NCBI RefSeq assembly: GCF_000185505.1
Contig: NZ_GL622359.1
Coordinates: forward strand, 647,308-711,307
Reading direction: 5' to 3'
Length of the DNA: 64,000 nt
DNA from: Pseudoramibacter alactolyticus ATCC 23263
GTDB taxonomy: Bacteria; Bacillota; Clostridia; Eubacteriales; Eubacteriaceae
Part shown: positions 1-64,000 of the stretch, one piece after another
Position numbering within the stretch: position 1 is the stretch's first letter
How the letters are laid out: each line of letters begins with the position of its first letter
Program-made: the position numbers and the translations under genes
Notes under the pieces: generated by a model
Told to the model about the DNA's origin: nothing
Databases searched by the model: none
Seen by the model: the letters and a program-made list of their open reading frames with translations, nothing else

Positions 1-521
1 CTGCGGCTGCGGATGCGCCCGCGGGCGTAGGGCACGATGCAATAGGTGCAGAATTGATTGCAGCCGTCCTGTACTTTTAAAAACGCCCGCGTATGCCGAC
101 GGTGTTCGGCAATGGGCATATCCTCGAAAATATGCTGTTCACTAATATCCGACACATAAACTTGACGATGATGGTCTTCTTGGAACCGCGCCACCTCATC
201 GACCACACGATTACGATGGGCCGTGCCCAAAATCAAATCCACCTCTTCAATTTTTGATATTTCTTCGGGGGCAACCTGGGCATAACAGCCAGCAGCGACA
301 ATAACCGCATTGGGATTTTTTCGCCGCGCCTTGCGCAACATCTGCCGGCTCTTACGATCGCCGAGATGGGTCACAGTGCAGGTGTTCACCACATATACGT
401 CCGCCGCTGTATCAAAAGGAACCACTTCATAACCGACTTTTAAAAAGCAGGCTTTCATCGATTCGGTATCAAAATCGTTAACTTTACATCCCAAATTATA
501 AAATGCAACTTTTTTTTTCAT
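1..521 (-). CDS. mtaB: MtaB-type tRNA methylthiotransferase, N-terminal part
   Basis: Radical SAM methylthiotransferase of the MiaB/MtaB family, which adds a methylthio group to N6-threonylcarbamoyladenosine 37 of tRNA. The reading frame starts at ATG 521 and runs off the left window edge after about 173 codons. The N-terminal UPF0004 domain shows NLGCKVND, NTCTVT and AAGCYAQ, each carrying one cysteine for the auxiliary iron-sulfur cluster. Near the edge comes GCNQFCTYC, the CxxxCxxC motif that binds the radical SAM cluster. The start MKKKVAFYNLGCKVN is typical of MtaB rather than MiaB. It lies 26 bases after rsmE on the same strand, the usual prmA-rsmE-mtaB order of Firmicutes. The C-terminal TRAM domain lies outside the window. 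Confidence 0.9.
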   Translation of the reverse strand, partial: MKKKVAFYNLGCKVNDFDTESMKACFLKVGYEVVPFDTAADVYVVNTCTVTHLGDRKSRQMLRKARRKNPNAVIVAAGCYAQVAPEEISKIEEVDLILGTAHRNRVVDEVARFQEDHHRQVYVSDISEQHIFEDMPIAEHRRHTRAFLKVQDGCNQFCTYCIVPYARGRIRSR

Positions 522-547
522 ATTCTCTTTTATTACTCATCCGCTTA

Positions 548-1285
548 TTATTGGCCAAATGCATAATTGATTTGAGCCAGTAAGACCATGCCGGCTGTTT
601 CCGTTCTCAAGATGCGCCTGCCCAACGAAACGCTCTTTGCACCCGCTGCCTCCAGCCTTTCGACTTCTTCACGGGAAAATCCACCTTCCGATCCCACAAT
701 CACGGCGATGTTTCGGTACTGTGTTCGCCCTTCAAGCACGGTTTGAAGAGGCCTGTCCATCTCGTGTTCATAGGCTATGATCACCAAATCAAAATCTGCC
801 GCGATCTCACACATTCTTTGAAAGGCGACAGGCTCGTGCACCTGTGGTATTTTCCCTCGTTTGGATTGCTTAGCCGCCTCAAAGGCTATGCGCTGCCACC
901 GACCGCATTTCCTGGCCACCTTATCCGGCTCCTCCAGTTTGGCCACACAAAAGGCCGAAACAAAAGGCACTACGCTGCTGATTCCCAATTCTGTGTTTTT
1001 CTGGACGATTTCATCCATTTTCTGACCTTTGGGCAATCCTTGAAACAACGTCACCGTGTAGGGCAATTCACCCGCAGACGGCCGTTTCTCTTGAATCACC
1101 GCCGTTAATTGTTCCTTTTCCCGACAGGTGATCAAACAATGATAGTCAAAACCGCTGCCATCACACACTTCAAAAAGCTCATTGTCGCGAATCCGCACCG
1201 CCTTAGCAGCATGTTTAAATTCTTCGCCGTCAATTATAATTTGATCGCCGTGAATCTGTTCCGGCTTCACAAAAAAACGATGCAT
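548..1285 (-). CDS. rsmE: 16S rRNA m3U1498 methyltransferase RsmE
   Basis: SPOUT-class methyltransferase that methylates N3 of U1498 in 16S rRNA. About 245 residues, the usual length. An N-terminal PUA-like part (MHRFFVKPEQI) is followed by the trefoil-knot domain with GLPKGQKMDEIVQKNTELG, the SAM-binding IVGSEGGFS loop and the knot motif SLGRRILRTETA. The frame is open further upstream, but the start at 1285 is chosen because the homologous N-terminus begins there and the ATG overlaps the prmA stop by one base (TAATG), indicating translational coupling. Confidence 0.93.
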   Translation of the reverse strand: MHRFFVKPEQIHGDQIIIDGEEFKHAAKAVRIRDNELFEVCDGSGFDYHCLITCREKEQLTAVIQEKRPSAGELPYTVTLFQGLPKGQKMDEIVQKNTELGISSVVPFVSAFCVAKLEEPDKVARKCGRWQRIAFEAAKQSKRGKIPQVHEPVAFQRMCEIAADFDLVIIAYEHEMDRPLQTVLEGRTQYRNIAVIVGSEGGFSREEVERLEAAGAKSVSLGRRILRTETAGMVLLAQINYAFGQ

Positions 1286-2232
1286 TATTGGACCAGCTTC
1301 CGCGCGACCACCACGTCCCATTCGCCCATCGCGTCTGTCGCCACGATGTCAAATGCCCTGATCTTCAAAGCATTTTTTACTTCATTCAAATGCTCGTGAA
1401 TAATGCCGGATGCGATAAAAATGCCATCGTCTTTCAGATACAGCCGAATGGAATCCGCCAGACGAATGATCACTTCTGCCAGAATATTCGAAACGACAAG
1501 ATCTGCCTGATGATCCTGGGAAATGACCTCGAGCAAATCTCCTTCTTCAATGCCAACCTGTTCACTCAAATCATTGAGGGCCACATTGGATCGAGCGGCA
1601 TCCACCGCAACCGGATCAAAATCCACGCCCACGACTTTTTGCGCCCCTAATTTCCCGGCCACAATGGACAAAATTCCCGAACCACAGCCAACATCATACA
1701 CCAGGTCATCCGGATGCAGATATTTTTCTAATGCGAGCACGCAAAGCTGCGTTGTTTCGTGTGTTCCGGTGCCGAAGGCCATCCCCGGATCCATATTGAC
1801 AATCATTTCACCGGCTTGCGCCGTATAAGGCTCCCAGGTCGGTTTAATCACAATTTTATCGCCGATTTTGGTCGGTTTGTAAAATTGTTTCCAGGAATTG
1901 GCCCAATCTTCTTCAGCCATCTCCCGCACCGTGACGGTGCGTGCGCCGGGATCCAGTCCCCATTCCAAAAGATGGCTCAGCCCTTGCTTAATCTGCCGCA
2001 ATTGTGTTTCAAAGTTTTCGTCATCCGGAAGATAACCGGTCACACAAGACGTCTCCGGATCCATGGCAAGAATCCGATCATCCACATAATTGACGGTTTT
2101 ATTATCTCGAATCGCGCTGAGATTGGCTGCCGATTCTATGGCGGTTCCCTTGGCGCCTGCCTCATAAAACAAATTGACCACGGCTTCCTCCGCTTCCTGA
2201 GACGTTGTCACACGGACTTCCTTCCAATTCAT
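1285..2232 (-). CDS. prmA: Ribosomal protein L11 methyltransferase PrmA
   Basis: Methylates amino groups of ribosomal protein L11 using S-adenosylmethionine. About 315 residues. The N-terminal substrate-recognition part (MNWKEVRVTTSQEAEEA) is followed by a class I methyltransferase fold with VYDVGCGSGILS and VVGVDFDP for SAM binding, and the family motif VVSNILAEVI. The open frame extends 12 codons upstream, but the start at 2232 has AAAGGA at good spacing and matches the family N-terminus. First gene of a minus-strand prmA-rsmE-mtaB operon. In many Firmicutes dnaJ precedes prmA; here the upstream neighbour is a divergent microcompartment operon instead. Confidence 0.93.
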   Translation of the reverse strand: MNWKEVRVTTSQEAEEAVVNLFYEAGAKGTAIESAANLSAIRDNKTVNYVDDRILAMDPETSCVTGYLPDDENFETQLRQIKQGLSHLLEWGLDPGARTVTVREMAEEDWANSWKQFYKPTKIGDKIVIKPTWEPYTAQAGEMIVNMDPGMAFGTGTHETTQLCVLALEKYLHPDDLVYDVGCGSGILSIVAGKLGAQKVVGVDFDPVAVDAARSNVALNDLSEQVGIEEGDLLEVISQDHQADLVVSNILAEVIIRLADSIRLYLKDDGIFIASGIIHEHLNEVKNALKIRAFDIVATDAMGEWDVVVARKLVQ

Positions 2233-2417
2233 CGCGCTATCCTTTCTTTTAATGCTGATTCGATACACTGCCAGTCATGGCCGGTCCATCCGCCCCTTGT
2301 CATGAGGCCTATTATAATACGACCGTCTAAAAGAATACAAGCGTGAAAAACATTTTAGGAGTATTTTGTCTATTAGGGAAAAATATTGGCGCTCCATGAG
2401 TAATCGAAACCAAAATA

Positions 2418-2426
2418 TGGTAGAAT
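2418..2426 (+). promoter_or_regulatory. Extended -10 promoter of the eutS operon
   Basis: TGGTAGAAT forms an extended -10 element (TGnTAGAAT). No good -35 is seen at 17 bases, which fits an extended -10 promoter. Initiation would fall near 2433, giving a short leader with AAGGAG at 2448-2453 before the ATG at 2460. Confidence 0.5.
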
Positions 2427-2459
2427 ACAAACAAATCATCAAGACACAAGGAGAACCCC

Positions 2460-2828
2460 ATGCCCAGTTTAGATAAAGATCGCGAAGGCATTGAACGCTC
2501 AATACAAGAATACGTCCCCGGGAAGCAAGTGACCCTTGCGCACGTGATTGCCAATCCCAAACACGACGTCTATGTCAAGCTCGGCCTTGAAGACGACCGC
2601 AACGATGCCATCGGCATCCTAACCATCACACCAAGCGAAGCGTCCATTATCTCAGCGGATGTCGGCACCAAGGCTGCCGCCGTTCAAATCGGTTTTCTCG
2701 ACCGATTCAGCGGTTCTCTCGTCATCACCGGGGCCATCAGCGATGTGAACTCTGCCGTTCGCGCCATCATTGAATTCCTCAAAAACACTTTGGGATTCGA
2801 CGTCCCCGATCATATCACCCACTCTTAA
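2460..2828 (+). CDS. eutS: EutS/PduU-type microcompartment shell protein
   Basis: Shell protein of bacterial microcompartments, of the circularly permuted BMC-domain type that forms hexamers on the facets. The 122-residue product has the hallmark N-terminal segment [19 protein letters not shown], which forms the small beta-barrel in EutS/PduU, followed by [17 protein letters not shown] and [18 protein letters not shown]. Strong ribosome site AAGGAG seven bases before ATG. Three bases separate it from eutP, so the two are co-transcribed and probably coupled. No other shell gene, cargo enzyme or pentamer gene is in the window, so it must work with a locus elsewhere. EutS versus PduU cannot be separated with certainty; EutS is favoured by the eutP-like neighbour. 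Confidence 0.88.
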
Positions 2829-2831
2829 TCG

Positions 2832-3314
2832 ATGGCCAGCAATCGCAATCGTGTCGCTCTAATGGGCAGAATCAGAAGCGGCAAAACCACATTGATGCAG
2901 TGTCTCCAGCAAAAAGAATTGAAATACGCCAAAACCCAGCAGGTTACCTACACCGATAATTTTATCGATACGCCGGGCGAATTCATCGAGATGTCCATTT
3001 TTTCCCATCAGGCCGTTTCCGTTTCATTGGACAGTGCCCTGATCATCATGGTCAGTTCCTGTGTGGACACCATGAACTCCATCCGTCCGAATTTTATTTC
3101 GTTCTTTAATGTCCCCGTAATCGGCGTTGTCACAAAAATCGATCGGCGAAACGACGAAAAAGCCGATATCGCCCGAAGTCATCACTATCTCGAGTACGCC
3201 GGCATTAAAAAAGACAAAATTTTTGAAGTCTCCTCCTTTTCTGGGGAGGGCATTCCCGAACTCACCGAAGAGATTCATCGTTATCTCGATGTCAAAGACA
3301 ATATTTTTCGTTAA
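2832..3314 (+). CDS. eutP: EutP/PduV family GTPase-like protein
   Basis: Small P-loop protein of the EutP/PduV family found in microcompartment operons; the Salmonella EutP is reported to act as an acetate kinase and PduV is linked to compartment positioning. The 160-residue product has the P-loop GRIRSGKTT (residues 12-20), a switch-like DTPGE (46-50) and the guanine-specificity motif TKID (101-104). The arginine-rich loop (GRIRSGKTT rather than GxxxxGKS of classical GTPases) is typical of the family. It starts three bases after the eutS stop. A rho-independent terminator follows within ten bases of its stop, separating it from the kinase gene. Confidence 0.85.
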   Translation: MASNRNRVALMGRIRSGKTTLMQCLQQKELKYAKTQQVTYTDNFIDTPGEFIEMSIFSHQAVSVSLDSALIIMVSSCVDTMNSIRPNFISFFNVPVIGVVTKIDRRNDEKADIARSHHYLEYAGIKKDKIFEVSSFSGEGIPELTEEIHRYLDVKDNIFR

Positions 3315-3320
3315 ACCTGA

Positions 3321-3343
3321 GCCCGGAACATCCGGGCTTTTTT
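3321..3343 (+). terminator. Intrinsic terminator between eutP and the kinase gene
   Basis: GCCCGG (3321-3326) pairs with CCGGGC (3332-3337) across a five-base loop and is followed by six T. The kinase ribosome site GAGGAG begins directly after the T-run and its ATG is at 3355, so read-through would be required for kinase expression unless a promoter lies inside eutP. Confidence 0.8.
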
Positions 3344-3354
3344 GAGGAGTTTCC

Positions 3355-4617
3355 ATGGCAAAAGAGCAAAAACACCCGGCAACGATCTCTTGGATCGGTC
3401 AATACCTGAAGGACCATAAGCTTTTCCCTCAAAGCTGCACCTTAAGCATTGAAGATTTGCACAACGTTAAAGAAAGCGCCGAAGGTTTTATGAACGAACT
3501 TTTTCGGGTCAGCGGATCCAACGGCCGTTCGGTTGTTATTAAACGCGTCTGCGCCATTCCTATCAGCCGCACGGACAGCCCGGAAGACCGTGCTAAACCA
3601 CCGATCGATCCCACCCGCATCCGCAACGAAAACGCCGTTTTAATTTTTTGGAATCAAGTTTCTCCCGGTATCTGTCCGGAAATTTACCTTTATGACGAGC
3701 CCCTGGGCATCACCGTCATGGAAGACCTGAGCGCGCTGAAAATGCTGCGCCACGAAAACAGCCGGATGCATCAATATCCGATGCTGGCTTCACGAATGGG
3801 CCGCTTTTTTACCCGGAATCTTTTCGACTCGTCTGCACTCAACATGACGCGTTACCGCTTTGAAAAACTTTGTCGCTATTTTAAAAACGGCGCTTACGAC
3901 ACCTTGTTTTTCTCCGTCTTTCAAAGCAACAGTGTCGTAACCTTGGAACGGCCGATGCAGCTCGAAACACGGCCTCTTCGCCAGCGCATTATCGATAATC
4001 CGACCATCCAGCAAAAAATCAAACGATTGGCCGACCGCTTTTTAAATGCCAAAGAATGTTTAATTCACACGGACATTCACGCGTCAAATATCATGGTTGA
4101 TGCCGAACACATCAAAGTCATCGACACGGAATTCGCCGGCTTTGGCCCCATCGCCCAGGATCTCGGACGCTTTACCGCATCCTTTGTTCTCAACTATCTC
4201 TCCTGGTATGGCGATAGACAGGCGAATTCCAAAGACGTTTCAGCCTTCCAAGCTTATTTGATCAACCAAATGATCGCTCTTTATGACAGCTTCGATCAAA
4301 CCTTCAGACGACTGGTCGAAGCCAATAAGGCAATCAATTATCCCCTGCAGCATCTGGATGTCGATCATTATCTTTTGGCGCATTTCAAAGAAGCATTGCT
4401 TTTCATGGCGATCAACGCCACTTCCCGTCTTCCGGATCCCGCTTTATGCCATGATCTGAAACGCCTTGGCGAAAATCGCCTCTACCCGACTTTGCTCATG
4501 CTGACCATTTTTGAAGATCTATTCACCAATCGCATCGCACCGCCAAATATGGCCGCTTTCACCCATTATTTAAAAACGTTGACCGTGCATCATCCGCGAT
4601 CCGCTTTTCAACTCTAA
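3355..4617 (+). CDS. APH/MtnK-like small-molecule kinase
   Basis: Kinase of the aminoglycoside phosphotransferase/choline kinase superfamily. Length (420 residues) and sequence around the active site resemble 5-methylthioribose kinase. Visible motifs: the Brenner loop LIHTDIHASNIMVD at about residue 236 (catalytic Asp in HTD, Asn binding metal) and the metal motif VIDTEFAGFGPIAQDLGRF at about 258, close to the MtnK form IDPEFAFYGPMGFDIG. The N-terminal half is less conserved (NELFRVSG, SVVIKRV). Downstream of eutS-eutP with a terminator between. The substrate is unknown: methylthioribose, ethanolamine, choline or another alcohol or sugar are all possible. The neighbourhood suggests a role linked to a microcompartment, which is inference only. 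Confidence 0.65.
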   Translation: MAKEQKHPATISWIGQYLKDHKLFPQSCTLSIEDLHNVKESAEGFMNELFRVSGSNGRSVVIKRVCAIPISRTDSPEDRAKPPIDPTRIRNENAVLIFWNQVSPGICPEIYLYDEPLGITVMEDLSALKMLRHENSRMHQYPMLASRMGRFFTRNLFDSSALNMTRYRFEKLCRYFKNGAYDTLFFSVFQSNSVVTLERPMQLETRPLRQRIIDNPTIQQKIKRLADRFLNAKECLIHTDIHASNIMVDAEHIKVIDTEFAGFGPIAQDLGRFTASFVLNYLSWYGDRQANSKDVSAFQAYLINQMIALYDSFDQTFRRLVEANKAINYPLQHLDVDHYLLAHFKEALLFMAINATSRLPDPALCHDLKRLGENRLYPTLLMLTIFEDLFTNRIAPPNMAAFTHYLKTLTVHHPRSAFQL

Positions 4618-4644
4618 ACCGTATATTTGTGCCCAGTGCCACAC

Positions 4645-4685
4645 AAAAAGACCCCGAAAGGCAACCGCTTTCGAGGTCTTTTTTA
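4645..4685. terminator. Bidirectional terminator between converging genes
   Basis: AAAAGACC-CC-GAAAG...CTTTCG-A-GGTCTTTTTT forms a long stem with T-runs readable on both strands. It serves the plus-strand kinase and the minus-strand yhaN-like gene, whose TAA lies within the T-run at 4683. Confidence 0.75.
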
Positions 4686-7085
4686 AATGCCGATACCAAC
4701 ATATGGCATGCCGGCTTCATCCATGATATTTTTTTCATCACTGCTGCAGGTAAAAAGCAAAACCTGATCGTCCCTACTCACCTGATTCAAAAATTGAATC
4801 GCCGCTTTCTTGCGAACATCGTCGTATTGAACAAAGGGATCGTCCAAAATAAAAGGCAAGTTTCTGCCACGATCCACAATATCCCGCACGCCAAATCGCA
4901 GTGCAAAATAAATTTGATCGATGGTCCCGCCGGATAATTGCTTCAGGTCGATCAATGCCCCGCTGCCCGGGCTCACCACCCGGATATTCAGCTGATCATC
5001 CACTTTGACTTCGCGATATTTGTGTGTGATTTTTCCCAAAATATCCCCAATCTTCTGATTGAGATCGCCGGCCCGCATATAGTGGCTTTCCTTCTGATAT
5101 TGATTGAAGAAGGCTTCGGCCATATCGCAAGCCTTAAGCTCGATTTCGTAGGCCTCAATCTGATCGTTGAGTGCCTCAATTTTTTCTTTCAATACCACCG
5201 GGGATTCGGTTTCCTCTGCGAGCGTCTGGTTCTCGCCTTCTAAACTCGCAATCTCCCGTTTGGCACTTTCCATCGATTGTGCTAATTTGCGATCTTCGGA
5301 TCGGTCTGTTTCAAACAAATCTGACCGTTTGGGCATACGCACATAATCTTCACCGGACAAACTCTCGTACAGTTCCGCATTGGCCTGGCGTTTTGCCTGC
5401 AGATCCCGAATCTGTTCCTGAATGCCGGCACCGGCACGGTAATCCTCGATCGAATTCAACTCCAGCGGCGATAAAATCGCCTGAATCGCGGCCGTCTCCT
5501 GTTGTATCACATCGCTGCAATCCGCCGCATCATCGGACAGCCGATCAATTTGATAGTGAAGATCCGTCACCTGTTTTTTCAACAGCTTCTGTTCTTCAAA
5601 AGCATTTATCAAACGTTTCATGATTTTTTCAAATCCGACGCGATGCCGCTGGCCATAAGTGGCCATGATTTGCGTTACCAGCCAGTCCGCTTCATCCGTC
5701 TCAGAAGTTGTTTTCGGCTGTTGCGATATTCGATGCTCGCTTGACGAAGTCTGTCCCAATCGATGCACCAGCAAGAAGCCTCCGCCGGCCAGCATTCCGG
5801 CTAATCCCAACGCTGAAAGAAACACCTGCAACCCAAAATTGAGCATCGCATTAGGATTTAACAAGGCGACAACCAGCAATACGATTCCGACCGATACCAC
5901 GCCGCCCCAAACGAAGGGACTGATTCCCAAAAGACCCTGACCGCCGGCAAAAGTCCGACCCGTTTTCCTTTCAGCCGCTCCATCTTCCGCCAAAGGCTGA
6001 CCCATACACTGCCGATACAAAGCCCAGTCGTCATTGACACTGGCCTCGTCGATGCCGCTCAGCTTTTGCGACAGCTGCGCTTCCCGATGCGTTGCCTGTT
6101 CCAATTTGTCTTTTGCACTGGTTAATTCTTTTTGAATTGCGGTCTTCTTTCGCGTCAGATCTTCGCGATGCTTTGCCATCAATCGAAGCTGATCGTCTAT
6201 TTCCGGCTTGTAATAGGCAGTTTGTGCCGTTAGGACATCAATCTGATTCTGAAGCTTCTTCCCTTCAGTCCGAACCGCTTCAACTTTTCTTCGCTGAGCG
6301 TCCACTGCCTGCTGCTCGCGATCACGCTTAGCCGTTTCCAGCTTGCTCTGTTTATCTGCCAGTATCGCCAAATGATCCTGATACTGCAAAATTCGCTTTT
6401 GATTGGTCCGAATCCGCTGATACTTTTTCTGTGCGAGATCTAATGCTTCTTCATAGGCATCGCGCTTGCGAACGGTTATCCCATAATTGGACTGACTTCG
6501 TCGAAAGGTGCCGATGGCCTCTTTTTTCTGCGCCAGATAATCCAGTACACCCGTCACCGAAATATCCCCGGTCTGGTCACCAGCCATGTTAATCAGCCGG
6601 CTGTTGATTTCCGCTGCGAGATCTTCATCAGAACGGGTTGCCATTTGTTTAAAATTAACCGTGTTATTATACACAGAAGAATTAACAGCGTTGTATCCCA
6701 GCGGTATATACTGCTTGGTCACCGGATCGTAAGGATAAGTCTCCGAAATATCTTCCCCGGTGATGTTGTCAAAAATGCGAACGCCATCTCGCTCCTGCAA
6801 AAAATCCCGTTCAATGCGAATTTCTCGCCCGGCATTATCTTCGATAATGATAGATCCGTAATATTTATCACTGTGCAACGGCCGATAACGTTCGTAATCA
6901 TCACTATACGTCCGGCGTTTGCGATAGGGTTTGTAAAAGCCAAAAAACATCCCCTCGATAAAGGCCTGAATCGTTGATTTTCCCGCTTCATTGGGCCCGA
7001 AAATCAAATTAAAGCCATCCAACACTTCAATGGTTGTGTTTTTAAATCTACCGAAGGCATGGAGATTCAGCGTTTTAATTTTCAT
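4683..7085 (-). CDS. YhaN/SbcC-like SMC-type ATPase
   Basis: ATPase subunit of an Mre11/Rad50-like (YhaO/YhaN) DNA repair complex. About 800 residues. It begins MKIKTLNLHAFGRFK, with Walker A GPNEAGKST (residues 30-38). Long coiled-coil arms occupy most of the middle. Between them are two hydrophobic segments (GGVVSVGIVLLVVALL and FLSALGLAGMLAGGGFLLV, roughly residues 400-445), a feature of YhaN proteins, in place of the zinc hook of true SbcC. The C-terminus carries the ABC signature LKQLSGGTIDQIYFALRFG and Walker B LPFILDDPFVQYDD. The open frame extends 46 codons upstream; the start at 7085 is chosen because it opens directly on the conserved N-terminus and overlaps the yhaO gene by 11 bases. 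Confidence 0.85.
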   Translation of the reverse strand: MKIKTLNLHAFGRFKNTTIEVLDGFNLIFGPNEAGKSTIQAFIEGMFFGFYKPYRKRRTYSDDYERYRPLHSDKYYGSIIIEDNAGREIRIERDFLQERDGVRIFDNITGEDISETYPYDPVTKQYIPLGYNAVNSSVYNNTVNFKQMATRSDEDLAAEINSRLINMAGDQTGDISVTGVLDYLAQKKEAIGTFRRSQSNYGITVRKRDAYEEALDLAQKKYQRIRTNQKRILQYQDHLAILADKQSKLETAKRDREQQAVDAQRRKVEAVRTEGKKLQNQIDVLTAQTAYYKPEIDDQLRLMAKHREDLTRKKTAIQKELTSAKDKLEQATHREAQLSQKLSGIDEASVNDDWALYRQCMGQPLAEDGAAERKTGRTFAGGQGLLGISPFVWGGVVSVGIVLLVVALLNPNAMLNFGLQVFLSALGLAGMLAGGGFLLVHRLGQTSSSEHRISQQPKTTSETDEADWLVTQIMATYGQRHRVGFEKIMKRLINAFEEQKLLKKQVTDLHYQIDRLSDDAADCSDVIQQETAAIQAILSPLELNSIEDYRAGAGIQEQIRDLQAKRQANAELYESLSGEDYVRMPKRSDLFETDRSEDRKLAQSMESAKREIASLEGENQTLAEETESPVVLKEKIEALNDQIEAYEIELKACDMAEAFFNQYQKESHYMRAGDLNQKIGDILGKITHKYREVKVDDQLNIRVVSPGSGALIDLKQLSGGTIDQIYFALRFGVRDIVDRGRNLPFILDDPFVQYDDVRKKAAIQFLNQVSRDDQVLLFTCSSDEKNIMDEAGMPYVGIGI

Positions 7086-8175
7086 GATTGCCTCCGTGCT
7101 GCAGCAGCCCTTCAACCCCATAGTAAAGAGCTTTTTTTGCAACGGGATCCGTCCCATTGCGCCGCATTTCCTGAATGAAACGGCCGATGATATTATCCGC
7201 ATTTTCTTCCAGCAGACGGTCAATATCGAGATCCGGCTCTAAGGCGTTCCCGTCCAATTCCAAATAATAAAAAAGATGGGACAGCTCTTCCTGCAGCCAT
7301 TCGAGCGAAAGATCCACATTGTGATAGCCCTCCAGCTTAAGCCGATACAAATGACGCATCCGCGCAGGTTCCTTATCGACGCCGGTGCAAATGCGCCGTA
7401 AATCATCCATTGTCATTCCCGGCTCAACGCCAATGATCCGCGTGATAAACCGCCGTTTCTGCGTCAAGACGTTTTGTGTCTGCAGATGATGCCGATCAAT
7501 TTGCCCAACGACGATGCCGCAATCGCCGCCATCTTTAAAACTCAAAGGTTCGGGGCAACCGCAATAAGCCGCGCGCTTGTTTAAAAAAGTACCTTTGTGA
7601 ATATGCCCCAACGCCACGTAATCAAAATAATCAAACAGGCTGAGATCGATCGGCATAAAGGGGCTCTGAACATTGAAAGCATCTCCATGCAAGACCAAAA
7701 TATTATTATCCGTTTCCTGGACCGGCAAATGGCCGGCGTTAAACGGCATTTGCTTGTAGGTATCGCGCGTCCACCCAAGCCCGTAAATATGGGTCTGTGT
7801 GTCTTCGAAATACACGTCTTCCATCTTGCCGCTTTTAAAAATCGTGACGTTCTCCGGCCAGGCCACCAGCCCATAAAGGCTCGCCGGACTGTAATAATCG
7901 TGATTGCCCGGGCAAATGATCACCTTCGACACGGTGAGCCGGCTCAGTCGTTCCGAAACCATTTTTAATAATTTGATATCCGTCTCCAGCGAATCAAAAA
8001 GATCACCGCTGATAATCAGATAATGAATATGATTTTTTTCGGCCGTTTGAATGATTTTATCAAAAGTTTTCCAGAGCTCCATGCGTCGTCTTTCACCAAG
8101 TTCCGGATCACCGCCTTTAAAATGAAACTGACGCCCTAAATGAATATCTCCCGTATGAATAAAGGATATTTTCAT
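7075..8175 (-). CDS. YhaO-like metallophosphoesterase (Mre11/SbcD family)
   Basis: Nuclease subunit partner of the YhaN-like ATPase; processes DNA ends in double-strand break repair. 366 residues. All calcineurin-like phosphoesterase motifs are visible: GDIHLG (residues 9-14), ISGDLFDS, PGNHDYYS, LHGDA and ALGHIHKG, which supply the two-metal site. A capping C-terminal part follows. The next gene overlaps the 3' end by 11 bases, so the two subunits are translationally coupled. It is the first gene of the operon, with a promoter about 95 bases upstream. Confidence 0.87.
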   Translation of the reverse strand: MKISFIHTGDIHLGRQFHFKGGDPELGERRRMELWKTFDKIIQTAEKNHIHYLIISGDLFDSLETDIKLLKMVSERLSRLTVSKVIICPGNHDYYSPASLYGLVAWPENVTIFKSGKMEDVYFEDTQTHIYGLGWTRDTYKQMPFNAGHLPVQETDNNILVLHGDAFNVQSPFMPIDLSLFDYFDYVALGHIHKGTFLNKRAAYCGCPEPLSFKDGGDCGIVVGQIDRHHLQTQNVLTQKRRFITRIIGVEPGMTMDDLRRICTGVDKEPARMRHLYRLKLEGYHNVDLSLEWLQEELSHLFYYLELDGNALEPDLDIDRLLEENADNIIGRFIQEMRRNGTDPVAKKALYYGVEGLLQHGGNHEN

Positions 8176-8272
8176 CAGTCATCCTTTCCTTATCACTTGA
8201 AGTGTTGATTGTGCTGTCCATTTAAATGCCTCTCATCAAATGTTCAGCCCTTTCATTTTCTTAATGCTTTTT

Positions 8273-8281
8273 ATTATAACA
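8273..8281 (-). promoter_or_regulatory. Probable promoter of the yhaO-yhaN operon
   Basis: On the minus strand TGTTATAAT forms an extended -10 element. No convincing -35 is seen. It would give a leader of roughly 90 bases before yhaO. It sits divergently from the leuA T-box promoter at 8386. Confidence 0.4.
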
Positions 8282-8385
8282 TAGCTTTTTTTCTTTAACA
8301 GAATTGGAAACTTTTATTTACGGAAGATTTTTTAATCGATCTTGAAAAAAATCGGTTTTTTTATTGCATATTTTTGCCGAACTTC

Positions 8386-8414
8386 TTGACAATTGTATAT
8401 GTGAACGCTAATAT
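8386..8414 (+). promoter_or_regulatory. Promoter of the leuA T-box transcript
   Basis: Consensus TTGACA (8386-8391), 17-base spacer, TAATAT (8409-8414). Start of transcription is expected near 8421, directly before the T-box stem I region. Confidence 0.8.
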
Positions 8415-8420
8415 AAATCC

Positions 8421-8725
8421 AACGCATTGACAGGGAGTAGTAAATTTCCTCCGAGTATCCAGAAAGCCGCTGGCCGATGTGAAGCGGTTGTGAAAGGAAT
8501 TTGAACTGGCCCTCGAGCGGTAAGCTGAACGTTTTAATCATTAGGCAAACCGGATCCCATCCGTTATCCTGGGAGGATATAATCTTAGCAATGCTTGCCG
8601 GGACGTATCCGATAATGAGGCAATGAATATGCAATCAATATTCGCTGCGAAATAGAGTGGTACCGCGAAACCGCATCTCAACGATGCGTCCTCGCCTCTA
8701 TGCATCTGGCATGGAGGCGTTTTTT
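8421..8725 (+). promoter_or_regulatory. T-box riboswitch, leucine specificity, with terminator
   Basis: tRNA-sensing leader controlling leuA. Conserved landmarks in order: GGGAGTAGTA near 8431, a GG-bulge region near 8461-8490, the specifier context GAACTGGCCCTCGAGC with CTC (Leu) at 8512-8514, and the T-box core TGGTACCGCG at 8658-8667. The terminator stem CGCCTC (8693-8698) / GAGGCG (8714-8719) precedes a run of six T (8720-8725). Uncharged tRNA-Leu(GAG) would pair with the specifier and the T-box bulge, favour the antiterminator and allow leuA transcription. The leader, together with the promoter, fills the non-coding stretch between yhaO and leuA. Confidence 0.92.
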
Positions 8726-8771
8726 AATGGCTCCTGCCGCCCGCCCATTTATCTATCAGGAGGAACCCAAA

Positions 8772-10445
8772 ATGATGAATTACAAAAAATACCGCCGCCA
8801 ATATTTTATGCCCCCGGAACCGTCCAACGATTGGGTTGCCAAGGAATACATCGATCACGCGCCTATCTGGTGTTCTGTCGACTTGCGCGACGGCAATCAG
8901 GCGCTGATCATCCCGATGAGCCTCGAAGAAAAACTGGACTATTTTAATTACTTAGTGAAGGTCGGCTTTAAAGAAATTGAAGTCGGCTTTCCTGCCGCTT
9001 CAGAAACGGAATACGAATTTTTGCGCACGCTGATTGAACGGGACATGATCCCCGACGACGTGACCGTTCAGGTGCTGACTCAGGCCAGAGAGCATATCAT
9101 CAAAAAGACTTTTGAAGCTCTGGACGGCTGCAGAGGGGCCATTGTCCACCTCTACAATTCCACTTCGAAGGCCCAGCGCGAACAGGTTTTTCGCAAGCCA
9201 AAGGACGAAATTTTAAAAATCGCCGTCGATGGTGCCGAGCTCCTCGATCGTCTGGCCAAGGAAACCAATGGCAATTTCCAATTTGAATACTCCCCGGAAA
9301 GTTTCACCGGCACAGAAATTGATTACGCCCTCGATGTGTGCAACGCCGTGCTCGACGTATGGCAGCCCACCCCCGACAACAAGGTCATCATCAACCTCCC
9401 GGTTACCGTTCAATTATCGATGCCCCATGTTTATGCCAGTCAAATCGAATACATGAGCAAGCACCTCAAATACCGCGACAACGTTCTGCTTTCGCTTCAC
9501 CCGCACAACGACCGAGGCTGCGGCGTTGCCGATACGGAATTGGGGCTTCTTGCCGGCGCTGACCGCGTCGAAGGGACGCTTTTCGGCAATGGGGAACGCA
9601 CCGGAAACGTCGATGTGATTACCCTGGCGCTCAATATGTACACCCACGGGGTCGATCCCAAACTTGACTTCAGCAATCTGCCGGAACTGGTGGAAGCCTA
9701 CGAACGCGATACCCGCATGCAAGTTTATGAACGCCAGCCTTATTCCGGGCAATTGGTTTTTGCCGCCTTCTCCGGCTCTCATCAGGATGCCATTGCCAAG
9801 GGCATGCATCTGCGGGAAGAAGACCATAAAAACACCTGGGATGTCCCCTATCTCGCCATTGACCCCACGGATATCGGCCGCAGGTACGAAAAGGATGTCA
9901 TTCGCATCAATTCCCAGTCCGGCAAAGGCGGCATCGGCTATGTGCTCGAACAGAAATACGGTTTTAATCTGCCAAAAAAAATGCGCGAAAACTTTGGATA
10001 TGCAGTCAAAGACGTTTCAGACCATGCCCACAAAGAACTCATGCCGGACGAAGTCTATCAGATCTTTATGGATACCTATGTCAATAAAGAAGACTACTTC
10101 GGCATCCCAAAAGCGCATTTTGAACAATTGGAGAACGGACGGATCCGTGCCCATTTAACCATCAATAATGAGGGGGATATCGGTGACTATGAGGAAGACG
10201 GAAACGGCCGTATCGACGCGGTGTTTAACACGGTCATCCGCCACATCCACACCCCCATCGTCGACCTGGCCTACAGCGAACACGCATTGGAAAGCGGTTC
10301 AAAGGCTCGGGCAGTGGCTTATATCGGCTTAACCCTCGGCGATGGGCGCATTGTGTGGGGGGCCGGCATCGACAACGATATTATCGTCGCGTCGATCAAG
10401 GGCCTTGTCTCCGCCATCAACCAAATCGGCCCTGAAAAGGCTTAA
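8772..10445 (+). CDS. leuA: 2-isopropylmalate synthase
   Basis: Condenses acetyl-CoA with 2-oxoisovalerate, the first committed step of leucine biosynthesis. 557 residues, matching the longer LeuA type 2 family (also found in yeast and actinobacteria) rather than the roughly 510-residue E. coli type. The TIM-barrel shows the metal and catalytic region SVDLRDGNQAL near residue 40, and HPHNDRGC with the HxH metal ligands near 240. Catalytic-domain elements GNGERTGNVD follow, and the C-terminal regulatory domain for leucine feedback covers the last 130 residues or so. The frame is open from 8700, inside the T-box terminator; ATG 8772 is chosen for AGGAGG at 8758-8763. Controlled by the T-box upstream; no other leu genes follow. 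Confidence 0.95.
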   Translation: MMNYKKYRRQYFMPPEPSNDWVAKEYIDHAPIWCSVDLRDGNQALIIPMSLEEKLDYFNYLVKVGFKEIEVGFPAASETEYEFLRTLIERDMIPDDVTVQVLTQAREHIIKKTFEALDGCRGAIVHLYNSTSKAQREQVFRKPKDEILKIAVDGAELLDRLAKETNGNFQFEYSPESFTGTEIDYALDVCNAVLDVWQPTPDNKVIINLPVTVQLSMPHVYASQIEYMSKHLKYRDNVLLSLHPHNDRGCGVADTELGLLAGADRVEGTLFGNGERTGNVDVITLALNMYTHGVDPKLDFSNLPELVEAYERDTRMQVYERQPYSGQLVFAAFSGSHQDAIAKGMHLREEDHKNTWDVPYLAIDPTDIGRRYEKDVIRINSQSGKGGIGYVLEQKYGFNLPKKMRENFGYAVKDVSDHAHKELMPDEVYQIFMDTYVNKEDYFGIPKAHFEQLENGRIRAHLTINNEGDIGDYEEDGNGRIDAVFNTVIRHIHTPIVDLAYSEHALESGSKARAVAYIGLTLGDGRIVWGAGIDNDIIVASIKGLVSAINQIGPEKA

Positions 10446-10464
10446 CAATTGCAAAACTATGACA

Positions 10465-10508
10465 AATAAAAATCGCCAGCTCACATTGATCTGGTGGTTT
10501 TTATTTTT
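10465..10508. terminator. Bidirectional terminator after leuA
   Basis: AAAATCGCCAG...CTGGTGGTTTTTATTTTTT forms a hairpin with a T-run on the plus strand and an A/T-rich tail on the other side. It separates leuA from the converging thioesterase gene. Confidence 0.75.
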
Positions 10509-10513
10509 TGTCT

Positions 10514-11242
10514 TTAAAATTGCAATTGCAGTTGCGTGAGCAATGTCTCATTGGCATTGAAGATATCAACCCGATAACAATTCGGAGCGATCTCCCGATC
10601 CTTCACGGTAACCACATCCCCATAGAGGGCCTGTTCTTTAAAGACGATATCCAGCGTCTTTAACGTTCTGGTTTGAAGTACCACAGCCGGCAAACACGCC
10701 AACGCCCAAGCCAAATAGCACACATTGTTTACGTGACCGTTATAGTCAATATCCAAATAGCGCACGCTAAACTGACGCACATTTTCCCAATCTTTGATTC
10801 TCGCCAACCGCGGCATTTTAAACCTTGGCCCCTGATCTTCCACATCATAAACCGCATTGATCGGCACTTCATTAACGCGGACAATGTGATTCTGCCGACG
10901 GTCCACCATCATCCAATGAGACTGGCCATCCACCATGTGCTCCCCCGATTGATTTTTCAAAAAAAATCCGCGATGGGCCGTAAACCCTTTAAAGGCCGAG
11001 GCCCAGGTCCCCAGCTGCAACTGATCCAGAAACCGGGGCATCTGCCAAAAATCGACATGATACTTTACGACGATCCATGTCAGATCCAACGCACTGAGCT
11101 CATAAGGCCCGGCTTTTAAAGACGCGCTGTGCTCCAGCGAAATCTGCTGAAAATAATTCATCACGGCAACCGGCGACAAATGATGATCCTCCAGGCAGTC
11201 ATATGTCGCAATGGCCTGCGGCCTCTCAAAAATCTTTCCCAT
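10514..11242 (-). CDS. Acyl-ACP thioesterase (FatA/FatB family)
   Basis: Hydrolyses acyl-acyl carrier protein to free fatty acid, a cytoplasmic reaction of lipid metabolism. 242 residues in a double hot-dog layout: first half with FQQISLEHSASL and LTWIVVKYHVDF, second half with RYLDIDYNGHVNNVCYL. The latter contains the conserved DxNxHVNN catalytic region (Asp, Asn and His). Such bacterial enzymes occur in anaerobic Firmicutes, where they have been studied as releasers of medium-chain fatty acids. Its ribosome site lies after the gshA stop with 11 bases between the genes, so it is probably co-transcribed with gshA. Confidence 0.87.
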   Translation of the reverse strand: MGKIFERPQAIATYDCLEDHHLSPVAVMNYFQQISLEHSASLKAGPYELSALDLTWIVVKYHVDFWQMPRFLDQLQLGTWASAFKGFTAHRGFFLKNQSGEHMVDGQSHWMMVDRRQNHIVRVNEVPINAVYDVEDQGPRFKMPRLARIKDWENVRQFSVRYLDIDYNGHVNNVCYLAWALACLPAVVLQTRTLKTLDIVFKEQALYGDVVTVKDREIAPNCYRVDIFNANETLLTQLQLQF

Positions 11243-11253
11243 AAGTCACCCTG

Positions 11254-12696
11254 TTATTCGGCCGCAATGCGGCGTCCCGGGAGTGCCGGCCCGTCGTATT
11301 GTGCAAGCCACGCATCACCCTTTTGCAAACCCAATTGCGTCGCAACTTTGCTTTCGATTCGATACTCTGCTGCCAGTGCCAGGTTTGTTTCAAGAAAACT
11401 CATCTCCTTGATAGATGCGTTCAATTTAGCAGCATAAGTCGTTTCCGGATGGGTTATACGACGTCTTATTGTTTTAAGCATTTTCTGTCGGCCCAACGAC
11501 AAGCGATCATCCATGTCCAGCATTTCATCAATTAATTCAAGGGCCCAGGTTTTAAAACCAACTGCTTCCCCATCCCGGCTCAGCATTAAATCGTCGCAAA
11601 ATCCGCGCTCGGCTGCCAGGTTTTCATTGCGAACGGCTTCTACCTGAACGGCCGCAAAATCCGTATCCGATTCTGGCTTTAGCAAACAATAGAGCATCAT
11701 TTGATGCATGAGCTGCATATCAATCAGACTGATGCCGCATTTATCAAAAGGATTGAGATCCATCGTGCGCATTTCGATATAGTCGATCCCATCCTTTGCC
11801 AGCGAATGCAGCCAATCCTTGGGATCCTTGGGCTTCAGGCGCACCTGCGCGTACAATTCCTTCGGCTGGGAAAGTTTTCCCTCCTGCACAAATGCGGCCA
11901 CATCACCCGCAAAATGTACACAGCTATCGTAACGCGGATACAGCGGGTCAATGTTTTTATACCCGGTTGTCCCGTTGCGATAACTGGGACCTGCCTCACT
12001 GAAATGCCCTTGGGCGCCATCCTGATTGGGCATAAGCCGCAGACACTCCTTTGCAAAAGTCGCATGGGCAGCCGAAGTGGCACCGCTCAGATAGATTATC
12101 AGCCAACGATAACGCAGATAATTGCGGGCTATTTTTAAATAAAGTTCATCTTTAAACGCTTGATAAGAAAGTGAGCTCTCCTTTTGTTTTGCGTCACAAT
12201 ACAACGTCTTAATCGTTTCTTCCGCCAAAGAATAATTGAAGTGAATCCCCGAAAGCATTTGTTTCTGGGCACCGTATTTTTGGGCTAAGCCCCGGCGATA
12301 AAGCATTGAAGCTTCCGCATCGGGGGCTCCTTCATAATGCGCAATGGGAATTTGATCTAACGGCGGCAAAACGCAAGGCATCGAATTGGGCCAAAAAAAT
12401 TCGCCCCGGGGCAACGCGATTTCCACCAAGTCCGTCAAATGGGACAAAAGCTGATAAGTTTTTTCAACACTGCTTAACGCCGGTGTGACAATTTCAATTT
12501 GGCTTTCCGAAAAATCCGTCGTGATCAGTGGATTGGTTAACTTATTGCCAAAAACGGCAGGGTGCGGTGTCAAAGCCAACGCCCCGTCTGCTTTCACCCG
12601 CAGTCCTTCGCGCTCAATGCCAAAAGAGCCGGCCAGTAAAGCATCTGAAGATACAACGCGTTGAATATTTTCAATTGTAAAATAATCTTTCATCAT
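11254..12696 (-). CDS. gshA: Glutamate-cysteine ligase, stand-alone
   Basis: Makes gamma-glutamylcysteine from glutamate and cysteine with ATP, the first step towards glutathione. 480 residues. Motifs of the GshA (E. coli/GshAB N-terminal) family are visible: FGIEREGLRV (residues 25-34), SESQIEIVTP, SGIHFNYS, YLSGATSA, PSYRNGTTGY and DYIEMRTMDLNPFDKCGI. The C-terminus ends about where the GshA part of bifunctional GshAB proteins ends, and no ATP-grasp domain follows. No gshB is present in the window. The gene may therefore make only gamma-glutamylcysteine, or depend on a distant synthetase. The start may be the first or second of two adjacent Met codons. Confidence 0.88.
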   Translation of the reverse strand: MMKDYFTIENIQRVVSSDALLAGSFGIEREGLRVKADGALALTPHPAVFGNKLTNPLITTDFSESQIEIVTPALSSVEKTYQLLSHLTDLVEIALPRGEFFWPNSMPCVLPPLDQIPIAHYEGAPDAEASMLYRRGLAQKYGAQKQMLSGIHFNYSLAEETIKTLYCDAKQKESSLSYQAFKDELYLKIARNYLRYRWLIIYLSGATSAAHATFAKECLRLMPNQDGAQGHFSEAGPSYRNGTTGYKNIDPLYPRYDSCVHFAGDVAAFVQEGKLSQPKELYAQVRLKPKDPKDWLHSLAKDGIDYIEMRTMDLNPFDKCGISLIDMQLMHQMMLYCLLKPESDTDFAAVQVEAVRNENLAAERGFCDDLMLSRDGEAVGFKTWALELIDEMLDMDDRLSLGRQKMLKTIRRRITHPETTYAAKLNASIKEMSFLETNLALAAEYRIESKVATQLGLQKGDAWLAQYDGPALPGRRIAAE

Positions 12697-12751
12697 TAAT
12701 GATCATCTCTTTCAAATCATACCTATCATTTTGATTGGTATAATTCGCTTG

Positions 12752-12776
12752 AAAAAAGCTGCCAAAGGCAGCTTTC
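12752..12776 (-). terminator. Terminator after the HicB-like gene
   Basis: On the minus strand AAGCTGCC-TTT-GGCAGCTT is followed by a T-run. It ends transcription of the HicB-like gene before gshA. Confidence 0.75.
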
Positions 12777-12798
12777 TTAATTATATCGCGGAGACTTT

Positions 12799-13092
12799 TT
12801 ACACCCAAATCTCTTTTGCTTTGGTGTTGTCCCAATACTGATCGATATCGGTATAAACATATTCGATCACATCGTCACCTTCGGCCTGCATCAAACGCGC
12901 ATTTGAAGGATCCGGAATGGTTTCACGATCCTGAGACTTTTTAACATAATAACGTCCCAGCACTTCTTTGGCTTTTTCAGCCACACTTTCCTTGTCCTCT
13001 CCCGAAAAGGCGGGTACTTCCGGCAAATCCGGGAAGTGGCAGATTATCTTTCCATCTTCAGTGTGATAAACAGCTGGATATATTTTAAGCAT
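12799..13092 (-). CDS. HicB-like protein (orphan antitoxin-type)
   Basis: 97-residue protein beginning MLKIYPAVYHTEDGKIICHFPDLPEVPAFSG, the beta-sheet fold of HicB/UPF0150 antitoxin domains (YPAVYH...FPDLPEV...G). HicB proteins neutralise the HicA mRNA interferase; many carry an added DNA-binding domain, which is not seen here. No HicA reading frame lies on either side: only 37 bases separate it from glf upstream and a terminator follows. It could be an orphan antitoxin acting on a distant toxin or a domesticated regulator. Ribosome site AAGGAG is clear. Confidence 0.7.
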   Translation of the reverse strand: MLKIYPAVYHTEDGKIICHFPDLPEVPAFSGEDKESVAEKAKEVLGRYYVKKSQDRETIPDPSNARLMQAEGDDVIEYVYTDIDQYWDNTKAKEIWV

Positions 13093-13128
13093 TTTCTCTC
13101 CTTCTTACTTTCGTCAACCAAAATAGGC

Positions 13129-14235
13129 TCATGCCAAAATCTGATGGCTTTTTTCAAGAGCGGCTGCGATCACAGCATCCATATCATAATATTTATATTC
13201 ACCCAATCGGCCGCCGAAAACCACATGCGCTTCTTTTTCGGCCAGTTTGCGGTACGCTTCATAAAGGGCGCTGTTCCTTTCGTCATTCACGGGATAATAC
13301 GGTTCATCGCCCGGTTGCCATTCCGAAGAGTATTCCCGACTGATGACTGTTTTCCCCGGATCGGATTTGCCAAACTCAAACCACTTATGTTCGATAATCC
13401 GCGTCCAGGGTGTTTCGCGATCGGTGTAATTAACCGCCGCATTACCCTGAAAATTATCCATATTGAGTTCTTCTGTTTCAAAACGCACCGAACGATATTC
13501 CAAATGCCCGAGTTTAAAGTCGAAATAAGCATCGACGGCGCCCGTGTAAATCACTTGATCGGCCATTCCATCCCAACGGACCTTATCATCAAAATAATCC
13601 TGTTCCAGCCGCACATCAATGCCATCGAGCATGTTTGCAACCATCTGCGTATATCCGCCAATCGGAATTCCCTGATACAAAGCGTTAAAATAATTATTAT
13701 CAAAAGTCAAACGAACCGGCAGTCGCTTGATGATAAAGCTCGGCAGTTCTATGCAGGATCTGCCCCATTGTTTTTCGGTATAGCCCTTGATGAGCTTTTC
13801 ATAAATATCGGTCCCGACCAGGCTGATCGCCTGTTCTTCCAGATTTTTCGGTTTGGCAATACCCGCTTCTTTTCTCTGCTCCGCGATTTTATTCGCCGCT
13901 TCCTGCGGTGTCACCACGCCCCACATTTTATTAAAAGTGTACATGTTAAAGGGCAACGAATAAAGCTCTCCTTTATAATTGGCCACCGGCGAATTGGTAA
14001 AACGGTTGAACGTCGCAAAGTGATTAACATATTGCCATACTGCTTCATTGTTGGTATGGAAGATGTGCGCGCCATAACGATGCACCTGAATACCGGCTAC
14101 CGCCTCTGTATAAACATTGCCGGCGATATGCGGCCGTTTGTCGATCACCAGAACCGATTTCCCCGCTTTTTTCGCTTCCTGCGCAAAAACAGCGCCGTAA
14201 AGGCCTGCGCCGACCACCAGATAATCATATTTCAT
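13129..14235 (-). CDS. glf: UDP-galactopyranose mutase
   Basis: Flavoenzyme that interconverts UDP-galactopyranose and UDP-galactofuranose, the donor for galactofuranose-containing surface glycans. 368 residues. The N-terminus MKYDYLVVGAGLYGAV has the FAD-binding GxGxxG, followed by VIDKRPHIAGN and HRYGAHIFHTNN, a signature of this family. Further on are LPFNMYTFNKMWG and YTEKQWGRS. The start at 14235 is preferred over one five codons upstream because the family begins at MKYDYL and GAGG precedes it. It pairs functionally with galE (UDP-galactose supply) and with GT2 enzymes carrying NTGGAGGF-type motifs elsewhere in the locus. Confidence 0.94.
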   Translation of the reverse strand: MKYDYLVVGAGLYGAVFAQEAKKAGKSVLVIDKRPHIAGNVYTEAVAGIQVHRYGAHIFHTNNEAVWQYVNHFATFNRFTNSPVANYKGELYSLPFNMYTFNKMWGVVTPQEAANKIAEQRKEAGIAKPKNLEEQAISLVGTDIYEKLIKGYTEKQWGRSCIELPSFIIKRLPVRLTFDNNYFNALYQGIPIGGYTQMVANMLDGIDVRLEQDYFDDKVRWDGMADQVIYTGAVDAYFDFKLGHLEYRSVRFETEELNMDNFQGNAAVNYTDRETPWTRIIEHKWFEFGKSDPGKTVISREYSSEWQPGDEPYYPVNDERNSALYEAYRKLAEKEAHVVFGGRLGEYKYYDMDAVIAAALEKSHQILA

Positions 14236-14275
14236 TGGTTTGATCCTCACTCAATACTCTAAAATTAACGCCATT

Positions 14276-14284
14276 ATTATAGCA
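14276..14284 (-). promoter_or_regulatory. Extended -10 promoter of glf
   Basis: Minus-strand TGCTATAAT, an extended -10, lies about 40 bases before the glf start and just after the stop of the small membrane protein gene. It indicates that glf can be transcribed separately from the genes upstream. Confidence 0.5.
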
Positions 14285-14305
14285 CAGAACGATGAGCGAT
14301 GCCAT

Positions 14306-14461
14306 TTAAATCGTCAAGAGCGCTGCGAAACACCAAATGATCAAAGCGACGGCCGCCAACGCGACCAGCACTCGCAATAAGCAACCCGCAATCTTCAGTT
14401 CTATGCGGATGGCCACAAGCAGAATAATCGCCGATAATATAAATGAAAGAAGATTTTGCAT
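14306..14461 (-). CDS. Small two-TM membrane protein, 51 residues
   Basis: Short gene of 51 codons. ATG at 14461 is preceded by AAGGAGG at seven-base spacing, an excellent ribosome site. The product starts MQNLLSFILSAIILLVAIRI, continues with a short ELKIAG turn and a second hydrophobic run (LLRVLVALAAVALIIWCFAALL), so it is almost entirely two membrane helices. It lies 30 bases downstream of the left-handed beta-helix gene on the same strand and is probably in its operon. I do not recognise a family. A competing frame over the same bases (14277-14465) gives a soluble composition without a ribosome site and is rejected. Confidence 0.6.
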   Translation of the reverse strand: MQNLLSFILSAIILLVAIRIELKIAGCLLRVLVALAAVALIIWCFAALLTI

Positions 14462-14491
14462 TCAATCGCCTCCTTCTGTTCTCATAATCTG

Positions 14492-15151
14492 TTAACGCTT
14501 CGGCACCACGGTTCCACTGGCCTTCACAATGTGGTCCGCCGGAATCACCCCGCGCAGAGAGACCGTGGGATAAATATTCGTGCGCGGTCCGATAATCGTC
14601 CCCGGATTTAACACGGCATTACAGCCCACTTCAACCCAATCGCCCACCATTGCGCCAATTTTCCGCAGACCGGTTTCCAATGCGCCCTCTGCTGTTTTGA
14701 TCGTGATATTTTGCCGATCCGCTTTGACATTAGACGTGATGGAGCCGGCCCCCATATGAGCGTGAAAGCCCAGGATGCTGTCGCCCACATAATTATAGTG
14801 CGGTGTTTCTACGTTATCAAACAATATCACATTTTTAAGTTCCGCCGAATTGCCGACCACGCAGTCCGCGCCCACCAGCGCCGACCCGCGGATAAAAGCC
14901 CCGTGACGCACCTGCGTGCGCGGTCCGATGATGGAGGGCGCGCCTAAAAATGCCGACGGCATCACCTCCGCTGTTTTATGCACCCAAACGTGCTCCGCAC
15001 GTTCCTCATACAGCTCAGGGTTCAGATTTTTCCCCGTCGTCACAATCCAATCGGAAAGATCAGCCAAAGCCTCCCAAGGATAAGTCAGCCGTTCGAGGAA
15101 ACCTTTTGCCATGGAATGCTCTAAATCAAACAAATCTTGAATTTTAATCAT
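14492..15151 (-). CDS. Left-handed beta-helix nucleotidyltransferase/acyltransferase-like protein
   Basis: 219-residue protein rich in hexapeptide repeats (for example PSAFLGAPSIIGPRTQVRHG, ALVGADCVVGNSAELKN, AVLNPGTIIGPRTNIYP), which build a left-handed parallel beta-helix. The layout resembles the C-terminal domain of GlmU-type UDP-N-acetylglucosamine pyrophosphorylases but lacks the N-terminal nucleotidyltransferase domain. GAGSITSNVKADRQNI corresponds to the GlmU-like active-site loop. It may acetylate or bind a sugar nucleotide for surface glycan synthesis; the exact substrate is unknown. ATG overlaps the stop of the preceding Wzy-like gene by four bases (ATGA). Confidence 0.7.
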   Translation of the reverse strand: MIKIQDLFDLEHSMAKGFLERLTYPWEALADLSDWIVTTGKNLNPELYEERAEHVWVHKTAEVMPSAFLGAPSIIGPRTQVRHGAFIRGSALVGADCVVGNSAELKNVILFDNVETPHYNYVGDSILGFHAHMGAGSITSNVKADRQNITIKTAEGALETGLRKIGAMVGDWVEVGCNAVLNPGTIIGPRTNIYPTVSLRGVIPADHIVKASGTVVPKR

Positions 15152-16671
15152 GATTGCTCCTCGTCTCTTCGGTAATGTCGCGTGTGACCCGGCCGCCCAT
15201 TCTTTGCGGTCTTTTCATTCGGTGCGGCACGGTCGGCATTGAAAAGGCCAGTCGATGACTTTGTTCGCTGCCGCTTTAAAATATCTTTGGCAATGCGCGC
15301 CGCCTGATCATCCATTTGCTTCGCTCGCCGGACCTCATTCGTGCTGCCACTTGAAGCCGACATCCACCCCTCCGCTTCGGACTTCGCCCGCTCACGGACC
15401 TGTTTCCTGGCCCTTTCGACGGCGGCTTTCTGTTCTTTTCCGGGGCTTGCACCATATTGATTGACCACTGCATTAATTTGATCGACCGGTATGTAGCGTG
15501 TGTGGGCCGTCAATAAATCCCGTTCTTCGCTGGAAGCAAAAAGGGCCACGCCCAGCGCCATCCAGAACGTATTAAAATGCAATCTCATCAAATTCCGATC
15601 GATCATGGCATTCAAAGCCATAAAGGTCAGCACGATCAACAAATAGTATTCTTTTTGTTTCCAGATCTTCCAATAACCCCAGATCAGCACACCTTCGAAG
15701 GCTGCAGAAAGCAAAATCCCGTATTCCTGAAGTACCTGCAAATAAGCACTATCGATATAATTATATGTCGGACTGCTGGAACCGCCGGCAGTCGACATCG
15801 GAAAGGGCCTGGGAAACCATTTAATGCCCCGCGTTACGATTGACACGTGCCCTAATCGCAAACGTCCTGAAAGCCAGCCGTTAAGCGTAGCCAGCCAATG
15901 CACATTGGGATCGTAAATATACGCCAGGTAAATGCTCAGCACACCGAAAATCAACGTCGAAAAAACCATTATCCAGCCAAGCACATGCATATTTTCCAAC
16001 AGCGATGACCGATGCTGCAACAAAAGCACTGTTGCCAGGGCAATACACACCAAAATGAATGGGTTGCGGGAGTCGGTGAAAATAAAGAGGAGAATATTGA
16101 CGGCCAGCAATGTAATCAATGCCGCCTTCCCCAGCGAATTGCGTTTTAAATACACCAACAGCGCCGTAATATTAAACAATAGGGTTGGCGGCAATGACGG
16201 ATAGGTAAAGCCCAAAAAATAACGGGTCCGATCCGGATAGCCCATGACATCGTTGGGAATCACTTTGAGCAAACTGCAAAAAATGACCAACCCCAGCATG
16301 ATGGATGAAATCACAATCGTCATTTTGACAATTTTTTGAAACTCAATATCCCTCGCACTCAAAATAAAAGCAACAATCCAAGTGATCGGATTGGTCACCA
16401 CATCACCGATTGAAAAATTAATCCAGACCAGAATGCCAAAAGCCAAACAAATCCCTAATCTTTCCTGATAAGCATAGGTTCGATTCAAAAACGCTTTTAA
16501 CATTAGCAATAAAATAGCCAATGTCAAGAGTTTGTTAATGGGCCAATTGGGGAAAGTGGAGACAAACCGTGAATTGTTAAGAATAGAAATCACCAGATAA
16601 AGGCCGTATGCCACATAGAATAAATAATCGTTGATGTCATGATTGAGCCAATGAATTGCTTTTTCTTTCAT
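15148..16671 (-). CDS. Wzy-like polysaccharide polymerase with charged C-terminal tail
   Basis: Integral membrane protein of 507 residues with about ten hydrophobic segments over the first 380 residues. It shares signature stretches with two other genes in the window (35794-37015 and 45841-47067): GRLRLGH...WFPRPF and the loop YNYIDSAYLQVLQEYG, typical of an O-antigen polymerase-like (Wzy) family. It likely links repeat units on the outer face of the membrane. Unlike its paralogues, it has about 120 extra C-terminal residues that are hydrophilic and rich in Lys, Arg, Glu and Ala (KEQKAAVERARKQVRERAKS), probably cytoplasmic and partly helical. Translationally coupled to the downstream beta-helix gene. 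Confidence 0.72.
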   Translation of the reverse strand: MKEKAIHWLNHDINDYLFYVAYGLYLVISILNNSRFVSTFPNWPINKLLTLAILLLMLKAFLNRTYAYQERLGICLAFGILVWINFSIGDVVTNPITWIVAFILSARDIEFQKIVKMTIVISSIMLGLVIFCSLLKVIPNDVMGYPDRTRYFLGFTYPSLPPTLLFNITALLVYLKRNSLGKAALITLLAVNILLFIFTDSRNPFILVCIALATVLLLQHRSSLLENMHVLGWIMVFSTLIFGVLSIYLAYIYDPNVHWLATLNGWLSGRLRLGHVSIVTRGIKWFPRPFPMSTAGGSSSPTYNYIDSAYLQVLQEYGILLSAAFEGVLIWGYWKIWKQKEYYLLIVLTFMALNAMIDRNLMRLHFNTFWMALGVALFASSEERDLLTAHTRYIPVDQINAVVNQYGASPGKEQKAAVERARKQVRERAKSEAEGWMSASSGSTNEVRRAKQMDDQAARIAKDILKRQRTKSSTGLFNADRAAPNEKTAKNGRPGHTRHYRRDEEQS

Positions 16672-16706
16672 GTCGGATGTTTTTTTGCCCCTTTTATGCT
16701 TTTCAA

Positions 16707-16746
16707 AAATTAAAGCGATCTATCCTAAAAGATTTAAGATCGCTTT
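16707..16746 (-). terminator. Terminator after the lipoprotein gene
   Basis: Minus strand AAAGCGATCT, a 15-base loop, AGATCGCTTT, then AATTTTTG: a ten-pair perfect stem with a modest T-run. Confidence 0.6.
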
Positions 16747-16779
16747 GTTGTGCAACGTCCATTTAAAATTGTATAGCCA

Positions 16780-17346
16780 CTACCATTTTTTGACAGAAGC
16801 CGTCAGTGATTCGATGGCATGCACCTTTGTCTTCTTGCCATTTTGAATCTTGTAATAAGTCGGTGCTCCGTCTTGATTGTTTACCAGCACGGCTTTGGCA
16901 ATGCTGCTGTATTGAATGCCCGTACATTCGTCCTCGTCAGACGGCACATCCCCAACCATTTTAAAGATAAATGTCACAACCGGATCGGTTTTTCCTTTCT
17001 CGGTGACGGTAATCGTCGCTTGATGCGATGCCGACGCTTTAGCTTTGCTCACCGAAAACGTATCCGTGTTGAGAACCGATAGATTTTGTTTCACTTCTTT
17101 AGCCAACTGACTTTCTGCCACAGAGCCTTGGAACTGCAAAAAAATATTTTGATACAACGTATTCGTATAATAATTTTGAGCTGATGTCGTTGATGCACTC
17201 TGTGCGGATGCCGTTTTTTCAGACGTCTTTTTCCCGGTTGAACGACTTTTCTGTTGTCGCGGCTGACTGTCGCAAGCGCTGAGCAAGCCAATGCACACCA
17301 TCGTTATCGCTAACGCAAAACCTAATCTTCTATGCTTTTGTAACAT
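16780..17346 (-). CDS. Predicted lipoprotein of unknown function
   Basis: 188-residue exported lipoprotein. The N-terminus LQKHRRLGFALAITMVCIG is a signal peptide ending in the lipobox LLSAC, so Cys is lipidated. A Ser/Thr/Lys-rich linker follows (QQKSRSTGKKTSEKTASAQS). The folded part contains VKQNLSVLNTDTFSVSKAKA and ATITVTEKGKTDPVVTFIFK and ends in NGKKTKVHAIESL. I do not recognise the domain. The start at 17346 has GGAGG six bases upstream; the longer open frame is not used. It lies directly after galE on the same strand. Confidence 0.72.
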   Translation of the reverse strand: MLQKHRRLGFALAITMVCIGLLSACDSQPRQQKSRSTGKKTSEKTASAQSASTTSAQNYYTNTLYQNIFLQFQGSVAESQLAKEVKQNLSVLNTDTFSVSKAKASASHQATITVTEKGKTDPVVTFIFKMVGDVPSDEDECTGIQYSSIAKAVLVNNQDGAPTYYKIQNGKKTKVHAIESLTASVKKW

Positions 17347-17363
17347 CAGCAGCCTCCATTCAT

Positions 17364-18389
17364 TTAAGCTTCCGCATCCGAATAGCCCTGGGGATTTTTC
17401 TTCTGCCAGTTCCAGGAATCCCGACACATGTCTTCCAAAGATCGCTTCGCTTCCCACCCTAAAATCGTTTTGGTTTTATCCACATTAGCCCAGCATGCCG
17501 GCAAATCACCGGCTCGCCGTTCTCCGATCTGATAGGGCACGCGAATTCCGTTTGCCCGTTCAAACGTTTTGACCATTTCCAAAACCGAATAAGGCTTGCC
17601 GGTTCCAAGATTAAAGATTTCAACCCCGGGATGCTTCGCTGCGTACATCACCGCCTTGACATGGCCGTCTGCCAAGTCCATCACATGAATGTAGTCTCGG
17701 GTGCAGGTGCCGTCCGGGGTTTCGTAGTCATCGCCAAAAATGGTCAGACGTTCACGGCGCCCCACCGCCACTTGGGAGACATAGGGCATCAGGTTATTGG
17801 GAATACCCTGAGGATCCTCCCCGATTTCACCGGAAGGATGGGCCCCAATGGGATTAAAGTAGCGCAGCAAAACCACCGATAACGCCGAATCCGCTGCCGC
17901 CGCATCCTGCAAAATTTGCTCCATCATGGCTTTGGTCCAACCGTAGGGATTGGAGCAGCGTCCCCGGGGCATGGTTTCTTCGTAGGGCACCGGGTTTTCT
18001 TCGCCATAAACGGTTGCCGACGACGAAAATACTATTTGATGCACATCAGCTTCTTGCATGCATTCCAATAACGTTAAAGTTGTATCGATATTATTGCGAT
18101 AATACGCAACCGGTTTGACGACTGATTCGCCGACAGCCTTCAGTCCGGCAAAATGAATCGCACAGTCCACTGCGTTTTCCTTCAGGGCTCGGCGCACCAC
18201 CGCATGATCTTTAACGTCGCCCTGATAAAGGACTATCTTTTTCCCGGTGAGTTTCTCCACCCGCTTAATCGCCTCGGGGCTGCTGTTGCAAAAGTTATCG
18301 ATCACCACGACCTGATGGCCTGCGTTCAAAAGCTGGACTGCCGTGTGAGAACCAATATATCCTGCGCCCCCGGCTAATAAAATTACCAC
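17364..18389 (-). CDS. galE: UDP-glucose 4-epimerase
   Basis: Interconverts UDP-glucose and UDP-galactose with bound NAD. 341 residues, extended SDR family. The N-terminus MVILLAGGAGYIGSHTAVQL carries the NAD motif GxxGxxG. IHFAGLKAVGESV, FSSSATVYG (catalytic Ser region), NPYGWTKAMMEQIL (the active-site position reads YGWTK; in many GalE proteins YxxxK) and LRYFNPIGAHPSG all match GalE. Supplies UDP-galactose for glf (UDP-galactofuranose) and for galactosyltransferases of the locus. Followed closely by the lipoprotein gene. Confidence 0.94.
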   Translation of the reverse strand: MVILLAGGAGYIGSHTAVQLLNAGHQVVVIDNFCNSSPEAIKRVEKLTGKKIVLYQGDVKDHAVVRRALKENAVDCAIHFAGLKAVGESVVKPVAYYRNNIDTTLTLLECMQEADVHQIVFSSSATVYGEENPVPYEETMPRGRCSNPYGWTKAMMEQILQDAAAADSALSVVLLRYFNPIGAHPSGEIGEDPQGIPNNLMPYVSQVAVGRRERLTIFGDDYETPDGTCTRDYIHVMDLADGHVKAVMYAAKHPGVEIFNLGTGKPYSVLEMVKTFERANGIRVPYQIGERRAGDLPACWANVDKTKTILGWEAKRSLEDMCRDSWNWQKKNPQGYSDAEA

Positions 18390-18417
18390 GTCATTGCCTC
18401 CGTCTTTTTAAATTCGT

Positions 18418-18429
18418 ATTATTTTAACA
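18418..18429 (-). promoter_or_regulatory. Possible extended -10 promoter of galE
   Basis: Minus-strand TGTTAAAAT lies about 35 bases before the galE ATG. The -35 is poor, so the call is tentative. Confidence 0.35.
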
Positions 18430-18474
18430 GTATAAATGAAAAAACTGTCACTTTTCTTATTTTTAAGCTGCTTT

Positions 18475-19128
18475 TTATGCCGCACGCTTCGATTGCCGCC
18501 CAATTTTTTTCTTTCTGCCGTGCCAAGGCATCAAGATGCGATACAGCACATATCCTAACAAAGCCCCAACGGTATTGTTAAACAAATCGTCATATTCAAA
18601 CAGGCCGCATTTAAAGAGCCATTGCAATCCCTCGATGCTGAGCGAGCAGACAAATCCGAAGAGCACGGCCAGCACCACACCCCGTTTGCCGCGAACCAAG
18701 GGAAACATGAACCCCACGGGCACAAGCATCAACATGTTAAGCAGCACTTCTTTCACATAGTGCCAGCTGTGATCCACCAAGATTTTTCGGTATTCCCATA
18801 AAAAATCCGTATTCACATGTGCCACCGCATCCGATGTTCGCGTAAAAACCGTAGAACCAAACATCAGATATAAATAAATCACAAAAAAGACAGCCGCCAG
18901 ACCCTGGCCAAAAGTAATCTTCTTTCGATGGTGCAAGACAATCAGAACAATCAATGTGACGATCAAAATGACCATTCCCAATCCGATCGTGCCGGGTGTC
19001 CAATTGGGCCGGTATCCCTCCCAAATATCTTCAGTTAAATTGCTCATATCCGTCTGATAAATCTTTGTTGAAAGGATCAACAACGCCCGGTTGAGCCATC
19101 GGGCAAGGGGCAAAAATACATTTACCAA
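18475..19128 (-). CDS. VanZ family membrane protein
   Basis: Membrane protein of up to 217 residues with about five hydrophobic segments. VanZ-like motifs: YLYLMFGSTVFTR, VKEVLLNMLMLVPVGFMFPL and SLSIEGLQWLF..GLFEYDDLFNNTVGALLGY (the conserved Asn-Pro-type and Glu/Asp region). VanZ members confer teicoplanin resistance in some enterococci; most others have unknown roles in the envelope. The start is uncertain: the open frame begins with TTG at 19128, and an in-frame ATG at 19047 (MSNLTEDIWEG) would remove 27 residues; neither has a strong ribosome site. Confidence 0.75.
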   Translation of the reverse strand: MVNVFLPLARWLNRALLILSTKIYQTDMSNLTEDIWEGYRPNWTPGTIGLGMVILIVTLIVLIVLHHRKKITFGQGLAAVFFVIYLYLMFGSTVFTRTSDAVAHVNTDFLWEYRKILVDHSWHYVKEVLLNMLMLVPVGFMFPLVRGKRGVVLAVLFGFVCSLSIEGLQWLFKCGLFEYDDLFNNTVGALLGYVLYRILMPWHGRKKKIGRQSKRAA

Positions 19129-19224
19129 AATACTTCACACTCCGTAATTGATTTATGACAAATTATACCCTGATTTCATTAAATGTTTCCAAAGTGACCA
19201 TGTTCACTCTCACAACCTAATCTA

Positions 19225-19249
19225 TAAAAAAAGAGCCGGCAGGCTCTTC
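19225..19249 (-). terminator. Terminator after the 4-TM gene
   Basis: Minus strand AAGAGCC-TGCC-GGCTCTT followed by seven T. Confidence 0.75.
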
Positions 19250-19264
19250 TTATTTTCTTCAATT

Positions 19265-19654
19265 TTATTTCGCATTCTGACGCGTCGCCCAAAGCACGAC
19301 CGCTAAGGCGCAAATCCCCTGAAGCAGCGCCATCACAAATCCCGGCTTAACATCCATATACCCCCCCTTAAACAGACAACCGCCGATGTAAATCATGATA
19401 TCCGCCGTCCCCAGCGTCAGGATATTAGCAAAGATCAACCGGCCGCGATTGTACTGCTGGATTCTAAAAGCGCCATGAAAAAAGGCCAGATTTAAAAAAG
19501 CTGCCCAAAATATGATATTGACCAGCACATATCCCGGCCGAGAATAATAGGTAAACACCTGATAATTATAAAAGCGGTACCAGAAGAGTGCAAAAAGAAT
19601 CGCGTTGCTTCCAACCAATAGAATTTGTGTGATCCACTGCTTCTTATCCTTCAT
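19265..19654 (-). CDS. Stand-alone 4-TM protein resembling sugar-transferase N-termini
   Basis: 129-residue membrane protein with four hydrophobic segments. Start at ATG 19654 with AGGGAGG upstream and an extended -10 (TGGTAGAAT) just before. Its middle (WYRFYNYQVFTYYSRPGYVL, ..QQYNRGRLIFANILTLGTAD) aligns by eye with the N-terminal membrane domain of the polyprenyl glycosylphosphotransferase at 48103-49527 (WTRYYNAMVRWPFFYYGNIF, ..IGYYRISDILMSQVIVVFLSN). The cytosolic catalytic domain is absent and the frame ends at a normal stop followed by a terminator. It could be a regulator, an assembly partner or a remnant. Confidence 0.6.
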   Translation of the reverse strand: MKDKKQWITQILLVGSNAILFALFWYRFYNYQVFTYYSRPGYVLVNIIFWAAFLNLAFFHGAFRIQQYNRGRLIFANILTLGTADIMIYIGGCLFKGGYMDVKPGFVMALLQGICALAVVLWATRQNAK

Positions 19655-19784
19655 TTTTTCCTCCCTAATTTGTGGATTTATTCTACCACAGATCAAAGCG
19701 ATTTCACAGCGAAAAGAAAATATCACTTCAATCTTTACATTGGTAATTCATTTCATACACGATGATCCGTGATTACCTTCATAC

Positions 19785-19820
19785 AAAAAAGAGCCATCTT
19801 TTATAAAGACAGCTCTTTTT
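19785..19820 (-). terminator. Terminator after the GH25 gene
   Basis: Minus strand AAAAAGAGC-TG-TCTT..AAGA-TG-GCTCTTTTTTG: interrupted hairpin followed by a T-run. Confidence 0.7.
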
Positions 19821-19838
19821 AACCCTCGGCAATCTCTT

Positions 19839-22319
19839 TTAAAACGCCGCATAAGCCTTGTTCATATCAATATTGCCGCTAAGACCGCTGACCCTGCCGC
19901 TTGACGAATACTGCCAGATATCAATGTGGTTCCCATAGGATGGCTTGCTGCTTTCCGACCAGTGATAGGGATACTGTGCATACCAGATACGGTAATTTTT
20001 AATCCGGTTGTATTCAATCTTATTCTTCAGCCAGTTCTGATTCGCATAAAGCATCGGCGTATAACCTCTCGACTTGACCCGCTCGCAGAAAGCCACAATG
20101 TTTTTCGCCTGCTGTGTCTTGCTTAAATATTCAATGCGCTTATCTTCAACATCAATGCAAACCGGAAGCTGCAGCTTTTTCCCCGCAAGAAGGCTGACGG
20201 CATAATCGGCTTCTTCGCGTGCCTCCGCCTCGGTATCCGCATAGCTGTAAACATACACGCCTACCGGAATCCCATTTGCCTTTGTATTTTGATAATTATT
20301 GTTAAACTGCTTGTCCGCGGCGCCATTGCCCTTATGACCCCAGGCAATTCTCAGCATCGCGTATTTGATGCCGGCATTTTTGGCTTTTTTCCAATTTGCC
20401 TGGCTGATGTATCCCTGCCATTCCGACACGTCAACGCCTTTATCTCCAATGGAAACCGTTGATCCAAAACTATTTTTATCCGCTTTATTAATTGTAAATT
20501 TTTGAGCCCCTGTATTATTAGCGGTATAAAGCTGCACATTGGCATGATTATTCTTGCTGGCGCCATTAATGTCCATCACACGGGTCATCGACGATTCCGG
20601 CTTTAATAGATAGAGATTCCCCGATTTAACAACGATCCACCTCTGAGCTTTCGTCCCATTAGAAGTATAAATTTGAATATCTGTTGAATCCTTATCCGCC
20701 GCGCCCTTAACATCTAATGCCTTTGATGCATTAGTTAAGCTGACAATCGTATACGAATTATCTGCGTTCCGCTTGAAAGTCCAACCTTGATTTTTCGAGG
20801 TCATCCTATTCTGCTGATCAACTGTTGTCCCGTTAATCGTCACTGATTTACCGCTATTTGAATTGGTAATGCGAGCTGTAAATCCATCGCCCAAATTTTC
20901 TGCCTTAACCGCGTTAGTCACGCTTGTTTTCTCAATCAAAAAACCTTGCGCAGCAGAGCCATTTGAAGTGTAAAGCTGAGCTTTTGCTCCCTCATCTTTC
21001 GTCGCCCCCGAAATATCGAGCACACGCGTCAATGAAGAAGCCGGCTTTAAATTATAAACAGAACCATTTTTTTCTATAACCCATTTTTGTGCATTTGTAT
21101 TATTTGAAGCGTAAGTTTGAATAATTGTTCCGTTTTTATCTATTGCCCCTTTAACATCCAAAGCTTTTCCAGATGCTGCATTCGTAATCGTATATGAGCC
21201 ATCTTTGTAGGTAAAGCGCCAGAATTGCTGACTGATACCCCCGGCGTAGGTTTGTTGAGTAGCCGTAGACGTAGCGCTTTCTGCCACAACTTTACCGCTA
21301 TTAATATTTGTCAATTTTGCCGTAAAATCATTTCCTAAATTGACCGATTCCATTTGACCGTCATCAGATGCACATTTTTCAATCGAAAACTTTTGAGCCC
21401 CCGATTTATTCATGGTATAAAGTTGAACATTTGTTCCTGCCTTTGAGCCATTACCGCTAATATCCATTGTGCGCGATCCGGAAATAGCCGGGCGCAGATA
21501 ATAACTGCCGTCGCCGTGCTTAAGCAAATACCAGCGTTGTGCATTTGTATTATTGGCGGCATATGTTTGAATGTTCGCGCCGTTTCTATCTGCGCCGCCC
21601 GAAACATCCAAACATTTTCCGTTCAAAACATTAGTAATGGTGTAGGTTCCGGAGCCACGGCTGTAAACAAAACGCCATACTTGATCTTTGCCAATTTTGC
21701 GCGGCTGGACAACTGCATTGCTTCCATCAATTGAAAGCGCACGATTATTAGAGGTTAATCGCGCTGTGAAATTTCCCAAATCGCTGCTTTGAACGGAATG
21801 ACTTACAACAACCTTAAAATTTTGAGCTTTCGTATTATTATCCTGATAAAGCTGAACATTTGTCCCGCTTTTATTAATTTCTCCGCCGACCACATCCATA
21901 ACTCGAGCATTGGAACATGCCGGCTTTAAATTATAGGAACCATCTGTATTTAAAAGCAGCCGCCATTGCTGCGCTTTTGTTCCATTGTCATTATAAAGTT
22001 GAACATTACTTCCATTTTTATCCAAAGCACCCGAAACATCCAGAGCCTGACCATTCGATTTATTGATGATCTTATAATAGCCATTGTCTACAGGAATAAA
22101 CTCCCAGTATTGATCTGTGCTGTATTCATTTTTTTCCAGAACGACCACATTGTTCTCATTTTTGGACACAGCCTGATCCCCTATCAGTATCTGCGCTGTA
22201 AACATTGAAGAACTCGGCACGTTAGATGCCTGCACGCTCCGGACCAACATCATCCCCGATAATAAAGATATCGTTATTGTTATAATGGCCAATAATTCAA
22301 TTCTTTTTCTGAGTGCCAT
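19839..22319 (-). CDS. Secreted GH25 lysozyme with four ricin-type lectin domains
   Basis: Exported cell-wall hydrolase of 826 residues. Residues 1-32 form a signal peptide (LLAIITITISLLSGMMLVRS). Four ricin-type beta-trefoil domains follow, at about 35-172, 178-316, 323-464 and 474-613. Each repeats two QxW-type units such as ALDVSGALDKNGSNVQLY...AQQW and RVMDVVGG...GTNVQLY...AQNF. The C-terminal glycosyl hydrolase family 25 domain (about 624-826) starts GVDVSEWQG (Asp630) and has CIDVEDK with the catalytic Asp723/Glu725 pair. GH25 enzymes cleave the MurNAc-GlcNAc bond of peptidoglycan. The lectin domains may anchor it to the surface glycan made by this locus (inference). AT-rich repeats, own promoter. 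Confidence 0.92.
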   Translation of the reverse strand: MALRKRIELLAIITITISLLSGMMLVRSVQASNVPSSSMFTAQILIGDQAVSKNENNVVVLEKNEYSTDQYWEFIPVDNGYYKIINKSNGQALDVSGALDKNGSNVQLYNDNGTKAQQWRLLLNTDGSYNLKPACSNARVMDVVGGEINKSGTNVQLYQDNNTKAQNFKVVVSHSVQSSDLGNFTARLTSNNRALSIDGSNAVVQPRKIGKDQVWRFVYSRGSGTYTITNVLNGKCLDVSGGADRNGANIQTYAANNTNAQRWYLLKHGDGSYYLRPAISGSRTMDISGNGSKAGTNVQLYTMNKSGAQKFSIEKCASDDGQMESVNLGNDFTAKLTNINSGKVVAESATSTATQQTYAGGISQQFWRFTYKDGSYTITNAASGKALDVKGAIDKNGTIIQTYASNNTNAQKWVIEKNGSVYNLKPASSLTRVLDISGATKDEGAKAQLYTSNGSAAQGFLIEKTSVTNAVKAENLGDGFTARITNSNSGKSVTINGTTVDQQNRMTSKNQGWTFKRNADNSYTIVSLTNASKALDVKGAADKDSTDIQIYTSNGTKAQRWIVVKSGNLYLLKPESSMTRVMDINGASKNNHANVQLYTANNTGAQKFTINKADKNSFGSTVSIGDKGVDVSEWQGYISQANWKKAKNAGIKYAMLRIAWGHKGNGAADKQFNNNYQNTKANGIPVGVYVYSYADTEAEAREEADYAVSLLAGKKLQLPVCIDVEDKRIEYLSKTQQAKNIVAFCERVKSRGYTPMLYANQNWLKNKIEYNRIKNYRIWYAQYPYHWSESSKPSYGNHIDIWQYSSSGRVSGLSGNIDMNKAYAAF

Positions 22320-22396
22320 GCTCCCATCCCTTCTTAATCAAAATATTGCGTTATTATTTTTACTTATTTTTAAATTCCACTTTCAAATTGCCTTTA

Positions 22397-22425
22397 ATTA
22401 TAACGAAAAAATCCCTTTCGGTAAA
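22397..22425 (-). promoter_or_regulatory. Promoter of the GH25 gene, overlapping the cpsD terminator
   Basis: Minus strand TTTACC (22420-22425), 17 bases, TATAAT (22397-22402). The -35 and spacer lie within the hairpin and T-run of the terminator at 22405-22431, so termination of cpsCD and initiation of the lysozyme gene share sequence. The rest of 22320-22530 is AT-rich with no gene. Confidence 0.55.
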
Positions 22426-22431
22426 GGGATT
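22405..22431 (-). terminator. Terminator after cpsD
   Basis: Minus strand AATCCCTTT-ACCG-AAAGGGATT followed by T-run: nine-pair perfect stem. Confidence 0.8.
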
Positions 22432-22531
22432 TTAAGGTTTTGATCGATTATTTGATTTCAGATCTTCATTTAATGCTTTGCGATATATTATTTGATCAAT
22501 TTATATGATAATATTAATTTTCGCAATTATT

Positions 22532-23233
22532 TTAACCGAATGCGCGGTGATATTGTTCTCTGATATTTTTGTTTTCCATGATATCAAATTGCGTCAGGGT
22601 CGTTCCAATCACCTCTGCCCCCAAAATATCCAACCGCTGTTTCGCAGCAATCACCTCTTCTCGATTCGCACCGTATTGTTTAACAACCCACAAGACCGCA
22701 TCCACCGCTTCCGCCAGGGTTGAGGCGTCCGCATAAGCGCCAATCGAGGGACCATCAACCAAAATATAATCATATTCCTTTGAAAGCGCTGATAACATCG
22801 CCTGCATTTTGACCGTTTCAATACGCATTTGCGCTTCTGTTCCAAGGGGCATGATCCAAAGCGCGCCTTTCTCCGCGATATATTGATCCCAGTCATAGCC
22901 GCCGGCAGCCAGCCAATTGGAAAGGCCCGGCTGATCATCCGGCACCGCCAAGCAAGCACCAACTTTCGGCGAATGGGTATTGCCATCTATCAGCAGCACT
23001 TTTTTCCCGGCTCGGCTCATAACCAAAGCCAGATTAATAGCGGTTGCCGTTTTGCCTTCTCTCGCAATGGCCGATGTGATCAGGATGCTTTTAACATTTT
23101 GTGTTTCTGCACGATGCATTACGTTCGCCGCCAGCGATCGGTATGCTTCTGCATAAACAGCTGGCTGCACGTGATCCATTCCAAGTTCGCTTAAAGGCGT
23201 GTGTTTATTATTTCCAAATTTAAAAAGGCCCAT
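22532..23233 (-). CDS. cpsD: CpsD/CapB-type bacterial tyrosine kinase
   Basis: Cytoplasmic BY-kinase that, with CpsC, controls export and chain length of surface polysaccharide. 233 residues. Motifs: EAYRSLAANV (activation-type N-terminus), Walker A AIAREGKT in ITSAIAREGKTATAINLAL, Walker A' VLLIDGNTHSP and Walker B YDYILVDGPSIGAYADA. The C-terminal tail (MENKNIREQYHRAFG) has a single Tyr, whereas classical CpsD proteins end in a cluster of several. Gene order is cpsC-cpsD; no CpsB phosphatase gene is seen in the window. Confidence 0.87.
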   Translation of the reverse strand: MGLFKFGNNKHTPLSELGMDHVQPAVYAEAYRSLAANVMHRAETQNVKSILITSAIAREGKTATAINLALVMSRAGKKVLLIDGNTHSPKVGACLAVPDDQPGLSNWLAAGGYDWDQYIAEKGALWIMPLGTEAQMRIETVKMQAMLSALSKEYDYILVDGPSIGAYADASTLAEAVDAVLWVVKQYGANREEVIAAKQRLDILGAEVIGTTLTQFDIMENKNIREQYHRAFG

Positions 23234-23250
23234 CTTCTTTTCCTTTATTT

Positions 23251-23970
23251 CTAATGCTTGATATCAAAACGTCTGGCACTGTCCATCGATGGAATCGTGC
23301 CTAAAACCGGCAGTTCGGTATCTTCCTCCAACAGCCCCTTCGAGCGATATGTGGTGTCGCGCAAAATCCGAAAAAGCACATAAAAAACAGACAGCACAAA
23401 GCCCAAACCGCCTGCTAATACCATCATTTTCTTAGTCGACGGCGAATGCCTTTCCGCAATATCGGCTTTCGTCATTTTAACGGATTCAACGGTATTTAAA
23501 TTTTCCGGCAAGATCTTTTTTGCCGTTTGGCTCAGCGTCTGTCCCCCCATTTTGACGGATGCACGGTCGCTGCCAGACAATGTCAATTTCAACACATGGG
23601 TGTAAGCCGCGGTAGTATCTTCGTCATCCGCTTTAATTTTAACGGATAATGCACTTTTCTGAGCTGACTTGGTTAATCCACTATACGCCGGCTGCATCAT
23701 ACTTTTATTCTGCAATACAGCTTTGATGCTTTGTGCCTGAACGGCGGCCATCGTTCCCGGCTGATCGATGCCGTTGGGGGAATTGACAATCATCGTCATC
23801 TTGGCGCTATAGGAGGGCGTCTGCATCAGACGAGCGCCGCCGAAACCAAGCAGGACACAAACAAAGGTGATCAAAATAATCGCAGGAATATTATGTTTAA
23901 ACGCTACCCACACATCCCGAATATCAATACTGACAGAACCTTCGTCCTGCACCAGATTATAATCTTCCAT
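23251..23970 (-). CDS. cpsC: CpsC/Wzz-type chain-length regulator
   Basis: Membrane co-polymerase and activator of CpsD. 239 residues. Cytoplasmic N-terminus with SIDIRDVWVAFKHN, first membrane helix IPAIILITFVCVLLGFGGA, an extracytoplasmic loop with SYSAKMTMIVNSP, and a second helix MMVLAGGLGFVLSVFYVLF followed by a C-terminal LPVLGTIPS motif. This two-TM layout is the Gram-positive form. Start chosen at 23970, with AAAGGAG upstream, rather than 20 codons earlier. First gene of the cpsC-cpsD operon. Confidence 0.87.
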   Translation of the reverse strand: MEDYNLVQDEGSVSIDIRDVWVAFKHNIPAIILITFVCVLLGFGGARLMQTPSYSAKMTMIVNSPNGIDQPGTMAAVQAQSIKAVLQNKSMMQPAYSGLTKSAQKSALSVKIKADDEDTTAAYTHVLKLTLSGSDRASVKMGGQTLSQTAKKILPENLNTVESVKMTKADIAERHSPSTKKMMVLAGGLGFVLSVFYVLFRILRDTTYRSKGLLEEDTELPVLGTIPSMDSARRFDIKH

Positions 23971-24001
23971 TTTGTCTCCTTTAACCAAAATATTTGATTC
24001 A

Positions 24002-24030
24002 ATTATAACGGAATTCGGATGCTTTCGCAA
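24002..24030 (-). promoter_or_regulatory. Promoter of cpsC-cpsD
   Basis: Minus strand TTGCGA (24025-24030), 17 bases, TATAAT (24002-24007), about 30 bases before cpsC. Its -35 lies 13 bases from the -35 of the divergent gtrA promoter. Confidence 0.7.
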
Positions 24031-24043
24031 GACGCGCTCTTAC

Positions 24044-24072
24044 TTGTGAAGCCGGGCACAATGTGATAGAGT
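24044..24072 (+). promoter_or_regulatory. Promoter of the GtrA gene
   Basis: TTGTGA (24044-24049), 17 bases, TAGAGT (24067-24072) on the plus strand, divergent from cpsC. Confidence 0.6.
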
Positions 24073-24108
24073 TACAACATCAATATCAATGGAAAAAGGA
24101 AGTCTTCA

Positions 24109-24528
24109 ATGATTCAAAAACTCTACCAAAAATATCGCGAAATCATCAACTATTTGGTCGTCGGTGTTCTGACGACCATTGTCAGCCTCGGCGTGTATTA
24201 TCTTTGCGTTGCCACTTTCCTCAATCCGGACAACGGCTTGCAGCTCCAAGCCGCCAATGTGATTTCTTGGATCGCCGCCGTAACTTTTGCCTACTTCACC
24301 AACCGCAAATATGTTTTTGCCAGCCGAAATCCCAACATGATGCGGGAGGCATTCGCTTTCTTTCTTTCTCGCGTCAGCACCTTATTGATGGACATGGGCG
24401 TGATGTTTTTAGCTGTAACCCTCAGCGGTATGAACGACAAAATCGCCAAACTCATCTCTCAGGTTGTTGTTACCATCGCTAATTATATTTTCAGTAAATT
24501 CTTCGTTTTTAAGAAAAAAAATTTTTAA
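24109..24528 (+). CDS. GtrA family membrane protein
   Basis: 139-residue protein with four hydrophobic segments of the GtrA/DPMS3 family: INYLVVGVLTTIVSLGVYYL, NVISWIAAVTFAYFTNRKYVF, FFLSRVSTLLMDMGVMF and VVVTIANYIFSKFFVFKKK. The FxxNRKYVF and NYxxSKFFVF signatures are clear. GtrA proteins are thought to flip polyprenyl-phosphate-linked sugars across the membrane for glycan decoration. The only plus-strand gene of the glycan region. It is a candidate partner of the GtrB-like enzyme at 29486-30409. Confidence 0.88.
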   Translation: MIQKLYQKYREIINYLVVGVLTTIVSLGVYYLCVATFLNPDNGLQLQAANVISWIAAVTFAYFTNRKYVFASRNPNMMREAFAFFLSRVSTLLMDMGVMFLAVTLSGMNDKIAKLISQVVVTIANYIFSKFFVFKKKNF

Positions 24529-24536
24529 AGGCACAC

Positions 24537-24627
24537 AAAAAGGCGTTTGGAAAGGATTGTACCGACCTCCCAATCGTTAGATTTTGGTCTAACTTTTGGG
24601 GGTCACATCAGATCCAAGCGCCCTTTT
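24537..24627. terminator. Terminator interrupted by a mini-element
   Basis: The arms AAAAAGGCGTTTGG (24537-24550) and CCAAGCGCCCTTTT (24614-24627) pair and carry A- and T-runs, forming a bidirectional terminator between converging gtrA and the EpsG-like gene. The loop holds a 53-bp inverted-repeat element. Without it and one copy of GAT, the loop would be only AAAGGAT. Confidence 0.65.
24558..24610. mobile_element. 53-bp inverted-repeat mini-element flanked by GAT repeats
   Basis: Starts TGTACCGACCTCCCAA and ends TTTTGGGGGTCACATCA. The two halves are imperfect inverted repeats (GACCTCCCAATCGTTAGA against GACCCCCAAAAGTTAGA) separated by a few bases. It begins with TG, ends with CA and is bordered by GAT at 24555-24557 and 24611-24613, as expected of a three-base target duplication. 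The termini look like those of IS3/IS150-group insertion sequences from memory. There is no transposase; it would be two abutted ends or a minimal non-autonomous derivative. Confidence 0.5.
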
Positions 24628-24631
24628 AATC

Positions 24632-25783
24632 TTACCAATGCCGAAGATTTACAATAAACTGCCGCATCATCTGCGACGTATATGGATAAATTTGATTCTC
24701 TTTGAGATACACCGTTCGAAATCCCCAGATCGTCAGCAATAGCAAGCCCAGAAGCAGCGTCCAAACGATCTTTTCTTTTCCCTCGCTGATGCGAATCAGC
24801 CGCGCATATGCTACGCTTTTATACATCCCAAAGTACAGACTGATGCGATACAAGAAAAAGACGATAAGCCGCAGCTGAAAGATCACCACTTCTAAAACCA
24901 GCAGAAAAATATAAAAACTTCCCTCCGAAGGGCCTCGCGCATCATCAAAAGTCAAAAATGCATCGCGCTTGTGCAAGGATAAAATGATTCCCGGCAGCCA
25001 AAAAATGCAAATCATGAGGTTGGATTTGATCGTCGCCATTTTAAAGACATCGCTGAGATAAAGCTGGTATTTCGGCGGCAGCATTCCCCAGGCCAGAGCA
25101 TGGGCCAGCAGCGGTTTGTAAAAAATCATCGCCAGCGCCACAACGCCGACAATGGCCACCTTGACCCAAATCCGCTCCCAACGCTTAAAAATCAGATAGA
25201 GCACCGGCAGTGCCACACCGATGACCGCCGTATAATGAAACAACACCGCCGCAGCAAAGGTTAATCCATAAGGCCAATATCTTTTCTCAAGGAAAAAGTG
25301 AAAGCCCCAGAAAAGAAAACCCATGGCAATGTATTGACGCATGAGGTTCAGACTATCCCCGTAAAACAAACATAAAAAACACAGCCAACCCATCGGCAGT
25401 GAAATTTCATCGCGATAGGCATAAAGTCCCGCCATGAATAATCCATTGATCAGCAGGCTAATCACAAAATAGAGCCAATGGGGATTGGCCGTCACCCGTG
25501 TGATCAGGAAATTGAGCAACACATAAAGCGGCTCCACGGTTTTGATCTGGGACTGAATCAGCCATTTCAGATCGTGATTTTGCAGGCACCAAAAAAACTG
25601 CGGATTGCCGTAATAATGAATGTCGGTGCCGATGGTGTCATCGCGAAGGGCAGCTAAAACAGCCGAGAGCACGGCTGCCAACAAAAGGATCATACCGCCT
25701 CGTATTTTATTCTTTTTTTTAAGCTGTTTTTCGCCAATCCAGCAAATCCCAAAGGATAAAGCAAAACAAAAAAGATAAATCAT
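24632..25783 (-). CDS. EpsG family polysaccharide protein
   Basis: 383-residue membrane protein with about ten hydrophobic segments. EpsG signatures: ALRDDTIGTDIHYYG near residue 46 and LNLMRQYIAMGFLFWGFHF near 145. EpsG of Bacillus subtilis is a biofilm exopolysaccharide polymerase-like protein. Last gene of the minus-strand block that starts at the acyltransferase/GT2 genes, followed by the interrupted terminator. Confidence 0.83.
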   Translation of the reverse strand: MIYLFCFALSFGICWIGEKQLKKKNKIRGGMILLLAAVLSAVLAALRDDTIGTDIHYYGNPQFFWCLQNHDLKWLIQSQIKTVEPLYVLLNFLITRVTANPHWLYFVISLLINGLFMAGLYAYRDEISLPMGWLCFLCLFYGDSLNLMRQYIAMGFLFWGFHFFLEKRYWPYGLTFAAAVLFHYTAVIGVALPVLYLIFKRWERIWVKVAIVGVVALAMIFYKPLLAHALAWGMLPPKYQLYLSDVFKMATIKSNLMICIFWLPGIILSLHKRDAFLTFDDARGPSEGSFYIFLLVLEVVIFQLRLIVFFLYRISLYFGMYKSVAYARLIRISEGKEKIVWTLLLGLLLLTIWGFRTVYLKENQIYPYTSQMMRQFIVNLRHW

Positions 25784-25795
25784 GAGCCATCCTTT

Positions 25796-27658
25796 TTAAA
25801 AAACTTTTCGATTTTTTTGAGGAACCAATAGCAACAACCACGGGCAACTGGCCGCTATGGGGGCATAATATCTAAAGCAATTATTAATCGGGGACATCAT
25901 ACACGTTCCGATCAATAAAACCAAGGCAATGCACGGAATTACCATAACCCATTTTCTTCTCCGAATTAAATCATAACATAATAAAATAATCAACCATGTA
26001 TAAAACGCACAAACATCAGTGAGGCTTAATAGCGGTACTTTATCCCAACATTTAGAATAAGCGTCTAAAATTTCTCGTTCTTTTTGAAAACTTTTATTAG
26101 TATAAACATGATAATGTTTATCTGTTATGCCGCCCAACCAATTGAAAATAGTCATTCCTGAATTCCAGTTACCAGCGCCTGTAGGAAATTGGGGAATAAA
26201 GGCATAGTATCCAGAATTCAAACCAATGCCTGCTTCACAATACATTTTGGGATACTGCCTGGACATTTCAAACCAAAGCCTCAGATACTTTCTCCCGCTT
26301 CCTCGAAAATTATTTTTTATCGGATCCGAGCATATCGGATCATATCTTTTGTAAAAATCTTTTTTTTGAAAAAAATGTTCAACTTGCTTCCTGTATTTTA
26401 AAGGCAGCGTTTCATGATAATTTTTTACCGTTCGGGCTGTTTGTTGAAGCGGCAATGACATTGCCTCCTGTTTTTCAGACGGTTTTACCCCTGTATAATG
26501 AATATATTTCTGAAATCCCCAAAACACAATAAATGGCAAAACCAACAATAAAATAGCCCATGTTTTCTTTTTGTATAGAGCAAAAATTGCTAAGAAAAAT
26601 ACAGTCGGTAAAAGTGCATATACAAAATTATTCCGGAACAGACAGGACAGCAGCAAAGCAATTGCCGTCACTATTCCCTGTCGACAAGAAAATATATTCT
26701 TTTTTAAATTCATGGTTAATATTATCAGGTTCAATATTGCATAGCTAAACAAACCATATGCAAATGTATCTTTAAATGCATGTTTTGCATAGGCGCCCCA
26801 AACTGGGGTAATCGCAAAAAACAATAAGACTAATATGCACAAACTAAACCGGATACCATTTTGTTTAAGAATTTTAATGCCATGTGCCAACATCGCCGCC
26901 ATCAGCACATCCCGGCAGAACACATATAGAAATAACCCCAAATTTTCATTATGAAGTTTCATTCCAATCTGATAAAACCAGGTGATAACTAAAGTGGAAA
27001 ACCATGGATGATGATTGCTCGGCACTAAATGATCATATCCAAAATACGTACTCATTTGCCAAAATACATCGTTATCCGCACTGGCAGGATAGTACGAAAT
27101 AATCCAAAGCAGCCAACACATCAATATAATGATAAAAGACATAAAAAAAAGATGACGTTCAAAAAATGTTCGCCATTTTGACATTGGAAATTTTTCTTCG
27201 GTATGCGCAAAAGACAAATCCCCGATATTTTCAATGAGGAATTCAGCTATCGCATAAAAAACCAATCCGTACCCAAAAGCCAAAAAAACGGTAAGCACAA
27301 ACGCATTGTTAGAATTAAATGCCGGGATTTGGTCCCTGTAATACATCATTAGGCCGAAGGTATTAAAAAATCCAAACACCACACTTATACATGATAGCCC
27401 TGCCTTCACTCTTTGTCCCGTTTTAACGCGCCACTCAAAAAAGAGGTAAAAAAACAATGCCAACGCCAACGCAATCAATGCCCATTGCACACCATAACCA
27501 TTGAAAGATTGTTCAATCTTTAAAATTTCTGCTGCTATCCGACTTTCTGACAATAAATCGAAAGATTTTGGTCCTGCATAATTAAATGAAAACACCATAC
27601 TCGAATATATTCCGATCAGCAAAGCAAAAACGGCATGTTTTTGGTTAATCTTTTGCAC
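25796..27658 (-). CDS. Multi-TM protein, DUF6020/GT-C-like (copy A)
   Basis: 620-residue membrane protein with a dozen or so hydrophobic segments. Shares with the adjacent gene (27676-29433) the stretches SADNDVFWQMSTYFGYDHL/NLDPDTFWQILQPYGLM, NHHPWFSTLV/DHHPWFDTML, AFKDTFAYGLF/MAKDMLNGWIF and SLPLQQTA/SIPSQQVA. The layout, many helices with an acidic motif (ADND or DPDT) in the first large outer loop, is that of GT-C type glycosyltransferases, and I associate it with DUF6020. Predicted to transfer a lipid-linked sugar outside the membrane; the substrate is unknown. Markedly AT-rich. Confidence 0.6.
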   Translation of the reverse strand: MQKINQKHAVFALLIGIYSSMVFSFNYAGPKSFDLLSESRIAAEILKIEQSFNGYGVQWALIALALALFFYLFFEWRVKTGQRVKAGLSCISVVFGFFNTFGLMMYYRDQIPAFNSNNAFVLTVFLAFGYGLVFYAIAEFLIENIGDLSFAHTEEKFPMSKWRTFFERHLFFMSFIIILMCWLLWIISYYPASADNDVFWQMSTYFGYDHLVPSNHHPWFSTLVITWFYQIGMKLHNENLGLFLYVFCRDVLMAAMLAHGIKILKQNGIRFSLCILVLLFFAITPVWGAYAKHAFKDTFAYGLFSYAILNLIILTMNLKKNIFSCRQGIVTAIALLLSCLFRNNFVYALLPTVFFLAIFALYKKKTWAILLLVLPFIVFWGFQKYIHYTGVKPSEKQEAMSLPLQQTARTVKNYHETLPLKYRKQVEHFFQKKDFYKRYDPICSDPIKNNFRGSGRKYLRLWFEMSRQYPKMYCEAGIGLNSGYYAFIPQFPTGAGNWNSGMTIFNWLGGITDKHYHVYTNKSFQKEREILDAYSKCWDKVPLLSLTDVCAFYTWLIILLCYDLIRRRKWVMVIPCIALVLLIGTCMMSPINNCFRYYAPIAASCPWLLLLVPQKNRKVF

Positions 27659-27675
27659 AATTGTTATCCTTTCTT

Positions 27676-29433
27676 CTATATCCTATGGTAGCCATCTGAA
27701 GCAAATTCTTGATCTGTCGCAACAGATACTTCTTGTTTTTTCAGTAAAAACGGTAACGAAAAAATAATTGGCACAGCATAAACACTACAGACCATATAAC
27801 GTGGCAATATCACTGGCCCCACCGATAAAGTTAACGTTGTGAGCAAAACGGGAATCAAAGCGATCAAAATATTCCATCGGCGCGATCGAATTGCATAAAA
27901 AACCAAAGCAAAAGGAAGCCACGTTGCGAATAAAACTTTTGAAAACAAAACTGCCGCAGCGTTTTCAACATGGAGCAACATCATGTCAAATGCATCGGCC
28001 CATCGTTGAACCTTAATACTGCGATATGCGCGTTTAAAAATCTGATGTACCTGTGATATGGATGCTTTTCCATTACTCCACCGCGCATAAATTTTTTCAG
28101 ATGCATAACCTCCGTTTTGATTCGGCAGATTGTTTCGGTAATAAATCAGGCTTTCATCTCCTTGGCAGGTTGCGTCAACACTTAAAAGGCCATAGTCATT
28201 CGCCGCTAAAGATAAGCAAAACGTTTTGGGAAATCTCGTCCATGCTTTAAGATACCATTTTATAAAATTCATTCTATCCGTATTCGATGCATTCTTTTTC
28301 CAATGCGACTTTGTCGCATCTGCTCGGAGCGGATTGTAATCTTGTGCCATTGCTCTCGGTTTTTGATAAACACCCTGAATGATCTGCCAATCATTTTCAG
28401 AAAGTGCCTTCGGCTCTCTTTGGATTAAGCACGCGACCTGCTGTGAGGGAATAGATAACATCTCTTTTTGCTCTCCTGAAGCGACACCCCACATGGGCAG
28501 TACTACATGACTCCACAAACCGCAGAAAAAAACCAGATAAAAAAACATAATCCATAGAATCCGTCTGTGTCCATTGTTGCAATAACAAAATACGCCAAAC
28601 AATGAAACCACTACAATATAGATACCCACTTTTTTAGTAAGTGCCATTAAAAATAATAATATCAGTAAGATGCCGCAAAATCGCAATGACTTTAAAACGG
28701 CGCCTCGGCTCCGAACACATTCAATCACAGATAGGAAAAACAGCACAAAAATCCAGCCGTTCAGCATATCCTTTGCCATGGTTTGTGCGAAGAGTGGAAT
28801 AACCGGAAAAAGAGCATAAAAAAATGTTGCCGTTCTAATGACTCGCGGTCGAACCCCATGTGCCTTTATATAACACAAAAAAAGAGAAAAGGCAGCAGCT
28901 GTCGCAGCCATCTGCAGCCATGCATATATCGCAACAGACCAGAGATTAGAACCTAAAAAATCACCAATTCTCCAAAATTTGTAGAACAGCATTGTGTCAA
29001 ACCACGGGTGATGATCCGAAGCCGCCATTAAACCATAAGGCTGGAGAATCTGCCAAAATGTGTCCGGGTCAAGATTGCCAGGGAAGCGCATTAACCAATA
29101 TGGCAGCCATGCCAGTAAAAAAAGAAACCAATAATGAAAGAAAAAAACTTTTAAAGTTTCTAACAATGAAGTCTGAATGAACAATCTTTGTGTCTGGGAA
29201 CGCTCAATATATAAAAAGCACTTTTTTAATAAAAAATAACCCAAAACAAAAAACAACAAGCCAATAAAGAGGAGTCCCCCCATCCCTGATCCATCAAAAA
29301 ATCTATTTCGAGTAATCAGCCGATCATTCGCAAGCATCCCCAAACAATACAGCAGATCAAAAAAGATCGCACCAAAGACTGCTGTTCGATCAATAGAAAA
29401 CTTTTGTATCCATACGGATACCTGTTTTTTCAT
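27676..29433 (-). CDS. Multi-TM protein, DUF6020/GT-C-like (copy B)
   Basis: 585-residue paralogue of the following gene. N-terminal helices, then FPGNLDPDTFWQILQPYG with the acidic pair, DHHPWFDTMLFYKFW, TMAKDMLNGWIFVLFF, LSIPSQQVACLI and a C-terminal group of helices. The two genes lie 17 bases apart, consistent with tandem duplication followed by divergence or with a two-subunit arrangement. They follow a GtrB-like polyprenyl-phosphate glycosyltransferase. AT-rich. Confidence 0.6.
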   Translation of the reverse strand: MKKQVSVWIQKFSIDRTAVFGAIFFDLLYCLGMLANDRLITRNRFFDGSGMGGLLFIGLLFFVLGYFLLKKCFLYIERSQTQRLFIQTSLLETLKVFFFHYWFLFLLAWLPYWLMRFPGNLDPDTFWQILQPYGLMAASDHHPWFDTMLFYKFWRIGDFLGSNLWSVAIYAWLQMAATAAAFSLFLCYIKAHGVRPRVIRTATFFYALFPVIPLFAQTMAKDMLNGWIFVLFFLSVIECVRSRGAVLKSLRFCGILLILLFLMALTKKVGIYIVVVSLFGVFCYCNNGHRRILWIMFFYLVFFCGLWSHVVLPMWGVASGEQKEMLSIPSQQVACLIQREPKALSENDWQIIQGVYQKPRAMAQDYNPLRADATKSHWKKNASNTDRMNFIKWYLKAWTRFPKTFCLSLAANDYGLLSVDATCQGDESLIYYRNNLPNQNGGYASEKIYARWSNGKASISQVHQIFKRAYRSIKVQRWADAFDMMLLHVENAAAVLFSKVLFATWLPFALVFYAIRSRRWNILIALIPVLLTTLTLSVGPVILPRYMVCSVYAVPIIFSLPFLLKKQEVSVATDQEFASDGYHRI

Positions 29434-29485
29434 TTAAATATTTCCTTATCCTTTCATCTGTTCATTATATTTCTTTAGTTGGCTT

Positions 29486-30409
29486 TTACTTTTCTTTTTC
29501 CAATCGATTTAAGGTCATTTCAAACTGGCGGCGATCATTTTTCGCCTCATTGGATAAAATCAGACCGGCAAACAACGACTGCAATGCTGCAATCATGGCA
29601 AAGCCCGAAACAATTAACGTCGGAAAACGGAGCACTACTCCCGATTTCAAATATTCTCCCAGCACTGGGAAGAAAAGAATTGCCGCCAAAGCAGCCAAAA
29701 TTGCTGCAAAAATACCAAAGAAACCCATGGGCTTATAATTTTTATATAATTTCACGATCGTTCCCAACACCTTGATTCCATCCGAATAGGTGCTGAGCTT
29801 CGACTCAGAGCCCTCCGGCCGATCACGGTATTCAATAATTTCATTTTCAATTTGCAGATGATTGTTAACCGCATGAATGGTCATCTCTGTTTCGATCTCA
29901 AATCCTTCAGACAATACCGGAAAGGATTTAACAAAATTATAACTAAAAGCGCGCATTCCGGTCATAATATCCTGAATATCACACCCAAACAATCGATTAA
30001 TGCTGCTGCGAACAATCGAATTGCCAAAATTATGAAAAGGCCGTTTATTCTCTGCAAAATATGTGGATGAAAGGCGATCGCCCACCACCATATCCGCCTG
30101 ATGGTTTAATACTTTTTCCACCATTGGAACAGCAGACTCCATAGGATAGGTATCATCTCCATCAACCATGACATAACACCGGGCATCAATTTCCCGAAAC
30201 ATCCGCCGAATCACATTTCCCTTGCCTTGCTGATATTCATAATGCACCACTGCACCGGCACGCTCTGCCAAAACCGCCGTCTGATCTGATGAATTGTTAT
30301 CATAGACATAAATCACGGCATCGGGGAGCGCAACCTTTGCATCTGCCACTACTTTTTCGATTGTCTTCTCCTCGTTGTAACAAGGAATTAATACTGCAAT
30401 TTGATCCAT
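29486..30409 (-). CDS. GtrB/DPM1-like polyprenyl-phosphate glycosyltransferase
   Basis: GT2 enzyme that would load a sugar on undecaprenyl phosphate at the inner face of the membrane. 307 residues. GT-A fold with AVLIPCYNEEKTIEKVV, the metal-binding VDGDDTYP and acceptor region DIQDIMTGMRAFSYNF, then two C-terminal membrane helices (FFGIFAAILAALAAILFF, LIVSGFAMIAALQSLFAGLI), as in GtrB. Start at 30409 with AAAGGA upstream; the open frame extends nine codons further. With GtrA (24109) and the two multi-TM proteins downstream it could make up a three-part glycan decoration system. Confidence 0.82.
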   Translation of the reverse strand: MDQIAVLIPCYNEEKTIEKVVADAKVALPDAVIYVYDNNSSDQTAVLAERAGAVVHYEYQQGKGNVIRRMFREIDARCYVMVDGDDTYPMESAVPMVEKVLNHQADMVVGDRLSSTYFAENKRPFHNFGNSIVRSSINRLFGCDIQDIMTGMRAFSYNFVKSFPVLSEGFEIETEMTIHAVNNHLQIENEIIEYRDRPEGSESKLSTYSDGIKVLGTIVKLYKNYKPMGFFGIFAAILAALAAILFFPVLGEYLKSGVVLRFPTLIVSGFAMIAALQSLFAGLILSNEAKNDRRQFEMTLNRLEKEK

Positions 30410-30447
30410 CCTTTTTCCTTTGTCTTTTAATCTCACGATCCGCCATT

Positions 30448-31491
30448 TTACGGTAGTAAACTATCCATTAAACAAACTTTTCTCAATACATTTACGATTA
30501 TAACGACTATTCCTAAAATAAGCAAAGGGACAATCAATCGAAATAAAAGCGAATATGAATTAAATCCCAAAACTTTTACGATCACCTGCAGCACATACCA
30601 ATGAAGCAAATACAGGCTAAAAGTGTATTTCGATAATACTTCTACTATTTTATTAACACCTTTATGCGCCATCCATTTTGTGCCCGCATAGCGAAAAAAG
30701 ACGAATACGGCAATCGAGTATAAAACACAGGGCACATTCACATAACCTTTATAGGTCGATACGATCTGCCCGGCAGGCATTGATAGCTGGTATGTTCCGA
30801 TGATGTGCATCAAAAGACCGATGAGCCCTAAACCATAAATACCGAATCGCCATCGTCTGGGAATTTCAATCCGCGTCAACAGGTATCCCAACATAATGTA
30901 TATCAGATATCCGGCCCCCACGCCGACAGAAAAAGTGCCCACATCTTTTGCGCCATAAAGCGACAAAGCAAAAGGCAATAAAACATTTAAAAAGAATGCT
31001 GCAATCGCAAGGAATGAAAATAATTTTATTCTTCGCTCCTTGGGAACCGCCGCAAACAATGGCAGGCACAAATAAATCGAAAACAGCGGCACAAAAAACC
31101 AGTAAATTGCAACAAGCTTTCCCGTCAACAGTCCTTTAACAATAAAAGTGATTCCCACGCCGGCAGGATCAATGGATTTGAGGATAAAAATTTGGAATAA
31201 AAGGCCAAAAATGCTCCAAAAAAGATACGGAATAACGGTCTTATGGATTCGCTTTTTCGCATAGGTTTTTAAATCATAACGCTCATAAAAATCCATCAAC
31301 GTCGCACCTGAGATCATAAAGAAAACAGGCACTGCAAAATAAAACACACATTCAATGATATTGGCCGATGGCCAATATCCTGCTGTTTTGCTAAACTGCC
31401 AAAAACAACCATTTATATGCAGATAAACGACTCCTATGGCTGATATCACGCTGGCAAAACTAATATAACTTATATCTTTTGGTTTTTCCAT
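30448..31491 (-). CDS. Acyltransferase 3 family membrane protein
   Basis: 347-residue integral membrane acyltransferase of the OafA/YrhL type. SVISAIGVVYLHINGCFWQF has the conserved His in the first helix (here in YLHING), and FYFAVPVFFMISGATLMDFY matches the FFxxSG motif. About ten hydrophobic segments, including PYLFWSIFGLL. It probably O-acetylates or succinylates a sugar of the surface polymer. Lies between two glycosyltransferase genes on the same strand. Confidence 0.83.
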   Translation of the reverse strand: MEKPKDISYISFASVISAIGVVYLHINGCFWQFSKTAGYWPSANIIECVFYFAVPVFFMISGATLMDFYERYDLKTYAKKRIHKTVIPYLFWSIFGLLFQIFILKSIDPAGVGITFIVKGLLTGKLVAIYWFFVPLFSIYLCLPLFAAVPKERRIKLFSFLAIAAFFLNVLLPFALSLYGAKDVGTFSVGVGAGYLIYIMLGYLLTRIEIPRRWRFGIYGLGLIGLLMHIIGTYQLSMPAGQIVSTYKGYVNVPCVLYSIAVFVFFRYAGTKWMAHKGVNKIVEVLSKYTFSLYLLHWYVLQVIVKVLGFNSYSLLFRLIVPLLILGIVVIIVNVLRKVCLMDSLLP

Positions 31492-31512
31492 ACTATTAAT
31501 TTCTCATTATTT

Positions 31513-32451
31513 TTACCTATTCAAATAAACCGATATCAAATCTCGGATATAGGATCGAAATCCGAAATAATATTTTTGATAACTCATCAGCTTCAAATAA
31601 ATTATTGGATTCCTTCCTTGGGCAAATTGCAGCCTCAATTGCCATGTCTTCATCATTTTATTCAGATTGAGAAGTTTATTTTGGTTATTTTCTGCTTCTA
31701 ACATATTTTTCGTAAAAGCAATAAGCCGTTCTGTCAAACGAATATAATATTCCATTTGATCTATTAACCAACTTCTATCCCTTCTCCTCATGGACAGAAC
31801 GCTATCGGCATGACGACGATATTTAATTGTCTTTCGTTCGAAATGGTATAGGCCATCCATAATACACGCAACGCGCCAAAAAAAGGCATCATGTGCATCT
31901 TCGTTTTTATCCCAATAATCCACAATATATTTTTTCATACCCTTGCGGATGCAATAAGTACAACCTGGGCGTTTTACATAGATAAAGGAAGCATTCATTG
32001 GAATCAATGTTACTGCATTGCTGTCGTTCATCGCATTCCTTAAACTTCTATGATCTCGCCCCGATCGATCATCCATATAAAAAATATCATAATCGGAAAC
32101 AAGACATTGAATTCTCTCATTTTCCTCCATTACGTGCGTCATTGAAGCAATTTTATCCGGATACCAAATATCATCCTGATCGCAAGGAAAAATAAAATCG
32201 GCATCTGTGCTTTGAATCAATGACATAAAATTTTGTCTCCATCCACGGTTTGTTTCATTTATTTTAATAGACCAATTTAATAAATGATGCTCTTGGATAT
32301 ATTGTTCAATAATCGAAACTGTGTCATCATCTGAGCCATCATCGGAAATCAGAACTTCATCAGGTGACATTGTCTGGTCTTTCAATGAATCTAATAGTGG
32401 CAGAATGTATTTTTCTCCATTGTACGTTGACAGGACAATTGCCGTTTTCAT
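31513..32451 (-). CDS. GT2 family glycosyltransferase
   Basis: 312-residue cytoplasmic GT-A glycosyltransferase. KTAIVLSTYNGEKYILPLLD and EVLISDDGSDDDTVSI at the N-terminus, then PCDQDDIWYPDKI, a QDDxW-type motif seen in rhamnosyltransferase-like enzymes. MKKYIVDYWDKNEDAHDAFFW may be the acceptor region. Start at 32451 with GGAG upstream. It closely resembles the gene at 51138-52058 in layout. First gene after the Thoeris cassette. Confidence 0.83.
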   Translation of the reverse strand: MKTAIVLSTYNGEKYILPLLDSLKDQTMSPDEVLISDDGSDDDTVSIIEQYIQEHHLLNWSIKINETNRGWRQNFMSLIQSTDADFIFPCDQDDIWYPDKIASMTHVMEENERIQCLVSDYDIFYMDDRSGRDHRSLRNAMNDSNAVTLIPMNASFIYVKRPGCTYCIRKGMKKYIVDYWDKNEDAHDAFFWRVACIMDGLYHFERKTIKYRRHADSVLSMRRRDRSWLIDQMEYYIRLTERLIAFTKNMLEAENNQNKLLNLNKMMKTWQLRLQFAQGRNPIIYLKLMSYQKYYFGFRSYIRDLISVYLNR

Positions 32452-32731
32452 TTTCAAAACTCCTTGCATACTTCTCCACATCAGCTTTCAGATTATTTGA
32501 TGACGCAAATGAATTCCAAAAGGCAAGACAAGACAAATTTGACGATTATTCCAGCTTGACAAATACTAATCAATCTTGTTTAGTGATTATTTTCTGTCGT
32601 GTTCGTAATTCTTTTGATTATTTGATGTATCCATACCATCTTGCATATATAAATTAATGCTATCATTTTGTTATCGAAGTTGATAACACTCACTCCGTAA
32701 CTATGGATAATAGCTACACTATGTAATTATA
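32452..32731. other. AT-rich intergenic stretch between GT2 and thsA
   Basis: 280 bases without a gene I can support. It contains a perfect palindrome GTTATC-GAAGTT-GATAAC at 32670-32687 just beyond the thsA stop, without a T-run. On the minus strand TTGATT, 17 bases, AATAAT may be a weak promoter for the GT2 gene. The composition matches the Thoeris cassette rather than the GT2 gene, so it may be part of the inserted segment. Confidence 0.4.
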
Positions 32732-33690
32732 TTAACTAACTGGACTGCCAGTAATCCTTGAGTTCTTAATTCGCTTTTCATTCTCTGTAAAAAACTGGCA
32801 TTGAAGTTCTAAATAGTTACATAACTTTTCCCAAGTAACATTAGCGTCAGAAAGCGCAGGTGGATACACACAAATTGTCATTTTTCTGGCTACAAATTCA
32901 TCTTGTGATTTTGTAGCAAAAGAGAAAATCGTTTCATGAACTACATCTTCAAATGTTCCATCACATAATCCTGCTCGTCCTGTTCCAATTACAGGTATTG
33001 TTATAGGTTCAGTATGTCCTTCCTTTGATAGATATTCCCATAACCCAACAAGTGCCTTCGCCATATTTTGCATAGTTACATTTTGCGGCTTTCCAGTTTT
33101 ACTAACATCTGCAACAGCGAGAAAATAGTAATGCTGCCTCTTATAAGTAATTTTAGCAACTGTCCCTATCTCATACCTATTCTTATTTGTTTTTCTTCTA
33201 TCTTCCAAAACTTTATAATTAGTGTAGTTTTCATCAAGCGAGTTTTTTATATCCTTATCTAATTCCGAAAAATCAACACCGTATATATTTTTTGAAACTG
33301 TCCTTGCAAACTTTGCTCGCTGATAAAGTCTCCGCTCATAGTTGTATCAAAAGTCGTATTTGTTGGAATCACGATTGCAGACTCTTTTATATTCAACAAA
33401 TTCGCCATCTTCAGAGATATAATAGTATCTTTTTCACCCAAATATGCTGTTTTTTCCGCCTTTTCTTTACGTAATAACAATACAAGCATTGCTAAAATTA
33501 CCAAAAATCCTAAAATGTGATTTCTAAATATACCAATTAGCATTTGAGTTTTGAATGCAGCTTGCTCTATTTCACAAAATGTAAAATAACCACCAACTAA
33601 GGCAAAGAAAGTCGAAATATATTCTAACGGCTTTTTGAAAAAAGGCAAAAGAAATTGGACATAAATTTTAGTACATGCCAAGTTTTTCAT
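32732..33690 (-). pseudogene. thsA: ThsA of type II Thoeris (2 TM + macro domain), frameshifted
   Basis: Effector of a type II Thoeris anti-phage system. In this family two N-terminal membrane helices carry a macro-like domain (DUF6430 type) that senses a TIR-made ADP-ribose derivative and then damages the membrane. The first frame (33690 to 33259) encodes two helices (about residues 22-40 and 58-73) and the start of the macro domain, KMANLLNIKESAIVIPTNTT. The second frame (ending 32732) encodes the rest, including IPVIGTGRAGLCDGTFEDVV, the ligand-loop type segment. They join at AAAAAA (33288-33293): one more A restores QFQKNIYGVDFSELDKDI and a single product of about 319 residues. It starts inside the 3' end of thsB with a 23-base overlap. 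Confidence 0.78.
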
Positions 33691-34171
33691 AAACATTTTC
33701 TTTATAGTAATATGCTCCTGTTTTTCCTTCTTTACGGCATTTTTCATCAAATTCTGGCCAATTTTCCAAAGCATACTGTAATATCTTAGCGTTAAAACTA
33801 ATATGTACAGCTAAATTATCTCTCATTAAAGCAGGGCAACGATTTTGATCTTCACTCCTCTTTCCATTTAAATTAACAACAATGCAAGGAATTTTTCTTT
33901 TGATTGCTTGTTCGATTTCCCACCTCACATATTTATACATATATTTTGTATGTTCTCCTACCAAAAGTACAAATACCTTTGTCTTCCTGAATCTCTCTTG
34001 AAGTCCTGCTTTTATAGATGCCTCACTCTTATCGTAAATATTATTTATGTCATGAGCATCATAAAAATTAAAGGATGTATAGTCGCTTTGTTTCCAAGCT
34101 TTCATTAAATAATAATACCTTAAATCATTATCCGCATCCATTGAAACGTATACTTTATTTTTATATGCCAT
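33668..34171 (-). CDS. thsB: ThsB, TIR-like sensor of Thoeris
   Basis: 167-residue cytoplasmic protein of the DUF1863/MTH538 TIR-like family. Landmarks: KVYVSMDADNDLRYYYLMKA, FYDAHDINNIYDKSEASI, KTKVFVLLVGEHTKYMYKYV and RWEIEQAI, with Trp84 and Glu85 at the position of the TIR catalytic Glu. ThsB proteins sense phage infection and make a signal from NAD; in type II systems this is reported to be histidine-ADP-ribose. Start at ATG 34171 with AAGGAG 11 bases upstream; a GTG three codons earlier is too close to that site. AT-rich, unlike the adjoining wzx. Confidence 0.82.
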   Translation of the reverse strand: MAYKNKVYVSMDADNDLRYYYLMKAWKQSDYTSFNFYDAHDINNIYDKSEASIKAGLQERFRKTKVFVLLVGEHTKYMYKYVRWEIEQAIKRKIPCIVVNLNGKRSEDQNRCPALMRDNLAVHISFNAKILQYALENWPEFDEKCRKEGKTGAYYYKENVYEKLGMY

Positions 34172-34195
34172 CTTAATCACTTCTCCTTGACACTT

Positions 34196-34327
34196 TTATT
34201 TGTTGAATCCTTTATAACTTCCAAACCCATATACTGTCATTGCAATAGTCATGTCTTCCAATTCAATGTTTTACTGTTTCGCTATTTCTCTTAATTCACC
34301 AATAGTCGCAAACTCAAAATTTCTCAT
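34196..34327 (-). pseudogene. Short degenerate ORF upstream of thsB
   Basis: ATG at 34327 opens MRNFEFATIGELREIAKQ and meets TAA at 34271. The same frame continues past it with NIELEDMTIAMTVYGFGSYK to a second TAA at 34196. Replacing the first TAA by a sense codon gives a plausible 43-residue helical protein. It ends just before the thsB ribosome site. No family recognised. It may be a remnant of a gene that entered with the Thoeris cassette, or chance. Confidence 0.3.
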
Positions 34328-34337
34328 TGACGTTTTC

Positions 34338-35801
34338 TCAATCAACTTTTTTATTTTTCCACACTTTTCCTATGATGACTTGCAGCATTTCCCTCGCCAG
34401 CGGCTCTTTCATAACAAACATCGCCGCCGCATACACCCCCATAAACAGTACAGCTGAAATAACCAATGTCACAAAATTACCGAATCCCAATCGCGACACC
34501 CATAAGCTGGCTGCCGAACCCAATGCCAAGGCGATCGCAATTTTATAATACTGGATCTGCTTAAACAGCGGTGCCACTTCTTTGCGCAGCGCCCAAAATT
34601 GCACGATCAGCACCATGAGCTCCGCCGCGACTGTTCCGATGGCCGCCCCGGATGATGCCATTTTCGGGATCAGCAGCCAGTTAACCACCAAGTCAACGAG
34701 TGCTCCCGCAATTTCCGAATAAAGCACCACTTTTTCTTTACCCAGGGGTACGAGCATCTGCAAACCCAAAATATTGGTCAGCCCGATAAACAGCAGCGTC
34801 GGCATAATCAATTGCATCGGTTCGATTGCGCCGCCATAGGCACTCCCGGAAAGCAAAAAAATCCCCTGCCGTGCGAAGAAGATAAAATACAGCATCAACG
34901 GTGTCGCAATAATAAACACAAAATTCAGCGCCTTCGCCGCGATGCGCTTGAATTCGGCCATTTCACCGTTCTTTACATAATAAGAGGCCCGGGGCAAAAG
35001 CACCGTGCCTAACGACGTCACGACGCTGACCAAAATCGTTTTAATTCTAACTGCCGCATTATAATAGCCCACATCGGTATCGGTCTTCATAAACTTTAGC
35101 ATGACCGTGTCCAAATTGGTATAGATCGTCGTAGCCACCGCCATCGCAAAGAAAACGAACACTGCTTTTAAATGTCTCTTAAGTCGATAGCTGCCCACCG
35201 GCCTAAAATAAATATACCGGCGCGCATTGATAAAATTGAGCAACTGCGAAGCCGATGCCGCAAAAATAGAGATGCCGCCGTAAATCACATAATCACTTTT
35301 GACATGAATAAAGGCAAACATCCCGATGAGCGCGATAAATTTAAAAATAATAGAACGCACAGTAATATAAGTGTACTGCTCCAGCCCTTTATACATCCAT
35401 TCGATGCCGATACACTGAAAAATAATATTAAGGGAGACAATCAGATAAAGGGTGCGGTCTCCCTGCAGACGCGGCACAACGGCAAGGGCGCCAAACAAAA
35501 TGCCGTAAGAAATAATACTCATCAACAAATTGATGAAGAAAAGCTCATGCACAACACGCGTCAACGCCATTTTGTCGTCGCGCACCTGCGCACATTTGCG
35601 GATCCCATAGGTCGGAATCCCGAGCTGGGCAAACATGGTGAAGTACATAATTAATGACGTGGCGAAAGCCACTTTTCCGGTTCCCGCCGGCAAAAGAATC
35701 CGCGAGACATAGGGAAAGGTAATCAGCGGAAAAATGAACTGCGACATCATCAAAATCGCATTCATCAGAAAATTCTTCTTGATTGATTTTTGTTTAGGCA
35801 T
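34338..35801 (-). CDS. wzx: Wzx-type polysaccharide flippase
   Basis: 487-residue MATE/MOP-superfamily transporter with about 12-14 helices: KKNFLMNAILMMSQFIFPLITFPYVSRIL at the N-terminus, PTYGIRKCAQVRDD, YNAAVRIKTILVSVVTSLGTVLLPRASYY. It would flip the undecaprenyl-linked repeat unit across the membrane. The ATG overlaps the stop of the frameshifted wzy gene by eight bases. The only flippase of this type in the window although three polymerase-like genes exist. Confidence 0.88.
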   Translation of the reverse strand: MPKQKSIKKNFLMNAILMMSQFIFPLITFPYVSRILLPAGTGKVAFATSLIMYFTMFAQLGIPTYGIRKCAQVRDDKMALTRVVHELFFINLLMSIISYGILFGALAVVPRLQGDRTLYLIVSLNIIFQCIGIEWMYKGLEQYTYITVRSIIFKFIALIGMFAFIHVKSDYVIYGGISIFAASASQLLNFINARRYIYFRPVGSYRLKRHLKAVFVFFAMAVATTIYTNLDTVMLKFMKTDTDVGYYNAAVRIKTILVSVVTSLGTVLLPRASYYVKNGEMAEFKRIAAKALNFVFIIATPLMLYFIFFARQGIFLLSGSAYGGAIEPMQLIMPTLLFIGLTNILGLQMLVPLGKEKVVLYSEIAGALVDLVVNWLLIPKMASSGAAIGTVAAELMVLIVQFWALRKEVAPLFKQIQYYKIAIALALGSAASLWVSRLGFGNFVTLVISAVLFMGVYAAAMFVMKEPLAREMLQVIIGKVWKNKKVD

Positions 35802-37015
35802 TCATTTCTCCATCTAACAACGGTTGATTACCCTGTTGTCCGCTTTCTTCTTGTCGAAAGTTCGGAACGCGTTTCCATTTTTTGATAGATTTTCCAGAAA
35901 AAATCATTAATGGGAAGGGATTGAAGGCAAAATTCATCAGTCTCGGTTCTGTCAACGCAAAAACCAAAACAAACAAATAAACAAAAACGAGATAATAATC
36001 TTGCTGGCGAATCGCCTTGTAAATACCATAAGTATACATTGCGACCACAACTGCAATCACTAACACCCCATAATTAAGCGCCAATTGCAGATATGAGGAG
36101 TCAACGTAGTTATATTGCGAATCTGCCAACATCGGATGCTTAATGCTATACCCCATCCATTTGATCGGTTGTCCAAAAAATGTAAAGCCATATGATTTGA
36201 TCGCCTGATGTCCCAGCATGAGTCGATTGGATAACAGTTTATTCACTGTGGCAAAGGTATGCTGATTCTGATTAAAATAAATGGCCGAAACAAACGCTAA
36301 AATACATAAAACCGTCGGTATCAATAGATAGATTCCCTTCAGCTTTGACAATTTTCTCCAGCGTCTGCGGTTGAGATTTTGAATGGAAAAAAAGATCAAA
36401 AAAAGCGTTGACAGCATAAATGCCATTCGCGTATCCGTCAGCTGATAAAATAAAATGTTGATGGCTTCAAGAAAAATTGCTTCGCCGACGCCGAATTTTT
36501 CTTTTCTGAGATAAATGTATCCCAACATAAAATAAAAATATAAAATGGGTCCTGTTGTTGTCCATGAAAAGCCCAAGCCATGGCGAATACGATCACTATT
36601 CCTGCCGAAAAGATGGTCTTCCATGATGCCGATTTGACTTAGAAGAACAACAATCGCTAAAAAAAATCCTTGTATGCGGATTGTTAAACGCATTATTTTA
36701 CGCTTGTCAATATTGATAGATGCAAATAATACCAATAAATATAATAATAACGTTTTGTTCGTAGATGAAATGCAACTGATTATAAAAATCAAAAAATAAA
36801 TATTAAAATAAAAGTCTTATTCTTTTTATCTTTGTTCTGCATATCTCCGCGCAACAAATTAAATAAGCAAGGTAGCGCAACCCTTTGGCAAGCACGACCA
36901 AATACTTTATTCCCTGCAATGTCGTCGCACCGATTAAAAGAGAAAGCAGAAACAGAATCCATGCCGAAAAAAATAAAATTTCTGATTTGTTAAATCGATA
37001 TGTCTTCTTTAGCAT
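35794..37015 (-). pseudogene. Wzy-like polymerase, frameshifted
   Basis: Two adjacent frames form one broken gene. The first (37015 to 36803) encodes KKTYRFNKSEILFFSAWILF and KGLRYLAYLICCAEIC and stops after KIKRIRLLF. The second encodes the remainder, from LLLYLLVLFASINIDKRKIM through NRLMLGHQAIKSYGFTFFG and QYNYVDSSYLQLALNYGVL, to 35794. A one-base shift within the T/A-rich tract around 36790-36818 would join them into a product of about 405 residues, the size of the paralogue at 45841-47067. The second frame alone has only a TTG candidate start and lacks the first helices. It might be inactive, phase-variable or a sequencing artefact. Confidence 0.68.
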
Positions 37016-38074
37016 CTAAATCTCTTTTAAAAACTTTTCATTATCTGTTTGCATACTCTTAATTAGCCTGTCGAAAGCATCCTTTAAATCAATTTGAGGT
37101 CTCCAACCCAAATTTTCTAATTTTTCCGTTGATAAATTCATATGCAATGTTGGTGCATATCCGAAATTTGAAATTTTTTCTTCCTTAATTTTTACTTTAA
37201 TACAATTTTTTGAATTGTTCTTGGCAACTAATTTTGCCATTTCAAAGATAGAACAATATGTATTCGCATTCGCAGCGTTATACGCTTCGCCTGTTTTTCC
37301 AAAGAAAAGAACCATAAAAATAGCGGTCACCGCATCTGCTATATAAAGATAGGATCTTTTTGTCTCTCCTTTTGTGTGAAGCACAATATCTTTTCCTTCA
37401 ATAGCGCATCTGGCAAATTCAGCAAAAACACGACCATCACAATAATTTCCCCCTGGACCAAATGTCTGTGTTAACCTAACAACTTTAATTGGTATCCCAA
37501 ATTCTTGTGAATAAGCAACGCACAAATTTTCGCACATTCTTTTACTTTCGGGATAACAAGAGCGAATAGCCATTGTATTAATATCAGTCGGATGATCTTC
37601 TCTTACTAACTCATCTGTCTGTGGTGTCCCATAAACCTCCATACTTGATAAATAGACGAAACTCTGAACCGGATTGGCTTTCGCAAATTTTAAAACGTTT
37701 TGTGTTCCTTTTAAAGCCGTTTCTATTGTTTTTATTGGTTGATCAATAAAATTTTTGCTCGCCGTCTGGCTCGCTGCATGAATCACAAAATTAACATTTA
37801 TGTTCTTCGGTCTTAAATCTCGTATATCTGAAACATAAAATTTAAGAGTGTCGTCTTCCTCTCCAAAAATGTGATGTGCTTTATTTAAATCTCTAACTAT
37901 TGCAACAATGTTTATTTTCTGATCAGAATATTGATTAAAAAAAAGAAGACTTTTTACTAAGGACTGTCCTATAAGCCCCGTTGCACCGGTTATCGCAATC
38001 GTTTTGCCGGCTAAAATTGAAAAATCTATTTTATTATTAATGTAATTTAAATCTTCCATCAAAACTTTTTCCAT
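37016..38074 (-). CDS. NAD-dependent sugar epimerase/dehydratase (extended SDR)
   Basis: 352-residue extended SDR enzyme acting on a sugar nucleotide. AITGATGLIGQSLVKSLL is the NAD-binding GxxGxxG, VIHAASQTASKNFIDQP follows, and LSSMEVYG and SCYPESKRMCE supply the catalytic Ser and YxxxK. It sits in the same operon as a TarI/IspD-type cytidylyltransferase and LicD, a combination known from streptococcal and clostridial capsule loci. The activity could be epimerase, dehydratase or decarboxylase. Start placed at 38074 (MEKVLMEDLNY); the frame is open 11 codons further, which would overlap the preceding gene. Confidence 0.8.
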   Translation of the reverse strand: MEKVLMEDLNYINNKIDFSILAGKTIAITGATGLIGQSLVKSLLFFNQYSDQKINIVAIVRDLNKAHHIFGEEDDTLKFYVSDIRDLRPKNINVNFVIHAASQTASKNFIDQPIKTIETALKGTQNVLKFAKANPVQSFVYLSSMEVYGTPQTDELVREDHPTDINTMAIRSCYPESKRMCENLCVAYSQEFGIPIKVVRLTQTFGPGGNYCDGRVFAEFARCAIEGKDIVLHTKGETKRSYLYIADAVTAIFMVLFFGKTGEAYNAANANTYCSIFEMAKLVAKNNSKNCIKVKIKEEKISNFGYAPTLHMNLSTEKLENLGWRPQIDLKDAFDRLIKSMQTDNEKFLKEI

Positions 38075-38088
38075 CGTATTATTTCCTA

Positions 38089-39015
38089 TTAATCTTGTGG
38101 AACCCATCCCGGTTTATATAATGCGTGTATACCCATATTATCATTTTTTGCATCATGATAGGCTTCTCTAAACATTTTTTTTAGAATAGCTGGATTTGAA
38201 GATAAGATAGAAATATCGCTCAAATACCTCCTCATGTATCGTAATATGAAATATCTTTTAGGAAAATTATACTTGATCATTAACAGATCGTTCCGTTTTT
38301 TATAATACCGTCCCCAATCGACAACGTTGGGATTGTGAGGCGGCGTATCGTGATCGACAATGCTATTGGGAACACATATAATTTTCCCGTACCGCCCCAA
38401 ACGAATGGCATGCTCCTGATCATCGCAGTAAATAAAAAATTCTTTGCGATCAAGCCCAACCTTTTTCAAAGCATCCGTTTTTATCATGGTTCCAACATAA
38501 GAAAAAATATCTATCGGAAATGCCTTTTGTTGATATTCTTCAATGGCCGATGAATATATTTTCACTTTAAACTTGGTAATCTTTAAATGATGCCGATGCG
38601 CTGCATGAATTTTCCCATCATTGTAGATTGCCGCACAAAGGGAGACGATTTTGTTTTGTTCCTCAACAGATAAACCGGAATAATAATCCGATAAAACCTT
38701 TAATGCTTCTGCCCTTGGATACGCATCGTCATCTGAAACCCATATCCAATCCGTTTGCAGATTTTCCACGGCATAACGCATGCCTTCATAAAATCCACCG
38801 GCTCCGCCCGTGTTCGTGCTTAACCGGAGCACGTGTTTTTCATATTTATCTTCGATTTTTTTCCACTGCTCTAAAAATTCCCGTGTTCCATCCGTGCTGC
38901 AATTGTCAACTACTATCAAATGTTTAGGCAAATAAGTTTGCCTTTGATATTTCTTCAGGGCAACCTTAAGTTTCTCAAGCCGGTTAAATGTCACTAAAAC
39001 TATTGCAATGTTCAT
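38089..39015 (-). CDS. GT2 glycosyltransferase, galactofuranosyltransferase-like
   Basis: 308-residue GT-A enzyme. NIAIVLVTFNRLEKLKVALK, VVDNCSTDGTREFL, STNTGGAGGFYEGMRYA and VSDDDAYP (metal-binding DDD) are seen. The NTGGAGGF segment is characteristic of galactofuranosyl- and related transferases, and glf is in the locus, so UDP-galactofuranose is a reasonable donor (inference). A paralogue lies at 41692-42603. Start at MNIAIV with the eight-codon upstream extension not used. Confidence 0.8.
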   Translation of the reverse strand: MNIAIVLVTFNRLEKLKVALKKYQRQTYLPKHLIVVDNCSTDGTREFLEQWKKIEDKYEKHVLRLSTNTGGAGGFYEGMRYAVENLQTDWIWVSDDDAYPRAEALKVLSDYYSGLSVEEQNKIVSLCAAIYNDGKIHAAHRHHLKITKFKVKIYSSAIEEYQQKAFPIDIFSYVGTMIKTDALKKVGLDRKEFFIYCDDQEHAIRLGRYGKIICVPNSIVDHDTPPHNPNVVDWGRYYKKRNDLLMIKYNFPKRYFILRYMRRYLSDISILSSNPAILKKMFREAYHDAKNDNMGIHALYKPGWVPQD

Positions 39016-39035
39016 TCTATTTTTCACCATCATTA

Positions 39036-39755
39036 TCAACCAAGAATTTGTCTATTTTCTCTCGCATCAGAAATTGCCCGGAATGTATAAAAATCTTCAG
39101 GCGTCGTTATCTTTATATTTTCATAACTGCCTTCAACAATACATATTTCCTGTCCATAATTTTTCATCAATGTACAAGAATCAATTGCATTGACATATCC
39201 GTCGGCCAGAGCCTGTTCTTCGACGGTCAAAATTTTATCCAGCAAAAAGCTTTGAGGCGCCTTCGCTATAAATGACTGACTGCGCGGAACAACATCCCCT
39301 ACTTTTTGGTTTCCTTCACATAAAATAACCGTCTCTTTAACCGGCGAGCATGTAACTGCCGAGCCGTTTTTTTCGACTCCTCTGATGTTTTTAGTAATCG
39401 TTTCGCTATCGATCAAAGGCCTTACACCATCATGAATCAAAACGATATTTCCTTTTCGACCAAACATTTCGGCAGCACATCTAAGACCATTGTAAATAGA
39501 CAATTGTCCGGTTTTTCCTCCGGGAACAATTTTTTTTATCTTATCCAATCGATAATGATAAGCCAACTCCTCCATATATGTTATCCAAGCTTCAATACAA
39601 ACGACGACGACGGCATCAATTTCCGAATGCCTTTGGAAGTGTTCAATTGTATGGACAATAATTGGCTTGCCATGAACCATCAAAAATTGCTTAGGCCGGT
39701 CTTTCGAGTTCATTCGCTTTCCAGCCCCGCCGGCAAAAATAACAGCGATATTCAA
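39036..39755 (-). CDS. IspD/TarI family cytidylyltransferase
   Basis: 239-residue nucleotidyltransferase. The N-terminus MNIAVIFAGGAGKRMNSKDR with PKQFL is the CTP-binding loop; IVLIHDGVRPL and ITTPEDFYTF complete the IspD/TarI fold. TarI makes CDP-ribitol, IspD makes CDP-methylerythritol. Its place between licD and an SDR gene in a surface glycan operon favours a CDP-polyol or CDP-sugar alcohol for the polymer rather than isoprenoid synthesis. One base separates it from licD, so they are coupled. Confidence 0.8.
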   Translation of the reverse strand: MNIAVIFAGGAGKRMNSKDRPKQFLMVHGKPIIVHTIEHFQRHSEIDAVVVVCIEAWITYMEELAYHYRLDKIKKIVPGGKTGQLSIYNGLRCAAEMFGRKGNIVLIHDGVRPLIDSETITKNIRGVEKNGSAVTCSPVKETVILCEGNQKVGDVVPRSQSFIAKAPQSFLLDKILTVEEQALADGYVNAIDSCTLMKNYGQEICIVEGSYENIKITTPEDFYTFRAISDARENRQILG

Positions 39756-40583
39756 TTATATCTCCTCACCATCTTCAAACCAAACTTCCATATTGTGTGT
39801 TGTCCTTTTTTCTTTCGGAGGCAGTTTCATGTAATCGCCGTACAATCCGGTTAAATAAGTTTCCCAGCAGGACATCGTCTGAAATGAATAACCTTCAAAA
39901 TTAACATTGTACGGTATTTCATATTCACTTTTATTAACACACTCTCCGAGGCCGTATAATCCCCATGTCACAGCACCGACTTTTTCGGTTTCTTCATAGG
40001 GATAGCGTTGAGCCATCTCGACAATCTTTTCTCCAGATTTTTGAGCGGGATATATTTTTTTAATCAATGCTATGTATGCCGGCTTGAGGATACGTTTAAC
40101 AAAATTCTTCCCTTCAGAGGGAACCGCCATATTTAACATAAGATATTTTCGATATCTGCCAATTGTTTTATATATCTTTTTTACTTCATTATTATCTTCA
40201 GGCAATCCATCATAAGGAAAAATATCAATCCATATTCCTGTATCATCACGATGCTTAAAATACTGTGTTTGATAATGGGTTCGCTTGTCAAAAATCTTCA
40301 TATAAGGTAACGTAAAATTCCCATCTTCAAAACAAATCATTTGGAGATGCCTCGGCAATTTATCTTTTTGATGCAAGACGAAAATCAATCTATTATAATC
40401 AGGTCTTGGCATACAAACATCGATATCATCATCCCATGGAATAAATCCCTGATGCCGAATCGCTCCTAATAAAGTTCCTCCACTTAAATAAAGTTTGATA
40501 TTTTCTTCATCGCAAATTTTTTTTAAAATTAATAATATGTCTAGTCCTATCTTCTGAATCTCTTGTAAATTAAGTTCTTTCAT
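39756..40583 (-). CDS. LicD family phosphotransferase
   Basis: 275-residue member of the LicD/fukutin nucleotidyltransferase-fold family, which transfers phosphocholine, phosphoribitol or another phospho-group from a CDP donor to a glycan. The signature YLSGGTLLGAIRHQGFIPWD with DDDIDV is intact, followed by MPRPDYNRL and DTGIWIDIFPYDGLP. Overlaps the GT4 gene by four bases (ATGA) and is followed immediately by the cytidylyltransferase, which could supply its donor. Confidence 0.88.
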   Translation of the reverse strand: MKELNLQEIQKIGLDILLILKKICDEENIKLYLSGGTLLGAIRHQGFIPWDDDIDVCMPRPDYNRLIFVLHQKDKLPRHLQMICFEDGNFTLPYMKIFDKRTHYQTQYFKHRDDTGIWIDIFPYDGLPEDNNEVKKIYKTIGRYRKYLMLNMAVPSEGKNFVKRILKPAYIALIKKIYPAQKSGEKIVEMAQRYPYEETEKVGAVTWGLYGLGECVNKSEYEIPYNVNFEGYSFQTMSCWETYLTGLYGDYMKLPPKEKRTTHNMEVWFEDGEEI

Positions 40584-41695
40584 ATTTTAATATATAAATT
40601 TAAAAACTGATGCACCGTATCTTCAATACTAAATTGTTTCTTTCTTATCTCATCACTCGTATCCTGCCGCTCTATCCGGACAAATTTTTTTACATTATTT
40701 ACCCATAATCCAAGTGATTCGTTATTTATCGGCAAAAACGATACATTTTCTGTCAGCTTAGCTTCCCGTGTTACCTGATCCGAAAAAATCACCGGCAATC
40801 CAGACGCTTGCGCCTCAACACCAACAATCGGCAAACCTTCAAAATGAGATGGTAAAAGAAAAATATCCATTGCTTGAAAAAGTTGATTCACACGTTGACT
40901 CGAACCATAAAAAATAACATCTTTTTTTAAATTCTTTTGAGCCACCAGCGTTTCAATTTCACTCTTTGAATCACCTTCCCCAATTAACAATAGCTTCGCA
41001 TTGGGAATATGTTTCTTCACTCGTTCAAAAATCTCAATAAGATAAGGATGATTTTTTTGAAAGGCAAAACGGCCGACATGTCCAATCACGCATGCGTTTT
41101 GAAGTCCCATTTCTTTTCTAATTGCCAATCTAACAACTTCGTCGTATTTAAATTTTCCTAAATCCACTCCGTTATTAATGAGTAAAACACGACCTGGATA
41201 AATATTGGGAAACATCCATTGTCTAGCCAGCCCTGAACAAGCAACAAATTTAGTTCCGATATTCTTTAACTTTTTCCTAAAAAATTTATGAATACACTCT
41301 TTGAATTGTCTATGAGAACCGTCAACACCGGCAGCATGCGAATGCAAAACAATATTTTTAATACCCGCTGCCTTTGCAGCTTTTCCTGCAACCCATAACT
41401 TATTGGACACATCTGAATGAATATGCACAAAATCATATTTTTGGTTTTGCATTAAATTCTTTAAATTTTTATAAATATGATATTGTTTTACAATTTTATT
41501 TCCCGCATGGCCTACATAGTGAACCGTTGTTCCCCACTTTTTTAAATAATCAAGATTCTCTTGCTTTTCAAAAGGTTCCTGACACGCAATATCAATCTGA
41601 AGTGATTTTGGCTTATTTTCAATAACATTTTTAACTAAAGAATAAACGCCGCCATTTCCGATATCATCAACATTTATTTCGAGTACTTTTGTCAT
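40580..41695 (-). CDS. GT4 family glycosyltransferase
   Basis: 371-residue GT-B fold enzyme. Acceptor half with EINVDDIGNGGVYSLVKNVI, HIHSDVSNKLW and VLHSHAAGVDGSHRQ; donor half with NNGVDLGKF, IGHVGRFAFQKNHPYLIEIF, LLLIGEGDSKSEIE and LPSHFEGLPIVGVEAQASGL, the E-x7-E type GT4 motif. Similar in layout to EpsF-like enzymes. Overlaps both neighbours by four bases. Confidence 0.87.
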   Translation of the reverse strand: MTKVLEINVDDIGNGGVYSLVKNVIENKPKSLQIDIACQEPFEKQENLDYLKKWGTTVHYVGHAGNKIVKQYHIYKNLKNLMQNQKYDFVHIHSDVSNKLWVAGKAAKAAGIKNIVLHSHAAGVDGSHRQFKECIHKFFRKKLKNIGTKFVACSGLARQWMFPNIYPGRVLLINNGVDLGKFKYDEVVRLAIRKEMGLQNACVIGHVGRFAFQKNHPYLIEIFERVKKHIPNAKLLLIGEGDSKSEIETLVAQKNLKKDVIFYGSSQRVNQLFQAMDIFLLPSHFEGLPIVGVEAQASGLPVIFSDQVTREAKLTENVSFLPINNESLGLWVNNVKKFVRIERQDTSDEIRKKQFSIEDTVHQFLNLYIKI

Positions 41696-42603
41696 TCCGT
41701 TTCACTCTGATCCACAAATTCTATTGGTGGGTAAAATTTAAATCCCTCACGAAACGAAGTTAAAATGATTTTTAATTTCTCTTTCTTTGCATCTTTTGCT
41801 TTGAAAAAAACCCTAAAAAGATGAAGTAATGTTCTTATGTATAAATAACAATAACCTTTAAACCCTTCACGTCGATATAGAACCACTTCGTTACGATACA
41901 TATATCGATAACGCCACAAACGATCTTCTGAGTCTTGCTCGATACCGACTTTTGAATTGCTTCCCATCTTGTGAATAACTTGACTTGCCGGAACTGCATA
42001 ACAAGGCATCTTTAAAGATATTCGGCGGGAATATTCTAAATCATCCGACCAAATAAAAAATTCTTTAATAGGTAGGCCAACCTTTTTTATAACTTCGGCT
42101 TTTATAAAAAACGAAACAAACGTCGCCATCGTTATGGGAACCTGTTGAGATTTAAAATCTTCAAGTTTCCCATGCATACTGATTCTTTGTCGATTCATAT
42201 TGCAAATAGAACCATCTGTCCAGTACGCAATTCCTGACAAAAAACCATATTCACCTTGAAGGCGTTGATCGGCAAGCATCAGCTGATAAAGCGCATCTGA
42301 TTTGACATAAGTATCATCATCCATGATCCACACATAGTCATATCCCATCTGTACGGCCTTTTCCATACCAACGCGAAAACCACCGGCACCACCGAGATTC
42401 TCTCCTGTATTGTAATAAATTATCTTTTTTGTTTCTATTAAATCATTAATGAATTCATGGGTTCCATCTGTACTGGCATTATCAACCAAGAGGATATCGC
42501 AAAACGCATGATCCATTTTCAGCAAATGTTCAAGACATCCTCTAAGCATCTTTTTTCTATTGAAAGTCACAACTACTGCAACGATCTTATTTTTCTCTCC
42601 CAC
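41692..42603 (-). CDS. GT2 glycosyltransferase, galactofuranosyltransferase-like
   Basis: 303-residue GT-A enzyme. VAVVVTFNRKKMLRGCLEHL, LVDNASTDGTHEFI, ENLGGAGGFRVGMEKA and the metal motif MDDDTYV, then FFIWSDDLEYSRRI with the acceptor-side acidic motif. Paralogue of 38089-39015. The GGAGGF segment suggests galactofuranose or a similar donor. Overlaps the GT4 start by four bases. Confidence 0.8.
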   Translation of the reverse strand: MGEKNKIVAVVVTFNRKKMLRGCLEHLLKMDHAFCDILLVDNASTDGTHEFINDLIETKKIIYYNTGENLGGAGGFRVGMEKAVQMGYDYVWIMDDDTYVKSDALYQLMLADQRLQGEYGFLSGIAYWTDGSICNMNRQRISMHGKLEDFKSQQVPITMATFVSFFIKAEVIKKVGLPIKEFFIWSDDLEYSRRISLKMPCYAVPASQVIHKMGSNSKVGIEQDSEDRLWRYRYMYRNEVVLYRREGFKGYCYLYIRTLLHLFRVFFKAKDAKKEKLKIILTSFREGFKFYPPIEFVDQSETE

Positions 42604-43443
42604 TCAAAAACTCCCTTCATAACGCCTGTGAAAAAACTTCGCTCTTAAAAAAGACGTTCCTTTCTTCCACCAATTCGTTTTCTCCATATTGGCATAAGGC
42701 AATTCTTTCACATCCGAGGACTGCAGCACGCCAATTTCCAGCTGACCATCCAGCCACACATTGAGCAAAATCTCAGAGACGCGCCCATAAAATCGCCCTT
42801 GAAAGGCATCGAGTTTTGAATCGTCAATCCGATTTTCCAGTTCCTCCAAAATCGCAAAAAGCCAGGTGCAATAAGCATCTGTTAAATCCCGGCGCATAAT
42901 CATCATATTAAACATATAACCATAGCGCTGTGCCGCCACCCGATCATAAGCGGCCAAATAATCCCGATAATGTTCGGCAATAATCTCACGCGTGACATCC
43001 AGCTGCTCTGCATAATGGGTGTGTGCATAATGCGAATAGAGTGTCTCGATATAATAATGTCGCTTTTTCGGCACAAACACCGGGTACCGGTCCAGCATCG
43101 GCGCGAGTTTTTCATAAGTCAACACCGACTCAAAAGGATTCTTTTTTTTGCTTCCGTCCGTAAAATGCCTGCGATAATGCACCAGGCCGATAAAATCACA
43201 GTCCAGATGTTTCCACGCCCAATAAAGTCCGGTCAACTCACAATAGGCCGAATTTTTTTCTGAAATATTATCGCCGAAATTATCCTTAGTGTATCCCAGA
43301 TCCAGCGGGTTGCCGCCGGCATCGGTTTTCCCTTCCGCCCCGACATGAACCGGCAGATACATGGGGTCTTCCGGCATCGGGTAAGCCTTGTGCGCCGCCA
43401 CAATAATCTGAATGCGCCGTGCAATGGTCTTGTCTTCCGTCAT
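42604..43443 (-). CDS. DUF4422 glycosyltransferase
   Basis: 279-residue protein of the DUF4422 capsular glycosyltransferase family. IQIIVAAHKAYPMPEDPMYL, NISEKNSAYCELTGLYWAWK, DFIGLVHYRRHF and NMMIMRRDLTDAYCTWLF are hallmarks. Members transfer hexoses (for instance galactose) in streptococcal capsules. Immediately downstream of the initiating sugar transferase, so it is a candidate for adding the second sugar. More GC-rich than the genes after it. Confidence 0.87.
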   Translation of the reverse strand: MTEDKTIARRIQIIVAAHKAYPMPEDPMYLPVHVGAEGKTDAGGNPLDLGYTKDNFGDNISEKNSAYCELTGLYWAWKHLDCDFIGLVHYRRHFTDGSKKKNPFESVLTYEKLAPMLDRYPVFVPKKRHYYIETLYSHYAHTHYAEQLDVTREIIAEHYRDYLAAYDRVAAQRYGYMFNMMIMRRDLTDAYCTWLFAILEELENRIDDSKLDAFQGRFYGRVSEILLNVWLDGQLEIGVLQSSDVKELPYANMEKTNWWKKGTSFLRAKFFHRRYEGSF

Positions 43444-44856
43444 CTATTCTGCTCCTTTTGCACTGAACACAACACGAATCGTCTTGAGAATCAATTTAAA
43501 ATCCAAACTCAGCTTCCAATTTTCAATATAATAGGCATCCAAACGCACGACCTCTTCAAAATCCGTGATGTCCGAGCGCCCGGAAGCCTGCCACATCCCG
43601 GTTAATCCCGGCTTGGCTGCCAAGCGCTTCAGGTGATGCATATCGTATTGCTTATACTCGTCCATGGTCGGGGGGCGCGTCCCCACCAGTGACATGTCGC
43701 CCTTAAGCACATTCAAAAACTGCGGCAGCTCATCGATGCTGGCCTTGCGCAAAAAATGCCCGATGGGAAAAATCCGCGGATCGTTATCCATCTTAAACAT
43801 CAAACCCTGCATTTTATTTTGCGCCATGAGTTCCTTCTTGCGTTCCTCTGCATCCGGATACATGGTTCGGAATTTATAAATTTTAAAAGTCCGGCCGTTT
43901 CGCCCCACCCGCTCCTGGGCAAAGAAAAGCGGCCCCGGCGACTGGTGCTTAATGATCGGAGCAAAAATAATGCAGGCAATGCCGGTGAACAGCAGGCCAA
44001 CCAACGCGCCGACGATATCGATGATCCGCTTGACCGCCAGCTTCCATTGCGGCACCAAATTCATACTGGAAGTGACCATCGTCACGTTGCCAACCGAATG
44101 GATTTGTTTGTTGCGAATGGACTGGCTGAACTGCGGCAGGGTCACATGCACCGTGAGCCCTGCATCAACCAATTGATTGAGCAATTGTTCCGCGACGGCT
44201 TCGTAGCCCTCCAGATCCAAAAGAATTTCGTCGACCACATGGGCGCGGATATAATCAAACACGCTGGCCATCTCCGCAACCACCGGCACATCTAAAATGC
44301 TCTGACCTGTCGCATCGGCGCCGTCATATAAAACAACCCCCGAAACGCCATAGGTTCGATAAAAATCCTGCTGCAGGGCTTGAAGAATCGCTTCAGAGCC
44401 TTCTTTCGTGGTAATAACAAGAATCTGCCGCTCCTTTTTCGATTCACGCAGGCGTTTGCGAATGACGCGTTTCCAAAGCAGCCGCTCTATATAAACCAGC
44501 ACCACTGAAACAGGCAACATCGAAACGACCAGCAGCCGTGAATAATAATAGGAATTCTGACTGAGGAACATCCAGAAAATCAGCAGTGCAATCACGACAA
44601 AACTGTGCACGCACACTTTTTTAAACTCGGCGTAACGATCCCGGCGAATCATATCGCGATAACTATTGCCAAAAAATACTGTGATCAGATGGGCCGGCAC
44701 AATAGCAATGGCCATCCGCTGGTATAGCGGAGAAAACGGGAAAAACACGCCGATGCGATAGGCATAAACAATGAAGAAAGCCAGCTCGAGCAAAAGCAAA
44801 TCCCAGATCAGAAAATCCAGGTGCTTCAGCCAGCCTTTCGTATTTTTTCGATACAT
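43444..44856 (-). CDS. Initiating sugar transferase (polyprenyl glycosylphosphotransferase) 1
   Basis: 470-residue WbaP/CpsE-type enzyme that transfers sugar-1-phosphate to undecaprenyl phosphate and starts the repeat unit. Four N-terminal helices, a Rossmann-like middle domain and one re-entrant hydrophobic segment (IIDIVGALVGLLFTGIACII) precede the catalytic domain: GPLFFAQERVGRNGRTF, KIYKFRTM, FLRKASIDELPQFLNVLKGD, SLVGTRPP and KPGLTGMWQASGRSD. Own promoter upstream. It heads the long operon running down to wzx. Confidence 0.92.
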   Translation of the reverse strand: MYRKNTKGWLKHLDFLIWDLLLLELAFFIVYAYRIGVFFPFSPLYQRMAIAIVPAHLITVFFGNSYRDMIRRDRYAEFKKVCVHSFVVIALLIFWMFLSQNSYYYSRLLVVSMLPVSVVLVYIERLLWKRVIRKRLRESKKERQILVITTKEGSEAILQALQQDFYRTYGVSGVVLYDGADATGQSILDVPVVAEMASVFDYIRAHVVDEILLDLEGYEAVAEQLLNQLVDAGLTVHVTLPQFSQSIRNKQIHSVGNVTMVTSSMNLVPQWKLAVKRIIDIVGALVGLLFTGIACIIFAPIIKHQSPGPLFFAQERVGRNGRTFKIYKFRTMYPDAEERKKELMAQNKMQGLMFKMDNDPRIFPIGHFLRKASIDELPQFLNVLKGDMSLVGTRPPTMDEYKQYDMHHLKRLAAKPGLTGMWQASGRSDITDFEEVVRLDAYYIENWKLSLDFKLILKTIRVVFSAKGAE

Positions 44857-44909
44857 AAGAACTCCGTTCTGTTGAATGCCGTCCCAATACCAGACCGCAC
44901 ATTTTTATC

Positions 44910-44918
44910 ATTATAACA
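44910..44918 (-). promoter_or_regulatory. Extended -10 promoter of the main glycan operon
   Basis: Minus-strand TGTTATAAT about 55 bases before the sugar transferase ATG; the -35 is weak. It probably drives the downstream block 43444 to 34338. Confidence 0.55.
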
Positions 44919-44992
44919 CAGGACAAAATCCGTGCCTAAAACGACGGTGTTAATTTCGGATCTTTTTAAGCAAACGGCGCCGTTAATCCGAC

Positions 44993-45844
44993 TCACAGCG
45001 ACATCTTCCGCGCATCGCGAACCCCGCGGAGCATCGCTTTGATATTGGCGCGCCGATTGGGCTCATAAAGGCAGACCAAGATGGCATACAGCAATAATCC
45101 TTTATATTCTTTTCGCTTATTCACCAAGCCGTTGCGGGCATGCTTGCGAATAAAATAAAGATTGTTGCGCACGATGTAGTACTTCCGAAAAGACGAATGG
45201 TTAAAAACGTCCCATTCCCGGCCGAGAAAGCGCACCTTTCGGCTTTGTCCCAATTCGTGGAGCAATCCCACGTGATTAACGCGGATGGTTCGATAGCCAT
45301 GCTCTATCATCGTCTGGCAGAGATCAATATCCACATAATCGATAAAAAGCTTTTCATCAAAACCGCCGCAATGCTGCCAGGCAGCAACATTGGTCAAGCA
45401 GCCGGAGGTGATGATGCGCGTTTCCGTTTCATAAGGCGCGTCTCCCGACTTAAAAGGCACCATAATCCCGGCATTGCGATCCTGAATAATACAGGTCATC
45501 ATCCCAATCTGATCATTATCCATATACGGCCGGTAAGCCGTGATCAAATCCGCGGCCGCCACCGAATCCTGATCTAATGTCAGCATCCAGCCGGCGCCGG
45601 CATGCTGTCCCGCCGCCATGATCTGATTGAGCGCCTTCGCGATGCCCAGATTTTCACGATTCTCAATAAGCGTAACCTTTTGAGTATCTGTCGACGCGTC
45701 CAGAAAAGTTTTTAACGCCGCGATATTCTTGGATCCGTTATCCACGCAAACGACAAAATCCACCTGTCCCACGACCGCATTTAGATTTTCCCGGAGCCGA
45801 TCCATATCCGGTTGATACGTCACAATGCCGGCGCCTATCTTCAT
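44993..45844 (-). CDS. GT2 glycosyltransferase, rhamnosyltransferase-like
   Basis: 283-residue GT-A enzyme. KIGAGIVTYQPDMDRLRENL, VCVDNGSKNIAALK, RENLGIAKALNQIM and LTLDQDSVA (metal motif DQDS) resemble RfbF/WbbL-type rhamnosyltransferases. FDEKLFIDYVDIDLCQTMIE gives the acceptor-side acidic residues. The start at 45844 overlaps the wzy stop by four bases (ATGA); a longer open frame exists but would run into that gene. Confidence 0.8.
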   Translation of the reverse strand: MKIGAGIVTYQPDMDRLRENLNAVVGQVDFVVCVDNGSKNIAALKTFLDASTDTQKVTLIENRENLGIAKALNQIMAAGQHAGAGWMLTLDQDSVAAADLITAYRPYMDNDQIGMMTCIIQDRNAGIMVPFKSGDAPYETETRIITSGCLTNVAAWQHCGGFDEKLFIDYVDIDLCQTMIEHGYRTIRVNHVGLLHELGQSRKVRFLGREWDVFNHSSFRKYYIVRNNLYFIRKHARNGLVNKRKEYKGLLLYAILVCLYEPNRRANIKAMLRGVRDARKMSL

Positions 45845-47067
45845 GCGGATGCCTCCTTTTCTGAACGCGCCCGTCTTTGTCGCTTCATGCAAATTCTAAG
45901 CGCGCGCAGTCCCAGCAGCAAATAGGGTGAAAGGATCAGTAAAAACGTGTTGAAATACGGATAAAGGATCATATCGTCGATCAAGCCGTGGCAGGCCAGC
46001 AGCGCAAAGATCATCAGCAAACAGCCTTCCCCCTTGCAAAGCATCACCCACAGAGCTATCGTCACCACTGCAATCAACAAGATTGAAAAAATAAATCCAA
46101 AATTGAGCAGATAGTGCAAATAAAAATTATCCACATAATTGTAAATGCCGGCAACCGGTTTGCCGGACGCCTGCAAACCATTGCCCACCCAGGCAATGGT
46201 TTGGCCAAAGGGTTTGACGCCATAGGTTTTAAATGCAGCCTGGCCATACCACAGACGATTGCCGATAGCCAAATTCAAGCGCTGCCAATTAGCCTGCCCG
46301 ACACTATAAAAACGGGTGACCGCAGCTGTCATGACGGCTCCCAGCACAAAAGAAAATGGCCAAAGAACCCCCAACTTGTTTTGAATCATTTTTTTCTGAA
46401 CCGCCGGCCGGCATTTGATCACAATCGCATAGCAAAGCAAAACAGCGATCAAAATCATGGACAGACGCGCGTTGGTCTTCGTATAAAACCAGACGTTTAT
46501 CGCCGCCAGCGCGATCAATTCTCCCCAGCTGATGTTTATCCGACGCAAATAAACATGAAGCGCTACAATGTTGAAAAAAATCACGGACGGCGTTAAAACA
46601 TATAAAAAGCCCAGGTATTGCCTGATCTGCCCATCCCGAACGGTCTGCACCGTATGAATCCAACCCATGTGCTGCGCAAGAATCGTTCCCAGCAATACCC
46701 CGGCACTGATCATCAAAGCCGTTTTCGCAACCCGCTTAAAATCAATTTTCCGCGCACAAAAAACAAACACAAAAATCATCCCGAAGGGATGGCCAAAATA
46801 GCCGGCGATGCGTGCCATCGCGCCAAAGACCAAAAGCAACACAAAATCACACCAACCGTTTTGGTGTCGCATGCAGAAAATAATTTCCCGAACCCCCAAT
46901 AAGAACAGACACGCAAAAAACACCTTATTTTCTAACGATGCCAATGGCCACCTGGCCGCAAAAAAAGTCTGCAATAACAGCGACCAAATGCCATAAACAG
47001 CAAACGCGATTAAAAATAAGGTGTCTTTGGATTTTTTCAAATTAATTAACGGCGATCGTGAAGACAT
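45841..47067 (-). CDS. Wzy-like polysaccharide polymerase
   Basis: 408-residue membrane protein with about ten helices. Shared family stretches: ARKIDFKRVAKTALMIS, IRQYLGFLYVLTPSVIFFNI, NRLWYGQAAFKTYGVKPFGQ and GIYNYVDNFYLHYLLNFGF. It matches the genes at 15148 and 35794 in each. Probable polymerase for repeat units. ATG 47067 is favoured over 47073, because AGAGG sits six bases before the former and directly against the latter. Coupled to the rhamnosyltransferase-like gene downstream. Confidence 0.73.
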   Translation of the reverse strand: MSSRSPLINLKKSKDTLFLIAFAVYGIWSLLLQTFFAARWPLASLENKVFFACLFLLGVREIIFCMRHQNGWCDFVLLLVFGAMARIAGYFGHPFGMIFVFVFCARKIDFKRVAKTALMISAGVLLGTILAQHMGWIHTVQTVRDGQIRQYLGFLYVLTPSVIFFNIVALHVYLRRINISWGELIALAAINVWFYTKTNARLSMILIAVLLCYAIVIKCRPAVQKKMIQNKLGVLWPFSFVLGAVMTAAVTRFYSVGQANWQRLNLAIGNRLWYGQAAFKTYGVKPFGQTIAWVGNGLQASGKPVAGIYNYVDNFYLHYLLNFGFIFSILLIAVVTIALWVMLCKGEGCLLMIFALLACHGLIDDMILYPYFNTFLLILSPYLLLGLRALRICMKRQRRARSEKEASA

Positions 47068-47088
47068 GGCCATCCTCTCTGATGATGA

Positions 47089-48090
47089 TTAACGGCTCTC
47101 CGCCAATTTTGCAATATGCTTTGCATATAGGCTGTAGCCAACAAAATGCAGCCTGCGAAGCCGCGCAATGGTGTGCGACTTCATCGTAATCCGATAAATA
47201 TGCGGATATTGCCGGCGAATATGCCGATCAAAATTTTTTAAAGTCGTCTTGTGAGACCCTGGCTGCTCAAGAATCAAAAAGCAAAAATAAGCAAGTTCCG
47301 TGATGCTCAGAATTTTTTTTCGCATTAACGTTTCGATCCCCCGTTCGCGAATGGAAGAAAGCTGCGTTTCATAAAGCGGCATCAATTTCTCCGCCACCCG
47401 CATCGGATCCTTAAAGTGTTTGCGCATCCCGGAAAGGCTCACGCTTTGCCCCTCAACGCCCAGCTGATAACAATAAATGGGATGGGGAAACCGTGCAATG
47501 CTTTTTGCAAAAAGCAAAGGCAGAAAAGTATATTCGTGATCGGTGTAAAAGCAGTGCTCGGTAATGCCAACCGAATGCGTCTGGAGCAGCTCCGTTCGAA
47601 TGGCCAGTTCGTGCATCAGGACATCCTGATCCATCGCCATTTTTTTTAATGGGCCATCTTCTTCCGGCACTTCCGGATGACGATCCTGCAGTACTTTCGA
47701 ACGGCCTTCATAGACTTCATAAAACGGAGACAACACCAAATCAGCCGTTGCGGTTTCAAGAAATGCCAGAAAGGCGGCCAAATGCTCAAAACAATACCAG
47801 TCGTCGCCGTCCAATTGTTTGAAATATTTTCCGTGGGCGCAAGCAATGCTTGCGTTAATGGTGGATCCGTAACCCCCGTTGGCCTTATCAATAACTTTAA
47901 ACGTCTGCGGATAACGCTCGGCATAAGTTCGTGCCATTGCGACGGTCTCATCTGTCGAGCCGTCATTCACAACGATCACTTCAAGCCTTGCCATCATCTC
48001 GTCCGGGCCAATTAAAGAATCCAAACACCGGCGCAAACTCCCCGCCACATTATAGGCCGCTACCGACACCGTCAATTGTTTTTGTTCCAT
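47089..48090 (-). CDS. GT2 family glycosyltransferase
   Basis: 333-residue GT-A enzyme: LTVSVAAYNVAGSLRRCLDS, VIVVNDGSTDETVAMAR, NGGYGSTINASIACAHGKYF and the metal motif LDGDDWYC. A basic C-terminal region (RHIRRQYPHIYRITMKSHT) may contact the membrane. Twelve bases after the sugar transferase gene at 48103; it may add the second sugar of that second repeat unit. Confidence 0.82.
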   Translation of the reverse strand: MEQKQLTVSVAAYNVAGSLRRCLDSLIGPDEMMARLEVIVVNDGSTDETVAMARTYAERYPQTFKVIDKANGGYGSTINASIACAHGKYFKQLDGDDWYCFEHLAAFLAFLETATADLVLSPFYEVYEGRSKVLQDRHPEVPEEDGPLKKMAMDQDVLMHELAIRTELLQTHSVGITEHCFYTDHEYTFLPLLFAKSIARFPHPIYCYQLGVEGQSVSLSGMRKHFKDPMRVAEKLMPLYETQLSSIRERGIETLMRKKILSITELAYFCFLILEQPGSHKTTLKNFDRHIRRQYPHIYRITMKSHTIARLRRLHFVGYSLYAKHIAKLAESR

Positions 48091-48102
48091 AAAGTCCCCT
48101 GA

Positions 48103-49527
48103 CTACCGGTTTTCATTATCCATATCGGAAGCTGTCATCTGACCGGCGGCCACACCTTCAGCCGCTTCTTTGGTGAACACGGTTTTGATGGTCTTTAAAA
48201 TCAGCAGGCCGTCCTGAATAATGCTGTAATTCATGATATACATCAGGTCGAGTTTAAGTTTGTCAAAGGGCGTGGTATTGTATTTGCCGTAAATCTGGGC
48301 AAACCCCGTCAGTCCGGCCTTCACTTTTGTTCTAAAGGCAAACTCCGGCATGTTTTGGCAATACGCTGTCATGATCTCCGGACGCTCGGGTCTGGGCCCG
48401 ACCACGCTCATATCCCCCTTGAATATATTAATCAACTGCGGGATTTCATCGATACGCACCTTGCGGATGAACGCGCCGACCTTGGTGATCCGGCTGTCGC
48501 CCTCTTCGGCCAATCTGGCAACGCCGTCCTTCTCCGCATTGACCACCATCGATCGAAATTTAATGATCTTAAATTTTCGATTGCGAATCGTACAGCGCAC
48601 CTGCTTATAAAACACCGGGCCGCCGTCTTCCCGTTTAATGGCCAGGGCGGTGATGAGCATCACCGGCGACAGCACCACTAAACCGATGCCGGAACACAGC
48701 AAATCCAGCAAACGCTTAAAAAATGCCTGTCCGGTTGTCAGCCCGAAATTGCGGTTGAGCAGCACCGGCGAATCAAAAATGTGCAGATTTTCCGAATACC
48801 GCAAAATAATATCCGAAATCTTGGGCATGGTATAGGTTCGGAGGCCCTTGGCAAAGCACATCTTCATGATATCGTTGCGAATAATCGCACGGATATCACC
48901 GATAATGACGCCGTCATAGCCTTCACAGCGCGTTACAACCTTGCGGGCAATCCGCTCATTTTCTTCCAAATCATCCGTTAATTCCAGACAGATCCGTTCC
49001 CGAACGATGTATTGATCCGGCCGCCTGGAAAACTTATCCAGCAGCGTATCCGACTGCTTTTCCGAGACGATCACCAATTGCTGAGGCGGAAAAATTCGCA
49101 GAAAAATGCGGTGGCTGATCAGCGCCCAAATCACAATCACGCCGATATCCACCATCGTCAGCCATACAAGGGGCCAGGCCGAAATCCACCCGTAGGCCAA
49201 TGGCGTTACCAATATAAAATAAGCAACGATGTTAGAAAGAAAAACGACGATGACTTGGCTCATTAAAATGTCGGATATGCGGTAATAACCGATTTTAGTG
49301 CCGGCGTAGACCTTCGACACCATCACGATGATAATCAAATACATCGCCGAGATAAAAATGTTGCCATAGTAGAAAAAAGGCCAGCGCACCATGGCATTGT
49401 AATAGCGCGTCCAAACATTATAAAAAAGCAAAAATTCGACCACAAAAAGAAATGCCCCCATCAATTGCCGAACCGGCTGTCTGAGCATCAAGCGTTTTTT
49501 TCGTTTTTTGTAAGTTTTTTTATTCAT
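48103..49527 (-). CDS. Initiating sugar transferase (polyprenyl glycosylphosphotransferase) 2
   Basis: 474-residue polyprenyl-phosphate sugar-1-phosphate transferase. Basic start MNKKTYKKRKKRLMLRQPVR, four helices (for example MGAFLFVVEFLLFYNVW), a soluble middle domain, a hydrophobic segment (LLDLLCSGIGLVVLSPVML) and catalytic motifs GPVFYKQVRCTIRNRKF, KIIKFRSM, FIRKVRIDEIPQLINIFKGD, MSVVGPRPERPE and KAGLTGFAQIYGKYNT. Distinct from the first enzyme (43444), so two repeat-unit pathways can be started. Its N-terminal helices resemble the stand-alone 4-TM protein at 19265. Confidence 0.92.
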   Translation of the reverse strand: MNKKTYKKRKKRLMLRQPVRQLMGAFLFVVEFLLFYNVWTRYYNAMVRWPFFYYGNIFISAMYLIIIVMVSKVYAGTKIGYYRISDILMSQVIVVFLSNIVAYFILVTPLAYGWISAWPLVWLTMVDIGVIVIWALISHRIFLRIFPPQQLVIVSEKQSDTLLDKFSRRPDQYIVRERICLELTDDLEENERIARKVVTRCEGYDGVIIGDIRAIIRNDIMKMCFAKGLRTYTMPKISDIILRYSENLHIFDSPVLLNRNFGLTTGQAFFKRLLDLLCSGIGLVVLSPVMLITALAIKREDGGPVFYKQVRCTIRNRKFKIIKFRSMVVNAEKDGVARLAEEGDSRITKVGAFIRKVRIDEIPQLINIFKGDMSVVGPRPERPEIMTAYCQNMPEFAFRTKVKAGLTGFAQIYGKYNTTPFDKLKLDLMYIMNYSIIQDGLLILKTIKTVFTKEAAEGVAAGQMTASDMDNENR

Positions 49528-49556
49528 GTGCTTTCATTATTCTCTAAGTTTTTTTT

Positions 49557-49565
49557 ATTCTAACA
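49557..49565 (-). promoter_or_regulatory. Extended -10 promoter of the second sugar-transferase operon
   Basis: Minus-strand TGTTAGAAT about 30 bases before the ATG at 49527; the -35 is weak. Likely drives 48103, 47089, 45841 and 44993. Confidence 0.5.
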
Positions 49566-49617
49566 AATCATTGCTTGAAAAAGCTTAAGCGCAACTTTGG
49601 GCTTCCCATTTATCCGC

Positions 49618-49657
49618 AAAAAATAAAAGGCATTGCCGTCATGATCGGCAACACCTT
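49618..49657 (-). terminator. Terminator after glmM
   Basis: Minus strand AAGG-TG-TTGCCG, loop, CGGCAA-TG-CCTTTTATTTTTT: interrupted stem with T-rich tail. Confidence 0.75.
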
Positions 49658-49672
49658 GCTTTACAACCGCGA

Positions 49673-51061
49673 TTAATCCACCGCGTATCCTTTTTCCTTA
49701 ATAACGGCGATCACCTGATCGACATATCGCTCGCAGATTTCCTCGGCTTCAGCCTCCACCATAACCCGCACCAATGGCTCCGTGCCCGATTCGCGCACTA
49801 AAATGCGGCCGGTATTTCCCAATGCTGCGGCAACCTGCTGCACGGCCGCCTGCACATCGGCGTCAGCCTGCGCTTCCGCCTTGTCGGATACCCTCACATT
49901 TTTGAGCACCTGCGGATAAATTTTGAGCGGGGCCGCAAGCTCTGACAGCTTTTTCTTTCGGCTCATCATCACCTGCATGAGTTTTAAACTGGTTAAAATA
50001 CCATCGCCCGTCGACGCATATTTGGAAAAAATAATATGGCCTGACTGTTCGCCTCCAAGGTGACAGCCGTTTTCGGTCATATATTCATAAACATATTTAT
50101 CACCGACGGCCGTCTTTGCATAATCAATCCCCAATTCATCAAAGGCCTTGTACAGACCAAAATTGGACATCACCGTGGTGACCACCGTGTTCGTCACCAG
50201 TTTGTCTCGCTCTTTCATATAGCGCCCATAAATATAAAGAATGTGATCCCCGGTGATAACCTGCCCTTTTTCGTCCACCGCAAGGCAGCGGTCCGTATCG
50301 CCATCGTAGGCAAAGCCGACATCCAAACCGTTGTCGGCCACAAATTGTCGCAATCCCTCGATATGGGTCGAGCCCGCATCGCGATTGATATTGGTGCCGT
50401 CCGGATCCACGTTCATCAGATAAGTTTTCGCGCCCAGCGCATTGAAAATGGACGGCGCGATATTCCAAGCCGAGCCATTGGCACAGTCGAGCCCCACTTT
50501 CATCCCCTTGAAGGAGTAAACCCCCAGTGAAATAAGATAACCGATATAGCGATTGCGGCCGGCCACATAGTCAACCGTCCGGCCAATGGCATCCCTTTGC
50601 GCATAGGGGATTTCCGGCCAGCTTTGGCCAAACGCATTAAGGCGCCCGTCCAGATAATCTTCGATGAGGGCGATCACGTCTTCGCTCATCTTCTCGCCCT
50701 GTCCATTGAGCAGCTTAATGCCGTTGTCGTAATAGGGATTGTGACTCGCTGAGATCATGATGCCGCCGTCAAAATCATCGACGCGAGCGACATAGGCCAC
50801 CGACGGGGTGGTCGTCACATGCAAAAGGTAAGCATCGGCTCCGCTGGCCACCAGTCCGCCGGACAGCATATCCTCGAACATATAACTGGAGCGACGCGTG
50901 TCTTTGCCAATCACGACGCTCGGCGCACCGATTTTCCCTTCCCGTTTGCGCAGTTCCCCATAATACCAACCGAGAAATCGGCCGATTTGATACGCGTGTT
51001 CTGCCGTCAATCCCTTGTTGGCTTCCCCGCGAAAACCATCGGTCCCAAAATATCGCCCCAT
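49673..51061 (-). CDS. glmM: Phosphoglucosamine mutase
   Basis: Interconverts glucosamine-6-phosphate and glucosamine-1-phosphate on the way to UDP-GlcNAc for peptidoglycan and glycans. 462 residues, slightly over the usual 445-450. MGRYFGTDGFRGEANKGLTA begins the protein, MISASHNPYYDNGIKLL carries the phosphoserine of the active site, FAYDGDTDRCLAVD binds metal, LGGEQSGHII is the sugar-binding loop and VRESGTEPLVRVM the phosphate-binding loop. Own promoter with consensus spacing and terminator, so it is independent of the flanking glycosyltransferase operons. Confidence 0.96.
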   Translation of the reverse strand: MGRYFGTDGFRGEANKGLTAEHAYQIGRFLGWYYGELRKREGKIGAPSVVIGKDTRRSSYMFEDMLSGGLVASGADAYLLHVTTTPSVAYVARVDDFDGGIMISASHNPYYDNGIKLLNGQGEKMSEDVIALIEDYLDGRLNAFGQSWPEIPYAQRDAIGRTVDYVAGRNRYIGYLISLGVYSFKGMKVGLDCANGSAWNIAPSIFNALGAKTYLMNVDPDGTNINRDAGSTHIEGLRQFVADNGLDVGFAYDGDTDRCLAVDEKGQVITGDHILYIYGRYMKERDKLVTNTVVTTVMSNFGLYKAFDELGIDYAKTAVGDKYVYEYMTENGCHLGGEQSGHIIFSKYASTGDGILTSLKLMQVMMSRKKKLSELAAPLKIYPQVLKNVRVSDKAEAQADADVQAAVQQVAAALGNTGRILVRESGTEPLVRVMVEAEAEEICERYVDQVIAVIKEKGYAVD

Positions 51062-51092
51062 CGCACTCTCTCCTTTTCAATTTAATTTTTTT

Positions 51093-51121
51093 ATTATAGC
51101 AGATGCGTTGTCTGCGCTCAA
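51093..51121 (-). promoter_or_regulatory. Promoter of glmM
   Basis: Minus strand TTGAGC (51116-51121), 17 bases, TATAAT (51093-51098), about 30 bases before the ATG. Confidence 0.75.
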
Positions 51122-51137
51122 ACGCGCCAGTGCTGAC

Positions 51138-52058
51138 TCATATATAATAAAATTGTCCTAAAATTCGGAAAAAATCACTTTTAAAATACTTTCCCCTGAT
51201 CAGAGCTGCCATTCGGCCCCATTTATTCTTAGCCGGAATGGCCAAAAAATAATTGAGAATTTGCGCCTGATCGGCCGGCAAGTCACGGCCATAGTGCGCT
51301 TTAAACGCCTGCGCTTGCCGATAATAATCGTTTTTCTTATCCCGGGTCGCCGGGTCCTTGAACTTGGTCAACCGATAATTGAAACTTTTTACGTCCGTCG
51401 CGCCCACGCATTGATCGCAATGCTGGCGATACGCCATCAGTTTTTCATCCAAATGGACGATTTTTCCAAACGCACTGGCATAAAGGGCAAACCACCAATC
51501 ATGCATCAAAATTTCAGCATCCGTTGCAGTCGCTTTTTGATAGAGCGCGCGATTGACCATCATCGTGCATCCTGTTACATAATTTTGAACCAACAGCCGA
51601 TTAAAGGCCAAATGAGGACGATAAACCTGATTTTTGCGCTCGTCAACCGGCAACGGCGTCAGATCTTTGTCCACCGTTTCATAATTCGAATAAATCAAAA
51701 TCGGCGTTTGGCTGCCCCACCGCTGCTCGGCCTCCGCCATGGCTTTTCGCGTCTTTTCCGCCTTCTCCGGATACCACACGTCGTCCTGGTCGCAATACAT
51801 CACATAATCGGCCGATGCCGCCCGGGTCAGCGCCATAAAATTGCCTACCGGCCCCCTTGCGGCAGCGGACACCGAAACGGCTTCAATTTTTTCCGAATAG
51901 CGCCGGGCATAATCCGCAATCATCTCCGGCGTCCGATCGGTTGAGCCGTCATCTCGTATTAAAATCCGGATATCCTTTTCCGTTTGGTCAATCAACGAAT
52001 CCAGCTGTGCTCCCAAGTAGCGTTCGCCGTTATAGGTCGCCACTAAAATATCAATCAT
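51138..52058 (-). CDS. GT2 glycosyltransferase, rhamnosyltransferase-like
   Basis: 306-residue GT-A enzyme. IDILVATYNGERYLGAQLDS, ILIRDDGSTDRTPEMI and YCDQDDVWYPEKAEKT (QDDxW type) resemble RgpB-type rhamnan/capsule glycosyltransferases. NYVTGCTMMVNRALYQKA and LMHDWWFALYASAFGKI follow. Same layout as 31513-32451. Overlaps the GT4 gene by four bases. Confidence 0.83.
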   Translation of the reverse strand: MIDILVATYNGERYLGAQLDSLIDQTEKDIRILIRDDGSTDRTPEMIADYARRYSEKIEAVSVSAAARGPVGNFMALTRAASADYVMYCDQDDVWYPEKAEKTRKAMAEAEQRWGSQTPILIYSNYETVDKDLTPLPVDERKNQVYRPHLAFNRLLVQNYVTGCTMMVNRALYQKATATDAEILMHDWWFALYASAFGKIVHLDEKLMAYRQHCDQCVGATDVKSFNYRLTKFKDPATRDKKNDYYRQAQAFKAHYGRDLPADQAQILNYFLAIPAKNKWGRMAALIRGKYFKSDFFRILGQFYYI

Positions 52059-53161
52059 TTTAAATTCTCCATGACCGAAGTCAGCGTGTTTTCAAAAATC
52101 TCCGTCGTAAAATGCCGATTATAAAATTGCTGAACGGCGGCGTAATCCACCTGTGCCGCCTGGACTGACAAAATTTGACAAACATTCTTCAGATCATTGC
52201 GTTCAACATTGACGCCCACCCCTTCATCTTTGACAAATTGCCAGGTATCGCCGCGGATATTGTTAATCACCGGCAAGCCGTAATACCAATAATCAATAGA
52301 CTTGGTCGTCAGACCGACTTTTACGGTGTCGATCATCAAATTAAAGCCAAAGGTACACTGTCCGAAAATCTGTTTTTTCTGATTGTCGTCATAAATCGGT
52401 CCGTAAAATTGATAATCGATTCCTTTTTCTTCCAGTAAATCGAGTAATCTTTGTCGATTTTCACCTTCCCCGACAATATGCAGTTTCACCGATTTTAATG
52501 GTTTAAGTTGTTCGAGAATCGACACCATTAGATCAATATCCACGATGTGGTTGAGCGATCCTAAATATGCCAGATGAAGCACGTCGCGCTGTTTTCCATG
52601 GTGCATTTCCGGAGCATCCGGGCCTTTGATCCAGTGAAGCGTTCGTGCTGACGCCGGCAGCGCAATGATCTCACGATATAAGTCACATTCGGTAAGCACC
52701 CGATCCGCCCCGGGCAAATAGCGATCCCGCAAATTGCGCCAATAGCGCAGCGGCGGCCAATTTTTGATCCCTTCCATCGGGAGAGATTCCGGCCAAAGAT
52801 CGACAATATCCACCACCAGCGAACATCCCGTTTCTTTTTTGACCTTTACCATTGCCGGCAGCAATGAATTGGGCGGAATCATCACGTACAGCAAATCAAA
52901 GGGATGCGTTTTGAGATAACGCCTTACGTCTCGTGCAAAACGATGATGAGACCATAACCGGGCCAAAGATAAATTTTTCTGATACGGCTTTGTCGGTATA
53001 TAAATGTGATCCGGCTTATGTTCCGACACCCGTTCTTTGGTTAAATGAAAAAAATCTGAAAAGATCCATGTGACTTCGCCGCCTTGTTTCTGAAAGAAAT
53101 GTCCGACAGCCTCTGCCCGATCATAATCCCCTGATAAATTGGTTATTACTGCAATTTTCAT
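52055..53161 (-). CDS. GT4-like glycosyltransferase
   Basis: 368-residue GT-B enzyme. KIAVITNLSGDYDRAEAVGH opens the acceptor half; VVDIVDLWPESLP is a stretch typical of WbuB/LgtA-like GT4 enzymes. LAYLGSLNHIVDIDLM, LHIVGEGENRQRLLDLLEEK and YGPIYDDNQKKQIF make up the donor half, ending in KSIDYWYYGLPVINN. Start at MKIAVITN (53161); eight more codons are open upstream. Forms a two-gene unit with the rhamnosyltransferase-like gene. Confidence 0.83.
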   Translation of the reverse strand: MKIAVITNLSGDYDRAEAVGHFFQKQGGEVTWIFSDFFHLTKERVSEHKPDHIYIPTKPYQKNLSLARLWSHHRFARDVRRYLKTHPFDLLYVMIPPNSLLPAMVKVKKETGCSLVVDIVDLWPESLPMEGIKNWPPLRYWRNLRDRYLPGADRVLTECDLYREIIALPASARTLHWIKGPDAPEMHHGKQRDVLHLAYLGSLNHIVDIDLMVSILEQLKPLKSVKLHIVGEGENRQRLLDLLEEKGIDYQFYGPIYDDNQKKQIFGQCTFGFNLMIDTVKVGLTTKSIDYWYYGLPVINNIRGDTWQFVKDEGVGVNVERNDLKNVCQILSVQAAQVDYAAVQQFYNRHFTTEIFENTLTSVMENLK

Positions 53162-53227
53162 CCTTTTGCCTTCACCTTTGCTCATCGCTCAAAAGCCTAT
53201 CATTCATCAAATAAAAAATGAACATAA

Positions 53228-53258
53228 CAAAAAACTCCGAAGTCCGAAGACTCCGGAG
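53228..53258 (-). terminator. Terminator after tsf
   Basis: Minus strand CTCCGGAGTC-TTCG-GACTTCGGAG followed by six or more T; strong stem with a TTCG tetraloop. Confidence 0.85.
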
Positions 53259-53272
53259 CTGATTGTCGAAAA

Positions 53273-53923
53273 TTATTCGCCCATCTGTTTTGCAACTTCT
53301 TCCGCGAAGTTTTCTTCTTTCTTTTCAAGGCCTTCACCCATTTCAAAGCGAGCAAAGCGACGAATTTTAACATTTTCACCAATGTTCATGATCTGTTCTT
53401 TAACCAAATCGTTGATAGACTTGTCCGGATCTTTAATAAAGGGCTGTTCCATCAGGCAGATTTCACTGTAGAACTTTTTCAAGCGTCCCTCGACCATCTT
53501 TTCGATGATTTTTTCCGGCTTGCCTTCGTTCTGCGCCTGAATGGTCAGAATTTCCCTTTCGTGCTCCACTTCTTCAGCCGGTACATCTTCCGGATTCAGA
53601 TATTTTGGGTTGGCAGCAGCCACATGCATCGCAATGTCTTTTGCAAAATCGTGGAAACCATCGGTTTTGGCCACGAAGTCTGTTTCGCAGTTCACTTCAA
53701 CCATGGCTCCGATTTTCCCTCCCATGTGGATGTAGGAAACAACAATCCCCTCGGCCGCAATGCGGCCGGCCTTTTTCACAGACTTGGCCATTCCCTTTTC
53801 GCGCAGAATTTCAGCTGCCTTTTCGACATCGCCATTCGCTTCTTCGAGGGCTTTCTTGCAATCCATCATCCCGGATCCGGTTTTTTCTCTGAGTTCTTTC
53901 ACTAATTTTGCTGAGATCGCCAT
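53273..53923 (-). CDS. tsf: Elongation factor Ts
   Basis: Guanine-nucleotide exchange factor for EF-Tu. 216 residues, the shorter form without the full second subdomain of the E. coli protein (283 residues). N-terminal UBA-like part [20 protein letters not shown] with [11 protein letters not shown], then core residues [20 protein letters not shown] and the C-terminal [11 protein letters not shown]. The start at 53923 is supported by family alignment; upstream codons are not used. Follows rpsB with about 22 bases between. Confidence 0.95.
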
Positions 53924-53945
53924 ATTTTCCTCCGCTTTGGTAAAA

Positions 53946-54692
53946 TTAAGCTTCTTCCGCTTCTGCTTCAGCCGCTGACATCGGGGCTTCTTCTGTTTCA
54001 GAAACCTGTTCGCCCTGTTTTCCTTCAAGCACTGCATCGGCCAAAACGCGTAAAATCAGCGCCACAGCGCGAATCGCATCGTCGTTTCCTGGGATAATGT
54101 AGTCCACGTCGTCCGGATCGCAGTTGGTATCGACGATCGAAATAATCGGAATCCCCAATTTATGGGCTTCTTGAATCGCAATGCGCTCTTTCTTGCAGTC
54201 GATGATGACCATGGCGCCGGGCATCCCGTGCATATCTTCAATCCCGCCAAGGAATTTTTCAAGCTTTTCCCGTTCACGGCGCAGACCGATCACTTCTTTC
54301 TTCGGCAGCAGGTCAAAAGTGCCGTCTTCTTCCATGCGCTTCAGATCTTTCAAGCGGTTGATGCGTTTGTTGATGGTTTCCCAATTTGTCAGGGTTCCGC
54401 CGAGCCAGCGATGGTTGACATAGAAAGAACCGGAACGCTTCGCTTCATTTTCGATGCTGTTCTGCGCCTGTTTTTTAGTCCCGACAAAAAGAATATCTTT
54501 GCCTTCCGCCGCCAAATCGCGCACAAAATTGTACGCATCGCCGATCATCTTAACCGTCTGCTGCAGATCGATGATGTAGATCCCGTTTCTTTCGGTGAAG
54601 ATGTAAGGTTTCATCTTCGGATTCCATCTTCGGGTCTGATGACCGAAGTGAACACCAGCTTCCAAAAGCTGCTTCATTGTTACAATTGCCAT
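53946..54692 (-). CDS. rpsB: 30S ribosomal protein S2
   Basis: Small-subunit ribosomal protein of 248 residues. [52 protein letters not shown] and [20 protein letters not shown] are family hallmarks. The acidic, alanine-rich tail ([10 protein letters not shown]) is common in Firmicutes. Start at 54692 after AGGAGG. First gene of the rpsB-tsf operon. Confidence 0.97.
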
Positions 54693-54794
54693 TTTTACCT
54701 CCTGGTTTTTCTTCCATTTCCTTCTGCAAGCGCCAAGACCCATTTTCGGGCACCAGGCCGCTCTCGGGAAATGTGTATAATAAGTAACTTTTAT

Positions 54795-54823
54795 AATATA
54801 GCATAATCCCCAGCCGGATGCAA
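54795..54823 (-). promoter_or_regulatory. Promoter of rpsB-tsf
   Basis: Minus strand TTGCAT (54818-54823), 17 bases, TATATT (54795-54800). The leader of about 95 bases before rpsB may hold a ribosomal-protein autoregulatory structure; I see short inverted repeats but cannot assign it. Confidence 0.6.
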
Positions 54824-54844
54824 ATTTATTCTCGTCTTTCGATC

Positions 54845-56278
54845 CTAAATTAAAAACTGATCGTATGAACGGCCTTTCCCCTGGGTTTTAAAAACCGAAT
54901 CGACATAGTTTTTGTCAATGACAAATACATCTTCGTCATAGTCGCTGGCATAAAATGAAATCTCTTCGAGCAATTCTTCAAAAACGGTGTGCAGCCGTCT
55001 CGCGCCGATATTTTCGTCTTCTTCGTTCTTTGCGTAGGCGATCGATGCGATCGCTTTGAGCGCTTCTTCCTCAAATTGCAATTCAATGCCCTCCGTCTGA
55101 AGCAAATACGCATATTGTTTCACGATCGCGTTTTCCGGCTTCGTGAGAATTTCCACGAAATTTTCTTCTGTCAGGCTCTCAAGCTGCACCGAAACGGGAA
55201 ATCGCCCCTGAAGTTCGGGAATCATATCTTCAATATTCGCGACATTAAACGCGCCGGCGCCGATAAACAAAATAAAATCTGTTTTGACCGGGCCGTATTT
55301 GGTATTGACGGTGCTGCCTTCAACGATGGGCAGAATATCCCGCTGGACACCTTCGCGCGACACGTCCGGACCGCCGCGATGGCTCCCGCTGTCGATGATC
55401 TTGTCAATTTCATCGATAAAAATAATGCCATTTTGTTCTGCCTCGCGCACCCCGATCTCCTGGACTTCATCCATGTCGATCATCTTCTGCGCTTCCTGAT
55501 TGGCAATGACCTTCCGCGCTTCAGAAACTTTCATCGTTCGTTTTTTCTTCTTTTTATTGCCGCCGGTCAGCCCTTCAAAGATATTGCCGATCTCAATGCT
55601 CATATCTTCGCTCATGCCGGCCATGATGCCAATGGATTTGGCGCCGTCATCGTCGAGCATGACGTCAATCATTTCGTCTTCCAGCTTGCCATCGGCCAAT
55701 TCCTCAGCAATCGCCGAACGTTTGGTTTCAATCTGATGCTTTTCTTCTGGCGAAAGCTCAGGCTGTGCGTCTTCGACAGCCGCCGGCGATTTGTTTTGAT
55801 TCAGCAAGTCAAAGGGGTTGATCAGCTTTTCCTGCTTCTGCGCTTTTTTGCGTCTCGGCACCAATGCGTCCAGAATAATCCGATTGGCTTTTTCTTCCGC
55901 CTGTGTTTTGACATCATCCATCTTTTCCTGCTTGACCATGCGAATCGATGTTGTCACCAAATCACGAATCATCGATTCCACATCACGCCCAACATAGCCT
56001 ACCTCGGTAAATTTTGTCGCTTCGACTTTAATAAAAGGCGCCGACACCAGTTTGGCAATGCGCCGGGCGATTTCCGTTTTCCCCACGCCCGTCGGCCCCA
56101 TCATGATGATGTTCTTTGGTGTGATTTCCTCCCGGATTGCATCCGGCAGCAGGGATCTTCGATAACGGTTGCGCAGCGAAACCGCCACCGCCTTCTTCGC
56201 TTTTTCCTGACCGATGATATAGCGATTGAGCTCATCAACAATCATTCTCGGCGTCAGTTCTGACATTTCCCGTTTCAT
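54845..56278 (-). CDS. hslU: HslU ATPase subunit of the HslVU protease
   Basis: AAA+ unfoldase of the ClpYQ protease. 477 residues. [20 protein letters not shown], Walker [33 protein letters not shown] (pore loop GYVG), an inserted I-domain in the middle (charged, residues about 135-265), Walker [11 protein letters not shown], sensor [18 protein letters not shown] and [16 protein letters not shown]. Ends with a typical SYDQFLI-like tail. GGAGG precedes the ATG, which overlaps the hslV stop by four bases. Confidence 0.96.
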
Positions 56279-56817
56279 GCTTCATCCTCCAAGGTTAACA
56301 CACGAATATTATCGTTGGTGTAAACACAAATCTGCGACGCAATCTTCAGCGCCTCGTGGGCAATCTTTTTTGCCGAAAGGTCCGAATGCGCTTTCAATGC
56401 CCGAGCCGCCGCCAGCGCATAATTGCCGCCGGAACCAATCGCCGCAATTTCGTCATCCGGTTCAATCACTTCGCCCGTCCCGGAGATAATGAGCAACGTA
56501 TCCGCGTCCATTACGATCAGTAAGGCCTCCAGTTTGCGCATGATTTTATCCTGGCGCCAGTCTTTGGCCAGTTCCACCGCCGCGCGTTTTAAATTCCCGT
56601 TATAGGTTTCGAGCTTGTGTTCAAATAATTCGCAAAGCGTAAACGCATCGGCCACCGATCCGGCAAAACCCGCCAGCACCTTCCCATTATAAAGCGTGCG
56701 TACCTTTTTGGCCGTCGCCTTCATGATGACCGCTTCGCCCATGGTCACCTGCCCGTCGCCAGCAATAGCCACTTCGCCATTGTGGCGAATACCGACAATC
56801 GTCGTTGCTTTTAACAT
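56275..56817 (-). CDS. hslV: HslV peptidase subunit of the HslVU protease
   Basis: Proteasome-like threonine protease of 180 residues. The N-terminus [20 protein letters not shown] indicates removal of MLKA to expose catalytic Thr5. [20 protein letters not shown] and [14 protein letters not shown] are family signatures. A much longer open frame exists upstream but is antisense-rich and lacks homology; ATG 56817 sits after a good ribosome site. Coupled to hslU. Confidence 0.95.
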
Positions 56818-56827
56818 AGATCCTCCT

Positions 56828-58882
56828 TTATGATTGCTTCTGTTTGGTATTTCTTTTTTTCGGCTGCGGCTCACACTGTGCGCAGTAAAGGCGCTTGCGT
56901 TTGCCAAATCCTTTTTGAAACATTGTGTGGCCGCAGATCGGGCAGCGATCCGCCACCGGTTTATCCCAAGAGGTGAAATCACAGCTGGGATAGTTCGCAC
57001 AGCCGTAAAAAGTCCGTCCCCGCTTTGACGTCCGCTTAACAAGATCGCCGCCGCACTTCGGGCAGATGCCCGGCGTCTTTTCAAAATAAGGCTTGGTGTT
57101 CTTGCACTCCGGATAACCCGGGCAGGCTAAAAATTTACCGTAACGCCCATTTTTGATCACCATGTGCCGGCCGCACTTTTCACAGACGATATCCGTTTCT
57201 TCGTCTTTGATTTCAACTTTTTCGGCCGTTTCCTGGGCATGATCCAGCTCTTTTTTAAAGGGGCCATAAAATTCATCCATAAGTTTTACCCAGTTCTGCG
57301 TGCCGCTGGCCACATGATCCAGGCCGCTTTCCATTTTCGCCGTGAATTGCGGATCGACAATATCGGGAAAGAAAACTTCCATCATCTCCGTAACCGTGAT
57401 GCCAAGTTCCGTCGGCCGGAAGCGTTTGTCTTCCACCTCCACATAGTTGCGGCTTTTAATCGTCGCAATCGTCGGCGCATAGGTACTCGGTCTTCCGATC
57501 CCCATATCTTCAAGCAATTTGATCAGCGACGCTTCATTGTAACGCGGCGGCGGATTGGTAAATTTCTGCTCTTTGTGAATTTTGACCAGATCCACCGCAT
57601 CCCCTTTGACCAGTTCCGGCAGTGGATTGCTCTTTTTCACCGCAGAGCCCAACACTTTTGTAAAGCCCGGGAAGAGCAGCGTATCCCCCTTCACTTTAAA
57701 AATCAAAGTATCGCAGGCAACATCCGCCTTGATCACATTGTAGGTTGCCGCCGCCATCTGGCTGGCCACCATTTGTTTCCATATCAAATTATAAAGCTTA
57801 TATTGATCGGCATCCAGCGCGTCACGGATCGCAGCCGGTGTGTCCAGTACGGATGCCGGGCGGATCGCTTCATGGGCATCTTGCACATTTTTATTGCTGC
57901 GTTTAACTGTCCTCTGCTTGCCCAGAAAGGTCTCGCCAAAAGTTTTTACAATAAAATCCTTGGTCTGTTCAATCGCTTCCGGTGCCAGCCGGGTCGAGTC
58001 CGTTCGGATATAGGTGACCCGGCCGCTTTCATAAAGGGCCTGTGCCACGCGCATCGTCCGCTGACTGGTGAATCCCAGTGCACGATAAGCTGTCTGCTGC
58101 AGCGTGCTCGTCGTAAACGGCAGCGGCGGCTTCTGGCTTGACTGCTTCTTTTCGACTTTGACCACCTGCATGGCCGGACAGTTTTTAACAATTTGTTCCA
58201 GCCGATCGGCTTCTTCGGCATTTTCAATCTTTAGGCGTTTGCCGTTTTCCGAATAGAACGTCGTCAAAAAAAGTATCGGATCGCCTTGCTTGCGCAGATC
58301 CAAATTTAAATTCCAATATTCTTCCGGGACAAACGCTTCGATTTCTTTTTCGCGGTCGACGATGATCCGCGTTACCACCGACTGCACACGTCCGCCGGAA
58401 AGCCCGCGTTTGACTTTCTTCCACAAAAAGGGACTGACTGAATACCCCACCAAACGGTCCAGCACCCGCCTGGCCTGCTGGGCCTGCACCAAATCCATAT
58501 CCACTGAACGCACATGGTCAATGGCTTCGTTGATGGCGCGTTTGGTGATTTCGTGAAACTCGATGCGGCATTCACTGCCGGGATCCATGCCCAACGCATT
58601 GGCCACGTGCCAGGAAATGGCTTCGCCTTCCCGGTCCGGGTCTGTCGCGAGTAAAACCGTATCGCTTTTTTTCGCCTGCCGTTTAAGCTTTGTCAGCAGT
58701 TTTCCCTTGCCGCGGATGGTAATATAGTCCGGCTCAAAGCGATTCTCCACATGGATGCCGAGTCGACTCTTGGGCAAATCGATCACATGGCCCATGGTCG
58801 CTTCAACTTCATAACCTTTCGGCAAATATTTTTTGATGGTTTTGGCCTTTGCCGGCGATTCGACAATGACTAATGTTCTCAT
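56828..58882 (-). CDS. topA: DNA topoisomerase I
   Basis: Relaxes negative supercoils by a type IA mechanism. 684 residues. Toprim domain ([36 protein letters not shown]), catalytic Tyr in [28 protein letters not shown] and [20 protein letters not shown]. The C-terminus holds three zinc ribbons: CEKCGRHMV...[16 protein letters not shown]...CANYPSC and CPICGHTMF...YCAQC, then a basic tail. The frame offers GTG (58885) and ATG (58882); the latter is used. Same strand as hslVU, but dprA and xerC, often neighbours in Firmicutes, are not between. Confidence 0.96.
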
Positions 58883-58901
58883 CACTGATTTTCTCCTGCG
58901 T

Positions 58902-60071
58902 TCATTTCGCCTCGTTTGCTTCCGTCCAGGCTTTGCCCACCGCTTCAGCCACCCGTTCGGTTACCCGTTTATCAAAGGGGCTGGGGATAATATGATCTTC
59001 ATCCCGTTCGTCATCGGTGATGATGCCGGCGATGGCATAAGCCGCGGCCGTTTTCATGGCCTCGGTGATGCGCTTGGCACGAACGTCGAGCGCGCCCCGG
59101 AAAATACCCGGAAAAGCCAACACATTATTGATCTGATTGGGGAAATCCGAACGCCCGGTGCCGACAACGCGCGCCCCGGCACGCTTGGCCGCGTCCGGCA
59201 TGATCTCCGGAACCGGATTGGCCATGGCAAAAATCACAGCATCTTCAGCCATCGAAGCGACCATGGCTTCGCTGACAATATTCGGCGCTGAAACACCGAT
59301 CAGCACATCGGCACCGGCCATGGCATCAGCCAAATGGCCGCGGCGCTGCGCTCGATTGGTGTGTTCTGCCAGCCACCGCATATAAGGATTGAGGCCTTCT
59401 TTATCCCGCGTCAATATCCCATCGATATCCGACACGACGATGTCCCCAACGCCAAGCGTCATAAGCATTTTGGCAATGGCCGTTCCCGCCGATCCCGCGC
59501 CGTTAATCGCCACGGTGATATCGGTCAATTCTTTGCCGACCACTTTCATCGCGTTGATCAAACTAGACGCCACCACGATGGCTGTTCCGTGCTGATCATC
59601 GTGAAATACTGGAATGTCCAGTGCTGCCTGCAGCCTTTCCTCCACTTCAAAACACTTCGGAGCCGCGATGTCCTCAAGATTAATCCCGCCGAAAGTCGGC
59701 GCAATGTTGATCCCCGTCTGCACAATGGCGTCCGCGTCCTGGGTCGACACGCAGATCGGGAACGCATCGATATCGCCAAATTCTTTAAAAAGAACCGCTT
59801 TGCCCTCCATCACCGGCATTGCTGCATGCCCGCCGATATTGCCAAGGCCCAGCACAGCCGACCCGTCGGAAAGCACCGCCACCAAATTACCCTTTGCCGT
59901 ATAGGTATAAACCGCATCTCGGTTTTCCGCAATTTTGCGGCAGGGCTCTGCCACCCCCGGCGTGTAGGCAATGCTCAGTTCCTCTTGATTGGTCACCGGC
60001 AGTTTTGAAGCAATCGCCACCTTCCCCTGATGTTTTTGATGTGCCGCCAACGCGGCCTTATTGTAATCCAT
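58902..60071 (-). CDS. Malic enzyme (NAD(P)-dependent)
   Basis: Oxidative decarboxylation of malate to pyruvate. 389 residues, the short bacterial form without the phosphotransacetylase-like domain. LSIAYTPGVAEPCRKIAE has the catalytic Tyr, VLSDGSAVLGLGNIGGHAAM and VFHDDQHGTAIVVASSLINA are signature stretches with metal-binding Asp residues, and VAINGAGSAGTAIAKMLM is the nucleotide-binding loop. Followed by topA with 16 bases between, so both could be transcribed together. Has its own promoter with a palindrome in the spacer. Confidence 0.93.
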   Translation of the reverse strand: MDYNKAALAAHQKHQGKVAIASKLPVTNQEELSIAYTPGVAEPCRKIAENRDAVYTYTAKGNLVAVLSDGSAVLGLGNIGGHAAMPVMEGKAVLFKEFGDIDAFPICVSTQDADAIVQTGINIAPTFGGINLEDIAAPKCFEVEERLQAALDIPVFHDDQHGTAIVVASSLINAMKVVGKELTDITVAINGAGSAGTAIAKMLMTLGVGDIVVSDIDGILTRDKEGLNPYMRWLAEHTNRAQRRGHLADAMAGADVLIGVSAPNIVSEAMVASMAEDAVIFAMANPVPEIMPDAAKRAGARVVGTGRSDFPNQINNVLAFPGIFRGALDVRAKRITEAMKTAAAYAIAGIITDDERDEDHIIPSPFDKRVTERVAEAVGKAWTEANEAK

Positions 60072-60163
60072 TTTTCCCTCCGATCGGCGCGTATTGCCTG
60101 CAAATTTTCAGCAATTTTGGCGGATACCGCCGTTATATTTTTGCCCGTATATTTGATTGCTAC

Positions 60164-60193
60164 ATTATAACCATAAAGCGAATCGCTTCACAA
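60164..60193 (-). promoter_or_regulatory. Promoter of malic enzyme with a palindromic spacer
   Basis: Minus strand TTGTGA (60188-60193), 18 bases, TATAAT (60164-60169). The spacer holds a perfect 13-base palindrome AAGCGA-A-TCGCTT at 60176-60188, touching the -35, where a repressor could sit. Confidence 0.55.
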
Positions 60194-60254
60194 TAGACCG
60201 GTTGTTAGTATAATCATCGATTCTTAATTAATTATTTTGCTTTCCTCTGCTTCG

Positions 60255-60263
60255 TGTTATAAT
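60255..60263 (+). promoter_or_regulatory. Promoter of the S24-like gene
   Basis: Extended -10 TGTTATAAT. TTTTGC lies 17 bases upstream as a possible weak -35. Initiation would fall near 60270, close to the ribosome site GGAGG at 60271-60275, so the leader would be very short. Confidence 0.55.
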
Positions 60264-60282
60264 CCCCATCGGAGGTATTTTT

Positions 60283-60666
60283 ATGAAATGGAACCGAAAT
60301 GTCGCAGCGTTTGCTCCGTCGGCACCCTATCTTGTAGATCGGGCGGAAACTACCTGGGATGAAATTCCCCGAACGCAAAAGCGCGGACAAGCTTATATTT
60401 ATGTTTCCGTGATGGACAACTCGATGTATGATCGCTATACCAAAGGGGATCTGGTCATTATCAAGCTGACAGATGATTTATCCGAAAACTTAACCGGCGA
60501 TGCACTGGTTCAATTGCCCGATGCGTCTGTGTGTCTAAAAAAAATTGAAATGACCAGCCGCAGGATCAAACTCATTGACCGCAATGAGCTCGATCCACAA
60601 AGTCTGAGTTATCCCAAAGCAGAAGTAACCATCCTTGGCTTTCCGACTTCTGTAATCCGAGCATAA
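60283..60666 (+). CDS. Stand-alone S24/LexA-type peptidase domain protein
   Basis: 127-residue protein consisting of little more than a LexA/UmuD-like S24 fold. YVSVMDNSMYDRYTKGDLVI corresponds to the GDSM...GD motif with the nucleophile Ser47, and ALVQLPDASVCLKKIEM to the strand bearing the catalytic Lys (Lys86). The helix-turn-helix domain of LexA or phage repressors is absent. The residue before Ser is Asn where Asp is usual. It may be an autocleaving accessory protein, a UmuD-like factor or a domesticated repressor end. Monocistronic, between malic enzyme and tRNA-Leu. Confidence 0.7.
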   Translation: MKWNRNVAAFAPSAPYLVDRAETTWDEIPRTQKRGQAYIYVSVMDNSMYDRYTKGDLVIIKLTDDLSENLTGDALVQLPDASVCLKKIEMTSRRIKLIDRNELDPQSLSYPKAEVTILGFPTSVIRA

Positions 60667-60698
60667 AAAAAACAGACACAACGTCTGTTTATTTTTTA
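60664..60698. terminator. Bidirectional terminator between the S24-like gene and tRNA-Leu
   Basis: AAACAGAC-ACAAC-GTCTGTTT with A-run before and T-run after; serves the plus-strand gene and the minus-strand tRNA. Confidence 0.8.
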
Positions 60699-60700
60699 TA

Positions 60701-60786
60701 TGGTGCGAGAGACGGGAGTCGAACCCGTACGTACGAAGTACACACGCCTCTGAAACGTGCTTGTCTGCCTATTCCAACACTCTCGC
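60701..60786 (-). tRNA. tRNA-Leu (anticodon CAG)
   Basis: 86-base class II tRNA with encoded CCA. Acceptor stem GCGAGAG/CTCTCGC with discriminator A, D-region TTGGAATAGGCAGAC, anticodon stem CACGT/GCGTG around loop TTCAGAG (anticodon CAG at 60750-60752 on the complementary strand), a variable arm GTACTTCGTAC and T-loop GGTTCGACTCC. It decodes CUG. Confidence 0.95.
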
Positions 60787-60886
60787 AAACGCCCTGTCTG
60801 CTGAACACTCGTTTATATTAAGCTTTTTTTTATCCATTGTCAAGTATAATTTTTGTTGCATTATTTATTTTTTGAAAGGCATCCTC

Positions 60887-61240
60887 ATGACAAAGACAGA
60901 ACTCAAAATCATCGGCGGTTTGATTATCCTGGCACTGCTGATCCTTGCCGGTTATTTTATTTATCGACAGATCGACAATCGGCAACTGGTTTTAAAAGTA
61001 ACCGTGCAACACAAAACCGTTGCTGTCCTCCCGATGAATCAAGACTACCGGCACACCTTTAAAACCAAAGCCGGCCAAAATACAATCGTCATCAAAAACG
61101 GTCGCGCTTATGTGAGCAAGGCAGACTGCAAAAATCAAATCTGTGTTCACACCCATCCCATTTCTGAAAATGGCGAAACCATTGCGTGCCTGCCTCATCG
61201 TTTAATTTTAACCATTACCACGAAAGGAGAAACTCATTGA
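60887..61240 (+). CDS. NusG domain II-containing membrane-anchored protein
   Basis: 117-residue protein. One N-terminal membrane helix (LKIIGGLIILALLILAGYFI), then an extracytoplasmic NusG_II domain: VTVQHKTVAVLPMNQDYRHT, NTIVIKNGRAYVSKADCKNQ, ICVHTHPISENGETIACLPH, RLILTI. Three cysteines (in KADCKNQICVH and IACLPH) follow the usual pattern of this family. Function unproven; typically encoded with Gx transporters or ApbE in anaerobic Firmicutes. ATG 60887 used; the upstream open frame crosses the tRNA and is not coding. Confidence 0.82.
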   Translation: MTKTELKIIGGLIILALLILAGYFIYRQIDNRQLVLKVTVQHKTVAVLPMNQDYRHTFKTKAGQNTIVIKNGRAYVSKADCKNQICVHTHPISENGETIACLPHRLILTITTKGETH

Positions 61241-61806
61241 CGCCTTCCATGTCCCGCACTCACCGCCTCGTCTTAATTGCTCTGCTGACCGTGACCGCTG
61301 CGATCTTGGGTTATCTGGAATCGCTGCTTCCCTGTTTTATACCGATTCCTGGCGTCAAAATCGGTCTTCCCAATATCGTCACCATGATCAGTCTTTCCCT
61401 TTTTAACACGCCGATTGCACTGGGGATCGCCATCGCTCGCGTTCTCCTGACCGGTTTTATGTTCGGCTCTCTTTCTTCCATTCTTTATGCGCTGGCCGGA
61501 GGCATTATCAGCTGCAGCGTCATGGGCGCACTGACCCATACCAACCATCAGCGACAAATCCAAGGACAGGATGCCCCCTTTTCGCTTATAGGCATTTCCA
61601 TTATCGGCGCCATGACTCACAATATCGGACAGCTTTGCATCGCCACCATTATCGTTCAAAATCTGCGGCTGATGCTTCTTTATCTGCCGTTTCTACTGCT
61701 GATCGCCGTTCCCATCGGCCTGCTTACCGGGATCATTGCCCGTCGGCTGCTGCCCTATTTAAATCGGATCCTCCCACAAAAATCACATGACAAAAACCCC
61801 AGGTGA
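61237..61806 (+). CDS. Gx transporter family protein (HepS-I-like membrane protein)
   Basis: 189-residue integral membrane protein with five or six helices, of the Gx transporter family annotated in many genomes as heptaprenyl diphosphate synthase component I. LVLIALLTVTAAILGYLESL, PGVKIGLPNIVTMISLSLFN, GFMFGSLSSILYALAGGIIS and MTHNIGQLCIATIIVQN are typical. The start is TTG at 61237, with AAAGGAG at 61223-61229 and ATTGA overlap with the preceding stop; an ATG 12 bases later is too far from that site. Possibly a prenyl or cofactor transporter. Confidence 0.82.
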   Translation: MTPSMSRTHRLVLIALLTVTAAILGYLESLLPCFIPIPGVKIGLPNIVTMISLSLFNTPIALGIAIARVLLTGFMFGSLSSILYALAGGIISCSVMGALTHTNHQRQIQGQDAPFSLIGISIIGAMTHNIGQLCIATIIVQNLRLMLLYLPFLLLIAVPIGLLTGIIARRLLPYLNRILPQKSHDKNPR

Positions 61807-61835
61807 GTTTATGGTCCCCCGGGGCTTATTTTATG
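61792..61835. terminator. Possible bidirectional terminator
   Basis: AAAAACCCC-AGG ... CC-GGGG-CTTATTTT can pair with A-run and T-rich tails between the converging Gx transporter and der genes. Confidence 0.45.
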
Positions 61836-61851
61836 GTTCTTTTGTTTCGCT

Positions 61852-63174
61852 TTAATCTTCTTTTTCCCGATTGCGAATTAACAGACGAAAAGGCGTTCCG
61901 TCAAAATCAAAGGTCTCATTGATTTTATTCTCAAGATAACGCTTATAGGAAAAATGCATCAGGGTATCGTCATTAACAAAAATCACAAAGGTCGGCGGTG
62001 CAATATCTACCTGCGAACCGTAAAACAATTTCAGCCGGCGTCCGTTTTTGGATGGCGGCTCTTTCAAACTGACAAAGTCAATCAACGCCTCGTTGAGTTT
62101 TGCCGTGAGAACGCGTTTGCGGCTTTGCGTCACCACGTATTGAATTTTATCGTATATTTTTTCAGCGCGCTTCCCGGTTTTTGCCGAGATAAAGAGCATC
62201 GGCGCATAGGGCATAAAGGCCAGTGAATTGCGAATGTCCCCCGTCATTTTCTGCATGGTTTTGGTATCTTTTTCGATCAAATCCCATTTGTTAACCACGA
62301 TGATCGTTGGGATGAAGCGGTTGTGGGCAATGCCGGCAATTTTACTATCCTGCTCGGTAACACCGGTCTGCGCATTCACCATCATCAACACCACATCAGC
62401 CCGATCCACTGCGGCAATGGCACGAATGATGCTATAACGTTCCACTTCGTCGGCAATTTTACTTTTGCGCCGGAGCCCGGCCGTATCGATAAAGGTGTAT
62501 TCCACACCCCCGCGCTCAATCTTGCTGTCAATGGCATCCCGGGTCGTGCCCGGGATATCCGAAACGATCATTCGATTTTCACCGATAAGCTGATTGACCA
62601 AGGTGGATTTGCCGGCGTTGGGCTTGCCCACCACGGCGATGTGCAGACTGCCGTCTTCGTCGTCCGCCAGCTGATACAAAGCCGCCGTGTTATCCACGAT
62701 CGCATCCAGCAGATCGCCCAGGCCCAGCCCCTGCTCGGCAGAGATGGGCAGCGGATCTCCCAAGCCGAGATTATAGAATTCGTAAAGCCTTTCTTCCAAT
62801 TTGACCGAATCGAGCTTATTCACAACCACAATCACCTTTTTATGCTGCTTTCGGAGCATATCGGCGACATCTTCGTCGGCCGCGGTCATCCCCTCTCTCC
62901 CGTCGCACAGCAACAAAATCAAATCAGCTGTTTCAATGGCGATCTCTGCCTGCACGCGCATTTGATGCATGATGGTGTTGCCGGTCTTGAGTTCTATCCC
63001 CCCGGTGTCGATCAGTGTGAACCGATGGTTCTGCCACTCGGCATCTGCAATGATGCGGTCCCGCGTCACTCCGGGCGTATTTTCCACAATGGCGATCCGT
63101 TCACCCACCAATTTATTAAAAAGTGTCGATTTGCCGACATTTGGTTTGCCGACAACAGCAACAATTGGTTTCAT
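61852..63174 (-). CDS. der: Ribosome assembly GTPase Der (EngA)
   Basis: 440-residue GTPase with two tandem G domains and a C-terminal KH-like domain, needed for 50S subunit maturation. First domain: VGKPNVGKSTLFNKL, DTGGI, NKLD. Second: VGKPNAGKSTLVNQLIGENR, DTAGLRRKSKI, NKWD. The KH-like end includes LKLFYGSQVDIAPPTFVIFV. Start at 63174. Lies downstream of the DUF512 gene with about 50 bases between, a common Firmicutes arrangement. Confidence 0.97.
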   Translation of the reverse strand: MKPIVAVVGKPNVGKSTLFNKLVGERIAIVENTPGVTRDRIIADAEWQNHRFTLIDTGGIELKTGNTIMHQMRVQAEIAIETADLILLLCDGREGMTAADEDVADMLRKQHKKVIVVVNKLDSVKLEERLYEFYNLGLGDPLPISAEQGLGLGDLLDAIVDNTAALYQLADDEDGSLHIAVVGKPNAGKSTLVNQLIGENRMIVSDIPGTTRDAIDSKIERGGVEYTFIDTAGLRRKSKIADEVERYSIIRAIAAVDRADVVLMMVNAQTGVTEQDSKIAGIAHNRFIPTIIVVNKWDLIEKDTKTMQKMTGDIRNSLAFMPYAPMLFISAKTGKRAEKIYDKIQYVVTQSRKRVLTAKLNEALIDFVSLKEPPSKNGRRLKLFYGSQVDIAPPTFVIFVNDDTLMHFSYKRYLENKINETFDFDGTPFRLLIRNREKED

Positions 63175-63224
63175 TTGCTTCTCCCTTTTCTATTATCACA
63201 ATCGCTCTAACACCGGGTCTGACA

Positions 63225-64000
63225 TCAAGCTTCCGGTTCATAACCGGAAACAGCCCCAAAAGCCTCGTCCGCCGGATCCGGCACGCCGAGAACCCGGTTC
63301 ACAAAAGCCCGTCCGTCCACCGGTACAATTGTCACCGGTTTTCCCCACTTGGCGCTCAGATCCTCTGTGGTGACATCGTCCAAAAATAAATGGGTACCGA
63401 ATTTGACCATATTTTCCGGCAAAAAATACTGATCACAGGTATTTCCGTCAATTTGAGATAAAATATCCCGGCCGGTAATCAGTCCAGCCACCGTGATGGC
63501 TTTGCCAAAAAAACGATTTTGAATGGCCGTCACTTCAAATGTAATACTGGGAAACGCCGCATGAATGGCTTCACACGCTTTTTGCAGCATGGGTTTCGCC
63601 AGCACGCCGGTGATGATGCCGATTTTTTTCGCCGTTGCATCCTGCACTAATTGGGCCGACGCTGTCAAACCGCTTCGCACTTCCTGCTCGAAGGCAGCAA
63701 GCATCCCGACTCCGTTTTCCAGTTGGGTAAAATCTTCGTAGTATTTCGCTTCGGGAATTGGCATTTCGGCCAACAAAAAAAATTCATCTGCCGGATAAGC
63801 AAAATGGACACCGTGGTCCGCCATCATCTCCCGCTGGCAGGCTTCGATGATGGCAATGGTTTCCCGCGCTTTTTCCCGGTTAACCGACTTTAGCGGTGTC
63901 AGTCCCTTTCGGAATTTAGTCATCCCCAGCGGTACCACGGATACCGAACGCATCTGCGGGTAAAGCCCGGCCAAATCCCCCAGCGTGCGCGTGAGCTCCT
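63225..64000 (-). CDS. DUF512 protein (radical SAM-like), C-terminal part
   Basis: C-terminal portion of a DUF512 family protein; the gene runs off the right window edge with no start inside. In-frame translation from the edge reads ELTRTLGDLAGLYPQM and continues through SVSVVPLGMTKFRKGLTPLK, FFLLAEMPIPEAKYYEDFTQ, NGVGMLAAFEQEV, AGLITGRDILSQI and DDVTTEDL. Full-length members carry an N-terminal PDZ-like and radical SAM part, not seen here. Function not established; usually next to der in Firmicutes. Confidence 0.85.
   Translation of the reverse strand, partial: ELTRTLGDLAGLYPQMRSVSVVPLGMTKFRKGLTPLKSVNREKARETIAIIEACQREMMADHGVHFAYPADEFFLLAEMPIPEAKYYEDFTQLENGVGMLAAFEQEVRSGLTASAQLVQDATAKKIGIITGVLAKPMLQKACEAIHAAFPSITFEVTAIQNRFFGKAITVAGLITGRDILSQIDGNTCDQYFLPENMVKFGTHLFLDDVTTEDLSAKWGKPVTIVPVDGRAFVNRVLGVPDPADEAFGAVSGYEPEA

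Follow-up and report, generated by a model that had tools for sequence, protein, structure and literature searches.

In a stretch of 64,000 nucleotides from Pseudoramibacter alactolyticus ATCC 23263 (contig NZ_GL622359.1; hereafter the window), a bidirectional terminator between converging genes has its arms held apart by a short palindromic sequence that begins with TG and ends with CA. The locus thus raises the question of what this sequence is and how it came to lie in the loop of a terminator. The original prediction was that a mini-element had landed there and duplicated its target. The features concerned are listed below by window position; G and L numbers in the text are our handles for genomes and loci.

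24109 to 24528, plus strand: GtrA-like gene (PF04138, E 1.5e-26), ending just ahead of the terminator.
24537 to 24551, no strand assigned: left arm and A run of the bidirectional terminator, AAAAAGGCGTTTGGA, from sequence and folding.
24555 to 24557, no strand assigned: the left-hand GAT of the duplicated 3-bp target, from sequence.
24558 to 24610, no strand assigned: the palindromic TG...CA mini-element of 53 bp with exact boundaries, TGTACCGACCTCCCAATCGTTAGATTTTGGTCTAACTTTTGGGGGTCACATCA; left tip TGTACC, right tip ACATCA (TGATGT).
24611 to 24613, no strand assigned: the right-hand GAT of the duplicated 3-bp target, from sequence.
24613 to 24627, no strand assigned: right arm and T run of the bidirectional terminator, TCCAAGCGCCCTTTT, from sequence and folding.
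24632 to 25783, minus strand: EpsG-like gene (PF14897, E 1.2e-35), converging on the same terminator.

The strand that carries both terminator and insert has a predicted fold of -42 kcal/mol (z -7), and none of 200 shuffled sequences folds as well. Upon removal of the element and one GAT, the remaining 39 nt are a terminator hairpin of -17.2 kcal/mol (z -4.9), whose predicted loop has five bases, not the seven that had been expected. In the predicted structure, the mini-element forms its own hairpin, stacked on the terminator stem, and termination is predicted to survive. That the insertion is non-disruptive is thus a prediction from the fold. The element has no coding capacity, has complementary arms and is flanked by a duplicated GAT, all of them features of MITEs. 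To our knowledge, 53 bp places it among the shortest transposon derivatives known.

In the search of its own genome, the 53-bp element occurs once, and a query with the transposase of the related IS gave no match there; the same query, as a positive reference, gave matches with E < 1e-40 in four of the other genomes searched. An autonomous IS with matching ends is thus present in other genomes, while none was found in that of the window. The element pattern with ends of the TG..CA type is found in 11 of the 391 genomes of the class, the window's own included, and the reversed-pattern control in 0 of 391. In genomes of the family and order, the core of the mini-element recurs at 86-97% identity, in one genome at nine contig ends. 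Furthermore, a scan of public genomes gave at least 117 stretches, mostly from Firmicutes among the matches listed, and two mini copies per genome were found in G316, G440 and two Selenomonas genomes. The single copy and the lack of a transposase match in the element's own genome speak against a mini-element of a mobile IS group, but solo copies abound in other genomes.

Some solo copies depart from this form. Those at L114 and L115 are solo left ends whose sequence runs past the inner arm and breaks off within the T run (GGTATTTT), not at CA; they are still placed between matching terminator arms, and perhaps reflect another route to solo ends. At L162, a second palindrome (TGATGTGAGCCCAAAAAGTCTAACTTTTTGGGCTCAC) lies directly downstream of the solo copy and is perhaps the end of another copy.

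The nine contig ends carrying the core are left ends of a full-length IS: TGTACCGACCCCCAAAAGTTAGACCAAAAATCTAACGATTGGAGGTCGGTATTTTT, followed by the ATG that opens OrfA. More generally, the core of the mini-element is identical or near-identical to the left ends of full IS copies. These are ~1.54 kb long, occur widely among Firmicutes and have TG...CA ends (right-end tips, e.g. TGAGGTGACCCC or TGATGTGACCCC) and 3-bp duplications. By six-frame reading of a 1539-bp copy (L192), OrfA and OrfB appear as two overlapping frames, with OrfB open in the -1 frame of OrfA. OrfB matches NF033516 above the cut-off (E 1.9e-74) and contains PF00665 (rve), the IS3-type DDE integrase core. The full-length relative is a member of the IS3 family: the integrase core, the frame layout and the TG...CA ends with 3-bp duplication all fit. 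The prediction of IS3-type ends is accordingly upheld, as full-length IS3-family elements carry the same ends, and elements with related ends are plentiful in other genomes. The description of the mini-element as two inverted ends needs amendment: it is a TG...CA palindrome, but it is more than joined ends, as it contains the left-end hairpin of the IS.

Within this hairpin, the inner arm repeats the outer end in inverted orientation and the right end in direct orientation. The hairpin buries a GGAGG in 81 of 98 left ends of the full IS, usually 11 nt upstream of the OrfA start (e.g. L192:841-895), which looks like protection from translation on transcripts that enter from outside. Protection of this kind is known for IS10 and IS50. 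In the same full copy (L192:841-2379), a palindrome (TGCGTAACA...TGTTACGCA) lies just inside the right end and may be the IS's own terminator.

Taken together, the insert is very probably a non-autonomous, MITE-like derivative, 53 bp in length, of the ~1.54-kb IS3-family element, whose transposase enters terminator loops and duplicates 3 bp. The following is read from sequence: the mini-element has its ends and hairpin in common with the IS, solo as well as full-length copies are flanked by terminator arms and by duplications, and one syntenic terminator carries no insert. The transposase of the IS group would insert into the loops of intrinsic terminators with duplication of 3 bp; the mini form may have arisen at the left-end hairpin, through a deletion or a template switch, and would have been moved in trans by a transposase that is now absent from the window genome. 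As the mini-element is itself a hairpin, its insertion would lengthen the terminator stem rather than break it. In a full copy the terminator arms are set 1.5 kb apart, and for this reason the stem should not be preserved.

Movement of mini forms can be followed best in two other genomes. In G316, two different terminators each contain a 54-bp mini, identical in sequence between the two, and at least four full-IS left ends share the hairpin of these minis, tip excepted; for one of the two sites, a relative has the syntenic terminator without the insert. Two terminators of G440 likewise contain minis, which agree in their interior. These observations support repeated landing of mini forms; as an alternative, the minis of both genomes may have arisen by independent local deletions. 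The latter option leads to a different account of the window copy, namely: a full IS entered the window terminator and later lost its transposase genes in place, so that the insert is an immobile scar and not a mini that moved. Full copies do occupy the same kind of site, and the inner arm of the left-end hairpin, being a direct repeat of the right end, makes a local deletion easy; one such event would drop both genes and leave an element of ~53 bp. In addition, the tips of the window copy are of both kinds: TGTACC is identical to the left tip of the IS in G172 and G412, and TGATGT to its right tip there. However, the window copy carries its hairpin flipped with respect to the tips, whereas a single deletion yields the unflipped arrangement, as seen in L151, and thus does not explain the window copy. 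In many other solo copies both tips are of the left type, and a palindrome-driven template switch might account for these and for the flipped hairpin alike. Since movement is also the simpler explanation of identical minis at two G316 terminators and of same-interior minis at two G440 terminators, we regard loss of the genes in place as rather unlikely, though it keeps appreciable weight.

The sites where the proposed MITE-like derivative and its full-length relatives lie were analyzed by pairing of their flanks. The combined solo set has 28 distinct sites, that of the window included. Mean flank pairing is -18.4 kcal/mol, as compared with -8.4 kcal/mol for permuted flanks (-19.5 vs. -9.2 kcal/mol in the 17 solo copies of the first scan); 15 of the 28 pair as strongly as the top 1% of permuted flanks or better, and 10 do so when random positions within those loci serve as the reference. 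In roughly one third of the solo copies the flanks pair weakly, which counts against the proposed explanation. Duplications of 3 bp flank 11 of the 28, where 1.4 are expected and no more than 7 were obtained in any of 5000 permutations. Among 20 full copies, 13 pass the 1% permuted-flank level and 14 have 3-bp duplications.

The complete genome of G172 holds ten IS copies at eight distinct sites, three of the copies being in a repeated segment. If one inversion between two of the copies is allowed for, every one of the eight sites has terminator arms on both sides of the IS and a 3-bp duplication. When the eight left flanks were each paired with all eight right flanks (an 8 x 8 table), every left flank found a single partner that was both the strongest pairing of its row and the sole three-base match. 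Two further observations concern the arrangement of these copies. L199 and L232 (G172:C1, near 1481699 and 2795434) have swapped right flanks, with GGA/GGA and TCG/TCG matching only across copies; the exchange points to a ~1.3 Mb inversion by recombination between the two. L203, L205 and L206 (G172:C1, 1918840, 1926153 and 1933466) have identical flanks at a period of ~7.3 kb, i.e. a triplicated segment or an assembly repeat.

It could be argued that the IS group has no preference for terminators and that selection purges insertions elsewhere, which leaves survivors in intergenic terminators, and sites between convergent genes are indeed safe. Selection for intergenic survival alone should, however, scatter insertions around hairpins and not direct them into loops, whereas all eight distinct G172 sites lie within the stem-loop itself, with matching arms; this account is therefore improbable. 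The idea that all 90 bp belong to one long native terminator hairpin, with repeats and GAT by chance, agrees with the folding of the whole 90 bp into one long hairpin but is scarcely credible, given that other, unrelated terminators with different arms contain the inner 53 bp with precisely these boundaries, that the 53 bp also occur as IS left ends in other genomes, and that the reversed control is zero.

The insertion of a mini-element with IS3-like ends into a terminator, as first proposed for the window, is thus supported by independent solo copies elsewhere and by full-length IS3-family elements with the same ends. The 3-bp duplication is supported by the excess of duplications among solo copies and by their presence in full-length ones, and the terminator as landing site by the solo and full-length copies in terminators and by the syntenic uninserted terminator of another solo copy. 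The terminator site of the window is not conserved in congeners: in three of them, no recognisable homologous terminator lies downstream at the same gtrA locus, and no empty site was found there for the window terminator, which counts against the explanation given above. For the Acetobacterium tundrae copy, a search for an empty site gave genomes that align to one flank alone.

Transposable elements that target hairpins are already known, namely: IS1397 and ISKpn1 (PMC1525189), IS1272 (PMC4923244) and class C introns (PMC3522654). IS1397 and ISKpn1 resemble the present group in that their IS3-family transposases select extragenic palindromes (PMC1525189). Those palindromes belong to particular repeat families (REP/palindromic units), whereas here the arms vary by site and the common feature is a terminator hairpin with A and T runs. 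IS1272 and TnSha1 (IS1182 family) also insert into hairpins without a primary sequence consensus, many of them terminators (PMC4923244). They belong to another transposase family, and IS1272 deletes part of the hairpin without duplication, while the present group enters the loop and duplicates 3 bp. The 3-bp duplications do not fit membership in the IS1182 family or identity with IS1272. Bacterial class C (IIC) group II introns likewise land at intrinsic terminators (PMC3522654), but they are retroelements that insert downstream of the stem-loop with neither transposase nor duplication. Bacterial MITEs share with our element the form of short, gene-less, inverted-repeat IS derivatives with target duplications (PMC10969869); the element here, at ~53 bp, is essentially one end hairpin, and the text of that review of bacterial MITEs does not mention IS3. 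The IS1447 group is of the IS3 family, Firmicutes-enriched, and makes 3-4 bp duplications, as here, but its ends begin with TA and its copies lie in or near genes and pseudogenes (PMC6211511), in contrast to TG...CA ends and terminator sites. Membership in the IS1447 group was rejected, as the ends are TG...CA rather than terminal 5'-TA.

No report of IS3-family targeting of terminators was found in the literature searched, which was mostly openly accessible, with ISfinder outside its scope. Hairpin targeting as such is known; what appears to be new is that a group within the IS3 family targets intrinsic terminators and has ~53-bp derivatives. As a tentative extension, it is possible that a large IS3-family group of the Firmicutes recognises the form of the terminator hairpin, as extruded DNA or in the termination complex, and not its sequence, and that each ~53-bp derivative is a complete mobile hairpin in itself, with which the terminator continues to function after insertion. 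The finding offers a testable case of a target chosen by structure instead of sequence. It also carries a warning that long composite 'terminators' may be insertions, and it gives a simple landing rule for a common IS group in Firmicutes, by which each insertion can be checked through the complementarity of its arms and its 3-bp duplication.

Follow-up and report, generated by a model that had tools for sequence, protein, structure and literature searches.

How does an anti-phage gene pair come to lie inside a surface-glycan locus, and could it still work there? The pair was found in Pseudoramibacter alactolyticus ATCC 23263, in a stretch of 64,000 nucleotides (contig NZ_GL622359.1, positions 647,308 to 711,307) that we refer to as the window. 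A sequence-only reading had taken it for a probable type II Thoeris system and had placed it between a wzx gene and a glycosyltransferase gene, an address that the profile matches of both flanking genes confirm (Table 1). In our view, the cassette is quite probably the terminal cargo of an integrative mobilizable element that targets guaA, now stranded between these two genes. The new part is this origin; the Thoeris type and the kind of element are both known already.

Table 1. Features of the cassette and its flanks, in window coordinates.
Feature	Position	Strand	Evidence
wzx-type flippase gene, upstream flank	34338..35801	-	PF01943, 3.8e-30; 70-71% to congeneric genomes
Remnant of a reading frame upstream of thsB, common to L019	34206..34296	-	Amino acid and nucleotide comparison
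thsB, TIR-like sensor and signal-making enzyme (predicted)	33668..34171	-	Intact, 167 aa; PF08937, PADLOC ThsB, 8v6t
thsA frame 1: two hydrophobic stretches and macro positions 1-44, then out-of-frame tail and stop	33259..33690	-	PF20016, hydropathy
Six-A run (T6 on the plus strand), site of the thsA frame change	33288..33293	-	Frame translation; one-frame reading in L019, L021, L023, L026
thsA frame 2: macro-profile positions from about 43-49 to 183	32732..33289	-	PF20016, PADLOC ThsA
Integrase-distal end (attR side) of a guaA-targeting mobilizable element, core-like AAGCTGGAATAA at outer edge	32546..32725	-	78% to G003, G002
Glycosyltransferase family 2 gene, downstream flank	31513..32481	-	PF00535, 9.8e-25

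That the pair belongs to type II Thoeris by family is well supported by sequence. The TIR-like reading frame with its RWEIEQAI motif is present as described, and its product matches PF08937 (E=1e-16 in a profile search, chance excluded) and the full length of the PADLOC ThsB model (9e-72), in agreement with the ThsB assignment that had been proposed for it. Its nearest solved structure by sequence is 8v6t (EcThsB2; 4.5e-27), which also ranks first against an AlphaFold2 model (TM-score by query 0.83; the model was built from 38 sequences, with a mean pLDDT of 86). Y8, E85, Y156 and Y161 align with Y8, E89, Y159 and Y164 of EcThsB2. Across 38 aligned proteins, E85 and Y161 are found in all 38 and Y156 in 37, while Y8 is found in 33, the other five having F. 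The Tyr8/Glu85 pair and the tyrosine-bearing tail would thus put this ThsB, with good support from the alignment, in the class tied to membrane-macro ThsA.

The second gene is less straightforward. Its frame begins at 33690 and overlaps thsB by 23 bases (33668-33690), as had been noted. However, the second protein is not the product of a single reading frame: in the assembly its macro domain is divided between two, so that the effector (32732-33690, minus strand) ends after 44 of the 183 macro positions. PF20016 matches both pieces (4.6e-10 in frame 1 and 9.7e-31 in frame 2, chance excluded), as does PADLOC ThsA (2e-25 for frame 2), and the proposed macro-like domain is borne out for the joined ThsA, albeit across two frames. 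Two N-terminal membrane helices had also been proposed; two hydrophobic stretches are indeed seen in frame 1, but by the Kyte-Doolittle scale only the second is strong (2.2 over 19 residues), the first being weak (1.1). The helices and the ThsA-type macro domain are therefore present as sequence content, not in one frame. Frame 2 alone finds no match among PDB sequences; an intact ThsA relative and the profile do match ThsA structures. The profile matches and the ThsB class support the type II family and layout well, whereas the claim of a working system is not supported, since thsA is frame-broken in the assembly.

Why is thsA broken? The base count at the homopolymer may simply be wrong in the assembly, in which case the cell has a working Thoeris system, a reading that we hold to be just short of an even call. 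Among 119 loci scanned for ThsA (L003-L121, the nine loci L003-L011 having entered via the ThsA search), 113 have a ThsA-like match, which covers at least 85% of the profile in one frame in 104 of them and is partial, again in a single frame, in nine (including L054, which runs into a contig end); the six loci without a match must include L020, in which thsA stops early near a contig end. These 113 pairings count in favour of the Thoeris reading. A split across two frames occurs in none of the 113, as expected if the window copy is an assembly error. Another apparent split is seen two genes upstream of thsB, where T-rich runs seem to divide a wzy-like polymerase gene into two pieces (36803-37015 and 35794-36792); the N-terminal piece matches relatives weakly (best E 0.14), and the Wzy_C match is under the cut-off. 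On the other hand, 18 conserved window genes (21,015 bases with 44 homopolymers of at least six) have no frame change and no internal stop when compared with congeneric proteins, but with 93 runs of six or more in 25796-45892 and two suspected breaks, this difference is too small to decide on an assembly error.

A real break is given a little under an even chance. The effector would then have decayed, leaving a relic cassette without its mobile element in which thsB is still open. The loss of one gene in a stranded cassette would be unsurprising: the surrounding element is gone (there is no close integrase or relaxase), and the frame remnant upstream of thsB also contains a stop. However, the intact thsB shares 87% identity with its nearest relative, and frame 2 of thsA, in which no further stop occurs, shares 73% with the macro part of L019 and of L021. 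Since frame 2 is otherwise so well kept, any decay of thsA would be recent. The position of the break at a homopolymer also brings to mind a deliberate change of frame, in which ribosomal frameshifting at the A6 run, or phase variation there, would keep the effector off until needed. This we consider very improbable, given that the four closest intact relatives (L019, L021, L023 and L026) read through the site in one frame, that only L019 among them has a six-A run in the thsA frame at this point, and that split copies are missing from all 113 loci. A run of six As is also short for slippage.

If the system were intact, how would it act? In the passages of PMC11204291 and PMC12948488 that set out the published model, ThsB makes an ADPR-type signal (His-ADPR for BaThs), which the macro domain of ThsA binds, and signal-bound ThsA clusters and disrupts the membrane. 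From these published relatives we infer that the ThsB of the window would sense infection and transfer the ADP-ribose moiety of NAD+ to an imidazole-type base, perhaps histidine (His-ADPR has been reported for one ThsB of the class). ThsA would bind the signal by its macro domain and cluster, and its membrane helices would breach the membrane, so that the infected cell would die ahead of phage release. In the assembly as written, there would be a signal without a complete receptor, thsA being broken inside the macro domain. The cleft also differs. Aligned with EcThsA (residues numbered by an offset derived from the construct ends in the EcThsB2 structure paper), the window ThsA keeps N96, D100, L113 and G218 and carries D83N, N114Q, S175A, S217T, T220A, H259Y and K262A. 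Not one of the four residues whose mutation abolishes ADPR binding in EcThsA (D83, S217, T220 and K262) is unchanged, and the ligand of the window ThsA is therefore not assured. Several cleft positions are variable across the 113 relatives (at N114, Q is found in 67 and N in 30).

What, then, brought the pair to this address? The 180 bp after thsA are 78% identical, over 171-180 bp, to the ends of elements in two congeneric genomes, G003 and G002, where the block lies on other contigs than wzx and forms one end of an inserted element. The element in G003 has a tyrosine integrase (PF00589), a NikA-type gene, an AAA_25 ATPase, a Mob_Pre relaxase and TnpV; that in G002 has the same set, but its integrase is reduced to a 45-residue piece. 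Beside the block, G003 carries an ABC protein and a nucleotidyltransferase-type resistance gene (PF10706), and G002 carries a MarR regulator and a MATE transporter. Genome G001, a third congeneric genome, presents the empty site: guaA continues straight into the flank, and a similar form of its last bases there (GAGTTAGAATAA) is repeated at the far end of the G003 and G002 elements. (The block edge in the window, AAGCTGGAATAA, is not the same as the guaA core.) A Subdoligranulum record has the block after tet(W), with GAGTGGGAATAA as the block's last bases; the integrase in this record shares 84% identity with the one in G003. Elements of this kind are already known: PMC5704250 lists ATE-1, which carries tet(W) and a tyrosine integrase, at the 3' end of guaA. 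With the att-side terminus of such a guaA-targeting element at its end, the cassette is most likely mobile cargo. The end block has no match in phage records and is found in one plasmid record.

Two arrangements of these elements deserve mention in their own right. In L165 (OY725880.1, 51578-69658), the end with tet(W) has one such integrase on each side (84% and 70%), an arrangement suggestive of elements in tandem. The G003 element (L158/L153, G003:C34) recurs in L184 (G323:C62), from a genome of another family, with integrase, AAA_25, Mob_Pre and TnpV proteins that are 100% identical, and must thus have moved between families recently.

The nearest relative, L019, resembles the window beyond the two genes themselves. 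Just upstream of its thsB is a counterpart of the frame remnant (58% amino acid identity over 33 residues, E=1e-7; 70% nucleotide identity over 100 columns). After its thsA, there is a possible end-block copy, weak on its own, that scores 36 against a shuffle maximum of 32 (none of 200 shuffles as high; blastn E 0.077), and a GAGTGGGAATGA core; among the 18 close relatives tested in this way, the 17 others gave no sign of the block. These common features make the DNA from about 34296 to 32546 look like one imported piece, comprising the cargo and an element end. Upstream, L019 has a C5 methylase and an NgoBV-type restriction enzyme as neighbours.

A search of the host genome with the G003 integrase gives a top hit of 28% identity (7.4e-10), which is not close, and the G003 relaxase has no match, although a negative for the relaxase says little by itself; a donor element in the same genome was rejected on these grounds. 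The cassette itself contains neither a tyrosine integrase nor a Mob_Pre relaxase. With no close integrase or relaxase, a single copy of the end block in the genome, and the host's own guaA about 0.6 Mb away (contig position 67034-68623), the cassette is probably not mobile by itself. Repeats sought as an insertion signature, direct or inverted, were short imperfect pairs, none of them flanking the cassette. The DNA after the host's guaA (L163, G000:C1:66000-84999) is occupied by another island, partly masked, with an AraC-type regulator, an ABC exporter and other genes; no far end of this island was detected.

Might the cassette instead be kept in the glycan locus on account of its neighbours? 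The earlier suggestion was that defence and glycan variation had been gained together, and the position between wzx and the glycosyltransferase gene is real enough. That defence and receptor variation are selected together is nevertheless very unlikely: the reading frames of three congeneric glycan loci have no match to the cassette, ThsA_Macro is missing from 40 relatives, and a mobile-element end is sufficient cause, so joint gain is not needed. The cassette is AT-rich, as had been remarked (32-34% GC), but not distinctively so, since 36500-37499 and 40500-41499 are equally low (33%); AT-richness was accordingly rejected as a sign of foreign origin. Arrival as cargo, rather than a part in the glycan pathway, most likely explains the place of the cassette in this locus, and a mobile-element origin accounts for its address in part.

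Beyond the close relatives, a sample of 391 genomes from the class has ThsA_Macro in 10, the host's own among them. The cassette DNA has no match in complete E. coli genomes, and ThsB has one partial match (27%) in phage records. A scan of viral contigs gave 23 loci with the ThsB alignment and no confirmed relative with thsA frame 2 alone. Rfam returned a single match, far below the gathering score. An unannotated thsB relative with a stop codon is found at 4001-4474 of L013, amid type I restriction genes on a Lactococcus plasmid, and tblastn found no ThsA near it. Among L019-L036 and L099, the ThsA macro domains diverge far more than the partner ThsB proteins; between L019 and L022, for example, ThsB is 85% identical and the ThsA macro parts 37%. 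Effector swapping was considered and rejected, since a ThsB tree grouped by ThsA clade is not rejected by the AU test (p 0.29 and 0.21), and ThsA may simply evolve faster than ThsB.

What else travels beside this element end? The end block is present in 16 of the 391 class genomes (own included), in 18 places, with G002 and G003 additional. Sixteen stretches were taken, covering the 17 places outside the host's own genome, and in eight of them a GAGTGGGA core lies near the block. PADLOC was applied to 30 chosen proteins from 12 of the 16 (L191, L195, L198 and L184, which carries the G003 element, being left out), and seven of the 12 have recognizable defence genes by our own reading of the matches, with no preset threshold. 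The cargo comprises SIR2-HerA with a methylase in L185, type II restriction-modification in L186, L190 and L188 (the last also with TIR proteins), a DRT class 2 reverse transcriptase in L187, AbiEi in L189, and in L197 (genome G143) a second Thoeris pair, whose ThsB is 29% identical to that of the window. (In L190, the genes nearest the block are without a match, the restriction genes ending 1.8 kb off.) The other five stretches gave no, generic or partial matches. On the opposite side of the block, three of 10 proteins from eight stretches matched, all generically or partially (a methyltransferase, an ABC ATPase and an ArsR-like regulator, again by our own reading). L188 also carries a grouping (G259:C77, 902-4139, minus strand) in which Eco47II-type restriction-modification genes, an 8xMP membrane protein and two TIR-type proteins are found at the element end; the membrane-TIR trio may be a defence unit.

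These counts come from a small sample and are a lead rather than a survey. Tentatively, and with more doubt than confidence, we propose that the integrase-distal end of guaA elements is a general cargo slot in Clostridia for anti-phage and drug-resistance genes, and that it can be stranded with its att end away from guaA, here in a glycan locus. If so, the slot gathers Thoeris (at least twice), restriction-modification, SIR2-HerA, DRT reverse transcriptase and AbiE, and a once mobile defence pair has become fixed beside genes that may build phage receptors. A literature search, which covered titles and opening abstract text, found no description of Thoeris on guaA elements; in excerpts of an S. 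suis paper (PMC12479173), Thoeris and guaA-integrated mobilizable elements are mentioned separately. It is the shared element end that gives the cassette its moderate interest. Some 180 bp suggest how a defence system came to such an unusual position, as cargo of one mobilizable-element family, and the same sequence could serve as a probe for defence cargo. The locus also illustrates that Thoeris profile matches do not equal a working system, since a one-frame check fails here.

How does the window compare with known systems? Like EcThsA/EcThsB2 of E. coli CFT073 (8v6q, 8v6t) and BaThs of Bacillus amyloliquefaciens Y2, it has a ThsB with Tyr8, the catalytic Glu and tail tyrosines, and membrane helices that precede a ThsA-type macro domain, encoded by two adjacent genes. 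Unlike in these type II systems, its thsA is spread over two frames; the window has one ThsB protein where EcThs has two, and the ThsA cleft differs from that of EcThsA at D83, N114, S175, S217, T220, H259 and K262. With guaA elements of the ATE-1 type (ATE-1 itself being likened by description, not by sequence), the window shares an attR-side end, a core-like edge and accessory genes beside it. In contrast to them, it lacks integrase, relaxase and TnpV and does not lie at guaA; the window copy is a derived fragment of a guaA-targeting element, not an element.
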